From Microlunatus elymi (GTDB lineage: Bacteria > Actinomycetota > Actinomycetes > Propionibacteriales > Propionibacteriaceae): 64,000 bases of DNA. Below the pieces are notes generated by a model that was not told the DNA's origin, made no database searches, and saw nothing but the letters and a program-made list of their open reading frames with translations. The position numbers and the translations under genes are program-made. Where the stretch lies: positions 3,720,001 through 3,784,000 of the forward strand of contig NZ_CP041692.1 in NCBI RefSeq assembly GCF_007362775.1. Reading direction: 5' to 3'. Shown here piece by piece: positions 1 to 64,000 of this stretch. Within the stretch, counting starts at the first letter, position 1; every line of letters starts with the position of its first letter.

Positions 1-507
1 CCGACCGGCATCGACCAGCGCCTGAGCCCGGGCGATGAAGTCGCGGGCGTAGGCCGGGCTGATCTTGACCACGATCATCTCGTCGGCGTCGATCTCGTCC
101 TCGGGCTGCGGCACGGCGGGTTCGTCGTCCTCGCCGACCTCGGCATCCTCGGAGACGTCGACGTTGGAGAAGAGTTCGATCACGACCTTGCTGGCCGACG
201 GATCCCAGGCGATGGTCATGGTGCCGACCCGGAAGTCCTCGCTGATCGGGGCGTCCAACGGCGAGTTGTCGGCCGCCTGGTCGACCGGCGGCGGCACCGC
301 GGCCTGGCCGCTGCTGCGCCGGTGGACCTCCTCGAGCACACGCTCCAGGTGCTCGGCCAACACCGAGACCTGCTGCTTCTCCACCACCACGCTGGTGATC
401 CGGTTGCCTTCCCGGGCCTGCAGGAAGAAGGTCCGCTCGCCGGGCTGGCCGACCGTACCGGCGACGAACCGATCGGGCGAGTCGAACTGATGCACCACTA
501 TCGCCAT
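1..507 (-). CDS. DUF3090 family protein (3' end cut by window start)
   Basis: The protein starts at an ATG (505-507) as MAIVVHQFDSPDRFVAGTVG and remains open to base 1, so 169 residues are visible and the C-terminus is missing. Sequence style and position match the DUF3090 (TIGR03847) family, mycobacterial Rv2134c-like, of about 190 residues; its biochemical role is unknown. The middle is acidic and low in complexity (around residues 125-145, rich in E and D). It lies 33 bp downstream of the histidine phosphatase gene on the same strand, the usual actinobacterial arrangement, so the two are probably co-transcribed. Confidence 0.85.
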   Translation of the reverse strand, partial: MAIVVHQFDSPDRFVAGTVGQPGERTFFLQAREGNRITSVVVEKQQVSVLAEHLERVLEEVHRRSSGQAAVPPPVDQAADNSPLDAPISEDFRVGTMTIAWDPSASKVVIELFSNVDVSEDAEVGEDDEPAVPQPEDEIDADEMIVVKISPAYARDFIARAQALVDAGR

Positions 508-540
508 GCCGCCCACCCTATGCCCGCCGGGTAACGCGAC

Positions 541-1329
541 TCAGACATCGCCCGTGCCCAACCCGCCGCCGACGGCCGCGTCCTGCTCGCCGCCGGTTGG
601 TCGACTTCGGCCCTTGCCGGCCGTCTTCTTGACCGGCCCTGACTTCTTGACCGGCTTGGGAATCAGCGTGGCGAGGTCCTGGCCGACCGAATTCATCCGC
701 AGCACGAACGGCCGGGTGTCGGCGTAGTGAATCACCGAGATCGAGGCCGGGTCGACCATGATCCGCTGGAACGCGTCCAGGTGCATGCCGAGCGCATCGG
801 CCAGGATGGCCTTGATCACGTCTCCGTGGGAGACCGCCACCCAGAGCGCGTCGTCGCCGAACTCGGCGCCGAGCTTGCTGTCCCAGCCTCGTACGGTGGC
901 GACCGCACGGGCCGACATCTCCGTCATCGCCTCGCCGTCGGGGAACCGGACCGCAGAGGGCTGCTGTTGCACCGTCCGCCAGAGCTTCTCCTTGGCCAGT
1001 TCGCTGAGCTTGCGTCCGGTCCAGGAGCCGTAGCCGCACTCGATCAGTCCGGCCTCGGCCGTCACCGGCAGCGGCTGGGTGTCGGCCCGGCCATCTGTCC
1101 CGGGCAGGCAGAGCCTGCGTGCGTCGGCGATCGCCTTGGCGGTCTGCCGGCAGCGGCGCAACGGGGACGACACGATGGCACGAATCGGCAACGCCGCGAT
1201 CCGGTCGGCCGACACGGCGGCCTGCTGTACGCCGACCTCGTCCAGTTCGACGCCGGGTGATCGCCCGGCCAGGACACCGGTGGCGTTGGCAGCTGTACGG
1301 CCGTGCCGGACGAGCAGGACAGTAGTCAC
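541..1329 (-). CDS. Histidine phosphatase family protein (MSMEG_4193-like phosphoglycerate mutase fold)
   Basis: 262 residues. The phosphate-binding RHG motif (LLVRHGRTAANATG) is at residues 6-19, and the second catalytic His lies in VSHGDVIKAILAD near residue 166. It matches the 'probable phosphomutase, MSMEG_4193' family (Rv2135c-like); the substrate is unknown. The last 40 residues are a basic Lys/Arg/Gly-rich tail beyond the catalytic domain. The start is a GTG (1327-1329) behind a GGAGAG site. That site and start lie inside an 18-bp sequence that is duplicated immediately upstream. DUF3090 follows and uppP is nearby but on the opposite strand; in mycobacteria the three are collinear. Confidence 0.88.
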   Translation of the reverse strand: MTTVLLVRHGRTAANATGVLAGRSPGVELDEVGVQQAAVSADRIAALPIRAIVSSPLRRCRQTAKAIADARRLCLPGTDGRADTQPLPVTAEAGLIECGYGSWTGRKLSELAKEKLWRTVQQQPSAVRFPDGEAMTEMSARAVATVRGWDSKLGAEFGDDALWVAVSHGDVIKAILADALGMHLDAFQRIMVDPASISVIHYADTRPFVLRMNSVGQDLATLIPKPVKKSGPVKKTAGKGRSRPTGGEQDAAVGGGLGTGDV

Positions 1330-1371
1330 GAAGTGGCTCTCCTTCTTGAGCTCGTCACGAAGTGGCTCTCC
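1325..1371 (-). repeat. Duplicated RBS-plus-start segment ahead of the histidine phosphatase
   Basis: The 18-bp sequence GTCACGAAGTGGCTCTCC occurs at 1325-1342 and again, identically, at 1354-1371 (29 bp apart). Read on the minus strand each copy is GGAGAGCCACTTCGTGAC, a ribosome-binding site followed by a GTG. The downstream copy supplies the start of the phosphatase. The upstream copy opens a 10-codon frame (GTG at 1358) whose TGA overlaps the phosphatase GTG as GTGA. Either the duplication is neutral or the mini-ORF couples translation to the main gene. Confidence 0.8.
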
Positions 1372-1402
1372 CTCTGGAACTCGGTACGAGCAGTGACCCT
1401 AC

Positions 1403-1939
1403 TCAGGATTCCCAATCCAGGAAGCGATAGCGGCCGCGCAGGTAGCCGAGTGCCTGGTCCCCCTGGACCAGGTCGGCCAGTTGCACCTTCTCGATCCGCG
1501 CCCGGACCAGGTAGGCCCAACCGGCCTTCTCGGGCTCCCCCTCCAGCAGCCGGGCGCCGATCCAGGCCGGCGCGCCGTCGGCGACCGGACCCCACTCGGT
1601 CTGGGTCCAGTTGCCGGTGCGGAACTTGCCGCCCGGTGACGGGGTGACGCCGGCGAACACGTCACCGATCCGGCGATGTGGCCCACCCAACACGGTGACC
1701 GCCACCGTCCGGGTCTCGGCCAGCAGCTCCCCCAGACCCGACTCCGGATTCACCAGGCCGATCACCTCGCCCGGGTCGCCCTCGGCGATGATCATCGACG
1801 ACACCGTCAGCCCGGCCCGCTCCTTGCCCTGGCCGCTGGCCCAGATCGTCACCGGCGCGCTCAACCGGCCGCGGGCCCGCCGTACCGGATCGCGGTCGGG
1901 TTCGGGGGTGAGGAACGGGTGTTCGGCGTGGATCGACAC
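1403..1939 (-). CDS. Flavin reductase-like FMN-binding split-barrel protein
   Basis: 178 residues, the usual size for the flavin reductase-like domain. The pattern APVTIWASGQGKERAGLTVSS, then NPESGLGELL and an internal GxTPSPGGKFRTGNW stretch, fits the FMN-binding split barrel of two-component monooxygenase reductases. No monooxygenase partner is adjacent, so the physiological acceptor is unknown. The start is a GTG (1937-1939). A TACAAA hexamer ends about 8 bases before it on the minus strand and no ribosome-binding site is evident, so the message may be leaderless. It is transcribed towards the histidine phosphatase 73 bp away. Confidence 0.75.
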   Translation of the reverse strand: MSIHAEHPFLTPEPDRDPVRRARGRLSAPVTIWASGQGKERAGLTVSSMIIAEGDPGEVIGLVNPESGLGELLAETRTVAVTVLGGPHRRIGDVFAGVTPSPGGKFRTGNWTQTEWGPVADGAPAWIGARLLEGEPEKAGWAYLVRARIEKVQLADLVQGDQALGYLRGRYRFLDWES

Positions 1940-2180
1940 AGCTCATTTGTAGCCGACCGTTGCAGTCGTGCCGCGTCGGCCTGCCGCCGCATCCTGCACC
2001 GCGGTCGTACCCGGATCGGACCGCGGTCGGAATCTGCCCGCCGATCCGGCAGTTCTGGTGCGGCGGCTTGGCCGCAGCGGCGCGGCAGGACAGGATGGGC
2101 GGTCGTGCGCCGCGAACTCGGCGCGCGGGCCGTACGGGATCAGCCGGGACGGTCGGCCGAGATGAGGAGAAGGTGACCCG

Positions 2181-3029
2181 ATGGGCTGGTTCGAGGCGAT
2201 CGTGCTCGGCATCGTGCAAGGACTGACCGAATTCCTGCCGATCTCCTCCAGTGCTCACATCTCGATCATCGGCCAGCTGTTCGGCAACGGCGATCCGGGG
2301 GCGGCGTTCACCGCGATCATCCAGATCGGCACCGAGACCGCGGTGATCGTGTACTTCCGGCACGACATCGCGCGGATCATCAAGGCCTGGTTCCTGTCCC
2401 TGATCGGCCGGATCGATCGAGATGATCATGACGCCCGGATGGGGTGGCTGGTGATCATCGGCTCGATCCCGATCGTGGTGCTCGGGCTGCTGCTGCAGAA
2501 CTGGATCGACACCGCCTTCCGCAATTTGTGGATCACGGTGGCGATGCTGGCCGGCTTCGGTCTGGTGATCGGGATCGTGGACAGCCTGGCCACTCATCGC
2601 CGGACCCTGCAGGACCTGACCTGGAAGCACGGCCTGCTCTACGGCCTGGCCCAGTCGCTGGCGCTGATCCCCGGCGTCTCCCGCTCCGGCGGCACCATCA
2701 CCGCCGGTCTGGCGATGGGCTACAAGCGGGAGGACGCCACCCGGTATTCGTTCCTGTTGGCCATCCCGGCGGTGATGGGCGCCGGCCTGTATCAGCTGTA
2801 CGAGGCACTGACCGGTGACGCGCACGCGCAGGTGGCCTGGGGTCCGACGATCGCCGCGGCCGTGGTCGCTTTCATCATCGGCTTCATCATGATCGCCTGG
2901 TTCCTGCGCTTCGTCAGCACGCACAGCTTCTGGCCGTTCGTGATCTACCGGATCGGCCTGGCCGCCGCGGTCGCGGTGCTGCTGATCGTCGGGGTTCTGG
3001 ATCCGCTCGGCGCAACCCCGACCCCGTGA
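2181..3029 (+). CDS. uppP: Undecaprenyl-diphosphatase (BacA/UppP family)
   Basis: 282 residues, a typical length. This integral membrane enzyme removes a phosphate from undecaprenyl pyrophosphate to recycle the lipid carrier for cell-wall synthesis; loss or overexpression of family members alters bacitracin sensitivity. Both signature motifs are present: [12 protein letters not shown] (residues 15-26, catalytic Glu) and [14 protein letters not shown] (near 166-179, Arg and Ser of the active site), with several hydrophobic segments. The ATG is preceded by GAGGAGAAGG at good spacing. The gene converges on the LLM oxidoreductase, with stop codons four bases apart. In mycobacteria it sits beside the histidine phosphatase/DUF3090 pair as here, but collinear. 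Confidence 0.95.
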
Positions 3030-3033
3030 TCGC

Positions 3034-4083
3034 TCAGTCCCCGACCCCGGACCGTTCCAGTGCCTCGGCGATGGTCTGCAGCGCGGCCAGTTTGGTCTCG
3101 ACCGGCCCGTAGGGGGCGACGGCGCACGTGCGGAGCCCGGATTCGGCGAAGGCCTGCAGCCGCTCGGTCAACCGGCCGAGGTCGCCGATCAGTGAGGTGT
3201 CGTCGATGAACTGCTCCGGCACCGCGGCCATCGCGTCTCGCTGCCGTCCGCCCAGGTAGAGGTCCTGGATCTCGGCCGCCTCGGCCTCGTACCCCATCCG
3301 GATCGCCAGCCGGTTGTAGAAGTTCTGTTCCCGGCTGCCCATGCCGCCGATGTAGAGGGCCGCGTACGGACGGATCGGATGCGCACAGGCCGTGACGTCG
3401 TCGCCGACCACCAACGGCACGGTCGCCATCACGTCGAAGTCGTCCAGCGTCTTGCCGATCCGCGCCCGGCCGTTCTCGATGTGACGCAGCTGTTCGGCGG
3501 CGAAGCCGAGCGCGTAGAAGATGCCCAGCCAGCCGTCGGTGTAGCGGCCGCAGAGCTCGAGATTCTTCGGCCCGACGGCGGCCAGATAACGCGGGATCCG
3601 CTCGCTCGCCGGCTTGATCATCAACTTCAGCGGCTTGCCCGGCCCGTCCGGCAGCGGCAGCCGGAAATGCTTGCCCTGAAAGGAAACCGTCTTGCGGTCC
3701 AGGGCCAGTTCGAGGATCTCCAGATACTCCCGGGTCCGGCCCAGCGGCGCGTCGAACCGGACCCCGTGCCAGCCCTCCGAGACCTGCGGGCCGGACACGC
3801 CGAGACCGAGCCGGAACCGGCCGTCAGTGAGCCGATCCAGGCTGGCCGCCGTCATCGCCGTCATCGCCGGAGTCCGCGCCGGGATCTGCATCACCGCCGC
3901 ACCCAAGTTGATCTTGGTGGTCTGGCCGCCGAGCCAGGCCAGCACGGTAGGGGTGTCGGAGCCGTACGCCTCGGCGGTCCAGACCGAGTCGAAACCGAGC
4001 TCCTCGGCCCGCCGAGTCAGCCGAAGTTGATCTTGGGGATCGTCGGAACCGACCAGGTATCCGAGATTGAGCGCCAGCCGCAT
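3034..4083 (-). CDS. LLM-class F420-dependent oxidoreductase (Rv3520c-like)
   Basis: 349 residues. The N-terminus MRLALNLGYLVGSDDP followed by LTRRAEELGFDSVWTAEAYGSD is typical of bacterial luciferase-like TIM barrels that use coenzyme F420. The stretch TDGRFRLGLGVSGPQVSEGWHG matches the TIGR03559/Rv3520c group. The substrate is unknown. F420 dependence is inferred from family membership and actinobacterial origin, not from a visible cofactor assay motif. It diverges from the aldo/keto reductase (69 bp between starts), so the two promoters share that gap. Confidence 0.87.
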   Translation of the reverse strand: MRLALNLGYLVGSDDPQDQLRLTRRAEELGFDSVWTAEAYGSDTPTVLAWLGGQTTKINLGAAVMQIPARTPAMTAMTAASLDRLTDGRFRLGLGVSGPQVSEGWHGVRFDAPLGRTREYLEILELALDRKTVSFQGKHFRLPLPDGPGKPLKLMIKPASERIPRYLAAVGPKNLELCGRYTDGWLGIFYALGFAAEQLRHIENGRARIGKTLDDFDVMATVPLVVGDDVTACAHPIRPYAALYIGGMGSREQNFYNRLAIRMGYEAEAAEIQDLYLGGRQRDAMAAVPEQFIDDTSLIGDLGRLTERLQAFAESGLRTCAVAPYGPVETKLAALQTIAEALERSGVGD

Positions 4084-4152
4084 GGCCTCACCGTAGCGTC
4101 AGCGGCCCACCCTGCGGCGCTCGACGTCCCGCACCGGTTAGGGTCATTTCCC

Positions 4153-5112
4153 ATGGAGAGCCGGCGCGTCGGGAGCAGCGGATTGCAGGTGTCCCGGCTG
4201 GGGTTGGGCACCCTGACCTGGGCCCGCGACACCAGCGCCGAGGACGCGCGCGAGTTGCTGGCCACGTTCTGCGCGGCAGGCGGCAATCTGATCGACACCG
4301 CGGCCGCGTACGCCGCCGGCGACGCCGAGCGGTTGATCGGCAAGCTGACCCGAGATGTGGTCGCCCGAGACGAGTTGGTGATCGCCACCAAGGCCGGATT
4401 CGCGATCCGCGGCGGCAAACGGATCACCGACACCTCCCGGCGCGCGTTGCTGCGTGATCTCGAGGGATCGCTGCGCCGCTTGGACACCGACCACGTGGAC
4501 ATCTGGCAGGTGCACGCCTGGGGTACGGCGCCGCTGCAAGAAACGCTGTCCGCGTTGGATCATGCGGTCACCAGCGGCAAGGCCCGCTATGTCGGGATCT
4601 CGAATTTCGTCGGCTGGCAGACCGCCCAGGCGGCGACCTGGCAGCGGGCGGTGCCGGGGCGGACGCCGTTGGCCAGCACCCAGGTGGAGTATTCGTTGCT
4701 GGCGAGGCGGGCCGAGGTCGAGGTGCTGCCGGCCGCACGGGCGATGGGGCTGGGCATCTTTCCCTGGTCGCCGTTGGGCCGAGGTGTGCTGACCGGCAAG
4801 TACCGGACCGGGATCCCGCGGGACTCGCGGGCTGCCAGTGATCATTTCTCCTGGTTCACCGAGCCGTATCTGCAGACCCGGTCCCGGGCCGTCGTGGAGG
4901 CGGTGGCCAAGGCCGCCGACGGACTTGATCTTGATCCGTTGCAGGTCGCCCTGCTCTGGGTCCGCGACGCCCCCGGCGTCACCGCTCCCCTGCTCGGCGC
5001 CCGCAACGCCGCCCAGCTGAAACCGGCCCTGGACGTGGAGGGCAAGGCGCTCCCCGAGGAGATCGCGATGGCCCTCGACGACGTCTCCGGCGGCCGAGTT
5101 GTCAGAACGTAG
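4153..5112 (+). CDS. Aldo/keto reductase
   Basis: 319 residues from the ATG at 4153 (MESRRVGSSGLQVSRLGLGT). The family features are visible: the catalytic Asp-Tyr of IDTAAAYAAGDAERLIG (near residue 48), Lys in VIATKAGF, His in IWQVHAWG, and the C-terminal NADPH-binding region. The reading frame stays open upstream, but this start fits the family N-terminus. The last codons (V-R-T-stop) form the left arm of an 18-bp hairpin. Its substrate is unknown; it is transcribed away from the LLM oxidoreductase. Confidence 0.9.
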   Translation: MESRRVGSSGLQVSRLGLGTLTWARDTSAEDARELLATFCAAGGNLIDTAAAYAAGDAERLIGKLTRDVVARDELVIATKAGFAIRGGKRITDTSRRALLRDLEGSLRRLDTDHVDIWQVHAWGTAPLQETLSALDHAVTSGKARYVGISNFVGWQTAQAATWQRAVPGRTPLASTQVEYSLLARRAEVEVLPAARAMGLGIFPWSPLGRGVLTGKYRTGIPRDSRAASDHFSWFTEPYLQTRSRAVVEAVAKAADGLDLDPLQVALLWVRDAPGVTAPLLGARNAAQLKPALDVEGKALPEEIAMALDDVSGGRVVRT

Positions 5113-5142
5113 TTGGGCTATAGGCCAACTACGTTCTGACAA
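5099..5142. terminator. Perfect 18-bp hairpin between convergent genes
   Basis: The arms TTGTCAGAACGTAGTTGG (5099-5116) and its reverse complement (5125-5142) flank the 8-base loop GCTATAGG. The left arm covers the stop codon of the aldo/keto reductase, and the right arm ends 8 bases before the stop of the minus-strand lyase gene, so it is placed as a bidirectional terminator. There is no U-run on either side. A sister hairpin with a compensatory base-pair change is at 49089-49130. Confidence 0.8.
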
Positions 5143-5150
5143 GTCGGTGA

Positions 5151-7607
5151 TCAGGCGAGCTTCACGACCACGCGTTGGGTGGCGCCGGCCTGTCCGGTCA
5201 GGTCGCCGAAGCTGATCCGGAGCTCGCGGCCGATCTTGCTCGAGGACACCGTGTCCGGAGCTGACAGCACCTTGCTGACCGGGTGGCGCCAGACCAGGTC
5301 GAGGCCGGTCACCTGTCGTCCCGGATCGCTGACGCAGATCGTCGCCGTTCCCCTGAGCTGTCGGATCAGTACGGAGGCCGGGGCCGATGCGCTGACGTCG
5401 CCGACCCGGCCCGGCTGCCAGAAGTTGACCGCGGTCAGCCCGAGCGTGGGAACCCGGATGCCCTGTTGCGCCGCCGTGTTCGCCTGGGTGTGGATCCGGC
5501 CAGATGCCTTGTGGGCAAGGGATCTCGTCTCGTGCGCGCTCGCGCCGGGGACGAGCAGATAGCCGTAGCTCGCATTGCTCGGACGGACGCCGTGATCGGT
5601 GTAGAGGGTGAGGTAGCGGCGGGTGATCGGATCGGTGCTGCCGCCGTCGTTGATGTCGTGCCAGGCGCCGGTTCGTTCGTCGCGCAGAGCGGTCAGCTCG
5701 GTCGGCTGCAGGAAGACGTAGCCGGCTTGTCCGTCCAGGTGAGCCCACCGTGGATTGTCGAAGACCTTGGACCAGCCCTGGACGGTCGGCTGGGTCCGGT
5801 CGTCGATGATCAACTTCGCGGTGCCGTGTTCGCCCAGCGCGCGGTTGTCGTAGACGGTCTCGGCCGCCTCGGCGTCCTGCGAACTGATCCCGGCGCCGAG
5901 GCAGACCACGTACGAGTCCAGGCTGAACCAGGATTTCCTTGCCTGCAAGGTGCTCTGGAACCCGATCAGGTGCTGACCGTACGCGCCGAACTCGCCGTCG
6001 GTGCTGCCGCCGACCCAGGCAACGTCGGGGGTCGGATTGGCCCATTGTCCGCCGGCTTCGTCGGCCAGGTGCTTCTTCGACACGGTGATGCCGGGCAACC
6101 GATACGGGTCGACGGTGGGCCAGTACGCGTCGGAGTACTGACCAAGATCATCCGCGAGCCACCATTGCAGCCAGCCGGAGCCGGTATGCCAGCCGCGTTT
6201 GTTCTCGTGATTGCCGGTCTCGTAGTAGCTGATCCGTTTCGACGCCGCCGAGATCGCCGCGGCCCAGCCGGGGCGTCGGTGGGTGGCACGATCCATGTTG
6301 CCGAAGACCCGATGCTCCACCGGCTCGTCGAGGGCGACCACCGAGTCGTCGTTGATCACCTGCTGCATGTCTGCCAGCTGGACCAGGCCGAGACCGTTAC
6401 TGACCGCCTCGTCGTAGCTGTCCCGCTGCACCCAGCCCTTCAGCATGCCCCGCCAGCGCTGGGCCTGCTCGGCAGCCGCGCCCTTGGCGATCAGCGCGAC
6501 CGACGGCAGCACCGCATGCCCCCTGGTGTGGTCACTGCCGCCCTGCCGGGTGATGCCGCGTCCGGAGACGCAGTCCATCATCAGCCCGTTGTAGATGAAC
6601 GGTGCCAGGGCGTTGTCGATGGTGTCCAGGAACAGCGACTGATTCGGGTCGGTGACCTCGAAGCTGGATCCGTGCAGCAGGGCGAAGAGGCGACCGAGAC
6701 CGCTGACCAGCACGGCGCCGTAGCCACCGATGTAGGGAATGTTGGTGTGCTGGATGAAGGATCCGTCGGCGTAGTAGCCGTCTCCGGTGGTCACGTACGG
6801 AAAGACCGGAGACAGCGCGTCCCGTGCCAGGGTCAGCCGGTCGGCGTTGTCGGCCAGCAGGCTGCGCAGGATCACGCTCAGGCACAGGTCGACCCGGTTG
6901 GCCCCGGTGCTGGTGCCGGTGTAGTGATCGAAGGTCGAGTCCGGCACGTAGTAGTCGACCGCGGCAGCGTAGGCGGCCCGCTGGTCGGCGCCGAGGTCGT
7001 CGAAGATCAGGATCGCGGTGGTCATGAAGTCCTGTGCGCCGCCGATCTGGAAATTCCACCAGTTGCCGAAGCGTGGGATGCCGTCGCCGTAGACCTCGCG
7101 GTTGAGCTGATCGACTCCGTCGATCACGATCTTGGTGGCGGCACTGTCGCCGGTCAGTCCGGTGCCCGGTTGGCGGACGGCCTCGGCGATCTGCCGCAAC
7201 CGGGTGATGGTGGTGTTCATCCGGGCCGAGTAGTTGTACGAGTCGGTGTCGGTGTTCGGATCGGGGTCGTCGTAGTTCAGGTCCGGCCATAGTGCCCCGG
7301 GCTGAGGGGCGAGCGTGTCGAGGAAGCCGCTTGCGGTCCGGCCGATCGCCGCGAGCTTGGAGCTGAACGGCTCGGCGGTGGCGTCGAAACCCGTACCCAG
7401 GAACAGGTCTCGCCAGCGTTGGCGGAGGGTGTCGAATTCGCCCGCAGCCGCGAACGCGCTGCCGGCGGTCAGATTCGGCAACACGAAGGCTCCCAGGGCG
7501 ACGCCGCCGCCGGCCAACACGGCCCGGCGGCTGAGGGGCGGAACGCCGGCGGCGGTGAGTTGATCATGAGTTCGTCCTGCGTCACTGCAGGTGTCGGGGG
7601 TCTGCAT
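5151..7607 (-). CDS. Secreted polysaccharide lyase family 8 (hyaluronate/chondroitin/xanthan lyase type)
   Basis: 818 residues, typical for PL8. A Tat-type signal (SRRAVLAGG at 26-34, hydrophobic stretch, AFAAA near 51-55) indicates export. The alpha/alpha-toroid domain carries the expected catalytic set: Trp183-Trp184 patch, Asn237 (TGANR), His287 and Tyr296 nine residues apart as in known PL8 enzymes, and Arg350/Arg354 (SGRGITR). The C-terminal half is beta-sandwich-like. The enzyme cleaves acidic polysaccharides by beta-elimination; hyaluronan, chondroitin or xanthan cannot be distinguished by eye. No ribosome-binding site is obvious before the ATG. It is the last gene of a minus-strand run. 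Confidence 0.9.
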   Translation of the reverse strand: MQTPDTCSDAGRTHDQLTAAGVPPLSRRAVLAGGGVALGAFVLPNLTAGSAFAAAGEFDTLRQRWRDLFLGTGFDATAEPFSSKLAAIGRTASGFLDTLAPQPGALWPDLNYDDPDPNTDTDSYNYSARMNTTITRLRQIAEAVRQPGTGLTGDSAATKIVIDGVDQLNREVYGDGIPRFGNWWNFQIGGAQDFMTTAILIFDDLGADQRAAYAAAVDYYVPDSTFDHYTGTSTGANRVDLCLSVILRSLLADNADRLTLARDALSPVFPYVTTGDGYYADGSFIQHTNIPYIGGYGAVLVSGLGRLFALLHGSSFEVTDPNQSLFLDTIDNALAPFIYNGLMMDCVSGRGITRQGGSDHTRGHAVLPSVALIAKGAAAEQAQRWRGMLKGWVQRDSYDEAVSNGLGLVQLADMQQVINDDSVVALDEPVEHRVFGNMDRATHRRPGWAAAISAASKRISYYETGNHENKRGWHTGSGWLQWWLADDLGQYSDAYWPTVDPYRLPGITVSKKHLADEAGGQWANPTPDVAWVGGSTDGEFGAYGQHLIGFQSTLQARKSWFSLDSYVVCLGAGISSQDAEAAETVYDNRALGEHGTAKLIIDDRTQPTVQGWSKVFDNPRWAHLDGQAGYVFLQPTELTALRDERTGAWHDINDGGSTDPITRRYLTLYTDHGVRPSNASYGYLLVPGASAHETRSLAHKASGRIHTQANTAAQQGIRVPTLGLTAVNFWQPGRVGDVSASAPASVLIRQLRGTATICVSDPGRQVTGLDLVWRHPVSKVLSAPDTVSSSKIGRELRISFGDLTGQAGATQRVVVKLA

Positions 7608-7702
7608 GTCGCGGCACGCTACTCGCCGGCTCCGGGCTGCCGCCGGTCAACACGCGCGTTGCCAACCGTTGCCGCATCGGACGTGACGGCGCAACCGATG
7701 CG

Positions 7703-7924
7703 TCAGGACGTGCGATCGAAGGTGGGCGGTTCGAGGGTGGAGCGGACCTTGATGATCTTGCGACGGATCCAGACGTCACGGGTGCCGTCGCGATAGCGGC
7801 GCAGCCGGGTGAGCTCCCAGCCGCCGTACTCCGCGTGATCGGTGAGCAGTTTGCGGACGGCACCACGCGACAGATTGCGGTCCAGCCGGACCCGCTCGAC
7901 CTGGTATTCAACGGGCTGTTTCAT
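7703..7924 (-). CDS. DUF5703 family protein
   Basis: 73 residues: MKQPVEYQVERVRLDRN, then a conserved LLTDHAEYGGWELTRLRRYRDG block and VWIRRKIIKVRST. This small basic protein matches the actinobacterial DUF5703 family, function unknown. It lies 25 bp downstream of the M20 peptidase on the same strand, so the two are probably one transcript. No membrane segment or signal peptide is seen. Confidence 0.75.
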   Translation of the reverse strand: MKQPVEYQVERVRLDRNLSRGAVRKLLTDHAEYGGWELTRLRRYRDGTRDVWIRRKIIKVRSTLEPPTFDRTS

Positions 7925-7949
7925 CGTCGCCCCAGGCTAATCCTTCTGC

Positions 7950-9287
7950 TCAGGCGATGGCGAGGAATCTGTCCAAGACTCGGGCACCGAACTCCAGCGC
8001 ATCGGTCGGCACCCGCTCGTCGACACCGTGGAACATCCCGACGAAGTCCAGCTCGGCCGGCAGCCGCAGCGGGGCGAAGCCGAAGCAGCGGATGCCGAGC
8101 CGGTCCCAGGCCTTGGCGTCGGTGCCGGCGCTGAGCAGGTAACCGACCGCGCGGGCTCCCGGATCCTCGGCCAGCAGGCTGGCCTGCATCGCCTCCGTCA
8201 ACGCGCCGGCGAATTCGGTCTCCACCGACGGCAGGTCGACGGCGTGCTCAAAGCGGACCTTCGGGCCGATCAGTTCCTTGATCGTTTCCAGGAATTCTGC
8301 CCGGCCGCCGGGCACCGTCCGGCCGTCGATCGCGGCGGTTGCCTGGCCGGGTATCACGTTGTGCTTGTATCCCCCGTTGATCATGGTCGGGTTCGCCGTG
8401 TTGGACATCGTCGCGCCGATCATCCGGGAGATGCTGCCCAGTCGCGCCAGGGTTTCTTCGACCGTGTCCGGATCAAGATCAATCTCCAGCGCCTCCGAGA
8501 TCGCGTCCAGAAATCCTTGCTGGGTAGGGGTGATCCGGTCCGGCCACCTGTAGTTGCCGACCCGGGACACCGCGCCGGCCAACTCGGTGACCGCGTTGTC
8601 TTCAGTGCGCATCGAGCCGTGACCGGCGGTGCCGTCGGCGATCAGCTTCAGCCAGTTCATCCCCTTCTCGGCGGTCTGGATGAGGTAGAGACGAAGATCA
8701 TCTCTGATGGTCAGCGAGAAGCCGCCGACCTCCCCGATCGCCTCGGTGCAGTCGTTGATCGTCTCCGGATGTTGATCAACGAGCCATTGCGATCCCTGCA
8801 TGCCACCGGCTTCCTCGTCGGCGGTGAAGACCAGCCGGATCGGCCGCCGCGGGGCGACGCCGGCCCGCGCCCTAGCCCGTACGACGCTGAGCAGCATCGC
8901 GTCGAAGTCCTTCATGTCCACCGCGCCACGGCCCCAGACGCAGCCGTCGGTGATCTCGCCGGCGAACGGGTCGACCTGCCAGTCGGCGGCGTCGGCCGGC
9001 ACCACGTCCAGGTGGGCGTGCACCAGCAGCGGCGACAGGTTGGTGTCGGTGCCGTCGGGTTCCCAGCGGGCGACCAGCGTGGTTCGCCGCGGCTCAGGCT
9101 CGTACAACTCGCTGGCGATGCCGACCTCGTCGAGCAACTCGGCCACTCGTTCGGCGGCGTCCCGCTCCCCCGGCCCGGGCTCGGGCCCGTAGTTGGAGGT
9201 GTCGATCCGGATCAGCTCCCGGCACAGGTCGACGACCTCGGCCTCGGGCTTGTAGTCATGATCAACTGCGGAGCCGCTGGGTGTCAT
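7950..9287 (-). CDS. M20 family metallopeptidase (dipeptidase/deacylase type)
   Basis: 445 residues. Zinc-ligand motifs of the M20/M28 clan are present: HAHLDVVP (His92, Asp94), GRGAVDMKDFDAM (Asp124 bridging ligand) and TADEEAGG (Glu158/Glu159, general base and ligand). A lid/dimerisation domain occupies the middle third. Cytosolic, with no signal peptide. The family includes DapE, ArgE, carboxypeptidases and dipeptidases; the exact substrate cannot be read from sequence. It shares a short gap with the downstream DUF5703 gene. Confidence 0.9.
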   Translation of the reverse strand: MTPSGSAVDHDYKPEAEVVDLCRELIRIDTSNYGPEPGPGERDAAERVAELLDEVGIASELYEPEPRRTTLVARWEPDGTDTNLSPLLVHAHLDVVPADAADWQVDPFAGEITDGCVWGRGAVDMKDFDAMLLSVVRARARAGVAPRRPIRLVFTADEEAGGMQGSQWLVDQHPETINDCTEAIGEVGGFSLTIRDDLRLYLIQTAEKGMNWLKLIADGTAGHGSMRTEDNAVTELAGAVSRVGNYRWPDRITPTQQGFLDAISEALEIDLDPDTVEETLARLGSISRMIGATMSNTANPTMINGGYKHNVIPGQATAAIDGRTVPGGRAEFLETIKELIGPKVRFEHAVDLPSVETEFAGALTEAMQASLLAEDPGARAVGYLLSAGTDAKAWDRLGIRCFGFAPLRLPAELDFVGMFHGVDERVPTDALEFGARVLDRFLAIA

Positions 9288-9360
9288 GGGCCGATTCTGT
9301 CATCGGTGGCGAGCACCCGCATCAGCCGGTGCCGCCGGCACACCCGCTCCGGACCGAAGG

Positions 9361-10119
9361 TCAGAGGGTTCCGGCCAGCCGGCCGATCAGATAGGTCACC
9401 GCCATCGCCACCAGGCCACCCAGCACGTTGCGGAGAACCGCCCGTGGCGCCGGTGCGCCGCCGAGCCGGGCGCTCACCGCACCGGTGATCACCAGGGCGA
9501 TCACCACCGCGACGACCGTCAGCGGGATCCGGACCGACTCCGGGGTGAGGATGATCATCAGCAGCGGCAGCAGTGCGCCGACGGTGAAGCTGAGGGCGGA
9601 GGCCAGCGCCGCGGTGAGCGGGTTGGACAGGTCGTCGGCGTCGATCTTCAGCTCGGCCTCCAGGTGGGCCTCGAGCGCGTTGTGTTCGGTCAGTTCCTGG
9701 GCCACCTGGCGGGCCAGCGGCGCGGACAATCCCTTGCGCCGATAGATCTCCGTGAGCTCGTCCAACTCGGCCTCGGGCATCGTCTCCAGCTCGCGCTTCT
9801 CCTGCTCGATCAGCGCCTTCTCGGTGTCCCGCTGGGTGTTGACCGAGACGTACTCACCGGCGGCCATCGACAGCGCCCCGGCGACCAGCCCGGCCAGACC
9901 GGCCAGTCCGATGGCTCCGCGGCCTACCGAGGCACCGGCAACGCCGATGACGATTCCGGCGGTGGAGACGATCCCGTCGTTGGCGCCGAGCACGCCCGCC
10001 CGCAGCCAGTTCAGTCGCTGGTTGATGCCCTGACCCTGCGGTTCGGGATGCTGGTCGGCACGAGTCGAGTCGGTCGCCTGCTCGCGCCGGTCGTACGCGG
10101 TCGGAATCGTCTCGGTCAT
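9361..10119 (-). CDS. VIT1/CCC1-family iron/manganese transporter
   Basis: 252 residues. The family motifs GANDGIVSTAGIVIGVAGA (near 45-63) and AGALSMAAGEYVSVNTQRDTE (near 80-100) are present. A charged cytoplasmic metal-binding helix region (EKALIEQEKRELETMPEAELDE) and three C-terminal membrane segments follow. Members move Fe2+ or Mn2+ out of the cytoplasm. Upstream are a 9-bp dyad and a possible DtxR/IdeR-type iron box, consistent with metal-responsive control. It is transcribed towards the M20 peptidase with a 73-bp gap. Confidence 0.88.
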   Translation of the reverse strand: MTETIPTAYDRREQATDSTRADQHPEPQGQGINQRLNWLRAGVLGANDGIVSTAGIVIGVAGASVGRGAIGLAGLAGLVAGALSMAAGEYVSVNTQRDTEKALIEQEKRELETMPEAELDELTEIYRRKGLSAPLARQVAQELTEHNALEAHLEAELKIDADDLSNPLTAALASALSFTVGALLPLLMIILTPESVRIPLTVVAVVIALVITGAVSARLGGAPAPRAVLRNVLGGLVAMAVTYLIGRLAGTL

Positions 10120-10138
10120 GGCGGTCAGCCTAGAACTC

Positions 10139-10176
10139 TTTCTGGAATCGTTCCAGAAAAGTGAGCCTTGCCTAAC
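10139..10176 (-). promoter_or_regulatory. Candidate iron box and dyad upstream of the VIT-family transporter
   Basis: Read on the minus strand, TTAGGCAAGGCTCAC (from about 10175 down to 10161) resembles the 5' two-thirds of the DtxR/IdeR consensus TTAGGTTAGGCTAACCTAA; the distal third is poorly conserved. Next to it is a perfect dyad, TTTCTGGAA and TTCCAGAAA (10139-10147 and 10151-10159, 3-base spacer), 20 bp from the start codon. Both are candidate operators, assigned by pattern and by the metal-transport function of the gene. Confidence 0.4.
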
Positions 10177-10259
10177 TCCTGACCGACGACCACGCTGCCG
10201 ACTTTGGGCGCCGTGCGGTGATTGCTATAGTTCATCAGCCGCCACGGGCGGCGACCCTT

Positions 10260-10348
10260 GTCCGGGTGGCGGAATTGGTAGACGCGCTAGCTTGAGGTGC
10301 TAGTGCCCCTTACGGGGCTTGGGGGTTCAAGTCCCCCCTCGGACACCA
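10260..10348 (+). tRNA. tRNA-Leu (anticodon GAG)
   Basis: A class II tRNA of 89 bases with CCA encoded. The acceptor arms GTCCGGG and CTCGGAC pair with one G-U. The anticodon stem CTAGC/GCTAG holds the loop TTGAGGT, anticodon GAG at 10294-10296. The variable arm GCCCC-TTAC-GGGGC and the T-arm GGGGG-TTCAAGT-CCCCC are clear. A TATAGT hexamer at 10226-10231, 28 bp upstream, is a reasonable -10 element. The AbiE toxin-antitoxin genes lie directly downstream on the opposite strand. Confidence 0.97.
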
Positions 10349-10381
10349 CCAACTTCATGACGTCGGGCCGCGTTGACCTGA

Positions 10382-11239
10382 TCACCGGGCCGCCTCGGTC
10401 CAGGCAGTTCGCACGACCCGCATCGCCTCATCTGGTCCGACCCGAATCCGACACTGGTGCGCCAGCGCAGCCTCCCAGGCCCGATCGGTCGGTGCGCTGT
10501 TGATTGAGAACAAGTCGGCCGGGTTTCCCGTTGTCGGACCATGGCGCCGGTAGAGCTTCGTGGCCTCGGCATCGATGGCTCCGGTCTCGGCCAGTGCCCA
10601 CAGGTCGTAGAGATCGCGCGGCGCAGCGCGGCCGTACCACGCGGAGGTCTTCGCTGCTGCGAACGCGACTGGTGTCAGCGTCGGCAGCAAGGCAGGCGGC
10701 GCATCGCGGTATCGCTGCCGAACAGACTCCACCGTCGTCGGCCATCGCGGATATCCGGAAGCGGAGAGAAGTTGGATCTGGATCGGGATCCGGTCATCGA
10801 TGATCATGGTCGCGGCACCCGACCCTGAGGTGGCGATCAACGACGGTTGCCAGGTGACCCGGCCGAGCGTGCGTCGGAGGCGACTCTCCATCGCGCTCGC
10901 GATCATCCTCGCGGTGCTGGATCGGCGGTTGCTTGTGATCAGGTCGATATCTTCACTGAGCCGCAGGTCCGGCAGGTACGTGCGTGCGAGTGCCGTTCCA
11001 CCGAGGAAGACAAGATCATCTTTTGCATCCGATGCCGCCAACGCGGCGAGGACGTGAGAGATTGCAGGGTCTCGTTCGACCTGTGCGTAGGCAACGCCGA
11101 ACTGATTCATGACGCGTTCGGCGTCATCTGGATGTGGCCCAGGGCGCAGAGGTGCGTCGAATCTCCCGATGTTGGCCGCGTCGTGCCGTGCCGAGAATCG
11201 GTTACCCTCCGGTCCCCTGTCCGGGTGCCGATTGCTCAT
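10382..11239 (-). CDS. AbiEii-type nucleotidyltransferase toxin
   Basis: 285 residues. The nucleotidyltransferase core is visible: VFLGGTALARTYL (Gly80-Gly81) and LRLSEDIDLI (Asp97 and Asp99 as metal ligands). The family block PRDLYDLWALAETG follows near residue 205. AbiEii toxins are type IV toxin-antitoxin or phage-abortive-infection nucleotidyltransferases. Some members are known to add nucleotides to tRNA acceptor ends; whether this one does is unknown. The ATG overlaps the antitoxin stop as ATGA (11236-11239), so translation is coupled. It ends 34 bp from the 3' end of tRNA-Leu. Confidence 0.85.
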   Translation of the reverse strand: MSNRHPDRGPEGNRFSARHDAANIGRFDAPLRPGPHPDDAERVMNQFGVAYAQVERDPAISHVLAALAASDAKDDLVFLGGTALARTYLPDLRLSEDIDLITSNRRSSTARMIASAMESRLRRTLGRVTWQPSLIATSGSGAATMIIDDRIPIQIQLLSASGYPRWPTTVESVRQRYRDAPPALLPTLTPVAFAAAKTSAWYGRAAPRDLYDLWALAETGAIDAEATKLYRRHGPTTGNPADLFSINSAPTDRAWEAALAHQCRIRVGPDEAMRVVRTAWTEAAR

Positions 11240-11856
11240 GCTGGCGCCATGATCTTGCGGAGGCGGGCCAGTGCCGCCGGCGCATGTTGCGCGCGGGCGA
11301 GCGTCGCCACGGCATCGAGATCTATTGTCGAAGCCAGATTGAGGATCGCCTGTTGAGTCTCCTCAGGCACTCCACCGAGATCAGGGCGTTTGACCAGATC
11401 GAGGACGGTCTGCTCCGGAGTCGTCACGAGGCCGCGGCCCGTGTCCAGACGCATCAACTCCGCCTCGAGCCCATCCGTGTCTCGCTTGACGAAGGTCACG
11501 GTGCCGCCGCGGTCGAGACGGACCGGCCGATGCTGTTCGGGGACTGCGACAACCGCGGCACCGATCGCGCGCGGGATGGCATGGTGGACGCGGGCGGCAC
11601 TGACACCCATCAGGATCGCGTTCTGGGGCCCGTAGACCGCCGCTCCGATACCGAGCGCAGCAGCCTCTATCGTCGGGTTCCAGCCAACTGGCGCATCGTC
11701 CGGAACGGCGACGAAGTAGCCATGGGACAGGCGAAGCAACTCCCCGGCCGCCACGAGCCGGCCAGCGGTGGCGTGCGGATTTGCTGTCACATCCCTCAGG
11801 TCCTTCGGTCGGACCGTCCGCATCGGAGCGCGCGCGGCGACGCGTGCGACGTTCAT
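11236..11856 (-). CDS. AbiEi-type antitoxin / transcriptional regulator
   Basis: 206 residues. The N-terminal winged helix (LRDVTANPHATAGRLVAAGELLRLSHGYFVAVP) is followed by the AbiEi C-terminal domain, with GPQNAILMGVSAARVHHAIPR and a TTPEQTVLDLVKRPDLGGVPEE segment. Such antitoxins neutralise the AbiEii toxin without forming a stable complex and repress their own promoter through inverted repeats. A matching inverted repeat lies 15-60 bp upstream. The start is supported by GAGGGAG five bases before the ATG. The toxin gene follows with a four-base overlap. Confidence 0.82.
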   Translation of the reverse strand: MNVARVAARAPMRTVRPKDLRDVTANPHATAGRLVAAGELLRLSHGYFVAVPDDAPVGWNPTIEAAALGIGAAVYGPQNAILMGVSAARVHHAIPRAIGAAVVAVPEQHRPVRLDRGGTVTFVKRDTDGLEAELMRLDTGRGLVTTPEQTVLDLVKRPDLGGVPEETQQAILNLASTIDLDAVATLARAQHAPAALARLRKIMAPA

Positions 11857-11871
11857 AACTCCCTCGGCCCC

Positions 11872-11919
11872 ATGTAGTATTCAAAACCTAGCCCGTGAGA
11901 GCGTATTTGCATACTACAT
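11872..11919 (-). promoter_or_regulatory. Inverted-repeat operator/promoter region of the AbiE pair
   Basis: Perfect 9-bp arms ATGTAGTAT (11872-11880) and ATACTACAT (11911-11919) are separated by 30 bp. The segment is A+T-rich compared with its surroundings and lies just upstream of the antitoxin start. AbiEi proteins of known systems bind inverted repeats placed like this to autoregulate the operon; the role here is inferred from position. Confidence 0.7.
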
Positions 11920-11960
11920 TAGCGGGCCGGGCGGGCTCGAGGTGTTGAGCGGGCCGACGG

Positions 11961-12338
11961 CTACGAATCCGATTCCGGGACTTCGGTGGTGCCCTCGTAG
12001 AGGCCGATCGCGTTGCCGTCGGGGTCGGTGAAGATCGCCCACCAGCTGGTGTCGGAGATCGGCGTCTTGTCCATCACCACTGTCGCCCCGTTCTCGGTGG
12101 CCTTGGCGAGCGTCTCCTCGATCGAGTCGACCTCGACGTAGGAGCGCGGTTGGGTGAACCCTTCGCCGCGGGGCGCAAGACCGCCACCGCTGATCTTGTT
12201 CGGCGCCTGCCACATCGGGTAGTCCTCGAAGCCGGGCGGGGCCGCGATCTGCCAACCGAACAAAGCACTGTAGAAGCCGGCCGCCCGTTTCAGATCACTG
12301 ACCGGGATGTCGATGTGGGTGATGTCGCCGTGTGCCAT
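11961..12338 (-). CDS. VOC family (glyoxalase/bleomycin-resistance fold) protein
   Basis: 125 residues. The two beta-alpha-beta-beta-beta halves of the vicinal-oxygen-chelate fold are recognisable: ITHIDIPVSDLKRAAGFYSALFGW at the start and TSWWAIFTDPDGNAIGLYE at the end. The metal-ligand pattern His9 and Glu115 resembles glyoxalase-like proteins, but the substrate is unknown. The ATG is preceded by GAGGAGG at ideal spacing. A lone gene between the AbiE operator and the SDR gene. Confidence 0.85.
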   Translation of the reverse strand: MAHGDITHIDIPVSDLKRAAGFYSALFGWQIAAPPGFEDYPMWQAPNKISGGGLAPRGEGFTQPRSYVEVDSIEETLAKATENGATVVMDKTPISDTSWWAIFTDPDGNAIGLYEGTTEVPESDS

Positions 12339-12406
12339 GGTGAACCTCCTCGTTCGCCATCAGTCTGCCTCCGGATCGCAGTCTCCGCCGACGATTCAGC
12401 CGATGA

Positions 12407-13231
12407 TCATGAACGCCCGTTCGGCTGCTGCTCGTCGCGACCACGGAAGTGATCCATGGTGTCATTGATGCCGAACCGGTCCATCAACCAGTCGAACGCC
12501 GCAACCGGCAGCACCCGAGCCGGGGCGACCGCGCGGACGAACCGCGGCATCACCAACTGCCGCGTGCCGCTCTCGACCGCGTCCAGCACCTTGCGGCTCA
12601 CGTACTCGGGCCGCAGGATCGGCAGCAACGAACCGACCTTGGTCTGCACGCCGGAGAACATGCCGGTGTCGATGTAGTACGGACAGACAACCAGCGAGTT
12701 GACTCCGGTGCCGTGTTTGCGCAGCTCTCCGCGCAACGACTCGGCGAATCCGAATGCGGCGAACTTGCTGGCCGAGTAGTCGGTCTGCCGGGCCACCCCG
12801 ACCATGCCGGCCGCGCTCGACACGGTCACAACGGTGCCGTCGCCGCGCGCGATCATGCCCGGCAGGAACGCCCGGGTGACCCAGAACAACGCCAGCGTGT
12901 TCACCCGGAAGGTTCGCTCGATCGCTTCCTCCGTAGCGTCCAGCAGTTGTTTGCCGGCCACCACCCCGGCGTTGTTGATCAAGACGTCGACCGGCTCCGT
13001 CTGCGCGCCGGCCGCCCGGACCGCGTCCCGGTCCGCCACGTCGACCGCCTGCGCGACAGCCTGTCCGCCGGCCGCGCGGATCTCGTCTCGTACGGAGGTC
13101 GCCGCCTCGCCCGACAGATCCCAGATCACTATCCGGGCGCCCCGCTCGGCCGCCCCGAGAGCCATCAACCGGCCGATCCCGCTGCCGCCGCCGGTGATCA
13201 ACACCGTACGGTCCCGCAACTGCTGGCGCAC
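12407..13231 (-). CDS. Short-chain dehydrogenase/reductase
   Basis: 274 residues from the GTG at 13231. The frame extends upstream to 13363, but only this start has a strong GAGGAGGAG ribosome-binding site five bases away, and it begins right at the Rossmann fold. Present are the NAD(P) motif TGGGSGIG, the NNAG segment (LINNAGVV), catalytic Ser (TVSSAAG) and YxxxK (YSASK). The C-terminal portion (SRKVLDAVESGTRQLVMPRFVRAVAPARVLP) resembles membrane-associated retinol/lipid-type SDRs. The substrate is unknown. It diverges from nsrR. Confidence 0.88.
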   Translation of the reverse strand: MRQQLRDRTVLITGGGSGIGRLMALGAAERGARIVIWDLSGEAATSVRDEIRAAGGQAVAQAVDVADRDAVRAAGAQTEPVDVLINNAGVVAGKQLLDATEEAIERTFRVNTLALFWVTRAFLPGMIARGDGTVVTVSSAAGMVGVARQTDYSASKFAAFGFAESLRGELRKHGTGVNSLVVCPYYIDTGMFSGVQTKVGSLLPILRPEYVSRKVLDAVESGTRQLVMPRFVRAVAPARVLPVAAFDWLMDRFGINDTMDHFRGRDEQQPNGRS

Positions 13232-13373
13232 GATCTCCTCCTCGATCCGTCCGGCCGACCGGCCGAGTGAGGTCGATTCTGCCGGATCGACTCCGACCGG
13301 GCAGACGGTGATCAGCAGTGCGACCCCGTCGCCACCGCAGGTGAACCGTACGACGAAGATCACAGCGCCAGAA

Positions 13374-13403
13374 TTGGCATTTCAGATACCAAATATCTAG
13401 CGT
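13374..13403 (+). promoter_or_regulatory. Candidate nsrR promoter with internal dyad
   Basis: TTGGCA (13374-13379), an 18-base spacer and TAGCGT (13398-13403) place the expected transcript start on or next to the GTG at 13411, where no ribosome-binding site is visible; this suggests a leaderless message. Between the two hexamers lies the dyad AGATA-N5-TATCT (13384-13398), a plausible autoregulatory site for the Rrf2-type repressor. Assignment is by pattern only. Confidence 0.45.
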
Positions 13404-13410
13404 TGGGCCC

Positions 13411-13899
13411 GTGCAGTTGACCCGGTTCACCGACCTCGCGCTCCGGATCCTGATGCGGCTTGCCGTCGCGGAGCCCGATCCGAGGCGCGACGTCGACGGT
13501 CACGCAGCAGCCGATCCCGTTGCGAACCGGTCCGAGTTGACCACCCAGGCGGTGGCCGACCAACTGTCGGTGCGCTATGCCCACGCGGCCAAGGTGGTGG
13601 CCCGACTGCAGAAGGCCGGCGTGGTGGAGACCCGTCGTGGCCGCGGCGGCGGACTCAAGATCACCGAGCGCGGTCGATCCCTGTCCGTCGGTCGCCTGGT
13701 GCGTGAGCTGGAGGGCGGCGCCGAGGTGATCGAGTGTGATGGCGCGAACCCGTGTCCGCTGCGGCACGGCTGCCGCCTTCGAGCGGCCCTGCGGGACGCT
13801 CAGGAAGCGTTCTTCGTAGCGCTGGATCCCTTGACTGTCAGCGATCTGGTCGCATCGCCGACCCGCCAGCTGCTGTATTCCATCTCCGGTCAACGGTGA
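13411..13899 (+). CDS. nsrR: Rrf2-family NO-sensing repressor (NsrR-like)
   Basis: 162 residues. The N-terminal QLTRFTDLALRILMRLAV and the winged helix with KVVARLQKAGVVETRRGRGGGL are typical of Rrf2 proteins. Three cysteines in the pattern ECDGANPCPLRHGC (residues ~110-123) are the [Fe-S] cluster ligands of NsrR. An internal insertion of about 20 residues (PDPRRDVDGHAAADPVANRS) lengthens the wing region compared with E. coli NsrR. Immediately downstream is the flavohaemoglobin gene, the classic NsrR target, so this is a nitric-oxide stress unit. The start is a GTG, possibly leaderless. Confidence 0.88.
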   Translation: MQLTRFTDLALRILMRLAVAEPDPRRDVDGHAAADPVANRSELTTQAVADQLSVRYAHAAKVVARLQKAGVVETRRGRGGGLKITERGRSLSVGRLVRELEGGAEVIECDGANPCPLRHGCRLRAALRDAQEAFFVALDPLTVSDLVASPTRQLLYSISGQR

Positions 13900-13943
13900 C
13901 CTCGTCAAGATCATCTCAACCAGTTCAAGATCAGGAGCAAACC

Positions 13944-15164
13944 GTGCTGTCAGCCTCGAATCGCACGATCATCCGCGACACCCTGCCGGCCGTCGGCGGT
14001 GCGATCGGCGAGATCACGCCGATCTTCTACCAGCGGATGTTCGCCGCACATCCGGAGCTGCAGCGGGATCTGTTCAACCGGGGCAATCAGGCTCAGGGTG
14101 ATCAACAACGCGCGCTGGCCGGCGCGATCGCCGCGTACGCGACGTTGCTGGTCAGCGAGAACGAGGCGGCCCCGAGCGATCTGCTGAATCGGATCGCCCA
14201 CAAGCACGCCTCGCTGGGCATCGCCGAAGATCAGTATCCGATCGTGCACAAGTATCTGTTCGAGGCGATCGTCGAGGTGCTCGGTGATGCGATCACCCCG
14301 GACGTCGCCGCCGCCTGGGACGAGGTCTATTGGCAACTGGCCGGCGATCTGATCAAGATCGAGAAGCGGCTCTACGCCGAGGCGGGCACCGATCCCGAGC
14401 ATGTCTGGCACCCGGTGGTGGTACGCCGCCGGATGCAGGAGTCGCCGGACACGGTGTCGTTCGTACTGGCCTCTCCGGACGGTTCGGCGCTGCCGGCGGC
14501 CCGGCCCGGGCAGTACATCTCGGTGGCGTGCACGCTGGCCGACGGCGCACGGCAGATCCGCCAGTACAGCCTGACCCGGGCTCCCCGTCCGCACGAGTGG
14601 GGCATCTCGGTCAAGGCGATTCCGGCCGCCGAGTCCGGCGACAGCGACGCGATTCCGGCCGGCGAGGTGTCGAATCACCTGCACCACAACGTTTTCGAGG
14701 GCGATCAGCTGCTGGTCTCGCCGCCGTTCGGCGACCTGACGCTGGACGACGGCGACGCGCCGCTGCTGTTGATCTCCGCCGGCATCGGGTCGACTCCGAT
14801 CATCGGCATGCTGCACTACCTGGTGCGCACCGGCTCCACCCGCGAGGTGGTGGTGTTGCATGCCGATCGCTCACCGGCCCGGCACGCTCACCGGCAGGAG
14901 TTGAAGGAGCTCGTCGATCAACTGGCCGGCGGCAGCCTGCGCCGCTGGTACGAGGATCTCGGCGTGCACCCGGCCAGCGACGAACTGCTGGCCGGCCTGG
15001 TCGATCTGGACGGCGTACCGATCCCGGATGGCGCCATCGTCTACCTCTGTGGCCCGCTGCCCTTCATGGAGTCGGTGCGACGCGGCTTGCTGGCCCGCGG
15101 CGTACCGGCGAGCAAGATCAACTACGAGGTGTTCGGCCCGGACAAGTGGTTGGCCGCGGCCTGA
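13944..15164 (+). CDS. hmp: Flavohaemoprotein (nitric oxide dioxygenase)
   Basis: 406 residues from a GTG at 13944, with AGGAG six bases upstream. The order is globin domain (residues 1-140, proximal His in AHKHASLGI, and FYQRMFAAHPEL), FAD-binding domain (RQYSLTRAP) and NAD(P)-binding domain (SAGIGSTPIIGML, then YLCGPLPFMESVRRGL and the terminal YEVFGPDKW). It oxidises NO to nitrate using O2 and NAD(P)H in the cytosol. It is 44 bp downstream of nsrR and probably co-transcribed and derepressed by NO. Confidence 0.95.
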   Translation: MLSASNRTIIRDTLPAVGGAIGEITPIFYQRMFAAHPELQRDLFNRGNQAQGDQQRALAGAIAAYATLLVSENEAAPSDLLNRIAHKHASLGIAEDQYPIVHKYLFEAIVEVLGDAITPDVAAAWDEVYWQLAGDLIKIEKRLYAEAGTDPEHVWHPVVVRRRMQESPDTVSFVLASPDGSALPAARPGQYISVACTLADGARQIRQYSLTRAPRPHEWGISVKAIPAAESGDSDAIPAGEVSNHLHHNVFEGDQLLVSPPFGDLTLDDGDAPLLLISAGIGSTPIIGMLHYLVRTGSTREVVVLHADRSPARHAHRQELKELVDQLAGGSLRRWYEDLGVHPASDELLAGLVDLDGVPIPDGAIVYLCGPLPFMESVRRGLLARGVPASKINYEVFGPDKWLAAA

Positions 15165-15261
15165 CGCCTTGACATGACTGGTGGCCACGCAACCGGGCTG
15201 TCAGTTCTTCTTCCGGCGGGCCCGGCCCCATCGCCGTCCTTCCCCAACCTCGGCTCAGCAC

Positions 15262-15290
15262 TTGACTCTGATACCCCCTAGGGGTATATC
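15262..15290 (+). promoter_or_regulatory. Copper-responsive promoter with CsoR-like palindrome
   Basis: TTGACT (15262-15267), exactly 17 bases, then TATATC (15285-15290) form a good sigma-70-type promoter. The perfect palindrome ATACCCCCTAGGGGTAT (15271-15287) fills the spacer and overlaps the -10. It matches the CsoR-type copper operator pattern TACCC...GGGTA. The predicted transcript start falls at about 15297-15298, the A of the ATPase start codon. Confidence 0.8.
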
Positions 15291-15297
15291 TGGGAGC

Positions 15298-17475
15298 ATG
15301 TCTTCCGGTCATCAGATTCATCCGCCCGTCGAGCAGCTGGATCAGTCCACGCACCAAGCTCACGACGGCGCCGATCAGCAACACGGTCACTCGCAACACC
15401 CGGGGCACAGCGGCCACGGTGGACACACCGGACACCGAGGACACCAGGGAGACACCGGGCATGCGGGCCACGGGGGCCATGGCGATCACGTCGGCCAGTT
15501 CCGCCGGCTGTTCTGGGTGATGCTGCTGTTCGCCGTCCCGGTCGTCGGCGCCTCCGGCATGTTCGCCGACCTGCTCGGCTACCGGCTGCCGGATCTGGTT
15601 TGGGTGGGCTGGATCTCGCCGGTGCTCGGCACCGTGATGTACGTGGTCGGCGGCCGCCCCTTCCTGACCGGTGCGATCAGCGAACTGCGATCACGCAGAC
15701 CGGGAATGATGTTGCTGATCGGATTGGCGATCACGGTCGCGTTCGTCGCGTCCTGGGGTGCCAGTCTGGGGTTACTCGATCATCAGCTGGACTTCTGGTG
15801 GGAGCTGGCGCTGCTGATCGTGATCATGCTGCTGGGGCATTGGATCGAGATGCGTTCGCTGGCCCGGACCACCTCGGCGCTGGATTCGCTGGCCGCGCTG
15901 CTGCCGGACGAGGCGGAGCGAGTGAGGGCCGGGGCCGACGGCCGGGAGAGGATCGACACGGTCGGCCCCGATGATCTCGAGGTCGACGACCTGGTGATCA
16001 TCCGGCCCGGCGGCGCGGTGCCGGCGGACGGCCGGATCGTCGACGGTGCGGCTGAGCTGGACGAGTCCATGATCACCGGCGAGTCCCGAACGGTACGACG
16101 TGAGGTCGGCGACCCGGTCGTCGCCGGCACCGTGGCCACCGATTCCGGCCTGCGGATCAAGATCACCGCCACCGGCGAGGAGACCACGCTGGCCGGCATC
16201 CGGCGCCTGGTCTCCGATGCACAGAATTCGTCCTCCCGAGCGCAACGGCTGGCCGACCGCGCCGCCGGTTGGTTGTTCTGGTTCGCGCTCGGCGCGGGCG
16301 TGATCACGGCCATCGTCTGGACCGTGATCGGGCTACCCGACGAGGCCGTGATCCGGACCATCACGGTGCTGGTGATCGCCTGCCCGCACGCTCTGGGACT
16401 GGCGATCCCACTGGTGGTCTCGATCGCCACCGAGCAGGCGGCCCGGGCCGGGGTGTTGATCAAGGACCGGCTGGCGCTGGAGTCGATGCGCCGGGTCGAC
16501 ACGGTGCTGTTCGACAAGACCGGCACGCTGACCAAGGGTGAGCCGGCCGTCACCGCGATCGCCACGGTCGAAGGCGTGACCGAGAACGAGTTGCTGAAGA
16601 TCGCGGCCGCAGTCGAGTCTGCGAGCGAACATCCGCTGGCCCGCGCGATCGTCCGCACCGCGCAGGACCGCGGACTGGAACTGCCGGCGGTACGAGACTT
16701 CACGTCCGCTCCAGCGGTCGGTGTCGACGCATCGGTCGAGGGCCGCCGGATCCGGGTGGGCGGCCCTCGGCTGCTCGAGCAGGTGGCCGCCGACGAACTG
16801 GCACCGGCCGCCGACTGGCACGATCGCGGCGACACCGTGCTGCATGTGCTGCGCGACGATCGGGTAGTCGGTGCGATCGGAATGGCGGACGAGATCCGTA
16901 CCGAGTCCCGGCAGGCCATTGCGGCGCTCGGCGGGCAGGGGGTGCAGGTGGTGATGATCACCGGCGACGCCGAGCCGGTGGCCCGTTCGGTCGCCGGCGA
17001 GCTCGGCATCGAGCGGTTCTACGCCGGAGTCCGGCCGGAGGACAAGTCCGGAACGGTGGCCGACCTCCAGCGCGAGGGCCGGACGGTGGCGATGGTCGGC
17101 GACGGCGTGAACGACGCGCCGGCGTTGGCGCGAGCCGATGTCGGCATCGCGATCGGTGCCGGCACCGACGTGGCGATCGCCTCGGCCGGGGTCATCCTGG
17201 CCGGTTCGGATCCGCGGACGGTGTTGTCGGTGATTCGGCTGTCGCGGGCGAGCTACCGCAAGATGAAGCAGAACCTGTGGTGGGCGGCCGGCTACAACCT
17301 GATCTCGGTGCCGTTGGCGGCCGGGGTGCTGGCTCCGATCGGGTTCGTGCTGCCGATGTCGGTCGGCGCGATCCTGATGTCGCTGTCGACGGTGATCGTC
17401 GCGCTCAACGCCCAGCTACTGCGCCGACTGACCCTATTGACGCGGTCCGGTCGGGTGCCGCTGCCGCGGGCTTGA
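15298..17475 (+). CDS. copB: Copper-type P1B ATPase with CPH motif and His-rich N-terminus (CopB-like)
   Basis: 725 residues from the ATG at 15298. The first 64 residues contain 16 histidines, mostly as HGGH/GHxGH repeats, replacing the usual CxxC domain. Core motifs: TGES, the membrane metal site ACPHALG (CPH, the P1B-3 class), DKTGTLTKG (phosphorylated Asp), an HP motif in SEHPLARAIV, and GDGVNDAPALA. CopB-type pumps export copper (Cu2+ or Cu+) across the membrane. Regulation by a CsoR-like operator just upstream agrees. No csoR or chaperone gene is adjacent. The message may be leaderless, since GGGAG lies only one or two bases from the ATG. Confidence 0.92.
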   Translation: MSSGHQIHPPVEQLDQSTHQAHDGADQQHGHSQHPGHSGHGGHTGHRGHQGDTGHAGHGGHGDHVGQFRRLFWVMLLFAVPVVGASGMFADLLGYRLPDLVWVGWISPVLGTVMYVVGGRPFLTGAISELRSRRPGMMLLIGLAITVAFVASWGASLGLLDHQLDFWWELALLIVIMLLGHWIEMRSLARTTSALDSLAALLPDEAERVRAGADGRERIDTVGPDDLEVDDLVIIRPGGAVPADGRIVDGAAELDESMITGESRTVRREVGDPVVAGTVATDSGLRIKITATGEETTLAGIRRLVSDAQNSSSRAQRLADRAAGWLFWFALGAGVITAIVWTVIGLPDEAVIRTITVLVIACPHALGLAIPLVVSIATEQAARAGVLIKDRLALESMRRVDTVLFDKTGTLTKGEPAVTAIATVEGVTENELLKIAAAVESASEHPLARAIVRTAQDRGLELPAVRDFTSAPAVGVDASVEGRRIRVGGPRLLEQVAADELAPAADWHDRGDTVLHVLRDDRVVGAIGMADEIRTESRQAIAALGGQGVQVVMITGDAEPVARSVAGELGIERFYAGVRPEDKSGTVADLQREGRTVAMVGDGVNDAPALARADVGIAIGAGTDVAIASAGVILAGSDPRTVLSVIRLSRASYRKMKQNLWWAAGYNLISVPLAAGVLAPIGFVLPMSVGAILMSLSTVIVALNAQLLRRLTLLTRSGRVPLPRA

Positions 17476-17490
17476 TTGGCGGCGAGACTT

Positions 17491-17507
17491 CCGGGGGCAA
17501 CCCCCGG
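17491..17507. terminator. Short GC hairpin after the copper ATPase
   Basis: CCGGGGG (17491-17497) and CCCCCGG (17501-17507) pair around a 3-base CAA loop, 16 bp after the ATPase stop. No T-run follows. The remaining bases to 17671 hold nothing recognisable. Confidence 0.5.
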
Positions 17508-17671
17508 GCCCATTACCTGGGTTGCGTCCACGGGCCGGTCGCCGCGACACCTCCGCTGCGCTGCGGTGCCGGTCTCGCGCTGGGGCGCTCGACGGGCAGG
17601 CGAGGTTGCGCTCCGGTCCATTCCGGCCAGCCGGGTTGCGGGCCGCTGCCGCGGCCGCGACCCGGTCAGTT

Positions 17672-18538
17672 TTACTGCCAGCTGATGCCGCGGTAGCGGG
17701 CGAACGCGTCGCGGCTGATCTTGATCGAGCTGAACTCGTCGTGTTGGGAGTGATCTTGCTCCAGCAGGATGTAATCCAACCGGGGTGCGGCATCGGCGGT
17801 GTCGATGATGTCCTGGATCGGCAGGACGCCGGTGCCGACCTCGGTGAAGGTGGCCGGGTCCTTGGCCTGCATGAACGTTTCCATGGTGATCGGCTGATCG
17901 GGCGGGACGACGCCGTCGTAGAGGTTCAGCGGCTCGGCGGCGTCGGCCGGAAAGTCCTTCTGGTGCAGCAGGATCACTCGATCGGCGTAGCGGCGGATCA
18001 GCTCGACCGCGTCCTGACCACCACGGTAGGCCCAGTAGGTGTCCAGCTGAACGAACACCAGCTCCGGGTCGGTGTTGTCCATGATCAACTCGTAGACGGT
18101 CCGGTCGCCGCAGCGTTGAAACTCCTGATAGTGATTGTGGTAGTAGAACCGCATCCCCCGATCCCGGCAGAGCTCGCCGACCCGGTTGAACAGCTCCGCC
18201 CGACGCAACAGATAGTCGCGATCGCCGAAAGGATAGAACTCGATGTCGCAGCCGATCTGGCTGTTGCCGACCTGCTGGTGATAGTCCAGCACCGCCGGCA
18301 GCCGATCCGGGTCGAGCGGGTTGACATGACAGCCGACGATGGTCAGTCCAAGATCATCCAAACGCGTACGGAGTTCGGTCGCCGGGACGTCGAACCCGAC
18401 CCCGTCGTCGGTGGCGGCGTTGTGGTTCGCCGCCTCCAGATAGCGAAATCCGGTCTCGGAGATCCGGGCCAGGCTCCCCCACGGGTCCTCGTGAAGCGCC
18501 TGTCGCACCGAATACAGCTGCAGCCCGATCTTGACCAT
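17672..18538 (-). CDS. Sugar phosphate isomerase/epimerase (AP endonuclease 2-type TIM barrel)
   Basis: 288 residues from the ATG at 18538, chosen because GAGAGAGGG lies six bases upstream of it. An ATG two codons earlier abuts the Shine-Dalgarno, and the frame extends further without support. MVKIGLQLYSVRQAL, then YLEAANHN, GCHVNPLD, YYHNHYQEF and VFVQLDTYWAYRGG give the strand-end His, Glu and Asp residues that bind the divalent metal in xylose-isomerase-like proteins. The family interconverts sugars or inositol derivatives; the exact substrate is unknown. It diverges from the unrecognised TIM-barrel gene at 18830. Confidence 0.82.
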   Translation of the reverse strand: MVKIGLQLYSVRQALHEDPWGSLARISETGFRYLEAANHNAATDDGVGFDVPATELRTRLDDLGLTIVGCHVNPLDPDRLPAVLDYHQQVGNSQIGCDIEFYPFGDRDYLLRRAELFNRVGELCRDRGMRFYYHNHYQEFQRCGDRTVYELIMDNTDPELVFVQLDTYWAYRGGQDAVELIRRYADRVILLHQKDFPADAAEPLNLYDGVVPPDQPITMETFMQAKDPATFTEVGTGVLPIQDIIDTADAAPRLDYILLEQDHSQHDEFSSIKISRDAFARYRGISWQ

Positions 18539-18769
18539 GATCATCCCTCTCTCGTCGGCGAGGCTTCGATCATGAAACAGGACCAGGACGAACCCGCGGA
18601 TCTTGCGACGTCGGCGGGTCACCGATCGATCATCAGGATGTGGAACGGGCGTGGCGAGCTCGTTCGGACTACGAGAGGATGAACGTCGGTCGACGACGAT
18701 GAAGGGCGCGTTGGAGAAATGACGACGGACGGTGCTGGGCCGAGTTCAGGAACTGGTGGTTCCGTTGGC

Positions 18770-18792
18770 GGTCCTTCGACAGGCTCAGGACC
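18770..18792. repeat. Short interspersed GGTCC...GGACC element
   Basis: The 23-bp segment reads GGTCCTTCGAC directly followed by AGGCTCAGGACC; its ends GGTCCT and AGGACC pair as a hairpin. Sequences of this form (on the other strand, TCCTGAGCCTGTCGAAGG) are commonly seen as small dispersed repeats in actinobacterial genomes. Only one copy was noticed in this window. It sits in the leader of the gene at 18830. Confidence 0.55.
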
Positions 18793-18829
18793 CTTGGCGG
18801 GACGGAACCCGGGATCGGCGCGGCGACCG

Positions 18830-20443
18830 ATGCTGGGCATACAAGGCCCGGTTGTGGCGTGGCAGGATCCGTGGGCGGGCGCGGCGTCGGACGCGATCAT
18901 GCGTACCGGGACCGGTGTCCTGCTCGACTCCCAAGACGGCTCGGCGTCGCCGGAGCTGTTCCTGCGACTGTTGGATGATCTCGGCGCGGACTTCTACCTG
19001 CACCACGTGATGCCGGACCTGCACGGACAGTCACAGATGATCAAGGACGTGGCCGCTGCCGGACTGCAGGTCGTCCTCGGCAACGAGTACGGCAACATCA
19101 ACGGGCCGTACACCGACGGCACCAACCGCTACGACCTGCCCGATCGTGCCGTGGCCGAAGCGACCGAGGCCGGAATGCTCGCCGGTGTGCTCTACGACGA
19201 GCCCGAGCATCTGCAGATGAACGCCGGGCAGTATCGCCAGGACGCCTTCCTGCCGCATTTCGGCAGCACCGAAGGACGGGACTCGGCGGCTGCCGAGCGG
19301 CCGCTGGTCAAGATCATCAGCGAACAGGTGCGCAAGCTCGAGGACGCCGCCGGTGTCGGGCCCGGCAGGCTGCCGGTACTGGCCGAACAGGTCTTTCCGG
19401 TGATGTTCCACACCTTTGCCCGGGCCGGCATGACGCCCTGCCCGAAGGTGATGAAGGAGTCCTTCCAACCGCTGCAGCTGGCGACCGCGCTCGGTGCCGC
19501 GCTGCAGTACGGCCGGCAGCTGTGGATCTGTGCCGATCTGTGGGGTCCGGACATCGGACCGTGGTTCACCCGGGCCCCGGGTTTCCCGGGTCACTCCCCT
19601 GCCGAGTACGCGGCCGCGCTGCGGATGGCGTACCTCTTCGGGCCGACGCATCTCTTCACCGAGAACGTCGACGTGCTGGCTCGGTACGACGGGAATCGCT
19701 TCCACCGAACGGAATTCGGTGAGGTGTGGGCCGAGTTCGTGCGCGACTTCGTGCCCGCTCACCCACTGGAGTGGACGTTCCGTGACGCCCGGCCGAGCAG
19801 CGTCCTGATCCACGCCGAGGACAGCGACTTCGGACGCGGCGTCCGCCCGTTCGGCGACCGGCAGCGTACGGCGGACGAACGATCCGCCAGCATCTTCCAG
19901 GCCTGGCACCTGCTCAGCCGGGGCACCATCCCGCGACACGGCAGTTGCCTGCACATCGAGGGCTTCGCCTCGCCTCGCAAGCAACTGAACCAGGTGCCGC
20001 GGCCGGACTTCCCGCTCCCGTCCGGTGTACCGCAGGGCGACCCCGCGACCACGGTTCATCCGCTCTTCCATGCCAGCACCAACACCGTGGTGTATGACGA
20101 GACGGTCGGCCTGGACCGGCTCGGATCGCCGGAGTTGATCATGGTTGCCGGCAGTCGGCTGACCGATCAGACCCGGCAACTCGTGCGGCACCGGGCCGAA
20201 TCCGGCGCCACGGTGATCATCGCCGACTGGTTGACCACACCGGAATGGTCGAGGAGCCGGCGTGTCGGCGAGGGCCGGTGGATCGTCACCGATCAGCTCG
20301 ACGGGGACGAAGCCCGCGAGGCGGCCGACCCGCTGCTCGGCCCGGCCGATCGCTGGACCCAGCGTTTCGGCGACACCGAGCTTCGCTTCAGCCCGGGCAC
20401 CGGCGATCCCACCGCTCTCGAGATCGAAATGATCAAGGTCTGA
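18830..20443 (+). CDS. Unrecognised protein, possibly a TIM-barrel plus GATase-like hydrolase
   Basis: 537 residues from the ATG at 18830. An in-frame ATG exists at 18719, but the 37 codons between have many A/T third positions unlike the rest and contain a dispersed repeat element, so they look non-coding. No ribosome-binding site is clear for either start. The N-terminal two thirds (FYLHHVMPDLHGQSQMIKD, VLGNEYGNING, GMLAGVLYDEPEHLQM) read like a TIM barrel with acidic residues at strand ends. The last third (ELIMVAGSRLTDQTRQLVRH, SGATVIIADW) resembles the GATase-like domain of GH42-type enzymes. A glycoside-hydrolase role is only a guess; the divergent sugar isomerase suggests carbohydrate metabolism. 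Confidence 0.6.
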   Translation: MLGIQGPVVAWQDPWAGAASDAIMRTGTGVLLDSQDGSASPELFLRLLDDLGADFYLHHVMPDLHGQSQMIKDVAAAGLQVVLGNEYGNINGPYTDGTNRYDLPDRAVAEATEAGMLAGVLYDEPEHLQMNAGQYRQDAFLPHFGSTEGRDSAAAERPLVKIISEQVRKLEDAAGVGPGRLPVLAEQVFPVMFHTFARAGMTPCPKVMKESFQPLQLATALGAALQYGRQLWICADLWGPDIGPWFTRAPGFPGHSPAEYAAALRMAYLFGPTHLFTENVDVLARYDGNRFHRTEFGEVWAEFVRDFVPAHPLEWTFRDARPSSVLIHAEDSDFGRGVRPFGDRQRTADERSASIFQAWHLLSRGTIPRHGSCLHIEGFASPRKQLNQVPRPDFPLPSGVPQGDPATTVHPLFHASTNTVVYDETVGLDRLGSPELIMVAGSRLTDQTRQLVRHRAESGATVIIADWLTTPEWSRSRRVGEGRWIVTDQLDGDEAREAADPLLGPADRWTQRFGDTELRFSPGTGDPTALEIEMIKV

Positions 20444-20596
20444 CGGGTACCGCTGCAGCCGACATCCCGGCGGCCGTTGCTGGCGTTCACCCGATCCCGG
20501 CGGCAGGATGGGCAGCAGCGGCGGTCGCGGCCGCCGGATCGACCCTGGAGTCAACAACGGCGGGACCAGAATCCAGACAGGAAGGCGCGGCGCACG

Positions 20597-21337
20597 GTGG
20601 ACGAGATTCCGGTCAACGACCTGTTCCGCGTATTGGATCTGACCGGGGTGTTCACCAACGCGATGCTGGGCGGAGTGATCGCCCGCCGGGAGAAGCTGGA
20701 TCCGGTCGGCTTCGCCACGCTCGCGGTGATGTCCGGGCTCGGCGGCGGCATGATCCGCGACACCCTGTTGCAGAAGGGAACCCCGCTCGCGCTGACCGAT
20801 CCCGCCTATCTGACCACCGCGCTGGTGGCCGCGTTCGTCACCTACCTGGTGCGCGTCGAGGGCAAGGTCTGGCATCGGCTCTGGCCGATCATCGACGCGT
20901 TGGCGCTCGGCTGTTGGGCGGCCGCCGGGGCGCAGCGAACGTTGAGTTTCGACTTGGGCTGGCTGCCGGCGATCCTGCTCGGCACGATCACCGCCGTCGG
21001 CGGCGGGGCGCTGCGGGACATCGTGTTGCGGCAGGTCCCGTCCGTCTTCGGCGGCACCACCCTGTACGCCACCGCGGCCACGGCCGGCAGCGGCGCCCTG
21101 GTGATCTTGTACGCGTTGGGTTACCCGACGGCCGGTGCGCTGGCCGCGCTGGTGATCGGCGCCGGGCTCTGCCTGGTGGCCCGCTGGCGCGGCTGGGTGA
21201 TGCCGCACGCCGACGCCTGGTCTCCGGCTCGGCTGGTGCCGGCCCGCTACCGCTACCGCTATCGGCGCCGCGGGATCGAAATCGACCGGGCGGCCGACGA
21301 TCCCGACGACGGCCGGCCGAGCGACCCGCCGGCCTAG
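20597..21337 (+). CDS. TRIC family (UPF0126) trimeric intracellular cation channel-like membrane protein
   Basis: 246 residues from the GTG at 20597. The tandem structure of the family is clear: a first repeat with GGVIARREKLDPVGFATLAV and GLGGGMIRDTLL, and a second with AVGGGALRDIVLRQVPSVF. Each GGGxxRD motif lies between hydrophobic helices, about seven membrane segments in all. Prokaryotic TRIC proteins conduct K+ and possibly amino acids. The C-terminal 40 residues are charged and low in complexity (RYRYRYRRRG then acidic). The upstream extension of the frame lacks support; AGGAAGG is about 10 bases from the chosen start. Confidence 0.85.
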   Translation: MDEIPVNDLFRVLDLTGVFTNAMLGGVIARREKLDPVGFATLAVMSGLGGGMIRDTLLQKGTPLALTDPAYLTTALVAAFVTYLVRVEGKVWHRLWPIIDALALGCWAAAGAQRTLSFDLGWLPAILLGTITAVGGGALRDIVLRQVPSVFGGTTLYATAATAGSGALVILYALGYPTAGALAALVIGAGLCLVARWRGWVMPHADAWSPARLVPARYRYRYRRRGIEIDRAADDPDDGRPSDPPA

Positions 21338-21396
21338 GGCGTGATCAACCTCGGATCCGACGTCACTGCGAGGGTTGGGGCAAGTACTGTGGCGCC

Positions 21397-21789
21397 GTGG
21401 GATTGTTCAGCAAGCTGCGCCGACGCGGCGACGACGATGGCGGAGCCGATCAACCGCTGGCCTTGGATGTCGATGCCCGACGAACGCAGTTGCAGGACCT
21501 GGAGCAGGCGCTGGACGGGCTCGTCCGGCTGATGCGCGAGCGCACCGACCTGATGGAGAACCCGGGCTGGCGGGCCAAGATCACCGAGTACGACATGGTG
21601 GCCGGCGAAGCCATGCAGTTGCGTCGCGGCACGCCGACTCGGGAGGCGGTGCTGGATCTCGGCTTCGAGGTTCGCCCCGCGGTCACGGCCAAGAACACCA
21701 ATGGGGGCCTGGACGAGATCGTCGCCCAGCAACAGGTTGCGCTGGCAGCGGCGCAGGCGCTGATCGACGTGTTGCCGAGCGAGCGTTAG
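21397..21789 (+). CDS. Conserved hypothetical protein, coiled-coil-like
   Basis: 130 residues from the GTG at 21397 (MGLFSKLRRRGDDDGG). Not recognised as a named family. A basic-acidic N-terminus is followed by a helix-rich stretch with heptad-like leucines (RTQLQDLEQALDGLVRLMRERTDLM, residues ~29-53), then PGWRAKITEYDMVAGEAMQLRRG and a C-terminal helix rich in Ala and Gln. No signal or membrane segment. It follows TRIC by 59 bp and precedes the LLM gene by 33 bp, so it may be part of a transcript with either. Confidence 0.6.
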   Translation: MGLFSKLRRRGDDDGGADQPLALDVDARRTQLQDLEQALDGLVRLMRERTDLMENPGWRAKITEYDMVAGEAMQLRRGTPTREAVLDLGFEVRPAVTAKNTNGGLDEIVAQQQVALAAAQALIDVLPSER

Positions 21790-21822
21790 CCGATCACTGG
21801 CAAACCGGTGGCTGGAGGGACG

Positions 21823-22614
21823 ATGCTTCGAGAACAGCGGATCCGGATGGCGGTCAACCTCGGCCCCACCGACGACTGGGAGCAGTTGCTCGGCGGCGCT
21901 CGGCTCGCCGACGAGTTGGGGCTTGACGCGATCGGCGTCCTTGATCACTATCACACGGAGCGGCCGGACTGGGGCTGGCTGTCGGGCTGGGCGATGTGGG
22001 GAGCGCTCGCCATGCAGACGTCAACGGTCCGGTTGGTGCCGATGGTGATCGATCGGTTGAATCATCTGCCCGGCGTGCTGGCCAAAGAGGTCTCGGTACT
22101 GTCCCGGCTGAGCGGTGGCCGGTTCGAACTCGGCATCGGCGCCGGCGACTTCTTCGCCGAGCAGCGAGCCTGGGGACTGCCGGTGCCGAATCCAAGCGAA
22201 CGGATCAACGGCCTTGCCGAGACCGTAACAGCGCTGCAGCAGATCTGGCACGGTGAACCGGTCAGCACGGACGGTGATCAGGTCCGGTTGACCGACGCAC
22301 GATGTCTACCCACCCCGCTGCAACCGCCGCGGGTGGTCGTCGGCGCCGGTGGCTCCCGCAGGCTGATTACCAGCGCCGTCGACTACGCGGACGAACTCAA
22401 CGTTTACGCAGACGACGACGTGATCACAGCCGCCCGGGCCGCGATCGACGCGAGCGGGCGGCAGGTCGCGTTGTCGGTCTACGTCTGGGACTGGCCGGAC
22501 CGGCTGGACGACCGACTCGCCGTCTGGTCCGACCTCGGTGTCGATCGGGTCTTCCTGACGGTCTGGCCGCCGTACGACGTGATCACCGAGATCGCAGCGC
22601 ACCAACTCGGTTGA
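21823..22614 (+). CDS. LLM-class flavin/F420-dependent oxidoreductase
   Basis: 263 residues from the ATG at 21823, with GGAGGGA at ideal distance. RMAVNLGPTDDWEQLLGGARLADELGLDAIGVLDHYHTE is the luciferase-like N-terminal strand-helix pair. LSGGRFELGIGAGDFFAEQRAWGLPVP and RVVVGAGGSRRLITSAVDYADELNVY are the family's cofactor-binding loops. It is shorter than the LLM protein at 3034-4083 and from a different subgroup. The substrate is unknown. It converges on the nucleotidyltransferase gene, with stops 12 bp apart. Confidence 0.85.
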   Translation: MLREQRIRMAVNLGPTDDWEQLLGGARLADELGLDAIGVLDHYHTERPDWGWLSGWAMWGALAMQTSTVRLVPMVIDRLNHLPGVLAKEVSVLSRLSGGRFELGIGAGDFFAEQRAWGLPVPNPSERINGLAETVTALQQIWHGEPVSTDGDQVRLTDARCLPTPLQPPRVVVGAGGSRRLITSAVDYADELNVYADDDVITAARAAIDASGRQVALSVYVWDWPDRLDDRLAVWSDLGVDRVFLTVWPPYDVITEIAAHQLG

Positions 22615-22626
22615 CTCCGATCAAGA

Positions 22627-23451
22627 TCAGAAATCGTCGCCGAGCTGCCCGGTGACGGCGTCGGCCAACCGCTCGGGATAGCGGGCGCCGACCCGTTCGG
22701 CGGCGTCCCGTCCGGCATCGGCCATCGCCCGGCGTACGGCGGCGTCGGCGATGATCAACAACTCCCGATCCGGGCCGACCGCGGGCAACTCCTCCAGCAC
22801 CCGGCGTTGATCTTCGGTCAGCCGGCGGCTGAACTGCTTCACGCCCATCGGCGGCAGCGGTTGGTTGGACTCGACGAACACGTCGTACAGCATCTGGGCG
22901 GCGTTCTGCACGCCGGTCAGTGCGCAGAGCAGGTCTCCCCGGCCGTCGACCATCGCCGGGAAGATCGCCTGCTGCCGCCAGAACTCCTCGATGATCATGG
23001 TGATCTTGTCCGGGTTCGGTCCCGGTCCGGGAGCCGGCAGCGGAACCAGCCGGTCAAGATCATCACGATCGATCACCGGGATCCGCCGCCGATGTGGCGA
23101 TTCCGGCAGCTTACTGACCGGCTCGACCACTGCATCCAACCGGCAGAGCCGATCGGTCAGCACGGTGAAGATCAACTTCGACCTCGGGATCTGCAGGGCC
23201 AGCAGCGGTTCTCCAAGCTGCGCAACCCAGTCCCGCCAGTTGGCGACGAAATCGTCGAAGTCGTCGTCGGCGATCGCCAGCAGCAGATCAAGATCAGAAC
23301 CGGCGTCCGCCTCGCCGCGCGCCAACGAGCCGGACAGCCAGAGTCCGCGGATCCGCTGGTCGGGCTCGGCGAGCTGGAGCACGCGTTCGAAGAGTCGGTG
23401 GTAGGTCTGCGGCAGGGGCGCCAGCGCCGCGGTCGGCTCGATCATGATCAC
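22627..23451 (-). CDS. Nucleotidyltransferase-domain protein
   Basis: 274 residues. The polymerase-beta-type signature LWLSGSLARGEADAGSDLDLLLAI (residues ~38-61: GSLARG plus the DLD metal ligands) is intact. The remainder is helical and lacks a recognisable partner domain; it resembles standalone aminoglycoside-adenylyltransferase-like or MNT-like proteins. No HEPN partner gene is adjacent, so a toxin-antitoxin role is not supported. The substrate is unknown. Confidence 0.75.
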   Translation of the reverse strand: MIMIEPTAALAPLPQTYHRLFERVLQLAEPDQRIRGLWLSGSLARGEADAGSDLDLLLAIADDDFDDFVANWRDWVAQLGEPLLALQIPRSKLIFTVLTDRLCRLDAVVEPVSKLPESPHRRRIPVIDRDDLDRLVPLPAPGPGPNPDKITMIIEEFWRQQAIFPAMVDGRGDLLCALTGVQNAAQMLYDVFVESNQPLPPMGVKQFSRRLTEDQRRVLEELPAVGPDRELLIIADAAVRRAMADAGRDAAERVGARYPERLADAVTGQLGDDF

Positions 23452-23758
23452 GACCGTAGCCGGGTCGGCACGCCCGCGCAGCGATCCCGATCACAGTCGC
23501 CGACGGCAATCGTTGGTCTGGTCAACCGAGGTGCCGGTCGCCCGGGCTGTGACCGGGATCGCGGGGCGTTCAGCACAACCGGATCCCGCCGAGGTCACGA
23601 AGATCACGTACGCCGAGCGGGTTCGAACCTAAATGATCAAGGTCGACGTCGAACCCTGCACAGCGCACCGGCGATGGGGCAGATTTCCCTACCAGGACAA
23701 GCCGGATGCCCGGCACACCAAGCCAAGCTGATCTTGCTCAGCCGGAGAGGAATACCAG
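23452..23758. promoter_or_regulatory. Intergenic region upstream of the small secreted protein
   Basis: 307 bp between divergent genes. It holds a perfect palindrome GGTTCGAACC (23620-23629) whose left part pairs again with TCGAACCC at 23649-23656, enclosing an A+T-rich CTAAATGATCAA segment that could contain a promoter for the secreted protein. No other gene or RNA was seen. Confidence 0.35.
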
Positions 23759-24244
23759 ATGAACACCAAACTGAAGGTGGCAACCATGACGGCGGCCGCC
23801 GGACTGGCGATCGGCGGACTACTGGCGGGCAGTGCGCCGGCCGATGCCGCCCAGCCGCAGCGGGCCGCGACCGCGGAACCGATGTGGTTCGGCCAGTCGG
23901 CCTCGGTCGACGGCTACCAGATCTGGGCCACCGTGCAACACGGCGGCCGCGAGCACAGCCAGGATGCCCATCCGGGACGGCTGTCGGAAACGGTGACCGT
24001 CTACGTGACCCAGACCGCGCACCACCAGAAGTGGAAGGGCCACTGGAACGAGTCCGCGAGCTACGGCAAACACCTGACCCACAAGGCGACCAACGACGAC
24101 GGTGAGGGTTTCATGGCGCCCACGGAGAAGTTCCCGACCGTGATGTCCTGGACCCGCTTCGGGGTCGGCAAGAACCAGTACCCCAAGCACTTCGAGTACA
24201 CCTTCGTCTTCAAGGGCCATAAGTTGCACTGGGCCACCAGCTGA
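23759..24244 (+). CDS. Small secreted protein of unknown function
   Basis: 161 residues. A Sec-type signal peptide is clear: basic MNTKLK, the hydrophobic core TAAAGLAIGGLLAGS and an ADA-A cleavage site near residue 30. GAGAGG precedes the ATG at good spacing. The mature part (about 130 residues) is rich in His, Lys, Trp and Tyr (GYQIWATVQHGGREHSQDAH, VYVTQTAHHQKWKGHW, YPKHFEYTFVFKGHKLHW) and has no Cys. No family was recognised; a compact beta-rich extracellular domain is likely. It is followed immediately by the 52-bp repeat array. Confidence 0.75.
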   Translation: MNTKLKVATMTAAAGLAIGGLLAGSAPADAAQPQRAATAEPMWFGQSASVDGYQIWATVQHGGREHSQDAHPGRLSETVTVYVTQTAHHQKWKGHWNESASYGKHLTHKATNDDGEGFMAPTEKFPTVMSWTRFGVGKNQYPKHFEYTFVFKGHKLHWATS

Positions 24245-24283
24245 TCTCGGCCACCGCTGAGGATCGGATCCGCGGGACAAAAT

Positions 24284-24505
24284 CCAGCACGTGCCGGAGA
24301 GTACCGACCCCGGACCCCCGCCGACGCCCCAAAACCCAGCACGTGCCGGAAAATCCCAACCCCAGACCCCCGCCGACGCCCCAAACCCAGCACGTGCCGG
24401 AAAATCCCAACCCCAGACCCCCGCCGACGCCCCAAAACCCAGCACGTGCCGGAAAATCCCAACCCCAGACCCCCGCCGACGCCCCAAAACCCAGCACGTG
24501 CTGGA
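24284..24505. repeat. Tandem 52-bp repeat array with palindromic core
   Basis: Units begin at 24284, 24336, 24387, 24439 and 24491 (spacing 52, 51, 52, 52); the fifth is partial. Each starts with CCAGCACGTGCCGG, continues AAAATCCC, then a C/A-rich stretch ending GACGCCCCAAAAC. The last copy has the perfect 14-bp palindrome CCAGCACGTGCTGG. Units 2-4 are almost identical and unit 1 diverges. There are no unique spacers, so this is a minisatellite and not a CRISPR array. A related array with the same 52-bp period lies between kdpA and kdpB at 62312-62510. Confidence 0.95.
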
Positions 24506-24603
24506 AAGTGGGCGTTCGGAGCCGGCGCGGGAAGACGGCAGCTACAACTCCTCAGAGGGCGGCCGTGCTGGCGCGCTCCGGGGGTAGGCGTAGTTGCGTT
24601 CGA

Positions 24604-24638
24604 GGGACCGGTCCCAAGATCAACATGGGAACGGTTCC
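24604..24638. terminator. Imperfect 13-bp hairpin downstream of cysN
   Basis: GGGACCGGTCCCA (24604-24616) pairs with TGGGAACGGTTCC (24626-24638) with one mismatch and one G-U, around a 9-base loop. It is 60 bp beyond the cysN stop on the minus strand, so it is a candidate terminator. The rest of 24506-24698 shows nothing recognisable. Confidence 0.45.
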
Positions 24639-24698
24639 TCGCGGACCTCGACGGGCCACGCCGACAGCGGCGCAATCTCGACCGCGTACGAGCTTGAC

Positions 24699-25967
24699 CT
24701 ACGAGTTCACCATTCCCGCGCCGACGGTGACGCCGGTGGCTTCGTCGATCAGGATGAAGGAGCCGGTGGTGCGGTTGCGTTCGTAGGAGTCGACCAGCAG
24801 CGGCTGGGTGACGCGCAACTGGACCCGGCCGATCTCGTTCAGCCCGAGCTCGCTGGCATCTTGATCACGATGCAGGGTGTTCACGTCGAGGCGGTACTGG
24901 ACGTTCTTCACCACGGTCCGGGCGGTCCGGGTGGTGTGCTTGATGGCCAGCTTCTGCCGTGGACGCAGCGGTTGGGTGGTCATCCAGCAGACCATCGCAT
25001 CCAGGTCCTGGGTCTGCTCGGGCATGTTCTTGGTCCGGCAGATCATGTCGCCACGGGACACGTCGACGTCGTCGGTGAGCCGGACCACCACCGACATCGG
25101 CGCGAACGCCTCGGGCACTTCCTGATCGAACACGTCGATCCCGGCAATGGTCGAGGTCATGCCGCTGGGCAGCACCATCACCTCGTCGCCCGGTTTGAGT
25201 ACGCCGCCGGCCACCTGACCGGCGTAGCCGCGGTAGTCGTGGTAGTCGTCGGACTTCGGCCGGATCACGTACTGCACCGGGAAGCGGACGTCGCGCAGAT
25301 CCCGGTCGGAGGCGATGTGCAGATGCTCCAGGTGATGCATCAGCGACGGGCCGTCGTACCACGGCATCTGCTGCGATCGGGTGACCACGTTGTCGCCCTT
25401 CAGGGCGGAGATCGGGATCACCTGCAGGTCGGGGATGTTCAGCCGGGAGGCGAACGTGGTGAACTCGGCGTCGATCTTCTCGAACAGCTTCTGGTCGAAG
25501 TCGACCAGGTCCATCTTGTTCACCGCTAGCACCAGGTGCGGCACCCGCAGCAGCGACAACAGCACCGCATGCCGCCGGGACTGCTCGGTCAGACCCTGGC
25601 GGGCGTCGACCAGCACCAGCCCGAGGTCGGCGGTCGAGGCGCCGGTGACCATGTTCCGGGTGTACTGCACGTGGCCGGGGGTGTCGGCGATGATGAACTT
25701 CCGCCGCGGGGTGGCGAAGTAGCGGTAGGCGACATCGATGGTGATGCCCTGCTCCCGCTCCGACCGCAGCCCGTCGGTGAGCAACGCCAGGTCGGTGTAG
25801 TCGTAACCGCGAGACTGGCTGGTCGCCTCGACGGCCTCCAACTGATCCTCGAAGATCGCCTTGGAATCCAGCAGCAGCCGGCCGATCAGGGTGGATTTGC
25901 CGTCGTCCACCGAACCGGCGGTGGCGAAACGCAGCAAGTCTGCCTCCCGCTCGATCAGGTCAGTCAT
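24699..25967 (-). CDS. cysN: Sulfate adenylyltransferase subunit 1 (GTPase)
   Basis: 422 residues from the ATG at 25967, which overlaps the cysD stop by one base (TGATG). EF-Tu-like GTPase motifs are present: AGSVDDGKST (P-loop), the switch region REQGITIDVAYRYF, DTPGH and NKMDLV. Beta-barrel domains 2 and 3 follow. CysN couples GTP hydrolysis to APS formation by CysD. There is no C-terminal APS-kinase (CysC) domain, so PAPS synthesis, if any, needs another gene. The operon points away from the carbohydrate ABC genes. Confidence 0.95.
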   Translation of the reverse strand: MTDLIEREADLLRFATAGSVDDGKSTLIGRLLLDSKAIFEDQLEAVEATSQSRGYDYTDLALLTDGLRSEREQGITIDVAYRYFATPRRKFIIADTPGHVQYTRNMVTGASTADLGLVLVDARQGLTEQSRRHAVLLSLLRVPHLVLAVNKMDLVDFDQKLFEKIDAEFTTFASRLNIPDLQVIPISALKGDNVVTRSQQMPWYDGPSLMHHLEHLHIASDRDLRDVRFPVQYVIRPKSDDYHDYRGYAGQVAGGVLKPGDEVMVLPSGMTSTIAGIDVFDQEVPEAFAPMSVVVRLTDDVDVSRGDMICRTKNMPEQTQDLDAMVCWMTTQPLRPRQKLAIKHTTRTARTVVKNVQYRLDVNTLHRDQDASELGLNEIGRVQLRVTQPLLVDSYERNRTTGSFILIDEATGVTVGAGMVNS

Positions 25968-26878
25968 CAGAAGTAGCCTTCCTTCTTCCGGTCCTCCATC
26001 GCTGCCTCGGAGAACCGGTCGTCGCCGCGGGTGGCACCACGCTCGGTCACCCGGGCCACCGCAATCTCGGCGATGATCTTCTCGTAGCTGTCGGCGTCGG
26101 ACTCCACGCAACCGGTCAGCGTCATGTCGCCGACGGTGCGGAATCGGACCAGCCGCTCCTCCACGCTCTCGCCGGCCTTCGGCTGCACAGCCTCGGAGGC
26201 CGACAGCAGCATCCCGTCGCGGGGGATGACCTTGCGCCGATGGGCGAAGTAGATGGACGGGATCTCGATCTGCTCCCGGGCGATGTAGTGCCAGATGTCC
26301 AGCTCGGTCCAGTTGGACAGCGGGAACACCCGCATGTGCTCGCCCTCGTGCAGCCGCCCGTTGTAGAGCGCCCACAGTTCCGGCCGCTGATTCTTCGGAT
26401 CCCACTGGCCGAATTCGTCCCGGTGGGAGTAGATCCGCTCCTTGGCCCGGGCCTTCTCCTCGTCCCGGCGGCCGCCCCCGAAGGCGGCGGTGAAGCCTTC
26501 GACCTCGATGGCGTTGAGCAGGGTGCCGATCTGCAACCGGTTGCGGCTGGTCTTGCCGTCGTCGATCACGATCCCGTTCTTGATCGCCTCGTCCACCGAC
26601 GCGACGATCAGCCGTACGCCGAGACGCTCGACCCAGTTGTCGCGGGTGGCGAGCACCTCGGGAAAGTCGAAGCCGGTGTCCACCTGGAGCACCGGGAACG
26701 GGATCCGGGCCGGGAAGAACGCCTTCTCGGCCAACCGCATCATCGTGATCGAGTCCTTGCCGCCGGAGAACATCAGCACCGGCTTCTCGAACTCGGCCGC
26801 GGCCTCACGGAAGATGTGGATCGACTCGGCCTCCAGCTCGTCCAGCTGGCTGAGCCGATAATCGGCATGCGTTGACAT
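25967..26878 (-). CDS. cysD: Sulfate adenylyltransferase subunit 2
   Basis: 303 residues. The PP-loop ATP pyrophosphatase motif MFSGGKDSITM (residues ~36-46) is followed by LQVDTGFDFPE, AFGGGRRDEEKARAKERIYSHRDEFGQWDPKNQRPELW and PLSNWTELDIWHYI, all diagnostic of CysD. The enzyme adenylates sulfate to APS in assimilatory sulfate activation. GGGAG is nine bases upstream of the ATG. First gene of the cysDN pair; no cysH or cysC is adjacent. Confidence 0.96.
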   Translation of the reverse strand: MSTHADYRLSQLDELEAESIHIFREAAAEFEKPVLMFSGGKDSITMMRLAEKAFFPARIPFPVLQVDTGFDFPEVLATRDNWVERLGVRLIVASVDEAIKNGIVIDDGKTSRNRLQIGTLLNAIEVEGFTAAFGGGRRDEEKARAKERIYSHRDEFGQWDPKNQRPELWALYNGRLHEGEHMRVFPLSNWTELDIWHYIAREQIEIPSIYFAHRRKVIPRDGMLLSASEAVQPKAGESVEERLVRFRTVGDMTLTGCVESDADSYEKIIAEIAVARVTERGATRGDDRFSEAAMEDRKKEGYF

Positions 26879-27021
26879 CGGTTGGAGTAACTCCCCTGAT
26901 CAGACGCCCGCGACGGCGGGATTCGGTACAGGACGGGTTGCGGAGGTTGGGCACGGCCCAGCCCGCAGGGGCCCCGACGCTTTCGGCGAGCGTACCGGAC
27001 CAAGTTAGCCGTCCCCGGTCC

Positions 27022-27079
27022 GGTTCGCGGAGCGGACTCCTGTCCGGCCGGGTTCGCGGAGCGGACCCCGGTCCGGCCG
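27022..27079. repeat. 29-bp tandem repeat between cysD and the carbohydrate ABC operon
   Basis: Two abutting 29-bp units (27022-27050 and 27051-27079) differ at two positions. Each contains GGTTCGCGGAGCGGAC followed by GTCCGGCCG, so each unit can form a small GGAC/GTCC hairpin. It sits in the 298-bp gap between the divergent cysDN and ABC-importer operons, where either promoter may lie; no clear -35/-10 pair was found. Confidence 0.75.
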
Positions 27080-27176
27080 GAACGATCGCGGACGTACGGT
27101 GGCGCGTTGCGCGGGCTCGCCGCGGCGGGCTCGATACGGTACGTCGGGACAGACATCCACAAGGGGGCCGGAACAC

Positions 27177-28067
27177 ATGATCACTCGCCGTCGCCGGGCG
27201 GTACGCCGTACGGCGACGGGCTACGCGCTGCTGGCGCCGAGCATGATCGGCATCGGCTTGTTCCTGATCATCCCGGTGTTCGTGGCGATCGCGGTCAGTT
27301 TCCAGTCCTGGAACATCATCTCGCCGCCCAAGTGGCTGGGCCCCCAGAACTACATCTCGGTGCTCTCCGACCCCGACGTCTGGCACTCGTTCCTGGTCAC
27401 CGTGCAGTACACGCTGCTGGTGATCCCGACCCAGACGCTGCTCGGGCTCGGGCTGGCCGTGCTGCTGAGCAAGAAGCTGCCCGGATCGCCGATCTTCCGG
27501 GTGATCTTCGTGATGCCGTGGGTTTGCGCGCCGCTTACCCTCGGCGTGGTCTGGAAATGGATCTTCGCCCCGACCGGAGGCGCGCTGAACACGATTCTGG
27601 GCATCCGCTTCGGCTGGCTGTCGGACCTGCGGACCGCACTGCCGGCGGTCGCGTTCGTCAGCGTCTGGACCCAGGTCGGCTACGTCGCGCTGTTCTATCT
27701 GGCCGGCTTGAGCGGGGTGCCGAAGGACATCCAGGACGCGGCCCGGGTGGACGGCGCCGGCGAGCTGGGCGTCTTCTGGCGGATCACCATGCCGCTGCTG
27801 CGGCCGACCACCTTCTTCGTGCTGGCCACCAGCATCATCTCCTCCTTCCAGGTGTTCGACACGATCTACGCGATGACCAGCGGCGGCCCCGGGGTGCCGG
27901 GTCGGACCGACGTGATCGCGCACCGGATCTACAACCTCGCCTTCGAACGGCTCGACCTCGGCCAGGCCTCCGCGCTGTCGGTGTTGTTGATGCTGGTGCT
28001 GGTCGTGGTCACCGTCGTACAGCAGCTCTACTTCCGCCGCCGGATCACCTACGACGTGGCGACCTGA
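27177..28067 (+). CDS. Carbohydrate ABC transporter permease (MalF/UgpA type)
   Basis: 296 residues from the ATG at 27177, with GGGGG and CCGGAA motifs just upstream. Six membrane segments are expected; the first is YALLAPSMIGIGLFLIIPVFVAIAVSF. The coupling EAA loop is present as KDIQDAARVDGAGELGVFWRITMPLLRPTTFF. It forms the heterodimeric channel with the next gene for a sugar or polyol importer. The ligand is unknown. Confidence 0.92.
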   Translation: MITRRRRAVRRTATGYALLAPSMIGIGLFLIIPVFVAIAVSFQSWNIISPPKWLGPQNYISVLSDPDVWHSFLVTVQYTLLVIPTQTLLGLGLAVLLSKKLPGSPIFRVIFVMPWVCAPLTLGVVWKWIFAPTGGALNTILGIRFGWLSDLRTALPAVAFVSVWTQVGYVALFYLAGLSGVPKDIQDAARVDGAGELGVFWRITMPLLRPTTFFVLATSIISSFQVFDTIYAMTSGGPGVPGRTDVIAHRIYNLAFERLDLGQASALSVLLMLVLVVVTVVQQLYFRRRITYDVAT

Positions 28068-28069
28068 TC

Positions 28070-28972
28070 ATGATCAACTCGACTTCGGCACTGCCGGAAA
28101 CCCAGAGCACGTCGGCCACCGCCCGAACCGGTCGCCGTCGACGCCGGCCCTCGGCGGTGTTGCGTACGGTGATCATCTACGCGGTGTTGATCATGGGCGC
28201 ACTGGTCATCCTCGGCCCGTTCCTGCTCAGCTTCAGCACCGCGCTGAAGACGCCGCAGCAGTTCGCCACCAGTTCGCCGCTGAGCCTGCCGGCACCGTTC
28301 ACCTTCGAGAACTTCGCCCGCCTGTTCGGTGCCGAGCACAACTTCGTCTCGCCGATCGCCGTCACCGTGCAGATGACGTTGGTGATCTTGGTGGTCCAGC
28401 TCGGCTGCTCGATCCTGGCCGCGTACGCCTTTGCCCGGTTGCAGTTCTGGGGCCGGGACGTGATCTTCTGGGCCTACCTGGCGACGATGATGATTCCGGC
28501 GGTGACCACCATCGTGCCGCTGTACGGGATGCTGACCTCGGCCGGTTTGCGGAACACGTTCTGGGCGTTGGTGCTGCCGACCCTGTTCGGATCCCCGTAC
28601 GCGATCTTCCTGCTGCGGGAGTATTTCCGCGCGGTGCCCGATGATCTCGAGGCCGCCGCCCGGATCGACGGCTGCGGCACGCTGCGGGTGCTCTGGTACG
28701 TGGTGCTGCCCCACTCCCGGCCGATCATCGCCACCCTGACCGTGATCACCGTGGTGACCCAGTGGAACAATTTCCTCTGGCCGCGGGTGATCACCACCGG
28801 TGACGACTGGGCCGTGCTGACCGTGGCCACCGCCGCCCTGCAGAGCCAGTACAACGGCAACTGGACGTTGGTGATGGCCGCGACCACGATCGCGCTGCTG
28901 CCGCTGCTGTTGATCTACCTGCTCTTCCAGCGCCGGATTGTCGACTCGATCGCGATCGGCGGATTCAAATGA
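28070..28972 (+). CDS. Carbohydrate ABC transporter permease (MalG/UgpE type)
   Basis: 300 residues; the ATG at 28070 is two bases after the previous stop. A basic Arg-rich N-terminus precedes the first membrane segment (VIIYAVLIMGALVILGPFLLS). The EAA loop reads PDDLEAAARIDGCGTLRVLWYVVLPHSRP. Partner of the permease at 27177. The operon has no ATP-binding gene, so it probably uses a shared multi-sugar ATPase (MsiK-like) encoded elsewhere, as is common in Actinobacteria. Confidence 0.93.
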   Translation: MINSTSALPETQSTSATARTGRRRRRPSAVLRTVIIYAVLIMGALVILGPFLLSFSTALKTPQQFATSSPLSLPAPFTFENFARLFGAEHNFVSPIAVTVQMTLVILVVQLGCSILAAYAFARLQFWGRDVIFWAYLATMMIPAVTTIVPLYGMLTSAGLRNTFWALVLPTLFGSPYAIFLLREYFRAVPDDLEAAARIDGCGTLRVLWYVVLPHSRPIIATLTVITVVTQWNNFLWPRVITTGDDWAVLTVATAALQSQYNGNWTLVMAATTIALLPLLLIYLLFQRRIVDSIAIGGFK

Positions 28973-29000
28973 TCATGTTCACCTCAGAAAGGCAACTGCC

Positions 29001-30365
29001 ATGACCAAGCCGAGTCTCTCCTTGAACCGGCGCCAGGTATTGGGACTGATCGGCGCCGGAGCGGGTGCAGCCGCGCTGGCCGCCTGTTCGCCGAACAAGC
29101 AGTCCGACGACAGCGGCTCCAACAGCACCGGAGGCGCCAAGGTGACCATCGGCTTCCGGCTCTGGGACGATCAGGTGGCCAAGGCGTACCAGAAGTCGTT
29201 CGACGCGTTCAGCCAGAAGAACCCGGACATCACCGTCAAGCTCAACGTGGTGCCGTGGGCCAATTACTGGGACCAGTTGCCGGTCGATGTCGGTAGCGGT
29301 CAGGTGGACGACCTGTTCTGGACCAACTCGCTGAACTTCAGCCAGTACGCCGATGCCGGCAAGATCACCGATGTCAACACCCTGCTCGGTGGCGCCGACG
29401 ACGCCTGGCAGAAGTCGCTGGTCGAGCAGTACTCGTACAAGGACAAGTTGTGGGCGGTGCCGCAGGTCGCCGACGCAAACGGCATCTTCTACAACAAGAA
29501 ACTGCTCGACGCCGCCGGCGTCGATCCGACCAAGCTGGCCTGGAAACCGGGCGCTGGCAGCGGCGACACCTTCCTGCCCGCGGTGCAGAAGCTGACCCAG
29601 GATAGTTCCGGTAAGACCGCGGCCGAGTCCGGCTTCAACCCCAAGAAGCTCAAGGTGTACGGGCACAACGCCGCCTACGACCTGCAGGGCATCTACTTCC
29701 CGTGGCTGGGATCCAACGGCGGCAAGTGGCAGGCCGACGGCTCAAACAAGTTCGTCTTCGGCAGCGATCAGAAGACGGTGCAGGCCTTCGAATACCTGGT
29801 GAACCTGATCAACAAGTATCACGTCGCCCCGTCGGCGGCGGACACCAACGACAACGGTGACTTCAGCCGGGATCAGTTCCTGCAGGGCAACCTGGCGATC
29901 TTCCAGTCCGGCACCTACAACCTGGCCAACGTCTCCGACGGCGCCAAGTTCGACTGGGGCATCGCCCTCAACCCGGCCGGTCCGGCCGGCAGTTGCGGGG
30001 TGGCCAGCGGTGTCGGTCTGGTGGCCAGTGCGGCCACCAAGCACGCCGACGCGGTGAAGAAGCTGCTGCAGTGGCTCGGCTCGGCCGAGGGCAACAAATT
30101 CATCGGCGAATCCGGCAGCGCCCTCCCCGCCGTCACCACAGCCCAGTCGTCCTGGGTCGACTTCTGGAAGGGCAAGAACGTCGACGTCCAGCCGTTCGTC
30201 GACGCCGCCGCCGGCATGACCATCCAGGCACCTCGCGGCACCGGCGGCTCGGGATCCTCCGACTACTACGACCCGATCATGAAGGAGATCTTCCTCGGCC
30301 GCACCCCGGTCGCCTCCGGCATGGCCAAGGCGGAGAAGGGCGCCAACGCCGCGATCGGCAAGTAA
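29001..30365 (+). CDS. Extracellular carbohydrate-binding lipoprotein of the ABC importer
   Basis: 454 residues from the ATG at 29001. The signal peptide combines a twin-arginine-like NRRQVLGLIG with the lipobox LAAC (Cys near 28), so the protein is an exported lipoprotein. The mature sequence follows the family 1 sugar-binding fold (IGFRLWDDQVAKAYQKSFDAFSQKNPDI, VPQVADANGIFYNKKLLDAAG, FLQGNLAIFQSGTYNL). The ligand is not predictable. It is the third gene of the operon after both permeases, and a long hairpin follows. Confidence 0.92.
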   Translation: MTKPSLSLNRRQVLGLIGAGAGAAALAACSPNKQSDDSGSNSTGGAKVTIGFRLWDDQVAKAYQKSFDAFSQKNPDITVKLNVVPWANYWDQLPVDVGSGQVDDLFWTNSLNFSQYADAGKITDVNTLLGGADDAWQKSLVEQYSYKDKLWAVPQVADANGIFYNKKLLDAAGVDPTKLAWKPGAGSGDTFLPAVQKLTQDSSGKTAAESGFNPKKLKVYGHNAAYDLQGIYFPWLGSNGGKWQADGSNKFVFGSDQKTVQAFEYLVNLINKYHVAPSAADTNDNGDFSRDQFLQGNLAIFQSGTYNLANVSDGAKFDWGIALNPAGPAGSCGVASGVGLVASAATKHADAVKKLLQWLGSAEGNKFIGESGSALPAVTTAQSSWVDFWKGKNVDVQPFVDAAAGMTIQAPRGTGGSGSSDYYDPIMKEIFLGRTPVASGMAKAEKGANAAIGK

Positions 30366-30420
30366 CCCGCCGTGGCCGACCCGGCGGGTAGCCGGGTGCC
30401 CACGCGGAACTGGTAACAAC

Positions 30421-30478
30421 GTCGGACGGGATGGCCCGCACCCCTGATTTCGCGGGGTTGCAGGCCATCCCGTCGGAC
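30421..30478. terminator. Long inverted repeat after the carbohydrate ABC operon
   Basis: Arms of 16 bases, GTCGGACGGGATGGCC (30421-30436) and GGCCATCCCGTCGGAC (30463-30478), pair with a single mismatch. Within the loop GCACCCC and GGGGTTGC can pair as a nested stem. It lies 55 bp after the binding-protein stop and 28 bp before the minus-strand GerMN gene stop, so it probably terminates both. Confidence 0.75.
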
Positions 30479-30505
30479 ATCCTTACCGCGTCACCAGAAT
30501 CAATC

Positions 30506-31063
30506 TCAGCGCGGGGCGATGGCGGCGTAGTCGGATCGGTCGACCGGGGCCGAGGTCAGGGCACCGTCGGAGACGGGCAACTCGACGGTGCCGCCGTTGT
30601 CGAGCTGGACCTGATCCACACCGTCGATCTCGGTGACGCTGTAGACGAGCTGCCCGACCGCCATCACCTGCCGGGAAGCGCCGAGTGCGACCAGCCCGGC
30701 CGGCACCGAGATGGTGGCGACGCCGTCGATGATCCGGGCGTGCAACGCTGTCCGCATCACCGGCAATGCACTCTGATAGCCGGCCGCCTGCTCTGCGGCC
30801 GTCGGTCCACCGACCACCGCCCGCAGCACGGCGTCGACCCCGCCGGCAGCCACCACCCAGCGGTCGACCGGAGCCAGATGTCCGTCCCGGACCAGGTAGA
30901 CGACCTGCTGAGTGGTCGCCTGCTCGGAGTCGGGCTGTTGCTGATCGGCACGCTGCGGGTCGGACGTGATCGGCTCCGGCTCCTGCTGCGCGTCGAGGGT
31001 GCAACCGGTGGTGCAGACCAGCGGGACGAGCAGCAGCGCGATCCCGCGGAGGACCCGGATCAT
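30506..31063 (-). CDS. GerMN-domain lipoprotein
   Basis: 185 residues from the ATG at 31063, which has GGAGG upstream and overlaps the kinase stop as ATGA. The signal peptide MIRVLRGIALLLVPLVCTTGC ends in a lipobox-like TTGC. The mature part carries a single GerMN domain (LVRDGHLAPVDRWV, ALHARIIDGVATISVPAGL, QVMAVGQLVYSVTEIDGVDQVQL). The order regulator, kinase, GerMN lipoprotein recalls MtrA-MtrB-LpqB, but this protein is far shorter than LpqB and lacks its beta-propeller. It probably modulates the neighbouring kinase outside the membrane; that is inference. Confidence 0.82.
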   Translation of the reverse strand: MIRVLRGIALLLVPLVCTTGCTLDAQQEPEPITSDPQRADQQQPDSEQATTQQVVYLVRDGHLAPVDRWVVAAGGVDAVLRAVVGGPTAAEQAAGYQSALPVMRTALHARIIDGVATISVPAGLVALGASRQVMAVGQLVYSVTEIDGVDQVQLDNGGTVELPVSDGALTSAPVDRSDYAAIAPR

Positions 31064-32556
31064 CGCCGCACCTCCACCGAGGTGCGGACTGTCTCGACGG
31101 GCTCGGCGACGTCGTCCGCCGGCGACCCGGCCGCCCGCTTCCCGATCGGCTGCTTTCCGACCGCCAGCGGCTCGGTCGGGAGTGTGACCACGAACCGTGC
31201 TCCGCCACCGGGCCGGTCGGTCACCGCCACCGTCCCGCGGTGCCATTGCACGTGTCGCTGCACGATCGCCAGCCCGAGACCGACGCCGGGTCCGGGCCGG
31301 GTGGTTTCCCGGGCGAACCGGGCGAAGATCCGCTCCCGTTGGGCCGCCGGTACGCCCGGCCCGGCGTCGTCGACCTGAATGCTGACCATCCGATCGGATC
31401 CGGAGTGATCAGCACCGGGCAGATCAGCGCCGGGCCGGACGCGTACCTGCAGACAGCCGCGGCCGTAGTTCTCCGCGTTCTCCACCAGGTTGGCGATCAC
31501 CCGTTCCAGCCGTCGCTTGTCGGCGCGCACCAAGGTCTCCGCCGCGCCCGGCTCGACCACCGTGACCCGCCTTCCGGCCGCGTCGTCGGCGGCCTCGCGG
31601 ACCAGGTCGCCGATCCTGACCGGTTCGGTCGGGCGAGCGTCGCCGGAGTCGTCCCGGGAGATCTCGATCAGGTCGATCACCAGCCGCCGGAATCGGTTCA
31701 GGTCGGTGTCCAGCAGATCCACCGGCTCACGGAGCGCCGGCGGCAGTTCGTCGGCACGATTCCGCAGCAGGGCCATCGAGTTGAGCATCGTGGTCAGCGG
31801 CGTACGGAGTTCGTGGCTGACGTCGCCGGCGAACCGGGCGTCGGCCACCACTCGACGTTGCAGCGCGTCGGCCGCGTGGTTGAAGGATCGGGCCAGCCCG
31901 GACAGCTCCGGATCGTGCTCGTCCAGCCGGACGCCGAGATCGCCGCCGACGAACCGTTCGGCCGCCCGGGTGACCGCACGCAGCGGCTTGAACGCCCGCC
32001 GGCTGCCGAGCCGGCCCACCCACAACCCGAGCAGCGAGGTGATCGCCGCCGCGGCGATCAGGGTGCCCGACAGCACGCGGAACGTGTGGCTCAGATCGTC
32101 CAGTGTGAACAGCTCGAAGTAGCTCGTCTGCGCCGGACCGAGCGGTACGCCGACGATCAGCACCAGCCGGTCGTCGATCTTGATCCGCTGCCGGGCCGCC
32201 TGGCCGGAGGCGACCATGTCGCGCAGTTCGACCGGCAGCGCCGAGGGACCGCGACTGAGCCCGGTCGCGTACCACTGGCCGCGATAGGACAGCATCGACA
32301 TCGCGCCCTGGGTCATCGGCAGGCTGTCCAGTGCGGCCGGCACCGACTCGTCGCCGGCCTGCAGCCGGTCGGCCAGCATCCGGGCGTGATCGGACGCCTC
32401 CACCCAGGCCGAAGCCTCCCGCTGCCCCACCAGCTCGGTGGTCACCAACACCCACGACATCACCGCCAGCAGTGCCGACAGCCCGAGCGCCATCAGGCCG
32501 AAGCCGAGCGCGACGCGGTCTCGCAGACCGAGCCGGATCCGACGTAGTCGCTCCAT
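31060..32556 (-). CDS. Sensor histidine kinase
   Basis: 498 residues. An N-terminal membrane segment (~15-40), an extracytoplasmic sensor of ~120 residues, a second segment (VLSGTLIAAAAITSLLGLWVG), HAMP, and a DHp domain with the phospho-acceptor His in FAGDVSHELRTPLTT. The ATPase domain follows with NLVENAENYG, DDAGPGVP and GVGLGLAIV. The C-terminus is an acidic-basic tail. It overlaps the GerMN gene and is 14 bp after the response regulator, so the three form one operon. The stimulus is unknown. Confidence 0.93.
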   Translation of the reverse strand: MERLRRIRLGLRDRVALGFGLMALGLSALLAVMSWVLVTTELVGQREASAWVEASDHARMLADRLQAGDESVPAALDSLPMTQGAMSMLSYRGQWYATGLSRGPSALPVELRDMVASGQAARQRIKIDDRLVLIVGVPLGPAQTSYFELFTLDDLSHTFRVLSGTLIAAAAITSLLGLWVGRLGSRRAFKPLRAVTRAAERFVGGDLGVRLDEHDPELSGLARSFNHAADALQRRVVADARFAGDVSHELRTPLTTMLNSMALLRNRADELPPALREPVDLLDTDLNRFRRLVIDLIEISRDDSGDARPTEPVRIGDLVREAADDAAGRRVTVVEPGAAETLVRADKRRLERVIANLVENAENYGRGCLQVRVRPGADLPGADHSGSDRMVSIQVDDAGPGVPAAQRERIFARFARETTRPGPGVGLGLAIVQRHVQWHRGTVAVTDRPGGGARFVVTLPTEPLAVGKQPIGKRAAGSPADDVAEPVETVRTSVEVRR

Positions 32557-32570
32557 CCCCTCTCCCGACG

Positions 32571-33254
<684 letters not shown>

Positions 33255-33356
33255 GGGGTCAGTCTTGCTGAGACCGGCGCCGGCCGCGGGACTGAGTGAC
33301 GATCGAGTGAAAAATGCGACAAAAGGCTCAGCTTCGTCACATCCGAGCGGGCCGAC

Positions 33357-33383
33357 ATGACACCGGTATGACGGCTTCATGAC
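33357..33383. promoter_or_regulatory. Triple ATGAC direct repeat between two-component and peptide ABC operons
   Basis: ATGAC occurs at 33357-33361, 33368-33372 and 33379-33383, exactly 11 bp apart. Helical-phase direct repeats of this kind are the usual target of OmpR-family regulators. The site lies between the divergent response regulator (start 33254) and the peptide-binding protein (start 33467), so it could serve autoregulation, control of the transporter, or both. Confidence 0.55.
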
Positions 33384-33466
33384 AGATCCGAAGCGGCTCC
33401 ACCCGGCCGTGACGGCGTCGATCTACTGAGGGCACGGACGTCGACCGACGACTTCAGGGAGGAAGC

Positions 33467-35269
33467 ATGCATCGCAGAACGCGACGCTTGCTCGGCCTCA
33501 CTGCCGCGGGCTTGGCCATTACCTTGACCGTCGCGGCTTGCGGAGGCTCGAACAACAAACCGACCGGCGAGACGAGCAGCGGCCAGCAGCCCGTACGCGG
33601 CGGCACGCTCAACATGCTGGGATCCGGTGACGTCACCTACATGGATCCCAACATCAGCTATTACACGGTGGACAACCAGGTCAATCGGCTCTTCAGCCGC
33701 GGGCTGTTCGCCTATCCGGCCATTCCGGGCAAGATCACCTCGCCGGCCCCCGATCTGGTCACCGACCTGCCGACCACCGACAACGGCGGCATCAGCTCCG
33801 ACGGCAAGACCTACACGCTGAAGATCCGCCAGGGCGCGACGTGGAACACCGATCCGGCCCGCCAGGTCACCGCGCAGGACGCGGTCCGCGGTCTGAAACG
33901 GACCTGCAATCCGGCCCAACCCTTCGGCGGCATTCCCGATTTCCACGACCTGATCGTGGGCTACGCCGGCTTCTGCGACGGGTTCGCCAAGGTCGACGCC
34001 AAGTCCGCGTCGGCGATGGCGAAGTACCTCGAAGACCATCAGATCTCCGGCGCCACGGCCACAGATGATCAGACGTTGGTGTTCAAGCTGACCCATCCGG
34101 CCACGTACTTCGTCGACATGCTGACCATGGACGCGTTCAACCCGGCGCCGAAGGAGATCGATCAGTACGTGCCGGCCAGTGCGCAGCAGGCCCAGCACAC
34201 CGTCTCCGACGGTCCCTACCAGGTCGCGACCTACGATCCGACCAAGCAGATCGTGCTCACCCGCAATCCGTCCTGGAAGGCGGACTCCGATCCGATCCGC
34301 AAGGCGTACGTGGACAAGGTCGTGATCAACGAGACGGTCAGCCAGGACTCCACTCAGCAGCAGCTGCAGACGGGCAGCGCCGATGCCGACATGGAGTTCG
34401 ACAACGCGCCGCCGCCGTCGCAACTGCCGCAGCTGATCGCAGCCAAGGATCCGAACCTGAATCTGGGCATCACCGCGTCGTCCAACCCGTACATCGTCTT
34501 CAACATGGTCTCGCCGAACAACAGCGATGCGTTGAAGAACCTGAAAGTGCGTCAGGCGATGGAGTACGCGCTGAACCGGACCGACATGATCCAGGTGCTG
34601 GGCGGGCCGAAGGTGAATCCGCCGCTGACCAACGTGCTGCCGCCGGGCATCGACGGCGCGAAGGCCTTCAACCCGTACGGCTATGACGTGAACAAGGCCA
34701 AGCAGCTGCTGCAGGAGGCCGGTGTGTCGAACCTGACGCTGAAATTCCTGTACCGCAACGACTCCGAGGGCCAGCAGAAGGTCTTCCAGGTGGCTCAGCA
34801 GGACATGTCCAAGATCGGAGTCAAGGTCGTCGGGGTGCCGTCGCCGAAGGCCGACTTCTACAACAAGTACCTGACCGTCCCGTCGGTCGCGCAACGCGGC
34901 GTGTGGGACATGGCGATCGCCGGTTGGGGTCCGGACTGGTACGGCAATGCCGCTCTGTCCTACTTCGCTCCGCTGTTCTACGGCAAGTCCGCCTATCCGC
35001 CGGTGGGCAGCAACTTCGGCTTCTACAACGACGCCCAGACCAACAAGTTGATCACCCAGGCACAGTCGGCGACGTCGAAGGATCAGGCGCTCTCGCTGTG
35101 GCAGCAGGCCGATCAGCGGGTGATGTCGCAGGCGCCGTTCTTCCCGATCACCAGCGCACTCTGGCCGACGTACCACGCCTCCCAGGTGCACAACGCCGTC
35201 TATCTGCCGTACATGCAGGGCATCGACCCGGCCAACGTCTGGCTGAGCAAGGACAAGCAGGGCGGATAA
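33467..35269 (+). CDS. Peptide/oligopeptide-type ABC substrate-binding lipoprotein (family 5)
   Basis: 600 residues. GAGGAAG precedes the ATG. The signal peptide LLGLTAAGLAITLTVAACGG ends in a VAAC lipobox (Cys ~25). Mature features of SBP family 5 are present: VRGGTLNMLGSGDVTYMDPNISYY, DNGGISSDGKTYTLKIRQGATW, VSDGPYQVATYDPTKQIVLTRNPSW and LKNLKVRQAMEYALNRTDMIQV. Ligands of the family are di/oligopeptides, nickel or glycans, not distinguishable here. It heads a five-gene importer operon and faces the two-component operon. Confidence 0.93.
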   Translation: MHRRTRRLLGLTAAGLAITLTVAACGGSNNKPTGETSSGQQPVRGGTLNMLGSGDVTYMDPNISYYTVDNQVNRLFSRGLFAYPAIPGKITSPAPDLVTDLPTTDNGGISSDGKTYTLKIRQGATWNTDPARQVTAQDAVRGLKRTCNPAQPFGGIPDFHDLIVGYAGFCDGFAKVDAKSASAMAKYLEDHQISGATATDDQTLVFKLTHPATYFVDMLTMDAFNPAPKEIDQYVPASAQQAQHTVSDGPYQVATYDPTKQIVLTRNPSWKADSDPIRKAYVDKVVINETVSQDSTQQQLQTGSADADMEFDNAPPPSQLPQLIAAKDPNLNLGITASSNPYIVFNMVSPNNSDALKNLKVRQAMEYALNRTDMIQVLGGPKVNPPLTNVLPPGIDGAKAFNPYGYDVNKAKQLLQEAGVSNLTLKFLYRNDSEGQQKVFQVAQQDMSKIGVKVVGVPSPKADFYNKYLTVPSVAQRGVWDMAIAGWGPDWYGNAALSYFAPLFYGKSAYPPVGSNFGFYNDAQTNKLITQAQSATSKDQALSLWQQADQRVMSQAPFFPITSALWPTYHASQVHNAVYLPYMQGIDPANVWLSKDKQGG

Positions 35270-35473
35270 CTCCTCACAGACCCGGCGGATCGGCCATTCC
35301 GATCCGACGGTCCGGCGGAACTCTTCCGGCGGACCCCCGGAAACTCCCGACGGGTTGGCGTGGCCGTGCGTCCGGCGTACGCCAACCCGCCGGGCTCATC
35401 CTCCGGCCCTCGATCGGTCCTCTTCGATCGATCCTGGGCCGGGAGAAGTCACCGCTCTGAGAGGAGAAGTCAG

Positions 35474-36493
35474 GTGTCGCTGCTGCAGGTGCAGGATCTG
35501 CATGTCTCGTTCAACACCCAGGACGGCATGGTGCGGGCGGTCCGCGGTGTGTCGTTCGATCTGCAGGCCGGGCAGACCCTGGGCATCGTCGGCGAATCCG
35601 GTTCCGGCAAGAGTGTCACGGCGATGACGATCCTCGGGCTGGCCCGCGGCGCTCGGGTCCGCGGCCGGGTTCTCTTCCAGGACAGGGATCTGGTCGGTGC
35701 GTCGCCGCAGGTGCTGCGCTGGATCCGGGGTGCGCAGATCGCGATGATCTTCCAGGATCCCTTGTCCAGCTTGCATCCCTACTATCGGGTCGGCTGGCAG
35801 ATCGTGGAGATGATCAGGACTCACGACCGCAGCATCAGCAAGAAGCAGGCCCGGCGACGGGCCGCCGACCTGCTCACCCTGGTCGGCATCCCGCAGGCCG
35901 CACGACGGATCGACGACTACCCGCATCAGTTCTCCGGCGGCATGCGGCAACGGGTGATGATCGCGATGGCGATGGCACTCGACCCGAAGGTGTTGATCGC
36001 CGACGAGCCGACGACTGCGCTCGACGTCACGGTCCAGGCGCAGGTGATCGACGTGATGCGCAACGTGCAGTCCGAGTTCGGCACCTCGATCATCATGATC
36101 ACCCACGATCTCGGCGTGATTGCCGACATCGCCGACGACGTGCTGGTGATGTACTCCGGTGAGGTGATGGAGACCGCGCCCCGACGCGAGCTCTACTACC
36201 ACGTGCATCACCCCTACACCGAGGGTCTGCTCGCATCCCTGCCCAGCCATGGCGGCACCCGGGAACGGCTGACGCCCATCCCCGGCAGTCCGCCGAGTCT
36301 GCTGGCCGAGGGCGCCCCGTGCCCGTTCGCACCTCGCTGCCGCTACGCCTTCGACCCCTGCTTCACCGATCGGCCGGAGCTCGCGGAGGTGTTCGCCGAC
36401 GAACGACACCGGTCGGCCTGCTGGCTTAGCCATGACGAGGCGGGCCGTCGCCGCGAACGTGAGCAGATCGACGCTGCTCAGGTGGCGTCATGA
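35474..36493 (+). CDS. Oligopeptide-type ABC transporter ATP-binding protein (DppD-like)
   Basis: 339 residues from the GTG at 35474 behind GAGGAGAAG; an upstream in-frame extension is not supported. Walker A GESGSGKS, signature FSGGMRQRV, Walker B VLIADEPTTALD and H-loop THDLG are intact. The C-terminal oligopeptide-transporter tail with four Cys (APCPFAPRCRYAFDPCF and SACW) may hold an Fe-S cluster as in related DppD/OppD proteins. It overlaps the next ATPase gene by four bases. Confidence 0.93.
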   Translation: MSLLQVQDLHVSFNTQDGMVRAVRGVSFDLQAGQTLGIVGESGSGKSVTAMTILGLARGARVRGRVLFQDRDLVGASPQVLRWIRGAQIAMIFQDPLSSLHPYYRVGWQIVEMIRTHDRSISKKQARRRAADLLTLVGIPQAARRIDDYPHQFSGGMRQRVMIAMAMALDPKVLIADEPTTALDVTVQAQVIDVMRNVQSEFGTSIIMITHDLGVIADIADDVLVMYSGEVMETAPRRELYYHVHHPYTEGLLASLPSHGGTRERLTPIPGSPPSLLAEGAPCPFAPRCRYAFDPCFTDRPELAEVFADERHRSACWLSHDEAGRRREREQIDAAQVAS

Positions 36494-37659
36494 CCGCCCC
36501 GCCCACCGCCGCGCCCGCCACCGCAGTGCGTCGGGATCTCGACGACAACGACGTGCTGCTGCGATTGCAGGACGTTCGCAAGTCGTTCCCGATCGGGCCG
36601 GCCAGCATCACCGGTCAGCGGGTACAACTGCAAGCTGTGGCAGGCGTGTCGCTGGACGTCCGCCGTGGCGAGACGCTCGGTCTGGTCGGCGAAACCGGCT
36701 GCGGCAAGTCGACGCTGGCCCGCTGTATCACCCGGCTGCATCCGCTCACGTCCGGGCAGGTGATCTTCGACGGCCGGGACATCAGTCAGTTGAAGCCACG
36801 TCAGCTGCGACCGCTGCGGCGGCAGATGCAGATGATCTTCCAGGATCCGTACGGATCGCTGAACCCGCGCCGCCGCGTCGGCTCGATCATCGCCGACCCG
36901 CTGGCCATCCACGGCATCAGTGCCGGCCGCAACCGCAAGCGCCGGGTGCAGGAGCTGATGGAGTTGGTCGGGTTGAATCCCGAGCACTACAACCGGTTTC
37001 CGGCAGAATTCTCCGGTGGCCAGCGGCAGCGGATCGGGGTCGCCAGGTCGTTGGCGCTGCAGCCGAAGTTGATCGTCTGCGACGAGCCGGTGTCGGCACT
37101 CGACGTGTCCATCCAAGCCCAGATCATCAATCTGCTCAGCGATCTGCAGGACGAACTGGGACTGACCTACGTCTTCATCACCCACGACCTGTCGGTGGTC
37201 CGGCATGTCAGCGACCGGATCGCGGTGATGTACCTGGGCAAGATCATCGAGATCTCCCCCACCGACGACCTCTTCGACAGCACCCGGCATCCGTACACCA
37301 AGTCGCTGTTGTCGGCGGTGCCGGTGGCCGACCCGGACGCCTCCGATTCGCGGGAACGGATCGTGTTGCACGGCGACCTGCCGTCGCCCGCCACCCCGCC
37401 GACCGGTTGCCGTTTCCATCCACGATGCCACAAGGCGCGACCCGACTGCGTACAGATCGAACCGGAGTTGGTGCCGGTGTTCGATGATCAAGCTCATCAC
37501 CGTACGGCCTGTCATCACCCGCTCGCGGTCGGTGAGGATCTCACCGCATCGACGCCGATGATCAGCGAGACCGAGCTGCTCGAGGAGGCGGTTGGGCCGG
37601 CCGCAACGAGTCCTTCGGACGCTGCAGGTTCCGGCGACGAGACGGGAGGCCGATCATGA
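36490..37659 (+). CDS. Oligopeptide-type ABC transporter ATP-binding protein (DppF-like)
   Basis: 389 residues; the ATG overlaps the previous stop (ATGA). Walker [10 protein letters not shown], signature [18 protein letters not shown], Walker [13 protein letters not shown] and THDLSVV are present. The C-terminal zone has the [14 protein letters not shown] motif and then a 50-residue polar extension ([22 protein letters not shown]) beyond the usual family end. It pairs with the upstream ATPase as a heterodimer. Confidence 0.93.
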
Positions 37660-38615
37660 CTGTCGGGACCCGGGCGGTCGAGAGCGAGCGGGCCGAAGCC
37701 ACCCTGCAGGGGGCCAAGTCGATCGAGGGTCGGGGCCCGTGGAAGCTGGCCTGGCAGCGGCTGCGGCACGATCGGATCGCGATCATCTCCGGCATCGTCA
37801 TCCTGCTGATCATCGCGGTGGCGATCTTCGCCCCGGTGTTCGTGTTGATCACCGGGCATCCGCCGAACGAGCAGTATCACCAACTCGGTCTGACGCCGGA
37901 CGGTCTGCCGCGTGGTCCGTCGAGCACGTTCTGGCTGGGCACCGACGATCTCGGTCGCGACATCCTGGTCCGGATCGTCTACGGAGCAAGGGTTTCGCTG
38001 GGCGTCGGCCTGGTGGCGACGCTGCTGACGGTCGCGATCGGGGTGCTGGTCGGGTTGGCGGCCGGTTTCCTCGGTGGCGTGGTCGACACCATTCTTGCGC
38101 GGTTGGTCGACGTGGTCCTGTCGGTGCCGTTCCTGCTGGTGGCGATCGCGCTGGTGTCGATCACCTCACCGGGACTGACGGTGACGATCTTGGTGATCGG
38201 CTTCTTCAGTTGGGCTTCGGTGGCCCGGATCGTCCGTGGCCAGGTGCTGTCGATTCGCGAGCGCGAATACATCGAGGCGGCCCGTTCGCTCGGCTCGGGC
38301 AACCTGCGGATCATGTTCGTCGACATCCTGCCCAACGTGCTGGCGCAGGTGATCGTCTACACCACGTTGTTGATTCCGGTGGTGATCGTGGTGCAGGCGA
38401 CGTTGTCCTTCCTCGGACTGGGGCTGCAGCCGCCGACGCCGGACTGGGGCGGCATGATCGCCGAGTCCGGTTCGTACTATCGCGTCGCCTGGTGGTTCAC
38501 GGTCTTTCCCGGGCTGGCGTTGTTGATCACCACGTTGGCGTTCAACCTCTTCGGCGACGGCGTACGGGATGCGTTCGATCCGCGCAGCCAGCAGCTGACC
38601 CAGAAGGACGACTGA
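37656..38615 (+). CDS. Oligopeptide-type ABC transporter permease (DppC-like)
   Basis: 319 residues, ATGA overlap with the previous gene. The N-terminal OppC-type domain (WQRLRHDRIAIISGIVILLIIAVAIFAPVF) precedes the core. GTDDLGRDILVRIVYGARVSLGVG and the EAA loop REREYIEAARSLGSGNLRIMFVDILPNV are diagnostic. It forms the channel with the next gene. The gene order here (binding protein, two ATPases, then C and B permeases) differs from the usual B-C-D-F. Confidence 0.93.
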   Translation: MTVGTRAVESERAEATLQGAKSIEGRGPWKLAWQRLRHDRIAIISGIVILLIIAVAIFAPVFVLITGHPPNEQYHQLGLTPDGLPRGPSSTFWLGTDDLGRDILVRIVYGARVSLGVGLVATLLTVAIGVLVGLAAGFLGGVVDTILARLVDVVLSVPFLLVAIALVSITSPGLTVTILVIGFFSWASVARIVRGQVLSIREREYIEAARSLGSGNLRIMFVDILPNVLAQVIVYTTLLIPVVIVVQATLSFLGLGLQPPTPDWGGMIAESGSYYRVAWWFTVFPGLALLITTLAFNLFGDGVRDAFDPRSQQLTQKDD

Positions 38616-38617
38616 TC

Positions 38618-39577
38618 ATGGTCAGGTTTCTCATCCGGCGCATCCTGCTCGGCCTGCTGGTGATGTGGTTGATCACCATCGGCGTTTTCGCGTTGTTCTT
38701 CATCGTGCCCAGCGATGTCGCTCGCACGCTGGCCGGCCGGCAGGCGACGCCGCAGACGATCGCGTTGATCAACCACCGGCTGGGCCTGGACCAGCCGTTG
38801 TGGAAGCAGTACTGGCATTTCCTCAGCAATGCGTTGCACGGCGACCTCGGCTACGACTACTACCACGGTGTCGCGGTCACCCACATCATCGCCCAAGCGT
38901 TGCCGATCACGGTTTCGCTGGCGGTCGGCGCCTCGATCCTCTGGCTGGCACTGGGCGTCTACAGCGGTGTGGTGTCGGCGACCCATCCGCACAGCGTGGC
39001 GGATCGCAGTCTGACGATCTTCGCGTTGTTCTTCTACTCGATGCCGTCGTTCTACCTCGGCCTGCTGCTGTTGTACTTCCTCTATTTCCGGCTCACCGTG
39101 TCCGGGCACGCCTGGTTCCCGCCGGGCCAGTACGTGCCGTTCAGTACCAGCCCGGCACAGTGGTTCCAGCATCTGGTGCTGCCCTGGATCACGCTGGCGC
39201 TGCTGCTGGCCGCCACGTACACCCGGCTGACTCGCAGCTCGATGCTGGACGTGCTCGGTGAGGACTACATCCGCACCGCCCGGTCGAAGGGCATCAGCGA
39301 CGGCCGAGTCACCTATCGGCATGCGCTGCGTGCCGCACTGACCCCGGTGGTCACCCAGTTCGGTATTGATCTTGGTCAGCTGATCGGCGGCGTGGTGGTG
39401 ACCGAAACCGTGTTCAGCCTTCCTGGCTTGGGATACACCGCGATCCGGGCGATCAACCAGCAGGACCTGCCGGTGATCATCGGCATCGTGCTCTTCGCCA
39501 GTGCCGCCGTGGTCGCCGCCAACATCCTGGTCGACATCGGCTACGCGGTCCTGGATCCACGAGTCAGCGTGCACTGA
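38618..39577 (+). CDS. Oligopeptide-type ABC transporter permease (DppB-like)
   Basis: 319 residues from the ATG at 38618, two bases after the previous stop. The sequence begins MVRFLIRRILLGLLVMWLIT and contains DQPLWKQYWHFLSNALHGDLGYDY, both typical of DppB/OppB. The EAA-like loop reads LGEDYIRTARSKGISDGRVTYRHALRAAL, and GGVVVTETVFSLPGLG follows. Last gene of the importer operon; it converges on the membrane-anchored protein, with stops four bases apart. Confidence 0.93.
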   Translation: MVRFLIRRILLGLLVMWLITIGVFALFFIVPSDVARTLAGRQATPQTIALINHRLGLDQPLWKQYWHFLSNALHGDLGYDYYHGVAVTHIIAQALPITVSLAVGASILWLALGVYSGVVSATHPHSVADRSLTIFALFFYSMPSFYLGLLLLYFLYFRLTVSGHAWFPPGQYVPFSTSPAQWFQHLVLPWITLALLLAATYTRLTRSSMLDVLGEDYIRTARSKGISDGRVTYRHALRAALTPVVTQFGIDLGQLIGGVVVTETVFSLPGLGYTAIRAINQQDLPVIIGIVLFASAAVVAANILVDIGYAVLDPRVSVH

Positions 39578-39580
39578 TCG

Positions 39581-40189
39581 CTATCGACCGAACGCTTCCG
39601 CCCACCGGCCGGCTGTGGTCGGGTCGTAGTAGCGGGTGAATCCGCAGGACCAGGCGTGGTAACCGGCCTGGTCGGTGCCGCCGCTCAGCAGCAGTCGCGT
39701 CCCGACCCCGTACGCCGGTGGCCTGTCCTCGTCGACCCACGGGCTGGCGATCTGGATGTTGATCCTGGTGCCGGTGCCGCCGCGATACCAGTGCTCGACG
39801 CGGACGGTCGCGTTCGCATCGTCGCCGCTGATCCTGAGCTTGGTGATGGTCCCGTCGGCCGCCCAATCCCTGTGCACCAGGCTGTCCAGGCCGTAGGAGT
39901 CAACGCAGGAAAGAGACTGCCCGGTGCCCACCACCCCGCTGTGTCCGGGCGAGGTCGTCACCGGAACCTCTGGTTGAAGCTGTCGGACGATGCCTACCCC
40001 GGCAATCGCGACCATGATCACCACCACCGCCACGATCGAGATCCGCAGGACGTTTCGTCTGATACGGCGCCTCCGCGTCGTCTCGTGAACGGGCGCGAGG
40101 TCGACCGACGAATCCTCGGTCGCCTGGACCCGGTCGGGCGCTTCCCCGACCCCCTGGTCGCTCGGCCCGGCGACTGTCGCGTCCTTCAT
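39581..40189 (-). CDS. Membrane-anchored protein of unknown function
   Basis: 202 residues. A cytosolic acidic N-terminus of ~40 residues and a basic RRRRIRRNVLR patch precede one membrane segment (ISIVAVVVIMVAIAGVGIV, ~50-68). The external domain (~130 residues) has two cysteines (LSCVDSYG and WSCGFTRYYD) that could form a disulfide. No known family recognised. This type-II-like topology recalls small actinobacterial accessory membrane proteins. The opposite-strand permease ends next to it, so it is separately transcribed. Confidence 0.65.
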   Translation of the reverse strand: MKDATVAGPSDQGVGEAPDRVQATEDSSVDLAPVHETTRRRRIRRNVLRISIVAVVVIMVAIAGVGIVRQLQPEVPVTTSPGHSGVVGTGQSLSCVDSYGLDSLVHRDWAADGTITKLRISGDDANATVRVEHWYRGGTGTRINIQIASPWVDEDRPPAYGVGTRLLLSGGTDQAGYHAWSCGFTRYYDPTTAGRWAEAFGR

Positions 40190-40260
40190 CGCCCCAAGCT
40201 AGCGGCATTCGCAGCGGACCGAGACACCCGGCCCGCACCCGACCTCGTTCGAGCAGTAAC

Positions 40261-40323
40261 AATGTAGGAGCAGATCGCCAGTTCGGCCCTGAAACGCCGG
40301 TTCGACGCGACTGCTCCTGCATT
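40261..40323. other. Imperfect long inverted repeat upstream of the thiolase gene
   Basis: AATGTAGGAGCAG (40261-40273) pairs with CTGCTCCTGCATT (40311-40323) with a single G-U, and TCGC/GCGA extends the stem after one unpaired base. The 37-base interior can fold further. It lies 65 bp before the thiolase GTG and could be a leader hairpin or a terminator for readthrough; no T-run follows. Confidence 0.5.
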
Positions 40324-40388
40324 CTTACCGATGCGGACGGCTCGCCTGCGGGTCGCGGCTCATCGTGCGAGCTGGAGAGGAGGGCTCC

Positions 40389-41597
40389 GTGAGCAGGCAG
40401 ACGTCCGCCTATCTGTACGACGCGGTTCGGACTCCGTTCGGGAAGATCGGCGGCGCACTGGCCGGCGTACGGCCGGATGATCTTGGTGCTGTCGTGATCA
40501 CCTCATTGCTCGAACGAGGGCTCGACGCCGAGGCGGTGGACGAGGTGATCTTCGGCAACGCCAACGGCGCCGGCGAGGAGAATCGCAACGTCGGCCGGAT
40601 GTCGTCTCTGCTGGCCGGGTTGCCGACCAGCGTGCCCGCGAGCACCGTGAACCGGCTCTGCGGCTCGAGCCTGGACGCCGCGATGATCGCATCCCGGACG
40701 ATCGAGACCGGCGACGCGGAGGTGATCATCGCCGGCGGCGTCGAGTCGATGAGCCGGGCTCCGTGGGTGCTTCCCAAACCGTCGAGGCCCTACCCTGCCG
40801 GCGATGTCACTGCGGTTTCGACCACGCTCGGCTGGCGGCTGATCAATCCTCGGATGCCGAAGGAGTGGACCGCCTCACTCGGCGAGGCCAATGAACAGCT
40901 GCAGCAGAAGTTCGGCATCTCCCGGCAACGTCAGGACGCGTTCGCGCTCACGTCGCACGAACGCGCGACGCTGGCCTGGCGACAGGGCAAATACGAGAAG
41001 TTGATCACCGGGGCGCCGCTGCTGGCCGAGTACGGCGCCGAGTTGGCCATGGACGAGACCATCCGGCCGAACAGTTCGGCGGAGTCGCTGGCCAAGCTGA
41101 AACCCGCCTTCGGTACGGACGGCACGATCACGGCGGGCAACGCGTCCTCGCTGAACGACGGCGCGGCCGCGACGCTGATCGGATCCGAGCACGCGGCCGA
41201 ACGACTCGGCAGTGCACCGCAGGCGAGGATCGCCGGCCGGGGTGTAATGGCGCTGGATCCGCAACTGTTCGGCTACGCCCCGGTGGAGGCGGCGAATCGG
41301 GCGTTGGCCCGTGCCGGGATCGGCTGGGCCGATGTCGGCGTGGTCGAACTCAACGAGGCGTTCGCGGTGCAGTCGCTGGCCTGCATCGACGCCTGGGGCG
41401 TCGATCCCGAGATCGTCAACCAGTGGGGCGGGGCGATCGCGATCGGTCATCCGCTGGGCGCCTCCGGCGGTCGCATCCTCGGCACCCTCGTCGCGATCAT
41501 GAAGGAGCAAGATCAACAGTGGGGCGTGGCCGCGATCTGCATCGGTGTCGGCCAGGGACTGGCCGTGGTGTTGGAAAACGAGGAGGCCGTCTCATGA
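40389..41597 (+). CDS. Acetyl-CoA C-acyltransferase (thiolase)
   Basis: 402 residues from the GTG at 40389 behind GGAGAGGAGGG. Catalytic residues are visible: the nucleophile Cys in NRLCGSSLDA (near 88), NEAF with GHPLGASGGR (His near 355) and the second Cys in CIGVGQGLAV. It cleaves or forms 3-oxoacyl-CoA. The tightly linked CoA-transferase subunits A and B suggest a beta-ketoadipate (PcaIJF-like) or ketone-body role. The gene overlaps subunit A by four bases. Confidence 0.92.
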   Translation: MSRQTSAYLYDAVRTPFGKIGGALAGVRPDDLGAVVITSLLERGLDAEAVDEVIFGNANGAGEENRNVGRMSSLLAGLPTSVPASTVNRLCGSSLDAAMIASRTIETGDAEVIIAGGVESMSRAPWVLPKPSRPYPAGDVTAVSTTLGWRLINPRMPKEWTASLGEANEQLQQKFGISRQRQDAFALTSHERATLAWRQGKYEKLITGAPLLAEYGAELAMDETIRPNSSAESLAKLKPAFGTDGTITAGNASSLNDGAAATLIGSEHAAERLGSAPQARIAGRGVMALDPQLFGYAPVEAANRALARAGIGWADVGVVELNEAFAVQSLACIDAWGVDPEIVNQWGGAIAIGHPLGASGGRILGTLVAIMKEQDQQWGVAAICIGVGQGLAVVLENEEAVS

Positions 41598-42280
41598 TGC
41601 GGGTCTGCGCCGATCCGGACGAAGCGGTTGCCGGCATCACCGACGGTTCGACCGTCATGATCGGCGGCTTCGGCAACGCCGGCATGCCGTTCGCGTTGAT
41701 CGAGGCGCTGCGCCGTACCGGCGCCCAGCAGCTGACCGTGATCAACAACAACGCCGGCAACGGAGACACCGGGCTGGCCGCACTGCTGGCCGCCGGTCAG
41801 GTCTCCAAGATCATCTGCTCCTTTCCGCGGCAGACCGACTCGTGGGTGTTCGACGACCTCTACAGGTCCGGTCGGATCGAGTTGGAGCTGGTGCCGCAAG
41901 GCAATCTCGCCGAACGGATCCGCGCAGCAGGCGCCGGCATCGGCGCCTTCTTCACCCCGACCGGCTACGGCACCCCGCTCGCCGCGGGCAAGGAGGCTCG
42001 CAAGATCGGTGGCCGCTGGCAGATCCTCGAGTACGCCCTGCCGGCCGACGTCGCACTGATCGCCGCGGATCGTGCCGACGGCGTCGGCAACCTCGTGTAT
42101 CGCAAGACAGCAAGGAATTTCGCGCCGATCATGGCCAGCGCCGCCAGCACTACGATCGTCCAGGTCCGCGAGCTGGTACCGACCGGTGATCTTGATCCGG
42201 AGTCAGTGGTGACGCCGGCGATCTTCGTCGACCGGGTCGTGATGGCCGAGCCGTACGCAGCCGCGAAGGCGGCGTCGTGA
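41594..42280 (+). CDS. 3-oxoacid CoA-transferase subunit A
   Basis: 228 residues. ATG at 41594 with AGGAGG upstream and an ATGA overlap with the thiolase stop. GSTVMIGGFGNAGMPFALIEAL (CoA-binding glycine loop), NNNAGNGDTGLAALL and ARNFAPIMA match the alpha subunit of succinyl-CoA:3-ketoacid (ScoA) or 3-oxoadipate (PcaI) CoA-transferase. The acceptor acid is not decidable from the sequence alone. Confidence 0.9.
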   Translation: MMRVCADPDEAVAGITDGSTVMIGGFGNAGMPFALIEALRRTGAQQLTVINNNAGNGDTGLAALLAAGQVSKIICSFPRQTDSWVFDDLYRSGRIELELVPQGNLAERIRAAGAGIGAFFTPTGYGTPLAAGKEARKIGGRWQILEYALPADVALIAADRADGVGNLVYRKTARNFAPIMASAASTTIVQVRELVPTGDLDPESVVTPAIFVDRVVMAEPYAAAKAAS

Positions 42281-42960
42281 GCGATACAACTCGTACTTGT
42301 GAACATCTCGATCGCGGTCCGCTCGGCCGGGACGAGATCGCAGCTCTGGTCGCCGCAGACATCCCGACCGGGTCGTACGTGAATCTCGGCATCGGGCAAC
42401 CGACCAAGGTCGCCGATCACCTGACGGCCGAGCAGCGGGTCACGTTGCACACCGAGAACGGCATGCTCGGCATGGGCTCGGCGGCGACCGGTGATCAGAT
42501 CGATCCGGATTTGATCAACGCCGGCAAGTTGCCGGTGACCGAACTGCCCGGGGCGTCGTACTTCCATCACGCCGATTCGTTCGCGATGATGCGCGGCGGG
42601 CATCTCGATGTCTGTGTGCTGGGCGCCTTTCAGGTCTCGGCTACGGGCGACCTGGCCAACTGGCACACCGGTGCCCCGGACGCGATTCCCGCTGTCGGCG
42701 GCGCGATGGATCTGGCCATCGGCGCCAAGGACGTGTACGTGATCATGTCGCTGTTCGGCAAGGACGGAAGGGCCAAACTGGTACCGTCCTGCACTTATCC
42801 GCTGACCGGCGTCGGCTGTGTCAGCCGGATCTACACCGAGTCGTCGGTGTTCCTGATCACCGATGACGGACCGGTCGTCCGGGACACCTACGGGATCGGC
42901 TTCGATGATCTTGCCGGCCGGCTGGACGTCGAGCCGCGACGGGTTGAGGACGCCGGCTGA
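42277..42960 (+). CDS. 3-oxoacid CoA-transferase subunit B
   Basis: 227 residues; the GTG at 42277 overlaps the subunit A stop (GTGA). The catalytic glutamate is in HTENGMLGMG (near 67), followed by GAFQVSATGDLANW and GGAMDLAIGAKDVYV, all conserved in ScoB/PcaJ. With subunit A it moves CoA from succinyl-CoA to a 3-oxoacid that the thiolase can then cleave. Last gene of the three-gene operon. Confidence 0.92.
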   Translation: MSDTTRTCEHLDRGPLGRDEIAALVAADIPTGSYVNLGIGQPTKVADHLTAEQRVTLHTENGMLGMGSAATGDQIDPDLINAGKLPVTELPGASYFHHADSFAMMRGGHLDVCVLGAFQVSATGDLANWHTGAPDAIPAVGGAMDLAIGAKDVYVIMSLFGKDGRAKLVPSCTYPLTGVGCVSRIYTESSVFLITDDGPVVRDTYGIGFDDLAGRLDVEPRRVEDAG

Positions 42961-42990
42961 TCGGCCGGGTTTCGATCGTACCAACGACGG

Positions 42991-43980
42991 GTGAACTTCC
43001 GCGCCCGGCCGCGCGGACGGTTGCCAGCACTGCCACCCCGCGACCAGACTGCACCCGTGACCGCTGAAGCGTCCAACCACACCGCACGATCAGCCGCGAC
43101 GGTGGCCGGGGCCGACCGGGATGTCGACGCCGAGCCGCTGTTCCGATTCGGGTTGCTGGCCGACGTGCAGTACGCGGACGACGACCCTCGCCCTCAGATC
43201 GACCGCTACTACCGATATTCCCTCGGCAAACTGGCGGAGGCGATCACCGAGTTCAACCGGCACGAGCTCGCCTTCGTCGTCCACCTCGGTGATCTTGTCG
43301 ATCATGATCTGGAAAATCTGCCACCGGTGCTCAACCTGCTCCGGCAGTCGACCGCCCCGGTGCGGCAGGTGCTCGGCAATCACGACTTCCTGTCACGAAC
43401 CGGCCCGAACGGCGTCTCGGCCGAAGCTGACGTCTTCAGCGCCTTCGGGCTCGAACGGCCCTACTACGCCTTCGACGTCGCCGGCTGGCGTTTCCTGGTG
43501 CTGAACACGAACGAGGTCGGCGTGATCGCCGCCGAACCGCAGACCGAACGCTGGCTGCAGGGCCGGCAACTTCTCGATCGGCTGGCCGCGGAGAAACGCC
43601 CCAACGCCAACGCGTGGAACGGCACCATCGGCCCGGAGCAGACCGGCTGGCTGGAAGATCAGATCGAGGACGCCGGGACGCACGGTTTGCGGGCGGCGAT
43701 CCTGGCACATCACCCGGTCTTTCCCGATCACGGTGACAACCTGCTCGATGATCATCGGATGCGCGAACGGCTGCCCGACTTCCCCGCACTGAAGGTCTGG
43801 TTCAACGGTCACCAGCATCAAGGCGGCTACGGCGAGCACGGAGGCGTCAACTACCTGACGCTCTGCGGGATGGTGCAGACTCGCCGCAACGCCTACGCGA
43901 TCGCCGAGGTCTACCATGACCGGATCGAGATCATCGGCTTCGACCGTGAGCCGACTCGTACCCTCAAGATCAACTCCTGA
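42991..43980 (+). CDS. Metallophosphoesterase, Mn-dependent ADP-ribose/CDP-alcohol diphosphatase type
   Basis: 329 residues if the GTG at 42991 is used; a GTG at 43057 is an alternative, and neither has a clear ribosome-binding site. The N-terminal ~45 residues are low in complexity. Calcineurin-type metal motifs are complete: GLLADVQYAD, VVHLGDLVDHD, LGNHDF, LAHHPVFPD and NGHQHQGGYG. The phrase DVQYAD with RYYRYSLGKLAEAI is characteristic of ADPRibase-Mn-like proteins, which hydrolyse ADP-ribose, CDP-choline and related diphosphates. Actual substrate unverified. Confidence 0.83.
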   Translation: MNFRARPRGRLPALPPRDQTAPVTAEASNHTARSAATVAGADRDVDAEPLFRFGLLADVQYADDDPRPQIDRYYRYSLGKLAEAITEFNRHELAFVVHLGDLVDHDLENLPPVLNLLRQSTAPVRQVLGNHDFLSRTGPNGVSAEADVFSAFGLERPYYAFDVAGWRFLVLNTNEVGVIAAEPQTERWLQGRQLLDRLAAEKRPNANAWNGTIGPEQTGWLEDQIEDAGTHGLRAAILAHHPVFPDHGDNLLDDHRMRERLPDFPALKVWFNGHQHQGGYGEHGGVNYLTLCGMVQTRRNAYAIAEVYHDRIEIIGFDREPTRTLKINS

Positions 43981-44003
43981 ACCGGCGAGGTGCCGCCCCC
44001 GAC

Positions 44004-44726
44004 ATGCCCACCGAATTGACCGTGATGTCGTTCAACATCCATCACGGCGAGGGAACCGACGACGTGCTCTCGCTCTCCCGGATCGCCGAGGTGATCAAGA
44101 TCGCCGACGTGATCGGTCTGCAGGAGGTCGACCGGCACTACGGCGAACGCAGTGACAACGCCGACCAGGCCGCCGAACTCGCTGCCCTGTTGGGATATCA
44201 CGTCGTCTTCGGCGCCAACATCGACGACGATCCACCGGCCGACGGCGAGCCGCGGATGCAGTACGGCACGGCGATCCTGTCCCGTCATCCGATCCTCTCC
44301 TGGAGCAACGATCGACTGACCGGGTCCGCGGAGGACGAGCCGCGCGGACTGCTCCGGGCGACCATCGACGTCGACGGTACGGAGTTCGGGTTCGCCAACG
44401 TCCACCTGGCAGTCGAATCCGACGCGGCCCGGCGAGCCCAGGCGGAGCAGATCATCGGCCTGATCGACCACGACCGGCCGAGTGTCCTGGTCGGCGACTT
44501 CAACGCCGAACCGGACGCCCCAGAGCTCACGTCCTTGATCGCCGCGCTGTCCGACACCTGGTCCGGCGACGGCGATCCGTCCACCTATCCGTCCGACCAA
44601 CCGATGGAGCGGATCGATCTGATCTTGTCCACGCCGGCGGTCCGGACGGTGGCCGCCCGGATCGTCGACAGTGACCCGACCGCATCCGATCACCGCCCCG
44701 TACTGGCAAGGATCATCATCGGCTAA
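44004..44726 (+). CDS. Endonuclease/exonuclease/phosphatase family protein
   Basis: 240 residues. The EEP fold is recognisable from the catalytic pattern: MSFNIHHGEG (Asn), DVIGLQEVDRHY (Glu metal ligand), VLVGDFNAEPDAPE (Asp and Asn), ERIDLIL and the terminal ASDHRPVLARI (Asp-His). Members cut phosphodiesters in DNA, lipids or inositol phosphates; the substrate is unknown. It follows the metallophosphoesterase by 23 bp, so a joint phosphodiester-degrading unit is possible. Its stop overlaps the stop of the next, opposite gene. Confidence 0.87.
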   Translation: MPTELTVMSFNIHHGEGTDDVLSLSRIAEVIKIADVIGLQEVDRHYGERSDNADQAAELAALLGYHVVFGANIDDDPPADGEPRMQYGTAILSRHPILSWSNDRLTGSAEDEPRGLLRATIDVDGTEFGFANVHLAVESDAARRAQAEQIIGLIDHDRPSVLVGDFNAEPDAPELTSLIAALSDTWSGDGDPSTYPSDQPMERIDLILSTPAVRTVAARIVDSDPTASDHRPVLARIIIG

Positions 44727-45187
44727 ACCAGATCGTCTGCCGACAGGGTACGAACCGAATCAGCGGTGGCCAGGTGCATCGGCCAGAGCGCCAGCTCGAA
44801 TTCACCGGTTGCCCGCAGGTCGCCGATGGTGGTCAGGATCGCGGTCGCCCGGGCTTTGTCCAACTCGGTGACTCGCGACGGACCTGGCCGGCTGAGCAGC
44901 AACGCTACGCTGCAGGCGCCCTGATCGCGGACACCGTTCACCATCCAGATCACACTGCGCAGCATGTCCGGGTCGAGACGATCGGGAAGATCATCGATCG
45001 GCAGCACGGCAGGCAGTTGCCGCCCGTCGCGGTCGAACCAGATCGCCCACAGCGAATGCAGCCCGAAACCGCCACTGCCCAACAGCGAACGCCAGCGCTG
45101 CCGCAGCTCTTCGCTGTCGTGCACCGGCGGAGCCTGGTCGATCGACGGCGGGGTCGGATGCGGGTCATCGGAAAGGAATTGAGTCAT
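44723..45187 (-). CDS. Conserved hypothetical protein
   Basis: 154 residues from the ATG at 45187 (MTQFLSDDPHPTPPSIDQA). An ATG four codons upstream is an alternative; neither has a strong ribosome-binding site. Not recognised as a named family. Visible features are LHSLWAIWFDRDGRQLPAVLPIDDLPDRLDP, GACSVALLLSRPGP and TIGDLRATGEFELALWPMHLA, suggesting a small alpha/beta domain (possibly a PRTase- or RadC-like accessory fold; uncertain). No signal or membrane segment. The much longer open frame upstream overlaps the ThDP enzyme in antisense and is not coding. Confidence 0.6.
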   Translation of the reverse strand: MTQFLSDDPHPTPPSIDQAPPVHDSEELRQRWRSLLGSGGFGLHSLWAIWFDRDGRQLPAVLPIDDLPDRLDPDMLRSVIWMVNGVRDQGACSVALLLSRPGPSRVTELDKARATAILTTIGDLRATGEFELALWPMHLATADSVRTLSADDLV

Positions 45188-45228
45188 GCCGACGATCATC
45201 AACCCGATCCGCACCCGGCCCGGGCGAG

Positions 45229-45237
45229 TTATCCACA
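45229..45237 (+). other. Perfect DnaA-box sequence
   Basis: TTATCCACA matches the consensus DnaA box exactly. It is a single copy in the 273-bp gap between the hypothetical protein and the ThDP enzyme. No second box, AT-rich unwinding element or dnaA/dnaN gene is near, so this is not an origin; it may be a chance match or a DnaA-titrating or regulatory site. The rest of the gap shows nothing else recognisable. Confidence 0.6.
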
Positions 45238-45460
45238 GGCTGCCGGAAGATCTTTCGCCGACGGCGTCGTAAGGTGGGCAACGTCCGGCACGCGATGCTG
45301 CGATGCCGTTGCTCGAAAAATGGGCAATCAGGGCTCGACCCGCCGCTCCGGCGGCCACGCCGGCTCGATCGAGGTCGAGGAACCGAGACACATACGGCCA
45401 CCACACCGTCGCGTCGCCACGCTCGCTCGGCGTCGCTCGTCTCGAGGAGATTCCGCAGCC

Positions 45461-47107
45461 ATGTCCACCGACCCTGAATTCACCGTCTCCGGCGTGATCG
45501 CGCAGACCCTGGCACGGCACCTGCGCCACTGCTTCGGTCTGATGGGCAACGGAAACGCCTACCTGCTGGACGCGCTCGCCGGCACCGACGTGCCCTTCGT
45601 CGCGGTCCGCCACGAGGCCGGCGCCGTGGTCGCCGCGGACGCCTACTATCGCGCCTGCGGGCGCATCGCTGCCGCAACCACCACCTACGGCGCCGGCTAC
45701 ACCAACACGGTCACGGCGCTGGCCGAGGCGGTCCGGGCCCGGACGCCGCTGCTGCTGGTGACGGGTGATCAGCCGTCCACCGGGGCTCGGCCGTGGGATG
45801 TTGATCAACCGGGCATCGCGGCCGCGGTCGGCGCCCGAACCTTCGTCGTCGGTACCGACGATGCCGCCGCGATGACCGTGGCGGCGTTGCAGTACGCACT
45901 TGATCATCGAGCGCCCGTGGTGCTGTCCATTCCGTACGATCTGGCCGCGGCCGGAGCCGGCGTCCAGCCCACGGCCGCGGAGTTGATCATGCCCGCCCCG
46001 TTGGCTCCCGATCGGACGCAGATTCCTGCCCTGGCAGGGATTCTGGACCGTGCTCAGCATCCGCTCGTGCTGGCCGGACGTGGTGCCTGGCTGTCCGGGG
46101 CGTCCGACGTGCTGGCCCGGCTGGCGCATCGGATCGGTGCGTTGACGGCGACCAGCGCCGGCGCCCCCGGCGTGATCGGCCCGGCTCCCGACGGGCTCGA
46201 AGTTGATCTTGGTATCTGCGGCGGATTCGCCGACGACGACGCGGCGAAGTTGATCAACTCCGCAGACGTGGTGCTGGTGGCGGGCGCTCGGCTCAATCCT
46301 TTCACCATGCGACATCAGACGGCGCTCGGATCCGACGCCACGGTGATCCAACTCGACCTCGCCGATCAGGCAACGCATCCGTCGGTGTCGCATTACCTGC
46401 GTGGCGACGTACGGTTGAGCGCCGAGGCGTTGCTGGCCGAACTGGGCGACGCACCCGTGCACCGCTGGCGTGATCGAGCAGCCAACCGCTCTCGGCACCG
46501 CGATCCGGGCACCGGGCTGGCGGCGGACGGTCGACTGGACCCGCGGTCGGTGGCGTACCGGCTGAATCAGCTGCTCCCGGCCGACCGGACCGTGGTCTCC
46601 GACGGCGGCCACTTCATCGGCTGGGCACCGACCTACTGGGATCTGCCGGAGCCGAACCGGTTGATCCTGGTCGGTACGGAGTTCCAGGCGATCGGGATGG
46701 GATTCCCCAGTGCCGTCGGTGCTGCGGCCGCGCTGCCGGAGTCGACCGTGGTGCTGACCACCGGCGACGGTGGCGGGCTGATGGCGCTCGCCGACCTGGA
46801 CAGCATGATCAGGACGGTACGCCGTGGCGTGGTCGTGGTCTGGAACGACGGTTACTACGGTGCCGAATTGCATCAGTACGGCAGCCTGGGGTTGTCTACT
46901 GCTCCGATGCGGATCCGTACCGCCGACTTCGCCGCCCTCGGTCGCGCCCTCGGAGCAGCCGGCGCGGTGATCAACACGCCGGATGATCTTGATCAGCTGG
47001 CCCGCTGGCTGGACGCCGGCAGCGACGGCGTCTTCGTCGCCGACTGTCGCGTGTCACCGCACATCCGCGCGCCGTACATGACCACCCAGCTCAGCCTGAC
47101 CTCCTGA
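45461..47107 (+). CDS. Thiamine diphosphate-dependent enzyme (acetolactate synthase-like)
   Basis: 548 residues from the ATG at 45461, GAGGAGA ten bases upstream. Three-domain ThDP architecture: the N-terminal PYR domain with the activating Glu in AVRHEAGAVVAADAYYRACG (near 53), a central domain with AGRGAWLSGA, and a C-terminal PP domain with VVLTTGDGGGLMALADLDSM...VVWNDGYYG (GDG-N metal-binding motif). The closest general group is acetolactate synthase/benzoylformate decarboxylase/IolD-like. The substrate is unknown; no ilvN-type regulatory subunit is adjacent, arguing against branched-chain amino acid synthesis. Confidence 0.85.
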   Translation: MSTDPEFTVSGVIAQTLARHLRHCFGLMGNGNAYLLDALAGTDVPFVAVRHEAGAVVAADAYYRACGRIAAATTTYGAGYTNTVTALAEAVRARTPLLLVTGDQPSTGARPWDVDQPGIAAAVGARTFVVGTDDAAAMTVAALQYALDHRAPVVLSIPYDLAAAGAGVQPTAAELIMPAPLAPDRTQIPALAGILDRAQHPLVLAGRGAWLSGASDVLARLAHRIGALTATSAGAPGVIGPAPDGLEVDLGICGGFADDDAAKLINSADVVLVAGARLNPFTMRHQTALGSDATVIQLDLADQATHPSVSHYLRGDVRLSAEALLAELGDAPVHRWRDRAANRSRHRDPGTGLAADGRLDPRSVAYRLNQLLPADRTVVSDGGHFIGWAPTYWDLPEPNRLILVGTEFQAIGMGFPSAVGAAAALPESTVVLTTGDGGGLMALADLDSMIRTVRRGVVVVWNDGYYGAELHQYGSLGLSTAPMRIRTADFAALGRALGAAGAVINTPDDLDQLARWLDAGSDGVFVADCRVSPHIRAPYMTTQLSLTS

Positions 47108-47301
47108 GTCGGCGGTACGTTTTCCAACCACTGTTGAGTTTCGCCCCGGTCCATCAGGTGATAGCGGCACAGACCACCAACGCGGCTGCTTCAGAAAGCT
47201 GATCGGGACTTCGGGACGGGCGGGCACGATCAGAGGCTACCGGCCGGATCTCCGTCCTGCGACAGATCCCACGTGCCGCGGAGCAGTCTAGATTTCACGC
47301 T

Positions 47302-47625
47302 ATGTCCAGAACTCGCGTCACTTCGTTCGTCGCCGGCATGCTGCTGGCGAACAGCCTTCCGCACCTGGCCTCTGCGATCACCGGTCGACGGCACATGACC
47401 CCGTTGGCCGGACGCCGGTCCGACGGACCGGTGAACGGTGTCTGGGCAGCGATCAACATCGCCGCCGGCCTCGCGCTGTTGCTGCCGTCGCGTGCGAAGG
47501 GCGGTCAACAGTGGGACCGCGACCTGTCCGCCTTTGAGCTGGGCAGCGTCACCTTCGCCACCTGGATGGCCGGCTCGGAACTGGTGTCCGCGATGAACTC
47601 GTCCGAAACCGGTCGGGACGACTGA
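47302..47625 (+). CDS. Small membrane protein of unknown function
   Basis: 107 residues (MSRTRVTSFVAGMLLANSLPHLASAITGRRHMTPLAG). Probably three hydrophobic segments: residues ~8-26, ~48-62 (VWAAINIAAGLALLLPS) and ~80-97 (FELGSVTFATWMAGSELVSAM). No recognised family or charged catalytic residues. A lone gene between two larger units. No ribosome-binding site is obvious ahead of the ATG. The 194 bp upstream hold nothing recognisable. Confidence 0.6.
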   Translation: MSRTRVTSFVAGMLLANSLPHLASAITGRRHMTPLAGRRSDGPVNGVWAAINIAAGLALLLPSRAKGGQQWDRDLSAFELGSVTFATWMAGSELVSAMNSSETGRDD

Positions 47626-47636
47626 GCGCTCGGCTC

Positions 47637-47687
47637 AACGGGCCGATCAGCGCAACGGGCCGATCAGCGCAACTGGCCGATCAGTGC
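47637..47687. repeat. Three tandem 17-bp repeats between convergent genes
   Basis: Units at 47637-47653, 47654-47670 and 47671-47687. The first two are AACGGGCCGATCAGCGC; the third differs at two positions and overlaps the stop codon (47681-47683) of the acyl-CoA synthetase. It follows the small membrane protein by 11 bp. Confidence 0.9.
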
Positions 47688-49069
47688 AGTTGGGACTTCT
47701 GGATCTTGCCCATCGCGTTGCGTGGCAGGGATGCGGTACGGCGGATCTCACGAGGGCGTTTGTGCACCGACAGCTGGCCGGCAACCCAGTTGATCACGTG
47801 CTGCTCGTCGACCTGATCTCCGACCACGTAGGCGACGATCCGCTGACCAAGATCATCATCGGGTACGCCGACCACAGCGACTTCCTCGATGCCCGGGTAG
47901 TCGAGCAGGACGGCCTCGATCTCGCCCGCGCCGACCCGGTAGCCACCGGACTTGATCAAGTCCTGTTCGGCCCGGCCGACGATGCGATGATGATCTTCCG
48001 CGTCCACCGCGGCGACGTCGCCGGTGCGAAACCAGCCGTCCGCGGTGAACGACTCTGCGGTCGCTTCCGGGCGACCGAGGTAGCCGTCGAACAGGGTGGC
48101 TCCCCGGATCTGCAGGTCACCGATGGTCTCGCCGTCGGCGGGAACCGGAGCTTCATGATCATCAACGATCCGTGCCCGTACTCCGTCGATCGGCCGCCCG
48201 ACCCAACCCGGCCGCCGTTCCTCGTCGACGCGGGCCGCCAGCGTGATCAACGTCTCGGTCATCCCGTACCGCTCGATCGGCCCCTGCCCGGCCAGTTCAC
48301 GGACATCGCGGAACACCGTCGACGGCAAGCCGGCGCTGCCGGACACCAGCAACCGCGCCGACGACAACGCCCTCGCCGACGCAGGATCGGCGGCGATGCG
48401 GCTCCAGACCGTCGGCACGCCGAAGAACATCGTGCCGCCGGCTTCGGCCGCGGCGGCGTAGAGCTCGGGCCGGGGCCGGCCGGTGTGGATCAGCGATCCG
48501 CCCACCCGCAACGGTCCGAGCAGGCCGAGCACGAGTCCGTGTACGTGGAACAGCGGAAGTCCCTGCACCAGAACGTCTTCCGGGCTCCATTGCCAGGCCG
48601 CGGCCAGCGCGTCCAGTTCGGCGGCCAGGGCCCGGCGAGAGATCAGTGCACCCTTCGGCGCGCCGGTGGTGCCCGAGGTGTACATGATCAACGCGGTGCT
48701 GTCCGGATCCGGTTCGGCCGGCGGTGTGGACTGTCGCGACCGATCGATGATCACCGACGGCAGCGCGGAAGGAAGATCATCGGGCCGGTCGCCGAACCAG
48801 CAGTCGGCCCCGGAATCACGCAACAGATGATCACGTTCGCGGGGCCCGGAGTCCGGCGGGATCGGCACCGCCGGTACATCTGCCTGCAGGCAGCCGATAA
48901 TGGCGATCACCGTGGACAGGTCGGCAGTCGCGTGCACCGCGGCGGCGTCCGCGCCGGCCACCTGTTCGGCGACCGCGGCAGCCGCTGCGTACAACTGAAA
49001 TCTGGTGATTCGGTTACCGCAGATCGTCAGCGTCGCATCGTCATTTCCCTGCCCCGGAAGCAACTCCAT
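47681..49069 (-). CDS. AMP-binding acyl-CoA synthetase (short form, malonyl-CoA synthetase-like)
   Basis: 462 residues. Adenylation motifs are intact: YTSGTTGAPKGALIS (A3 loop), LPLFHVHGLVLGLLGPL, RYGMTETLI (A5), GWFRTGDVA (A7) and PRNAMGKIQKSQL (A10, catalytic Lys). It is shorter than typical long-chain synthetases because the N-terminal subdomain is reduced, which resembles MatB-like or short-chain acyl synthetases. It activates an acid to acyl-AMP and then acyl-CoA; the substrate is uncertain. The last codons carry the end of a 17-bp tandem repeat. Confidence 0.88.
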   Translation of the reverse strand: MELLPGQGNDDATLTICGNRITRFQLYAAAAAVAEQVAGADAAAVHATADLSTVIAIIGCLQADVPAVPIPPDSGPRERDHLLRDSGADCWFGDRPDDLPSALPSVIIDRSRQSTPPAEPDPDSTALIMYTSGTTGAPKGALISRRALAAELDALAAAWQWSPEDVLVQGLPLFHVHGLVLGLLGPLRVGGSLIHTGRPRPELYAAAAEAGGTMFFGVPTVWSRIAADPASARALSSARLLVSGSAGLPSTVFRDVRELAGQGPIERYGMTETLITLAARVDEERRPGWVGRPIDGVRARIVDDHEAPVPADGETIGDLQIRGATLFDGYLGRPEATAESFTADGWFRTGDVAAVDAEDHHRIVGRAEQDLIKSGGYRVGAGEIEAVLLDYPGIEEVAVVGVPDDDLGQRIVAYVVGDQVDEQHVINWVAGQLSVHKRPREIRRTASLPRNAMGKIQKSQLH

Positions 49070-49088
49070 CCCCTCATCCTGCCCGACC

Positions 49089-49130
49089 TGTCAGAAGGTA
49101 GTTGGGCTATGACCCAACTACCTTCTGACA
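49089..49130. terminator. Perfect 18-bp hairpin, sister of the one at 5099
   Basis: Arms TGTCAGAAGGTAGTTGGG (49089-49106) and the reverse complement (49113-49130) flank the loop CTATGA. It follows the serine-protease stop on the minus strand by three bases and precedes the acyl-CoA synthetase, so it probably terminates the protease transcript. Compared with the hairpin at 5099-5142, one stem pair is swapped (C-G versus G-C), preserving pairing. No U-run. Confidence 0.8.
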
Positions 49131-49132
49131 AC

Positions 49133-50389
49133 TCAGTTGATGGGGCTGTCGCCGAGGGTGACCGTTGCCGATTGCTGATCACCGTTGCTGTCGATCCAGG
49201 TGATCTTGACCTGGTCGCCGGGCTGATGCTTGGCCAGCGCGTCGGTCAACGCGGATGCCGAGCCGATGGTGGTCGAGCCGACGCCGGTGATCACGTCGCC
49301 GGCTGCCAGGCCGGCGGTTACGGCAGGGGTGCCGTCCTCGACTCCGACCACCGCTGCTCCGGATGTGCCCGTTGTGCTTTGGGTGCCGAACGAGCCGGAC
49401 CCGCCGAAGGCGCCGCTGGTGCCGGCTCCGCCGAACGGGTCGTTGTAGCCGTACTGGTCGCCCCAACCGGACTGGCCACCGGACTCGGCGGACTGGGCGC
49501 TGGAATCGCTGACCTCGACGCCCAGGTAGGCGGCCGGGCCGATCCGGACCTGGCTGGTCTCGTTGCCGGCGTTGATCTGATCGACGATCTTCAACGCGTT
49601 GTCGATCGGGATCGCATACCCGTCGATCTGGCTGCCGGAGGAGGCCGCGGTGTCGATGCCGACGACCTCGCCCTGGGAGTCCAGCAACGGACCGCCGGAG
49701 TCGCCGGCGACCACGTCGGCGTCGGTCTCGATCATTCCGGTCAGGCTCTCGCCCTTCACCGTGTCCTCGGCGGCGGTGGTGATGTCCGCGTTCAGCGAGG
49801 TCACCTGGCCGTCGGCGGCGCTGAGTTCGCCGGTGCCGCCGGCGTTGCCGACTGCGGTGACGTTGTCTCCGACGGCGACCTGATCCTCATCCAGATCGGC
49901 AGTGGTCAGTCCAGAGGCCTTCTTCAGCTGGAGCACGGCGACGTCGGAGCTCTGGTCCGCGCCGACCAGGGTTGCGGTGTATGTGGCACCGGTGCTGGCC
50001 ACGGTGACCTTGATGCTGGTCGAGCCTTCCACCACGTGATAGTTGGTCAGGATCTTGCCGCCCGAGGTGAGCACGATGCCGGTGCCGGCTGCGCCGGAGC
50101 CGTCGTAGAGCTCGGTGTCGATCAAAACGACGCCGCGGGACTCGCTTGTGCTGGCCGGATCGGATTGCGTGGTGCTCGTGCCGGAGCTCTGTGATCCGCC
50201 GGAGCCGTAGCCCCAGCCGTACGGCGAGCCGTAGCCGCCGGCGTCGACCAGCCGAGTGGTGGCGGCCGAGGCCGGACCGACGGCCAGTCCAACCATCAGC
50301 ACGCCGGCGCCGGCGGCGGCGGCCAACCGCCGTAGCGGCTTCCGCAACGGGTGTGCAGCAGCATTCGTCCCTGTGAACAGTCCAGCCAT
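49133..50389 (-). CDS. Exported trypsin-like serine protease with PDZ domain (PepA/DegP-like)
   Basis: 418 residues. A signal peptide (RKPLRRLAAAAGAGVLMVGLAVGPASAAT, cleavage near 43) is followed by a Gly/Ser/Tyr-rich linker. The catalytic triad is His (LTNYHVVEG), Asp (DQSSDVAVLQL) and Ser (VVAGDSGGPLLD). A second Gly/Ser-rich linker (~295-335) precedes one PDZ domain (GTPAVTAGLAAGDVITGVGS). Actinobacterial relatives such as M. tuberculosis PepA have the same layout and act in the cell envelope. The gene diverges from the sulfatase. Confidence 0.9.
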   Translation of the reverse strand: MAGLFTGTNAAAHPLRKPLRRLAAAAGAGVLMVGLAVGPASAATTRLVDAGGYGSPYGWGYGSGGSQSSGTSTTQSDPASTSESRGVVLIDTELYDGSGAAGTGIVLTSGGKILTNYHVVEGSTSIKVTVASTGATYTATLVGADQSSDVAVLQLKKASGLTTADLDEDQVAVGDNVTAVGNAGGTGELSAADGQVTSLNADITTAAEDTVKGESLTGMIETDADVVAGDSGGPLLDSQGEVVGIDTAASSGSQIDGYAIPIDNALKIVDQINAGNETSQVRIGPAAYLGVEVSDSSAQSAESGGQSGWGDQYGYNDPFGGAGTSGAFGGSGSFGTQSTTGTSGAAVVGVEDGTPAVTAGLAAGDVITGVGSTTIGSASALTDALAKHQPGDQVKITWIDSNGDQQSATVTLGDSPIN

Positions 50390-50525
50390 GAAGTCACGCC
50401 CTCTCGGTGAAGATCAGCTGCCTACAGCAAACGCCGGCGACCCGTCCGATGCCCCAGAGCAGCCTTTGGACATCCTGTGAGCGGTCTCCTCGAGTTGGCG
50501 AGAAGCGCTTCGATAGCCTGCCGGG

Positions 50526-51860
50526 ATGAGTTCTGCGAGCCCGGCCGACCGCAGGTCCCGCCGCCGGCCCAACGTGGTGATCGTCTACACCGACGACCTG
50601 GGCTACGGCGATCTCGGCTGCTACGGGGCCGACGATCTGGCCACGCCACACCTGGATGCGTTGGCCGAACGGGGCGTACGCGCCACGTCGTGGTATTCCA
50701 ACGCACCGGTCTGTTCACCGTCGCGGGCGGCATTGTTGACCGGACGGCATCCGATCAACACCGGCGTCACTCACATCCTGGGCGGCCGTCGCAGCACCCC
50801 GGGGTTGTCCAACGATCAACCGACGCTGATGTCGATCCTGGCCGAGCAGGGTTACCACACCGGCATCTTCGGCAAGTGGCACCTCGGCCTGACGCCGGAC
50901 TGCCGGCCGCGGTCGCACGGTTTCGAGGAGTTCTTCGGCTTCCTCGCCGGTTGCGTGGACTACTACAGCCACATCTTCTACTGGGGACAGGGCGACGGCA
51001 CGGATCCGCTGCATGACCTGTGGGAGAACGAGACCGAGGTCTGGCACAACGGCGAATACCTGACCGAGCTGATCACCGATCGAGCGGTCGACTTCATCGA
51101 GCGCCACGCCGATCAGCCGTTCTTCTGTTACCTGCCGTACAACGCACCGCATTATCCGATGCACGCTCCGCAGCACTACCTCGACCGCTTCGCCGACCTA
51201 CCGGCCGATCGGCGGATCATGGCGGCGATGATCGCGGCCGTCGACGACGGCGTCGGCAGGGTGGTGGAGACCCTGCGTGAGCAGGGTTTGCTGGACGACA
51301 CAGTGATCATCTTCTCCAGCGACAACGGCCCGTCGGCCGAATCGCGGAACTGGCTCGACGGCAACGATCAACCGTGGCGTGCCGGCACCACCGGTGGCTA
51401 TCGCGGCTACAAGGGCAGCCTTTTCGACGGTGGCATCCGCGAACCGTTCTTGATCAGTTACCCCGCGGCGCTGCCGGCCGGTCGTGTCGTCGATGCCCCG
51501 GCTCAGATGTCCGACGTGGTGCCCACCGTGCTGTCCCTGCTCGGGATCGAGACCACCGACCTGGGACCGGGGATCGACTTCGACGGCCGTGACGTCAGCG
51601 GCCTGCTGGCCGGCACCGCGGAATCGCCGCACCAGCAGCTGGTCTGGTCCCAGGACAACCAGCTGGCGATCCGCGAGGGCGACTGGAAGTTGATCACCAA
51701 CCCGTGCCTGGACTTCGACCGGGTGCTGCCCGATCCGGTCTGGCTGTCCGACCTGGCGGACGATCCGTACGAGCAGACCAACCTCGCCGATGATCATCCG
51801 GAGACCGTACGCCGCCTGTTGGCAGACGTCAGCAACTGGCACTCATCCATCACCGGGTGA
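50526..51860 (+). CDS. Sulfatase (type I, formylglycine-dependent)
   Basis: 444 residues. NVVIVYTDDLGYGDLGCYG supplies the Asp metal ligands, and VCSPSRAALLTGRHP is the formylglycine motif C-x-P-S-R with Cys as the residue to be converted. Further motifs: GKWHLGLTPDCRPRSHGFEEFFGF and IIFSSDNGPSAES (Asp-Asn). No signal peptide is apparent, so it may be cytosolic. A formylglycine-generating enzyme is not in the window. The substrate (aryl or carbohydrate sulfate) is unknown. It is in a region with a phosphatase and the upstream cysDN may use the sulfate, which is speculative. Confidence 0.9.
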   Translation: MSSASPADRRSRRRPNVVIVYTDDLGYGDLGCYGADDLATPHLDALAERGVRATSWYSNAPVCSPSRAALLTGRHPINTGVTHILGGRRSTPGLSNDQPTLMSILAEQGYHTGIFGKWHLGLTPDCRPRSHGFEEFFGFLAGCVDYYSHIFYWGQGDGTDPLHDLWENETEVWHNGEYLTELITDRAVDFIERHADQPFFCYLPYNAPHYPMHAPQHYLDRFADLPADRRIMAAMIAAVDDGVGRVVETLREQGLLDDTVIIFSSDNGPSAESRNWLDGNDQPWRAGTTGGYRGYKGSLFDGGIREPFLISYPAALPAGRVVDAPAQMSDVVPTVLSLLGIETTDLGPGIDFDGRDVSGLLAGTAESPHQQLVWSQDNQLAIREGDWKLITNPCLDFDRVLPDPVWLSDLADDPYEQTNLADDHPETVRRLLADVSNWHSSITG

Positions 51861-53487
51861 GATTCGCACCAACATTGGTGCGAATCTGACCCGCTGAGCG
51901 ACCGGCCGACCGACCAGGAACGTTGTGGGGCCAGATCCCTCGACCACAACACGGTGCCGGAGTTGTCGCGCAGGTTCACCGTCAGCTCCCGGCTCCGGCC
52001 CGAGATCTTGACCTCGCCGAAGAACTGATACTCGCTGTCCGGTGCGGCGTTGGCGTACGGCGGTGATTTGACGAACACCTGCTGCGCACCGAAGGTGCCG
52101 TCTACCGGACTCGCCGGGAAGCTGCCGGCATTCAACGGGCCGGTGGTGAACTGCCAGAACGGGTCGAAGTCGTTGAACGCCGCCTTGTCCGGATCAAAGT
52201 AGTGGGCCGCGGTGTAGTGCACGTCGGTGGTCAGCCAGACCACGTTCTTGATCTTGTGCCGCTTGATGAAGCGGAGGATCTCGGCGATCTGCAGCTCGCG
52301 TCCCATCGGTTGTCCGTTGTCGCCGTTGGACACCGCCTCGTAGTCGGAGGCTCCGTCGGCGACCACCTCACCCAGCGGCATGTCGTTGGAGATCACCTTC
52401 CAGGTCGCCCTGGACTGCAGCAGTTCACGCTCCAGCCAGCGCTGCTGGCGCAAGCCGAGAATCCCGCCGTCGTTGAAGGTTTGCCGGTTCGGCGAGTTGG
52501 CGTCGCGGAACCACCGCATGTCCAGCACGAACACGTCCCGCAGCGGTCCCTGATGCAGGGTCCGGTAGATCCGCCCTTCGGCGTCGTAGCGCGGATTGAT
52601 CGGGGTGTACTCGTGATAGGCCTGCCGAGCCCGATACTTCAACACGTCAACGCGTTTCTCGGTGTACTCGGCGTCCTCGAGGATCTCGCCCGGATACCAG
52701 TTGCTGTGGGTTTCATGATCATCCCACTGCTGGATCTGCGCCACCTCGGCGTAGAACGCCTTCAGGTTCTCGTCCATCAGGTTGTACTGGTACTGGCCGC
52801 GATACTCGGTCAGCGTCTCGGCCGGCTTCGACTTCTCCTCGGTGACCAGGTTGTGCCAGACCGATCCGTCGTGGGTCAGCTGGGTCGCCTCGATCGGATC
52901 GTCGGCGTAGACGTTGTCGCCGTTGCAGATGTCGAAGTCCGGCGAAAGCTTGCGCATCTGTTCGAAGATCCGGTAACCGCCGCGATCGACGTCGATGCCC
53001 CAGCCTTGGCCGCCGAGGTCCCCGGACCAGACGAACGAGATGTCACGCCGGTCACGCGCTGCCGTCCGCAGGTGGCCGGTCAGCTGCTGGCCGGCGCGAT
53101 CATGATCACCATGACCGTACGGGGTGACCCGGTAGTACAGATCGGTGCCGGACGGCAACCCGTTGATCACGGTCTTGCCGGTGAAATCCGAGGATGCTCG
53201 CAGCCAGGCGCCTGGAATCGCTTGGCTGCGGCGGAATTCCGGGCCGCGGCTGATCTCGACCAGCATCCGCGCCTCCCGATCCGCACGGGTCCAGATCGTT
53301 GCCGAGTTGCTGGTCACGTCGCCGCTCTGCACGCCGTGCGTCAGCATCGGTCGGCCGGATCTGGTCTGCCGCGGAGCGCCCAGGGCGGACGGGACGTTCA
53401 GTCCCCCGACCAGCCCGCCGCAGCCACGGCGCCGCCGGCGCCGAGCACGGTGGTCAAGAATGTACGACGTGAAGCCGGTGATGGCAC
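51794..53487 (-). pseudogene. PhoD-like alkaline phosphatase, frame disrupted inside the signal peptide
   Basis: From a GTG at 53487 (AGGAGAG five bases upstream) the sequence reads VPSPASRRTFLTTVLGAGGA, a clear Tat signal, but stops soon after. The expected continuation (LVGGLNVPSALGAP, then the PhoD N-terminal domain HGVQSGDVTSNSATIWTRAD) is in another frame, so one base is missing near 53410-53421. The rest is an intact PhoD-like metallophosphatase: WSGDLGGQGW, NGDNVYADDP, WDDHETHSNWYPGE, SNDMPLGEVV, WLTTDVHYTAAHYFDP. The carboxy end is also odd: after RDLAPQ the frame runs ~35 residues through a hairpin and into the antisense 3' end of the sulfatase. Sequencing error, pseudogene or recoding are all possible. 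Confidence 0.8.
51860..51887. terminator. Perfect 13-bp hairpin after the sulfatase gene
   Basis: AGATTCGCACCAA (51860-51872) and TTGGTGCGAATCT (51875-51887) are exact complements with a nominal 2-base loop (effectively larger). It begins on the last base of the sulfatase stop codon. Oddly, the PhoD frame on the other strand reads straight through it. Confidence 0.75.
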
Positions 53488-53627
53488 GGCACTCTCCTGC
53501 TGTCGATGAAATTGGCACCGACAGGACTATCCGGGCCGTGCGAACTACCGATGATCACGTGGTGACAAGATCACGACAGATCGCCGGACAACGGCCTCCG
53601 GCTGCTCCGCGCCCGTCGACACGTGCG

Positions 53628-54404
53628 TTACCCCTCGAGCAGGACGCCGGCAGCGACCGCGATCATCGCCGCGGCGAGGTAGCCGAGGGACACGACCCAA
53701 TCGCGGACGCGCCATCGCGAGACCCGGGCCATCGTGCGCGGCACACCGGAGTCGAAGCCGCGCGAGTCCATCGCGGCCGAGAGCCGGGTGGCGCGACGGA
53801 TTGCGGTGACCAAGATCATCGACAGCGTGGAGAAGGCCATCGGCACGGCCAGCAGCGGATTGCGCCCGATCAGACCTCGGGTCCGGCGGGCGGCGTAGGA
53901 CTGCCGGAGATCGGTGAGCACCAGCGGCGCCAAACGCAGCGCAGCAAGGGATCCCATGGCCATCCGGGCCCGAGCGTGCCAGTGGGTGACGAGCGAGTCG
54001 GCGAGTTCGGTCGGGTCCAGTCGGGCGAACAGCACGATGCCGGGAATCGCCAGCACCAGCAGCCGCAGCGCAACGCTCCCGGCGGCGGCCAGGCCGTCCG
54101 TGGTCACCCAGATCGCACCTGCGTGCAGCAGGGTGGTTCCGCTGTGGATGTCGGTGAACAACAGATTGGCGACCATGATCCCGATCAACGCCAGCGCCAG
54201 CGGCCAGGCGCGCCACAGCCAGGCTCGCGGCGAGAGTCTGGCCAGAACGATCAAGGGCAGCTCCGCGATGATCATGATCGTCGCGGTGACGAAGGAGAAG
54301 GTGGCGATCATGGTCGCCGCGACGATGCCGACCAGCACCAGGGTGACCAACGGGTTCAGCGTCTGCAACGGCGTACGACGCTCGGCGGCCAGAGGACCGA
54401 ACAT
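53628..54404 (-). CDS. ykoC: ECF transporter transmembrane component (EcfT/YkoC)
   Basis: 258 residues. The N-terminal FGPLAAERRTPLQTLNPLVTLVLV and five or so membrane segments match the EcfT/CbiQ family. The two coupling Ala-Arg-type motifs are visible as DLRQSYAARRTRGLIG and RRATRLSAAMDSRGFD. Its ATG overlaps the ATPase stop by one base (TGATG). It links the ATPase to the substrate-binding YkoE. The riboswitch upstream of the operon indicates a thiamine-precursor substrate. Confidence 0.88.
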   Translation of the reverse strand: MFGPLAAERRTPLQTLNPLVTLVLVGIVAATMIATFSFVTATIMIIAELPLIVLARLSPRAWLWRAWPLALALIGIMVANLLFTDIHSGTTLLHAGAIWVTTDGLAAAGSVALRLLVLAIPGIVLFARLDPTELADSLVTHWHARARMAMGSLAALRLAPLVLTDLRQSYAARRTRGLIGRNPLLAVPMAFSTLSMILVTAIRRATRLSAAMDSRGFDSGVPRTMARVSRWRVRDWVVSLGYLAAAMIAVAAGVLLEG

Positions 54405-55936
54405 CAGACCGCCACCTCGATTCCGTTCGGCTGCCGGTCGATGTCGGGCCGGCGCAACTCGACGGTCTGATCGGCCAGCGCCGCGGTGAGTAGTTGATCA
54501 TGAGACACGAACAGCAACGCGATGCCGTCGGCGGCGAGCTCGGCGAACAACGTGGCCAGCGCGATCCAGGTCCGGCGATCCTGGCCGAAGGTCGGCTCGT
54601 CCAAGATCACCACCCGGGGCCGTCCGGCCAGTGCGGTGGCGACCGACAGCCGGCGCTTCTCTCCGCCGGACAGGGTGAACGGGTTCGCCTCGGCCAAGTT
54701 GGTCAGCCCGAGCCGCTGCATCAACTCGTCGGCCCGCTGCCGATAGACCGAGCGGCTGTGCCGCGGCCCGAGGGCGATCTCGTCGGCCACCCGGCCGGTC
54801 AGGAACTGATGCTCGGGGTTCTGGAAGACCGTTCCGATCCGCGCCGCCAGCTGTTCCGACGGCCAGCGCCGAATCGGCTTGGCCGCCTGCCGGGCGCGCA
54901 GGCCGGCCGACAGTTCGGCGGTCGGCGTCACGGCTCCGGTGTGCGGGGCGCTCAGACCGGACAGCATTCCGGCCAACGTCGACTTGCCGGAACCGTTCGC
55001 TCCGACCACGGCGGTCACCGAACCGGATCGCACCGTCACCTCGATCGGCTCGGGCAGCAGCGGACCGCCGTCGGTGTAGCGACGGCGAGGTGCCTCGACC
55101 CGCAGCAACGGTGTGCCGGTTGCCGGCCTCGTACCGGTCTCCGGCTTCCACGGAAGTTGATCATCGACCCAGACGCCGCCGGCGGCGAGTCGATCATGCT
55201 CTGCGGCCAGCACCTGGTCCGGAACCCCGTCGGCGATCACGCCGTCGACCGGGTCGATCACCACGACCCGATCGACCAGCGGCAGCACCGGCCGGATCCG
55301 GTGTTCGATGATGATCATGGTTGCCGAGCGATCGGCCGTGCTGCCGGCCAGCGCGGACAGCACCTGCGCGGCGCCGTCCGGATCGAGGTTGGCGGTCGGC
55401 TCGTCCAGCAACAGCAGTCGCGGCCGGAGGGCGAGCACACCCGCCAGCACCAGTCGTTGCCGCTCGCCGCCGGACAGTGCCTGGGTGGAGCGATCCAGGG
55501 CGTAGTCGAAGCCGACAGCGTGCAGCGCCCGGCGGACTCGGGGCCAGATCTCCGCTCGCGGTACGCCGGCGTTCTCCAGCCCGAACGCGACCTCGTCACC
55601 GCAGCGGCTCATCACCAGTTGGCTGTCGGGATCCTGGAAGACGATCCCGGTCCGCGACAGTCCGTGCCCGCCGGAGGCCGGCGTCGGCGCCGCACCGTCG
55701 ACGCGTACGACCCCCTCGACGTCACCGGTCTCGCGATCGAGCAGCCCGGCGACGACATGCAGCAAGGTCGACTTGCCGGCTCCGGACGGGCCGAGCAGCA
55801 GCACCCGCTCTCCGGGCTCGATGCTCAGATCGACGTTGCGGATCGCCCACTGCTGTCGGATCAGGTGCCGATATCCGAAGCCCTGCAGGAGAATCCTGCT
55901 CGGACCACGGTCCGGATCGGGTACGGACATGATCAT
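54404..55936 (-). CDS. ykoD: ECF transporter double ATP-binding protein (YkoD-like)
   Basis: 510 residues from the ATG at 55936, which overlaps the ykoE stop (ATGA); an ATG two codons later is an alternative. Two complete ATPase domains are fused: GPSGAGKST, ALSGGERQRLVLAG, LLLLDEPTANLDP in the first (~1-225), and GANGSGKST, TLSGGEKRRLSVATAL, VVILDEPTFGQD in the second (~285-510). This fused form is typical of YkoD, the energiser of the YkoEDC thiamine/HMP importer. Confidence 0.92.
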   Translation of the reverse strand: MIMSVPDPDRGPSRILLQGFGYRHLIRQQWAIRNVDLSIEPGERVLLLGPSGAGKSTLLHVVAGLLDRETGDVEGVVRVDGAAPTPASGGHGLSRTGIVFQDPDSQLVMSRCGDEVAFGLENAGVPRAEIWPRVRRALHAVGFDYALDRSTQALSGGERQRLVLAGVLALRPRLLLLDEPTANLDPDGAAQVLSALAGSTADRSATMIIIEHRIRPVLPLVDRVVVIDPVDGVIADGVPDQVLAAEHDRLAAGGVWVDDQLPWKPETGTRPATGTPLLRVEAPRRRYTDGGPLLPEPIEVTVRSGSVTAVVGANGSGKSTLAGMLSGLSAPHTGAVTPTAELSAGLRARQAAKPIRRWPSEQLAARIGTVFQNPEHQFLTGRVADEIALGPRHSRSVYRQRADELMQRLGLTNLAEANPFTLSGGEKRRLSVATALAGRPRVVILDEPTFGQDRRTWIALATLFAELAADGIALLFVSHDQLLTAALADQTVELRRPDIDRQPNGIEVAV

Positions 55937-56529
55937 CCGCGGCGGGCCGGCAACGCACCGGAGGACCGCAAGGTGGCGTGCAACGCGATCGTGATCAGAC
56001 CGCCGATGATCGCGGTGGACACGATCGCGGCGATGCCGTAGCTGATCTGCCATCGGATGGACCAGGTCGGGTAGTACAGGACGTTGTCCAGGATCGCCGG
56101 GGCCAGGCCCGCGGTGGCGCCCGCGATGAACGGGTTGATCCTGCGCCACATCCGATAGCGGAAGATCGCATACCCCAGCTCGGCGGCCAGACCCTGCGCC
56201 AACCCGTACACGATCGTCATGGCGCCGCTCCAGCCGCCGAAGATCGTCTCCACCAGCGAGCCGATCAGCTCTGCGAGCACGCCGGCACCGGCCTTGCGGG
56301 TGATGAACGGAGCGAGCACGCCGGGCACCAGCCAGACCCCGTAGAACAGCGCCCGGGCCGGCGGGAAAGCGGTGAACAGCGGCTCGATCACGCTGTAGAA
56401 CGCGTTCCAGAAGAAGAAGATCACCCCGAACACGACGCCGATCGCGGCGGTGATCAGGATGTCGCTGGTTCGCCATCGGCCGAACGGTCGATCCTGCCCG
56501 GCGCGTGCTTGTTGATCTTGTACGGTCAT
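55933..56529 (-). CDS. ykoE: ECF transporter substrate-binding component (YkoE-like)
   Basis: 198 residues from the ATG at 56529, supported by GAGGAGCAGG; a GTG 16 codons upstream lacks a ribosome-binding site. The protein has about six membrane segments (WRTSDILITAAIGVVFGVIFFFWNAFYS, GFYGVWLVPGV-type loop, GSLVETIFGGWSGAMTIVYGLAQGLAAELGYA), matching YkoE, the S-component for hydroxymethylpyrimidine or thiamine. It is directly downstream of a TPP riboswitch, which strongly supports thiamine-related import. Confidence 0.9.
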   Translation of the reverse strand: MTVQDQQARAGQDRPFGRWRTSDILITAAIGVVFGVIFFFWNAFYSVIEPLFTAFPPARALFYGVWLVPGVLAPFITRKAGAGVLAELIGSLVETIFGGWSGAMTIVYGLAQGLAAELGYAIFRYRMWRRINPFIAGATAGLAPAILDNVLYYPTWSIRWQISYGIAAIVSTAIIGGLITIALHATLRSSGALPARRG

Positions 56530-56589
56530 CGCCTGCTCCTCGGTCGAGGACAGGTAGCGTCGCGTCACCGGCACCACGGTGGTCCCGGT

Positions 56590-56671
56590 CGACTCCCTTC
56601 GCTGGCATTACCCAGATCAGGTCTGAGGGTCTGCGGTTACCCGCACTCTCAGCGCTCTGCGCTCCCCTGTC
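56590..56671 (-). ncRNA. TPP riboswitch (THI element)
   Basis: On the minus strand the conserved blocks appear in order: ACAGGGGAGC, GCTGAGAGTGCGG, ACCGCAGACCCTCAGACCTG, ATCTGGGTAATGCCAGCG and AAGGGAG. These are the P1-P5 helices and TPP-binding loops of the THI box. It is about 60 bp before ykoE, so thiamine pyrophosphate is expected to shut down the ykoEDC operon. Confidence 0.96.
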
Positions 56672-56857
56672 GTTCTGAACAAATGGTCGTTCTGAACAAA
56701 TGTTCGTACTGAACTGATGCTTCTTCATGCAGTTGTGGTGGCCCTTCGGGCAGCATCCGAACCTACCACCGTCGGCTCAGCTGCACCCGACGGGTCCTGA
56801 GCGGTTGATCCTCGGCAGGAAGCACGAGTACACCCGAGGACAGGTACCGTTGCTCGG

Positions 56858-57661
56858 GTGTCTGCAGCGGATCCGGAGTTCGACCCCGCGCCTTCGGTCG
56901 CGCCCGAACGGGTCGAGGCCGATCCGAACGACCCAACATCCGACACCGACAGCGCCGCCGACGCCGCCGAGGAGCCGCGGCAGAAGGAATGGTGGGAGGA
57001 CGCCAAACTGCCGTGGAAGGGCAAGCCACGGCGCGAGGACATCCTGTGCTGGATCGGTTTCTCGCTGAGCGGAATCATCGGGCTGATCATGATCCCGCTG
57101 CGGCCGGTGCTGCTGGGCAGCGCGCCGCTGGCGCTGGTGGCGATCACCGGCTCCCGATCGGGTCTGGTCACCATCGGCGCGTTGTCGGCCGTCGGCCGCG
57201 CAGACTGGTGGTTGGTCGGGCTGATCCTCGGCATCGTCAGCTGCGTGAAGTGGGATCCGCTGTTCTGGTGGGCCGGGAAACTCTGGGGTCACGGGCTGAT
57301 CGAACTGGTCGCCGGTCGCTCCAAGTGGGCGGCCCGAAACGCCGGCCGGGCCGAAGCGCTGGCACGGCGGTACGGCGTACCGGCGATCCTGCTCGCCTAC
57401 GTCGTACCGCTGCCCGCGGCGGTGATCTACGCGACGCTCGGGATGGCCGGTATGCGGCTGCGGAAATTCCTGATCGTCGATCTGATCGGCTCGGCGATCA
57501 TCTGCTCGCTGTGGATGTTCCTCGGCCATCAGCTCGGCCAGTCGGCGGTGAACGTCGTCGACCTGATCGCCCGCTACTCCGGCTACATCTCCATCGGCCT
57601 GCTGGTGCTGATCATCGGCCAGGCCGTCTGGCGCGCGAAGCGTCGCGCTGCGCGCGCCTGA
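56858..57661 (+). CDS. DedA-family/SNARE-associated membrane protein
   Basis: 267 residues from the GTG at 56858. The first ~55 residues are acidic and low in complexity. The membrane domain has GRSKWAARNAGRAEALARRYG-type loop, then VPAILLAYVVPLPAAVIYATLGMAGMRLRKFLIVDLIG, matching the VTT/DedA re-entrant helix motif. Such proteins act in lipid or undecaprenyl-phosphate trafficking; the exact role is unknown. The C-terminus (KRRAARA) carries the first of three 24-bp-spaced repeats. GAGGACAGG is about 16 bases upstream. Confidence 0.82.
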   Translation: MSAADPEFDPAPSVAPERVEADPNDPTSDTDSAADAAEEPRQKEWWEDAKLPWKGKPRREDILCWIGFSLSGIIGLIMIPLRPVLLGSAPLALVAITGSRSGLVTIGALSAVGRADWWLVGLILGIVSCVKWDPLFWWAGKLWGHGLIELVAGRSKWAARNAGRAEALARRYGVPAILLAYVVPLPAAVIYATLGMAGMRLRKFLIVDLIGSAIICSLWMFLGHQLGQSAVNVVDLIARYSGYISIGLLVLIIGQAVWRAKRRAARA

Positions 57662-57709
57662 ATCAATCGCGCTGCGCGCGCCTGAGCAGATCGCGCTGCG
57701 CGCGCCTGA
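57643..57709. repeat. Three 24-bp-spaced direct repeats at the 3' end of the DedA gene
   Basis: The 19-bp sequence TCGCGCTGCGCGCGCCTGA occurs exactly at 57643-57661, 57667-57685 and 57691-57709. The first copy includes the last codons and TGA stop of the DedA gene. Each contains alternating GC runs able to form hairpins. Confidence 0.92.
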
Positions 57710-57751
57710 GCGAACAGCCGCACCCGATATGTGCCGCCGCTACCGGTATTT

Positions 57752-57778
57752 CGCGCGCGACAGAGGGTTTTGCGCGCG
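57752..57778. terminator. Weak GC-alternating hairpin between convergent genes
   Basis: CGCGCGC (57752-57758) and GCGCGCG (57772-57778) pair around a 13-base loop that includes GGGTTTT. It lies between the DedA and murQ stops and may terminate either; the evidence is only the stem and location. Confidence 0.35.
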
Positions 57779-57791
57779 GCTTGAGCAGGGC

Positions 57792-58712
57792 TCAGTCGGT
57801 GAGGGCGGGGTGCTGTGAGCTCGGCAGGTCGATCGCCACGGCCAGCCGACCCGCAGCCGCCGCGAGTCGTTCCCGGGCGACGTCGGCCGTCTCGCTGCGC
57901 CGCAGCATCACCACCGCGGTCTTGACCTCGTAGTCGCACGATTCCAGCGCCCGTCGCGCGGTCGCCTCGTCGGTCTCGGCGATCAACGAGACCAGCCGGG
58001 TCGCCCGCATTCGCAGCTTGGCGTTGGTGGCCTGAACGTCGACCATCAGATTGCCGTAGGTGCGACCGGAGCGAACCATCAGCGCGGTCGAGATCATGTT
58101 CAGCACCTGCTTCTGGGCGCTGCCCGCCTTCAGCCGGGTCGAGCCGGTGAGCACCTCCGGCCCGGTGTCGACCTCGATCGCGTACGCCGCATGCCGGGAC
58201 AACTCGGCGCCCGGGTTGCAGGACAGGGAAACGGTCAGCGCACCCAGCGCCCGGGAGCGGTCGAGCGCCCCGATCACGTACGGGGTACGTCCGCTGGCTG
58301 CCAGGCCGACCACCACGTCGGCGGGTCCGACTTCGCGCGCGTCGATGTCGCGTGCGCCAGCCACGGTGTCGTCCTCGGCACCCTCGACCGCGTCGACCAG
58401 GGCCGTTCGGCCGCCGGCAATCATTCCGACCACCCGCTCGGGATCGGTCTGGAAGGTGGGCGGACACTCCGCCGCGTCAAGGACGCCGAGCCGGCCGGAC
58501 GTGCCGGCACCGACGTAGATCAGTCGACCGCCGGAGTTGAACAGCGGTTCCGCTGCGGCGATCGCCGAGGCGATCTGCGGCTGTGCGCGCCGGATCGCTT
58601 CCGGGACGGCGAAGTCGGCCTCGTTCATGGTCGCGACGATCTGCGTCGGCGTCATCTCGTCCAGCGCGGCCGAGGCGGGATTGACTCGCTCGGTACCGAT
58701 CGCTTCCATCAC
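57792..58712 (-). CDS. murQ: N-acetylmuramic acid 6-phosphate etherase
   Basis: 306 residues; GTG at 58712 or ATG at 58709, behind GAGGCGAGG. Family signatures are strong: TERVNPASAALDEMTP at the start, GRLIYVGAGTSGRLGVLDAAECPPTF (SIS-domain sugar-phosphate site), GLAASGRTPYVIGAL and TRLKAGSAQKQVLNMISTALM. The enzyme splits the D-lactyl ether of MurNAc-6-P to GlcNAc-6-P during cell-wall recycling. The RpiR-type regulator upstream on the same strand is its likely controller. No MurNAc-specific PTS is nearby. Confidence 0.95.
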   Translation of the reverse strand: MMEAIGTERVNPASAALDEMTPTQIVATMNEADFAVPEAIRRAQPQIASAIAAAEPLFNSGGRLIYVGAGTSGRLGVLDAAECPPTFQTDPERVVGMIAGGRTALVDAVEGAEDDTVAGARDIDAREVGPADVVVGLAASGRTPYVIGALDRSRALGALTVSLSCNPGAELSRHAAYAIEVDTGPEVLTGSTRLKAGSAQKQVLNMISTALMVRSGRTYGNLMVDVQATNAKLRMRATRLVSLIAETDEATARRALESCDYEVKTAVVMLRRSETADVARERLAAAAGRLAVAIDLPSSQHPALTD

Positions 58713-58907
58713 CGCACACCTCGCCTCGTCCAGCGGGCTGGGCAGCTGTCATGTTGAGGATGCACCCAGACACGCCCGTCGTTGTCAGTTCTCACCCTGT
58801 CATTAAACATGCGATCGGTGCTGAACCGGCCGAAACGCCCAGATGTCGGGTCCCTGGTCCCGCCGCGGACGAAGCTGTGTCTCAGGTCGCTGCCCGCGGT
58901 TGATGAT

Positions 58908-58962
58908 CACCTTGGGCGCGGTTGATCACCGCAGTTGATGATCAACTTCGTCGGTGATCAAC
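58908..58962. promoter_or_regulatory. Cluster of TGATCA-centred dyads between the RpiR regulator and murQ
   Basis: Four TGATCA copies fall within about 60 bp. They include GTTGAT-G-ATCAAC (58934-58946), a perfect dyad, and GCGGT...ACCGC around TGATC (58918-58932). The region is downstream of rpiR and about 200 bp upstream of murQ, so it may hold a regulator-binding site. The genome-wide abundance of TGATCA weakens the case. The other ~200 bp of the gap show no clear element. Confidence 0.4.
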
Positions 58963-58967
58963 AGCGA

Positions 58968-59924
58968 TCAGTGCGTGCGACTGCTCAGGTGCCGGCTCTC
59001 GACCGCGGCGTAGCTGCTCTCGATCGCCTCCACCGACTCCTCGTAGGAGCGCTGCGCGACACCGGCGAAAATGCAATCCACCAAGGCGAGTTGGGCGATC
59101 CGGCTGGACATCGCGCCGGATCGGAAGGCCGCTTCGTGCGCGGCGGTGACCAGCAAGAGATCGCAGTGCTGGCTGATCGGCGAGTGATCGAAATTGGTCA
59201 CCGCGATGGTGGTGGCACCGTGCCGTCGCGCCACCTTGAGCACGTCGATGGTGTCGGAGGTGGTGCCGCTGTGCGAGAACGCGAGGGCCACGTCGTCGGG
59301 TTTCAGCACGGCGGCCGCGGTCAACGCCAGATGCGAGTCGGGCCAGCTGAACGAGGTCAGCCCGATCCGATGCAGCTTGTGATGAAGATCCTGGGCGACC
59401 AGCCCGCTGGCCCCGGTACCGAAGACGTCGATCCTGCGGGCAGCCGCCAGCGTGTCCACCACCCGTTCCAGCATCTGCACGTCCAGCGCCCGGGCGGTGT
59501 CGGCAATCGCCCGCGAATCGGCGTACGCGATCTTGCTGACCACGTCGGACAACGAGTCGGTCTGACTGATCCGGCCGGTGATCGGAGCGCCGTTGTCCTG
59601 ATCGGTCTCCTCCCACTGGGCGGCCCGGGCCAACGCGATCCGCAACTCGGGATAGCCGGCCAGACCGACAGCACGACAGAACCTCAACACCGTGGTCTCC
59701 GAGGTCTCGCAGAGCTTGGCCACGGTGGTGATCGAACTCTCCGACACCCCGGCCGGATCGTCGAGCACCGCCTGGGCAACGCGTTGCTCGGCCGGCCGCA
59801 AACTCGGCAGCGCTCGACGGATCTTGATCAAGACCGACAACGCCCGCACCGGACGCCGGCCGCCGCCCTCGTCCGCGGAATGATCACCCGTCGTGCTTCC
59901 CCGGTCATCGGCTGTCTGCGACAT
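58968..59924 (-). CDS. RpiR/MurR-family transcriptional regulator
   Basis: 318 residues from the ATG at 59924, supported by GAGAGGAG upstream; the frame starts nine codons earlier without support. A helix-turn-helix of the RpiR type (SLRPAEQRVAQAVLDDPAGVSESSITTVAKLCETSETTVLRFCRAVGLAGYPELRIALAR) is followed by an SIS domain (IDVFGTGASGLVAQDLHHKLHRIG, LAFSHSGTTSDTIDVLKVARR). It senses a sugar phosphate, plausibly MurNAc-6-P given the adjacent murQ. It has a 40-residue polar N-terminal extension. Confidence 0.92.
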   Translation of the reverse strand: MSQTADDRGSTTGDHSADEGGGRRPVRALSVLIKIRRALPSLRPAEQRVAQAVLDDPAGVSESSITTVAKLCETSETTVLRFCRAVGLAGYPELRIALARAAQWEETDQDNGAPITGRISQTDSLSDVVSKIAYADSRAIADTARALDVQMLERVVDTLAAARRIDVFGTGASGLVAQDLHHKLHRIGLTSFSWPDSHLALTAAAVLKPDDVALAFSHSGTTSDTIDVLKVARRHGATTIAVTNFDHSPISQHCDLLLVTAAHEAAFRSGAMSSRIAQLALVDCIFAGVAQRSYEESVEAIESSYAAVESRHLSSRTH

Positions 59925-60023
59925 CGCCGTACTCCTCTCCCGTCCGAGCACACCTGGCGCGAACCGTCCGGCGTTCCATCACTGAGCCTATCGGCGTGTC
60001 GCGATCCCCGTCGGTACTTTGAC

Positions 60024-60067
60024 GCCCGCGTCGAAGACGCACTCGAATCGGCCCGCGTCGAAGACGC
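60024..60067. repeat. 17-bp direct repeat in the kdp upstream region
   Basis: GCCCGCGTCGAAGACGC occurs at 60024-60040 and 60051-60067, 27 bp apart. It belongs to the 355-bp gap (59925-60279) between the RpiR gene and the kdp operon. Function unknown; too far from the kdp start to be a core promoter. Confidence 0.7.
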
Positions 60068-60122
60068 GACCCGCCATGCTCCCTCGGGACACCCGGTACG
60101 CCTGCTGGGTCCGCGGCGTTGA

Positions 60123-60175
60123 TCAAGAACCCGGCAAGAGCCGATCTTCGGCCGTCAAGAACCCGTCAAGAGCCG
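60123..60175 (+). promoter_or_regulatory. Candidate KdpE-type control region upstream of the kdp operon
   Basis: TCAAGA at 60155-60160 and 60166-60171 are 11 bp apart. The same arrangement (TCAAGA at 60123-60128, GCAAGA at 60134-60139) occurs 32 bp upstream, making two nearly identical 21-bp blocks. Pairs of helical-phase direct repeats are the expected target of OmpR-family regulators such as KdpE. A reverse TCTTGA is at about 60201. The kdp genes begin at 60280. Confidence 0.6.
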
Positions 60176-60279
60176 CGAGGTGCCCGACGCGGCGCGATTG
60201 TCTTGAGCCGACGGACCGCCGGTGCGTCGACTGTCGATCGAGAATCGGCAGCCAGCTGCCAGAGAAACCAGCACCCATC

Positions 60280-60414
60280 ATGCTCGACCTGATCTACATC
60301 ATCGGCACGCTCGGCTTCTTCGTGATCGCCGGACTGTTCGGCCGAGCCCTGGAACGAATCGGCGGCGACGATCACGCAGCCGAGAGCGGTTCTCGGGGAA
60401 GGAACACGCGGTGA
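60280..60414 (+). CDS. Small one-segment membrane protein ahead of kdpF
   Basis: 44 residues: MLDLIYIIGTLGFFVIAGLF then GRALERIGGDDHAAESG. One N-terminal membrane segment and a polar tail. The TGA overlaps the kdpF GTG as GTGA, so it is translationally coupled to kdpF. It is an actinobacterial type of small protein seen upstream of kdpF; its function in the Kdp system is unknown. No strong ribosome-binding site precedes the ATG. Confidence 0.65.
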   Translation: MLDLIYIIGTLGFFVIAGLFGRALERIGGDDHAAESGSRGRNTR

Positions 60415-60497
60415 CCATCGAGAACCTGATCGGGTTCGCCATCGCACTGGTGCTGCTGGCCTACCTGATCTTCAGCCTGCTCCACCCCGACCGCTGA
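60411..60497 (+). CDS. kdpF: Potassium-transporting ATPase subunit KdpF
   Basis: 28 residues (MTIENLIGFAIALVLLAYLI then FSLLHPDR), one membrane segment with the ending LxxPDR/E typical of KdpF. The start is a GTG overlapping the upstream small gene. KdpF stabilises the KdpABC complex. The gap to kdpA (62 bp) contains two CTTGATCAA copies and AGGTG as ribosome-binding site. Confidence 0.88.
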   Translation: MTIENLIGFAIALVLLAYLIFSLLHPDR

Positions 60498-60559
60498 CCG
60501 ACGCTTCTTGATCAATCTGCGAACGCTCTTGATCAACTTCACGATTCGACAGGTGATCC

Positions 60560-62215
60560 ATGTCTGACCTGATGCCCGGACTGCTCCAGCTGGCCATGTT
60601 GCTGGTGCTGGTCGGCGGGAGCTATCTGTTGCTGGGCTCGTACATGGCCCGGGCTTACAGTTCGCCACGGCATCTGGCGGTGGAGAAGTTGATCTACCGT
60701 ACGCTGCGGATCGATCCCGACGGTGATCAACGCTGGGGCGTCTACTACGCGTCCGTACTGGGCTTCTCCGCCGCCGGAGTCCTGTTCCTGTACGGGCTGC
60801 TGCGGCTGCAAGGACTGCTGCCGTTGAGCAACAACACCCCGGGCTTCGATCCGGCACTGGCGTGGAACACGGCGGTGTCCTTCGTCACCAACACCAATTG
60901 GCAGGCCTACCCCGGCGAAAATCTGGGATACCTGGCCCAGATGGCCGGCCTGGCCGTCCAGAATTTCGCGTCAGCGGCGGTCGGCATGTGCGTTGCGGTG
61001 GCGCTGATTCGCGGGCTGGCCCGATCACGTACCGACCGGCTCGGAAACTTCTGGACCGACCTGGTCCGCAGCGTGATCAGGATCCTGCTGCCGATCTCGA
61101 TCGTGGTCGCGGTGATGTTGATCTTGACGGGGGTGGTGCAGAACTTCGCCGGACCCGAGACCGTGCACACGCTGGCCGGCGGCAGTCAGACCCTTCCCGG
61201 CGGCCCTGTCGCCTCTCAGGAGGTGATCAAACAGCTCGGCACCAACGGCGGCGGCTTCTACAACGCCAACAGCGCGCATCCGTTCGAGAATCCCAACCCG
61301 GTCAGCAATCTGATCGAGATCGCGCTGATGTTGATCATCCCGGTCGGTCTGGCCAGGACGTACGGGCTGCTGGTCGGCAGACCGGCCAACGGTCATGCGG
61401 TGCTGGCGTTCATGGGCGTGCTCTGGCTGGCCGGACTGGTGATCATGTGGATCGCCGAGTCGGCCCACGGCGGAATCGCGGCCGGAGCCGCCGGTGCCGC
61501 CATGGAGGGGAAGGAGGTTCGATTCGGGATCGCCGGATCCGTGCTCTACAACAACACCTCCACCGGCACCTCGAGCGGCCCGGTCAACGCGATGGGCGGC
61601 AGTTTCACCGCCCTCGGCGGCGGCATGATGATGTTGAACATGATGCTCGGCGAGGTCTCACCGGGCGGCACCGGCTCCGGTCTGTACGGAGCTCTGTTGA
61701 TGGCGATCATGGCCGTCTTCCTGGCCGGCTTGATGATCGGGCGGACGCCGGAGTTCCTCGGCAAGCGGATCGGCCGCCGGGAGATCAGCTATGTCGCCCT
61801 CTACACCCTGGCGATGCCGGCCATCCTGCTGGTCGGGGCGGCCGTCGCATCGATCAACCCGGCCGCGCTGGCCTCGCGTAACAACTCGGGATCGTCCGGC
61901 CTCAGCGAGATCCTGTACGCGTTCGCCTCGGCCTCCAACAACAACGGCTCCGCCTTCGCCGGGCTGAGCGCGAACACCTACTTCTACAACACCATGCTCG
62001 GCTTCTGCATGCTGATCGGTCGCTTCATCCTGATCGGTCTGGTGCTCGCACTGGCCGGCTCGTTGGCCGGTCAGGTCAGGCGGCCGGTCTCCGGCAGTCT
62101 GCCCACCCACACGCCGCTGTTCGTCGGCCTGCACGTCTTCACCGCCTTGATCGTCGCCGGCCTGACCTTCTTCCCCGCCCTGGCCCTCGGTCCGATCGCG
62201 AGTGCGGTCTCATGA
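60560..62215 (+). CDS. kdpA: Potassium-transporting ATPase subunit KdpA
   Basis: 551 residues. The four pore-loop selectivity segments are recognisable: VSFVTNTNWQAYPGE, QLGTNGGGFYNANSAHPFENP, SVLYNNTSTGTSSGPVNAM and AFASASNNNGSAFAGL. About ten membrane helices in all. KdpA is the K+-binding channel-like subunit of the high-affinity pump. Its stop overlaps an ATG (ATGA) that opens the repeat-containing frame before kdpB. Confidence 0.97.
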   Translation: MSDLMPGLLQLAMLLVLVGGSYLLLGSYMARAYSSPRHLAVEKLIYRTLRIDPDGDQRWGVYYASVLGFSAAGVLFLYGLLRLQGLLPLSNNTPGFDPALAWNTAVSFVTNTNWQAYPGENLGYLAQMAGLAVQNFASAAVGMCVAVALIRGLARSRTDRLGNFWTDLVRSVIRILLPISIVVAVMLILTGVVQNFAGPETVHTLAGGSQTLPGGPVASQEVIKQLGTNGGGFYNANSAHPFENPNPVSNLIEIALMLIIPVGLARTYGLLVGRPANGHAVLAFMGVLWLAGLVIMWIAESAHGGIAAGAAGAAMEGKEVRFGIAGSVLYNNTSTGTSSGPVNAMGGSFTALGGGMMMLNMMLGEVSPGGTGSGLYGALLMAIMAVFLAGLMIGRTPEFLGKRIGRREISYVALYTLAMPAILLVGAAVASINPAALASRNNSGSSGLSEILYAFASASNNNGSAFAGLSANTYFYNTMLGFCMLIGRFILIGLVLALAGSLAGQVRRPVSGSLPTHTPLFVGLHVFTALIVAGLTFFPALALGPIASAVS

Positions 62216-62553
62216 TCACCGAACCCGGACCCTCCCCGTCCCCTCGCCCCTCGCCAACCTTCCAGCACGATCCGCAGTCTGACCCGCGATCCGACACCGG
62301 CGGCCCAATTCCCAGCACGAGCCGGATTCTGGCCGCCCCAACCAACCCCGTACCAGGAAATTTCCAGCACGAGCTGGATTTTCCGACCCCAAACCGGCCA
62401 ACCACCCCAGAAAATCCCCCACGAGCTGGATTCTCCGACCCCGACCCCGCCACCCACCCCAGAAAATCCAACCCGAGCGGGAAATTCCGAGGGTGGCGGG
62501 CGACCCGGACTCGGCGCCGACCAGACCAAGATCAATTTCGGAGTATGACGTGA
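62212..62553 (+). CDS. Repeat-derived open frame bridging kdpA and kdpB
   Basis: 113 codons (MITEPGPSPSPRPSPTF...). The ATG overlaps the kdpA stop (ATGA) and the TGA overlaps the kdpB GTG (GTGA). It is Pro-, Ser- and Asp-rich without a membrane segment or known domain, and most of it reads through the 52-bp repeat array at 62312-62510. It may be expressed and keep kdpA-kdpB translation coupled, or be an accidental frame through an insert. No homologous subunit exists in standard kdp operons. The kdpB start also has its own GGAG six bases upstream. Confidence 0.45.
   Translation: MITEPGPSPSPRPSPTFQHDPQSDPRSDTGGPIPSTSRILAAPTNPVPGNFQHELDFPTPNRPTTPENPPRAGFSDPDPATHPRKSNPSGKFRGWRATRTRRRPDQDQFRSMT
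62312..62510. repeat. Second array of the 52-bp repeat family, between kdpA and kdpB
   Basis: Diverged units begin at 62312, 62364, 62416 and 62468, exactly 52 bp apart. The core CCAGCACGAGC[C/T]GG corresponds to CCAGCACGTGC[C/T]GG of the 24.3-kb array, and both flank GGATTTTCC or its complement GGAAAATCC. Copies here vary more than at 24.3 kb. Palindromic cores let each copy fold as a hairpin. Confidence 0.88.
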
Positions 62554-64000
62554 CCACAACCCTGACCAGGCCGGAGACCGAGCACCTGCCGCATCGGCAC
62601 ACGCGTCCCCCGGCGACGTTCGGCCCACGACAGCTGGTCCGCAACCTTCCCGCGGCTGCGCGCAAACTCGACCCGCGGACCATGATCAAGAACCCGGTGA
62701 TGTTCGTGGTCGAGGTCGGCGCCGCGGTCAGCAGCGCGTTCACGGTCGCCCACTCCAGCCTGTTCGGCTGGCTCGTGGTTGGCTGGCTCTGGTTCACGGT
62801 GATCTTCGCCAACCTTGCCGAGGCGGTCGCCGAAGGGCGAGGCAAGGCGCAGGCCGACACGCTGCGAGCGACCACCAGCGAGACGCTGGCCAGACGGCTG
62901 AGCGGCGACGTCGAGCAACGGGTTCCGTCCTCCGAGCTGAAGATCGGCGACCGGGTGGTGGTCGAGGCCGGCCAGTTGATCCCGGCGGACGGTGACGTCG
63001 TCGAGGGTGTTGCCAGCGTTGACGAGTCGGCGATCACCGGGGAATCGGCGCCGGTGATCCGCGAGTCCGGCGGTGACCGATCCGCGGTCACCGGAGGAAC
63101 TACCGTGTTGTCGGATCGGATCGTGGTCAAGATCACCGCCGAGCCCGGCTCCGGTTTCGTCGACCGGATGATCGCCATGGTGGAAGGCGCGGCTCGACAG
63201 AAGACGCCAAACGAGATCGCGCTGAACATCTTGTTGGCCTCGCTGACGATCGTGTTCCTGCTGGCTGTGGTGACGCTGCAGCCGTTCGCCGTCTACTCCG
63301 GCCAGGCACAACCCGTGATTGTGTTGATCGCGCTGCTGGTCTGCCTGATCCCGACCACCATCGGTGCGCTGCTGTCCTCGGTCGGCATCGCCGGCATGGA
63401 CCGGCTCGTCCAGCACAACGTGTTGGCCACCTCCGGCCGGGCGGTCGAAGCAGCGGGTGATGTGAACACCCTGCTGCTGGACAAGACCGGCACGATCACG
63501 TTCGGCAACCGGCGTGCGGTCGCGCTGTATCCGGCAGCAGGCGTCAGCATCGAACGGCTGGCCGACGCCGTGCAGCTGTCCAGCCTGGCCGACGAGACGC
63601 CCGAGGGACGTTCGATCATCGATCTGGTTCGGGATCGGTACGCGCTGCCGGACCGATCCGCCGACGCGTTGCCGGCCGCAGAGTTCATCGGGTTCAGTGC
63701 CCAGACCCGGATGAGCGGCGTCGATCTTCCCGACGGTCGCCGCATTCGCAAGGGAGCGCCGAGCTCGTTGCGCGCCTGGGCAACCGAGTCCGGAGCGACG
63801 GGCACGTCCACGATCGGCGACACGGTCGCGACCGTCTCGGCCAAGGGCGGTACGCCGCTCGCCGTCGGCGTCGCACAGGACAACCGCGCCGAGGTGCTCG
63901 GGGTGATCGAGCTCGCCGACGTCCTCAAGCCCGGGATGGCCGAACGCTTCGCGGAGCTGCGTCGGATGGGTATTCGTACGGTGATGATCACCGGCGACAA
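62550..64000 (+). CDS. kdpB: Potassium-transporting ATPase subunit KdpB (3' end cut by window end)
   Basis: The GTG at 62550 (GGAG six bases upstream) opens at least 483 codons, running off the window. The N-terminal extension (LTRPETEHLPHRHTRPP) is followed by RNPVMFVVEVGAAVSSAFTV, the actuator motif SAITGESAPVIRESGGD, the transmembrane LVCLIPTTIGALLSSVGIAGMDRL and the phosphorylation motif LLDKTGTITFGNR. The visible end is VMITGD in the P-domain. It is the ATPase motor of the K+ pump. The kdpC gene and any kdpDE lie outside the window. Confidence 0.97.
   Translation, partial: MTTTLTRPETEHLPHRHTRPPATFGPRQLVRNLPAAARKLDPRTMIKNPVMFVVEVGAAVSSAFTVAHSSLFGWLVVGWLWFTVIFANLAEAVAEGRGKAQADTLRATTSETLARRLSGDVEQRVPSSELKIGDRVVVEAGQLIPADGDVVEGVASVDESAITGESAPVIRESGGDRSAVTGGTTVLSDRIVVKITAEPGSGFVDRMIAMVEGAARQKTPNEIALNILLASLTIVFLLAVVTLQPFAVYSGQAQPVIVLIALLVCLIPTTIGALLSSVGIAGMDRLVQHNVLATSGRAVEAAGDVNTLLLDKTGTITFGNRRAVALYPAAGVSIERLADAVQLSSLADETPEGRSIIDLVRDRYALPDRSADALPAAEFIGFSAQTRMSGVDLPDGRRIRKGAPSSLRAWATESGATGTSTIGDTVATVSAKGGTPLAVGVAQDNRAEVLGVIELADVLKPGMAERFAELRRMGIRTVMITGD

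Follow-up and report, generated by a model that had tools for sequence, protein, structure and literature searches.

The insertion target of MIRUs is a DTGA site, and the elements carry DTGA-type ends. In the part of a 2025 review cited here (PMC12548453, citing Supply et al. 1997), MIRUs are described as inserting at start codons, with an internal ORF coupled at -4 to the gene, an arrangement that probably limits harm; an example is the MIRU between senX3 and regX3, a repeat likewise situated at a start codon within an operon and containing an ORF with -4 coupling. The cited portion of PMC4213456 names MIRUs of 77 and 53 bp and attributes promoter activity to the senX3-regX3 region.

A similar arrangement is found between kdpA and kdpB of Microlunatus elymi, within a 64,000-nucleotide stretch of contig NZ_CP041692.1 (positions 3,720,001 to 3,784,000, here called the window; coordinates below are those of the window unless given as genome positions). 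The features concerned are as follows.

24278..24507, + strand: second array of the same ~52-bp repeat family, in a gap between predicted convergent genes
60411..60497, + strand: small membrane ORF of 28 aa, read from the sequence, which we take to be kdpF-like
60560..62215, + strand: kdpA (Pfam PF03814, E 4.3e-209)
62194..62211, + strand: tail of kdpA, the position of the kdpB ribosome-binding site in relatives, decayed here (anti-SD duplex -2.8 kcal/mol)
62212..62215, + strand: ATGA, the kdpA stop with a likely relic of the ancestral kdpB start (in-frame start, ATGA or GTGA, at this place in 187/244 distinct junctions)
62212..62553, + strand: relay frame of 113 codons, probably not a protein gene
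62253..62490, + strand: insertion of ~4-5 palindromic repeat units of ~52 bp, degenerate in sequence, with cores near 62266, 62312, 62364, 62416 and 62468
62540..62543, + strand: GGAG, likely the present kdpB ribosome-binding site (anti-SD duplex -6.1 kcal/mol)
62550..64000, + strand: kdpB, start GTG 62550, extending beyond the window end (Pfam E1-E2_ATPase and Hydrolase)

The layout described in the initial annotation is confirmed: the kdpA stop (TGA, 62213-62215) and the kdpB start are 334 bp apart, the insert holds a frame of 113 codons whose ATGA start overlaps the kdpA stop and whose GTGA end (62550-62553) overlaps the kdpB start, and the spacer consists mostly of 52-bp repeats, with 62363-62490 called as a tandem array and degenerate units carrying it back to ~62253. 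The segments between the cores repeat too, as whole 52-bp units (94% and 81% matches), and a CRISPR-like array was rejected for this reason. A known structured RNA in the spacer was likewise rejected, the two matches obtained (E 0.44-0.46) lying far under gathering scores, and the plasmid collection searched gave 0 matches to the spacer. Upstream in the same operon, a further 4-base overlap, GTGA, joins the end of a small hydrophobic ORF (60280-60414) to the start of the kdpF-like one.

The likeness to MIRUs is evident at both ends of the insert, with ATGA at 62212-62215 and GTGA at 62550-62553 both being DTGA sites, and the frame 62212-62553, which ends on the kdpB start, has the layout of -4 coupling to the downstream gene. 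In contrast to the 77- and 53-bp MIRUs in the cited part of PMC4213456, the units here are ~52 bp and palindromic, and whereas promoter activity is described there for the senX3-regX3 region, a simple scan of the insert revealed no sigma-70-type promoter. Furthermore, a relay frame was seen in 0/5 of the other repeat clusters between co-directional genes (first 40 nt checked, gene ends rough), the nearest case (L245) being a frame that runs from a GTG on the stop and falls 10 nt short of a weakly predicted start. Judged by layout and published description, the kdp insert would act like a MIRU insertion, and it is not classed as a MIRU because of these five clusters.

Termination-reinitiation pairs offer a second comparison, with kdpA and kdpB of most relatives resembling such pairs in having a -4 overlap and a ribosome-binding site inside kdpA. 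Junctions were surveyed in genome sets holding one genome per species, with 293 loci examined, 261 usable, and 244 distinct (17/261 rows being duplicates). The 32 loci dropped comprise 18 with no KdpA end, mostly paralogous ATPase loci and some truncated, and 14 with no KdpB match passing the filter, 10 of which show an ordinary kdpA-kdpB distance by coordinates; in one dropped locus (L316, genome G332) the only KdpB match listed lies on the opposite strand in another part of the contig. At least 124 kdpA rows came from other families, one per genome with second copies left out, and 120 of the 124 sequences were taken in; 16 of the 124 rows had no listed kdpB row and G332 had no same-strand pair, with none of the 107 further pairs in a distance screen (63-201 nt) having a long kdpA-kdpB spacer. 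Among the literature matches listed for kdpA-kdpB coupling, nothing was relevant.

An in-frame kdpB start on the kdpA stop, giving a 4-base overlap, is present in 187 of the 244 distinct junctions (97 ATG, 90 GTG), and in 9 of the 13 other distinct junctions of the same genus. A one-base overlap is seen in 23/244, the first in-frame kdpB start lies within 15 nt in 31/244, and it lies further away in 3/244, the window included. The wide gap, which had been called unusual, proves so by measurement: in the window, KdpB residue 50 lies 481 nt beyond the kdpA stop, the largest value found, compared with 68-353 nt (median 146) in the 243 others. With GTG 62550 as the start, 147 nt lead to residue 50. 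This equals the median for the 187 overlap junctions and argues for a full-length kdpB downstream of the insert; the alternative start GTG 62493 was not adopted, since with GTG 62550 the N-terminal length matches the median of the relatives. Given the same overlap in 187/244 junctions and a full-length kdpB, both “coupled ends” are best read as remains of one ancestral overlap, and on sequence grounds the ATGA and GTGA ends look like relics of a single ATGA overlap split by insertion.

The ribosome-binding sites are consistent with such a split. Site strength was expressed as anti-SD duplex energy, a rough proxy. Among overlap junctions, kdpB has its site within the final codons of kdpA, with a duplex of -4.6 kcal/mol or stronger in 187/187 (median -7.0), and comparison of these values with those of the window makes it likely that the kdpB start and its site moved together, and that the old site in the kdpA tail decayed.

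We consider it probable that a MIRU-like repeat insertion into the kdpA-kdpB overlap produced this junction, with kdpB made mainly from its own site, the 113-codon frame a by-product, and the relay weakened. Ancestrally, kdpB would have started on the kdpA stop codon in a 4-base ATGA overlap; an interspersed palindromic repeat with ~52-bp units would then have entered this overlap, and most kdpB translation would since have relied on ribosomes initiating directly at GTG 62550, an order of events that we infer. Ribosomes leaving kdpA may still cross the frame and re-start at kdpB, less efficiently, as proposed for MIRUs, and the frame would yield no functional peptide. The basis for this reading is the overlap of the relatives, the dispersed intergenic repeat, RTGA at both ends, the weak kdpA-tail site, the site before GTG 62550, and the full-length kdpB. 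Counting against it, 37 nt on the left and 59 nt on the right of the repeat units are not accounted for by the insertion, and the best KdpB match within the genus is only 71% identical, so that this genome has no close empty site. For the right flank (62480-62580), the rest of the genome offers no more than short partial matches, the best being 24-33 nt at E 0.01. If the insertion reading is correct, it illustrates how an operon junction with tight coupling can accommodate a repeat, the former 4-base overlap supplying both start and stop to a frame that bridges the two genes.

The open frame itself had been taken as a sign of selection, on the premise that 52-bp repeats would normally meet stops, and a novel Pro-rich peptide had been put forward. 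The premise is wrong, with neither consensus repeat unit containing TAA, TAG or TGA on either strand, so that both are stop-free in all six frames; across the six frames the 334-nt spacer holds 1, 1, 0, 1, 1 and 0 stops. In 20,000 dinucleotide shuffles of the spacer a given frame stays open in 29.8-32.1%, and at least one of three frames is open in 71%. As the units are stop-free and openness is expected in about one shuffle in three, selection is not required to explain an open frame. A small Pro-rich protein produced alongside the K+ pump would fit a 113-codon open frame within the operon; however, GC by codon position is flat (0.62/0.65/0.66, compared with 0.61/0.48/0.88 in kdpA), a codon-score script rates the frame at -26.7 and kdpA at +161, a Pfam search of the frame returned no match, and the repeat family has no match below E 0.03 in 19 congener genomes, among the matches scored. 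Such a protein is highly improbable, and any selected peptide from this frame is unlikely. On the sequence, the frame is best read as a by-product of repeat units that lack stops, and it should not be annotated as a gene; most likely the case tells of the spread of a repeat rather than of a new peptide.

One result speaks for the initial annotation. An out-of-frame ATG on the kdpA stop occurs at four distinct junctions, those of the window, of genomes G001 and G113, and of an Aeromicrobium MAG (L150), with frames of 113, 21, 32 and 6 codons respectively, and in all four the end of the frame coincides exactly with the kdpB start. The chance product for 4/4 is 0.0088, a post hoc value that assumes a frame probability of 1/2 and shuffled openness of 0.32, 0.85, 0.53 and 1.0. 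This pattern gives a hint of selection for keeping the frame, and counts against the explanation preferred here.

The corresponding alternative is a selected translational relay, in which ribosomes ending kdpA would initiate again at ATG 62212, translate through the insert and then re-initiate at kdpB, providing matched KdpA/KdpB output and perhaps shielding a C-rich spacer from Rho; the frame has 143 C to 76 G in its 342 nt and, if left untranslated, could act as a putative Rho attractor. In the cited part of PMC10666635, overlap is needed for re-initiation and a gap of ~20 nt nearly abolishes it in the pairs tested, hence a bridge would be useful. The 334-nt gap between kdpA and kdpB, with its weak internal site, falls outside the range of termination-reinitiation pairs (overlap or a gap of at most ~20 nt), and each end of the relay frame falls within it. 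The layout of the four ATG junctions and the MIRU precedent (as given in the cited part of PMC12548453) also favour a relay, as does the statement there that an SD is absolutely required in none of the tested pairs. According to the portion of PMC6728339 used here, an internal SD contributed in 4/5 E. coli pairs, with effects of SD removal ranging from strictly essential to none, and a weak site would therefore lower, and not exclude, re-initiation at 62212.

Against a relay, the site before 62212 has decayed to -2.8 kcal/mol whereas the other three ATG relay junctions each have a strong site of -8.8 before the relic start, kdpB has a ribosome-binding site of its own, the openness is that expected from shuffles, and the share of relays falls to 5/9 when GTG and TTG relics are added to what is a post hoc test. 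The claim of coupling at both ends therefore holds for the layout, with its 4/4 junctions and MIRU precedent, and is weakened at the upstream end by the decayed site; a selected relay is accordingly rather unlikely, and insertion with kdpB made mainly from its own site is retained as the preferred reading.

The junction of G113 provides a parallel. Its spacer (L176) holds a different interspersed repeat, told apart by eye, at the same ATGA spot; this repeat is hairpin-like (GTGGGACG ... CGTCCCC), with 90 matches to its core (E<=0.01) in G113 and 2 in the congener G112. Across 20 regions, 0/65 copies lie in predicted genes (8 nt tolerance). The G113 insert has ATGA at both ends, and G112 and G154 have an empty ATGA junction, without insert. 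As the repeats of G113 and the window differ and the site is the same, this overlap has been invaded by different repeats on at least two occasions within this family; the spacer of G001 shows no clear repeat, matching only itself and two weak sites in its genome. Two repeat families at one kdpA-kdpB site, both bridged, make the MIRU idea testable outside mycobacteria. A broader proposal, which we regard as tentative and rather unlikely, is that varied repeats repeatedly enter operon ATGA overlaps in this actinobacterial order, and that selection keeps only gene-bridging frames, as a non-peptide “ribosome relay”. If true, the relay would keep translation and Rho protection continuous across the insert, and MIRU-like behaviour would be a general route for tolerating repeats inside coupled operons.

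The repeat of the window belongs to an intergenic, palindromic family with a unit of ~52 bp, dispersed through the genome. A 28-position sequence model of its palindromic core was built from 33 copies (33 of 34 distinct cores, which stem from the 38 of 41 cores retained for A/T-rich flanks), with a consensus resembling AAWWTCCMGCACGTGCKGGAWWTT from column counts. In this genome the model gives at least 132 matches at E<=1, and in the 19 congeners at least 3-25 matches each at the same threshold among the matches scored; these counts are lower bounds, since 150 first-look candidates were scored per genome (from 4623 candidates in this genome). Owing to the palindromic core, most sites are matched on each of the two strands, and the training copies of the model, or sites like them, account for 33 of those found. 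At least 46 distinct sites were counted by hand at E<=0.01 among the matches listed, and 0/46 lie inside genes predicted by a simple codon-score script, whose gene ends are rough.

In these respects the family resembles REP/BIME elements, being an extragenic palindromic repeat that shares with them dispersed intergenic palindromes, tandem arrays and absence from predicted genes (0/46). However, the REP-associated tyrosine transposase family PF01797 has 0 matches at E<=0.001 in this genome, a control search having found it in 5/14 genomes, and RAYT-driven REP mobility is rejected for this reason. The number of sites, at least 46, compares with a usual count of more than 100 REP copies per genome in the cited part of PMC2817692. 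Among the literature matches listed, nothing relevant was found on intergenic repeats in Microlunatus, nor anything on this insertion among those for REP elements inside operons.

A REP-like role is nevertheless conceivable at the level of mRNA, with the repeat acting as a hairpin element between cistrons that tunes kdpFA against kdpBC levels. The units are palindromic and the spacer folds at -99.8 kcal/mol (z -2.98), with 0/100 shuffles as stable, so that a hairpin effect on mRNA is possible; however, a simple scan found no intrinsic terminator or terminator-like site in the insert, and 14 of the 20 family clusters, counted by hand, lie between convergent (10) or divergent (4) genes, which does not indicate a role specific to kdp. 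The remaining six, kdp included, lie between co-directional genes. This alternative we judge unlikely.

Further ~52-bp copies lie at genome positions 3788803-3788881 and 3790265-3790591, a few kb downstream of kdpB and beyond the window end, so that this part of the chromosome holds several clusters. At L230 (genome about 550300-550550), a second repeated motif, CCCGGGTGGAAAACGAACG-like by eye, stands beside a ~52-bp cluster. Other repeats in the window include tandem repeats at 56669-56714 (17 bp, 2.7 copies) and 57643-57711 (24 bp, 2.9 copies). The 9-mer CAAGATCAA occurs 14 times in the window, compared with 0.17 expected from shuffles; by eye, the flanks of its copies share no longer sequence, and one copy, at 62527-62535, ends 14 nt before the kdpB start.
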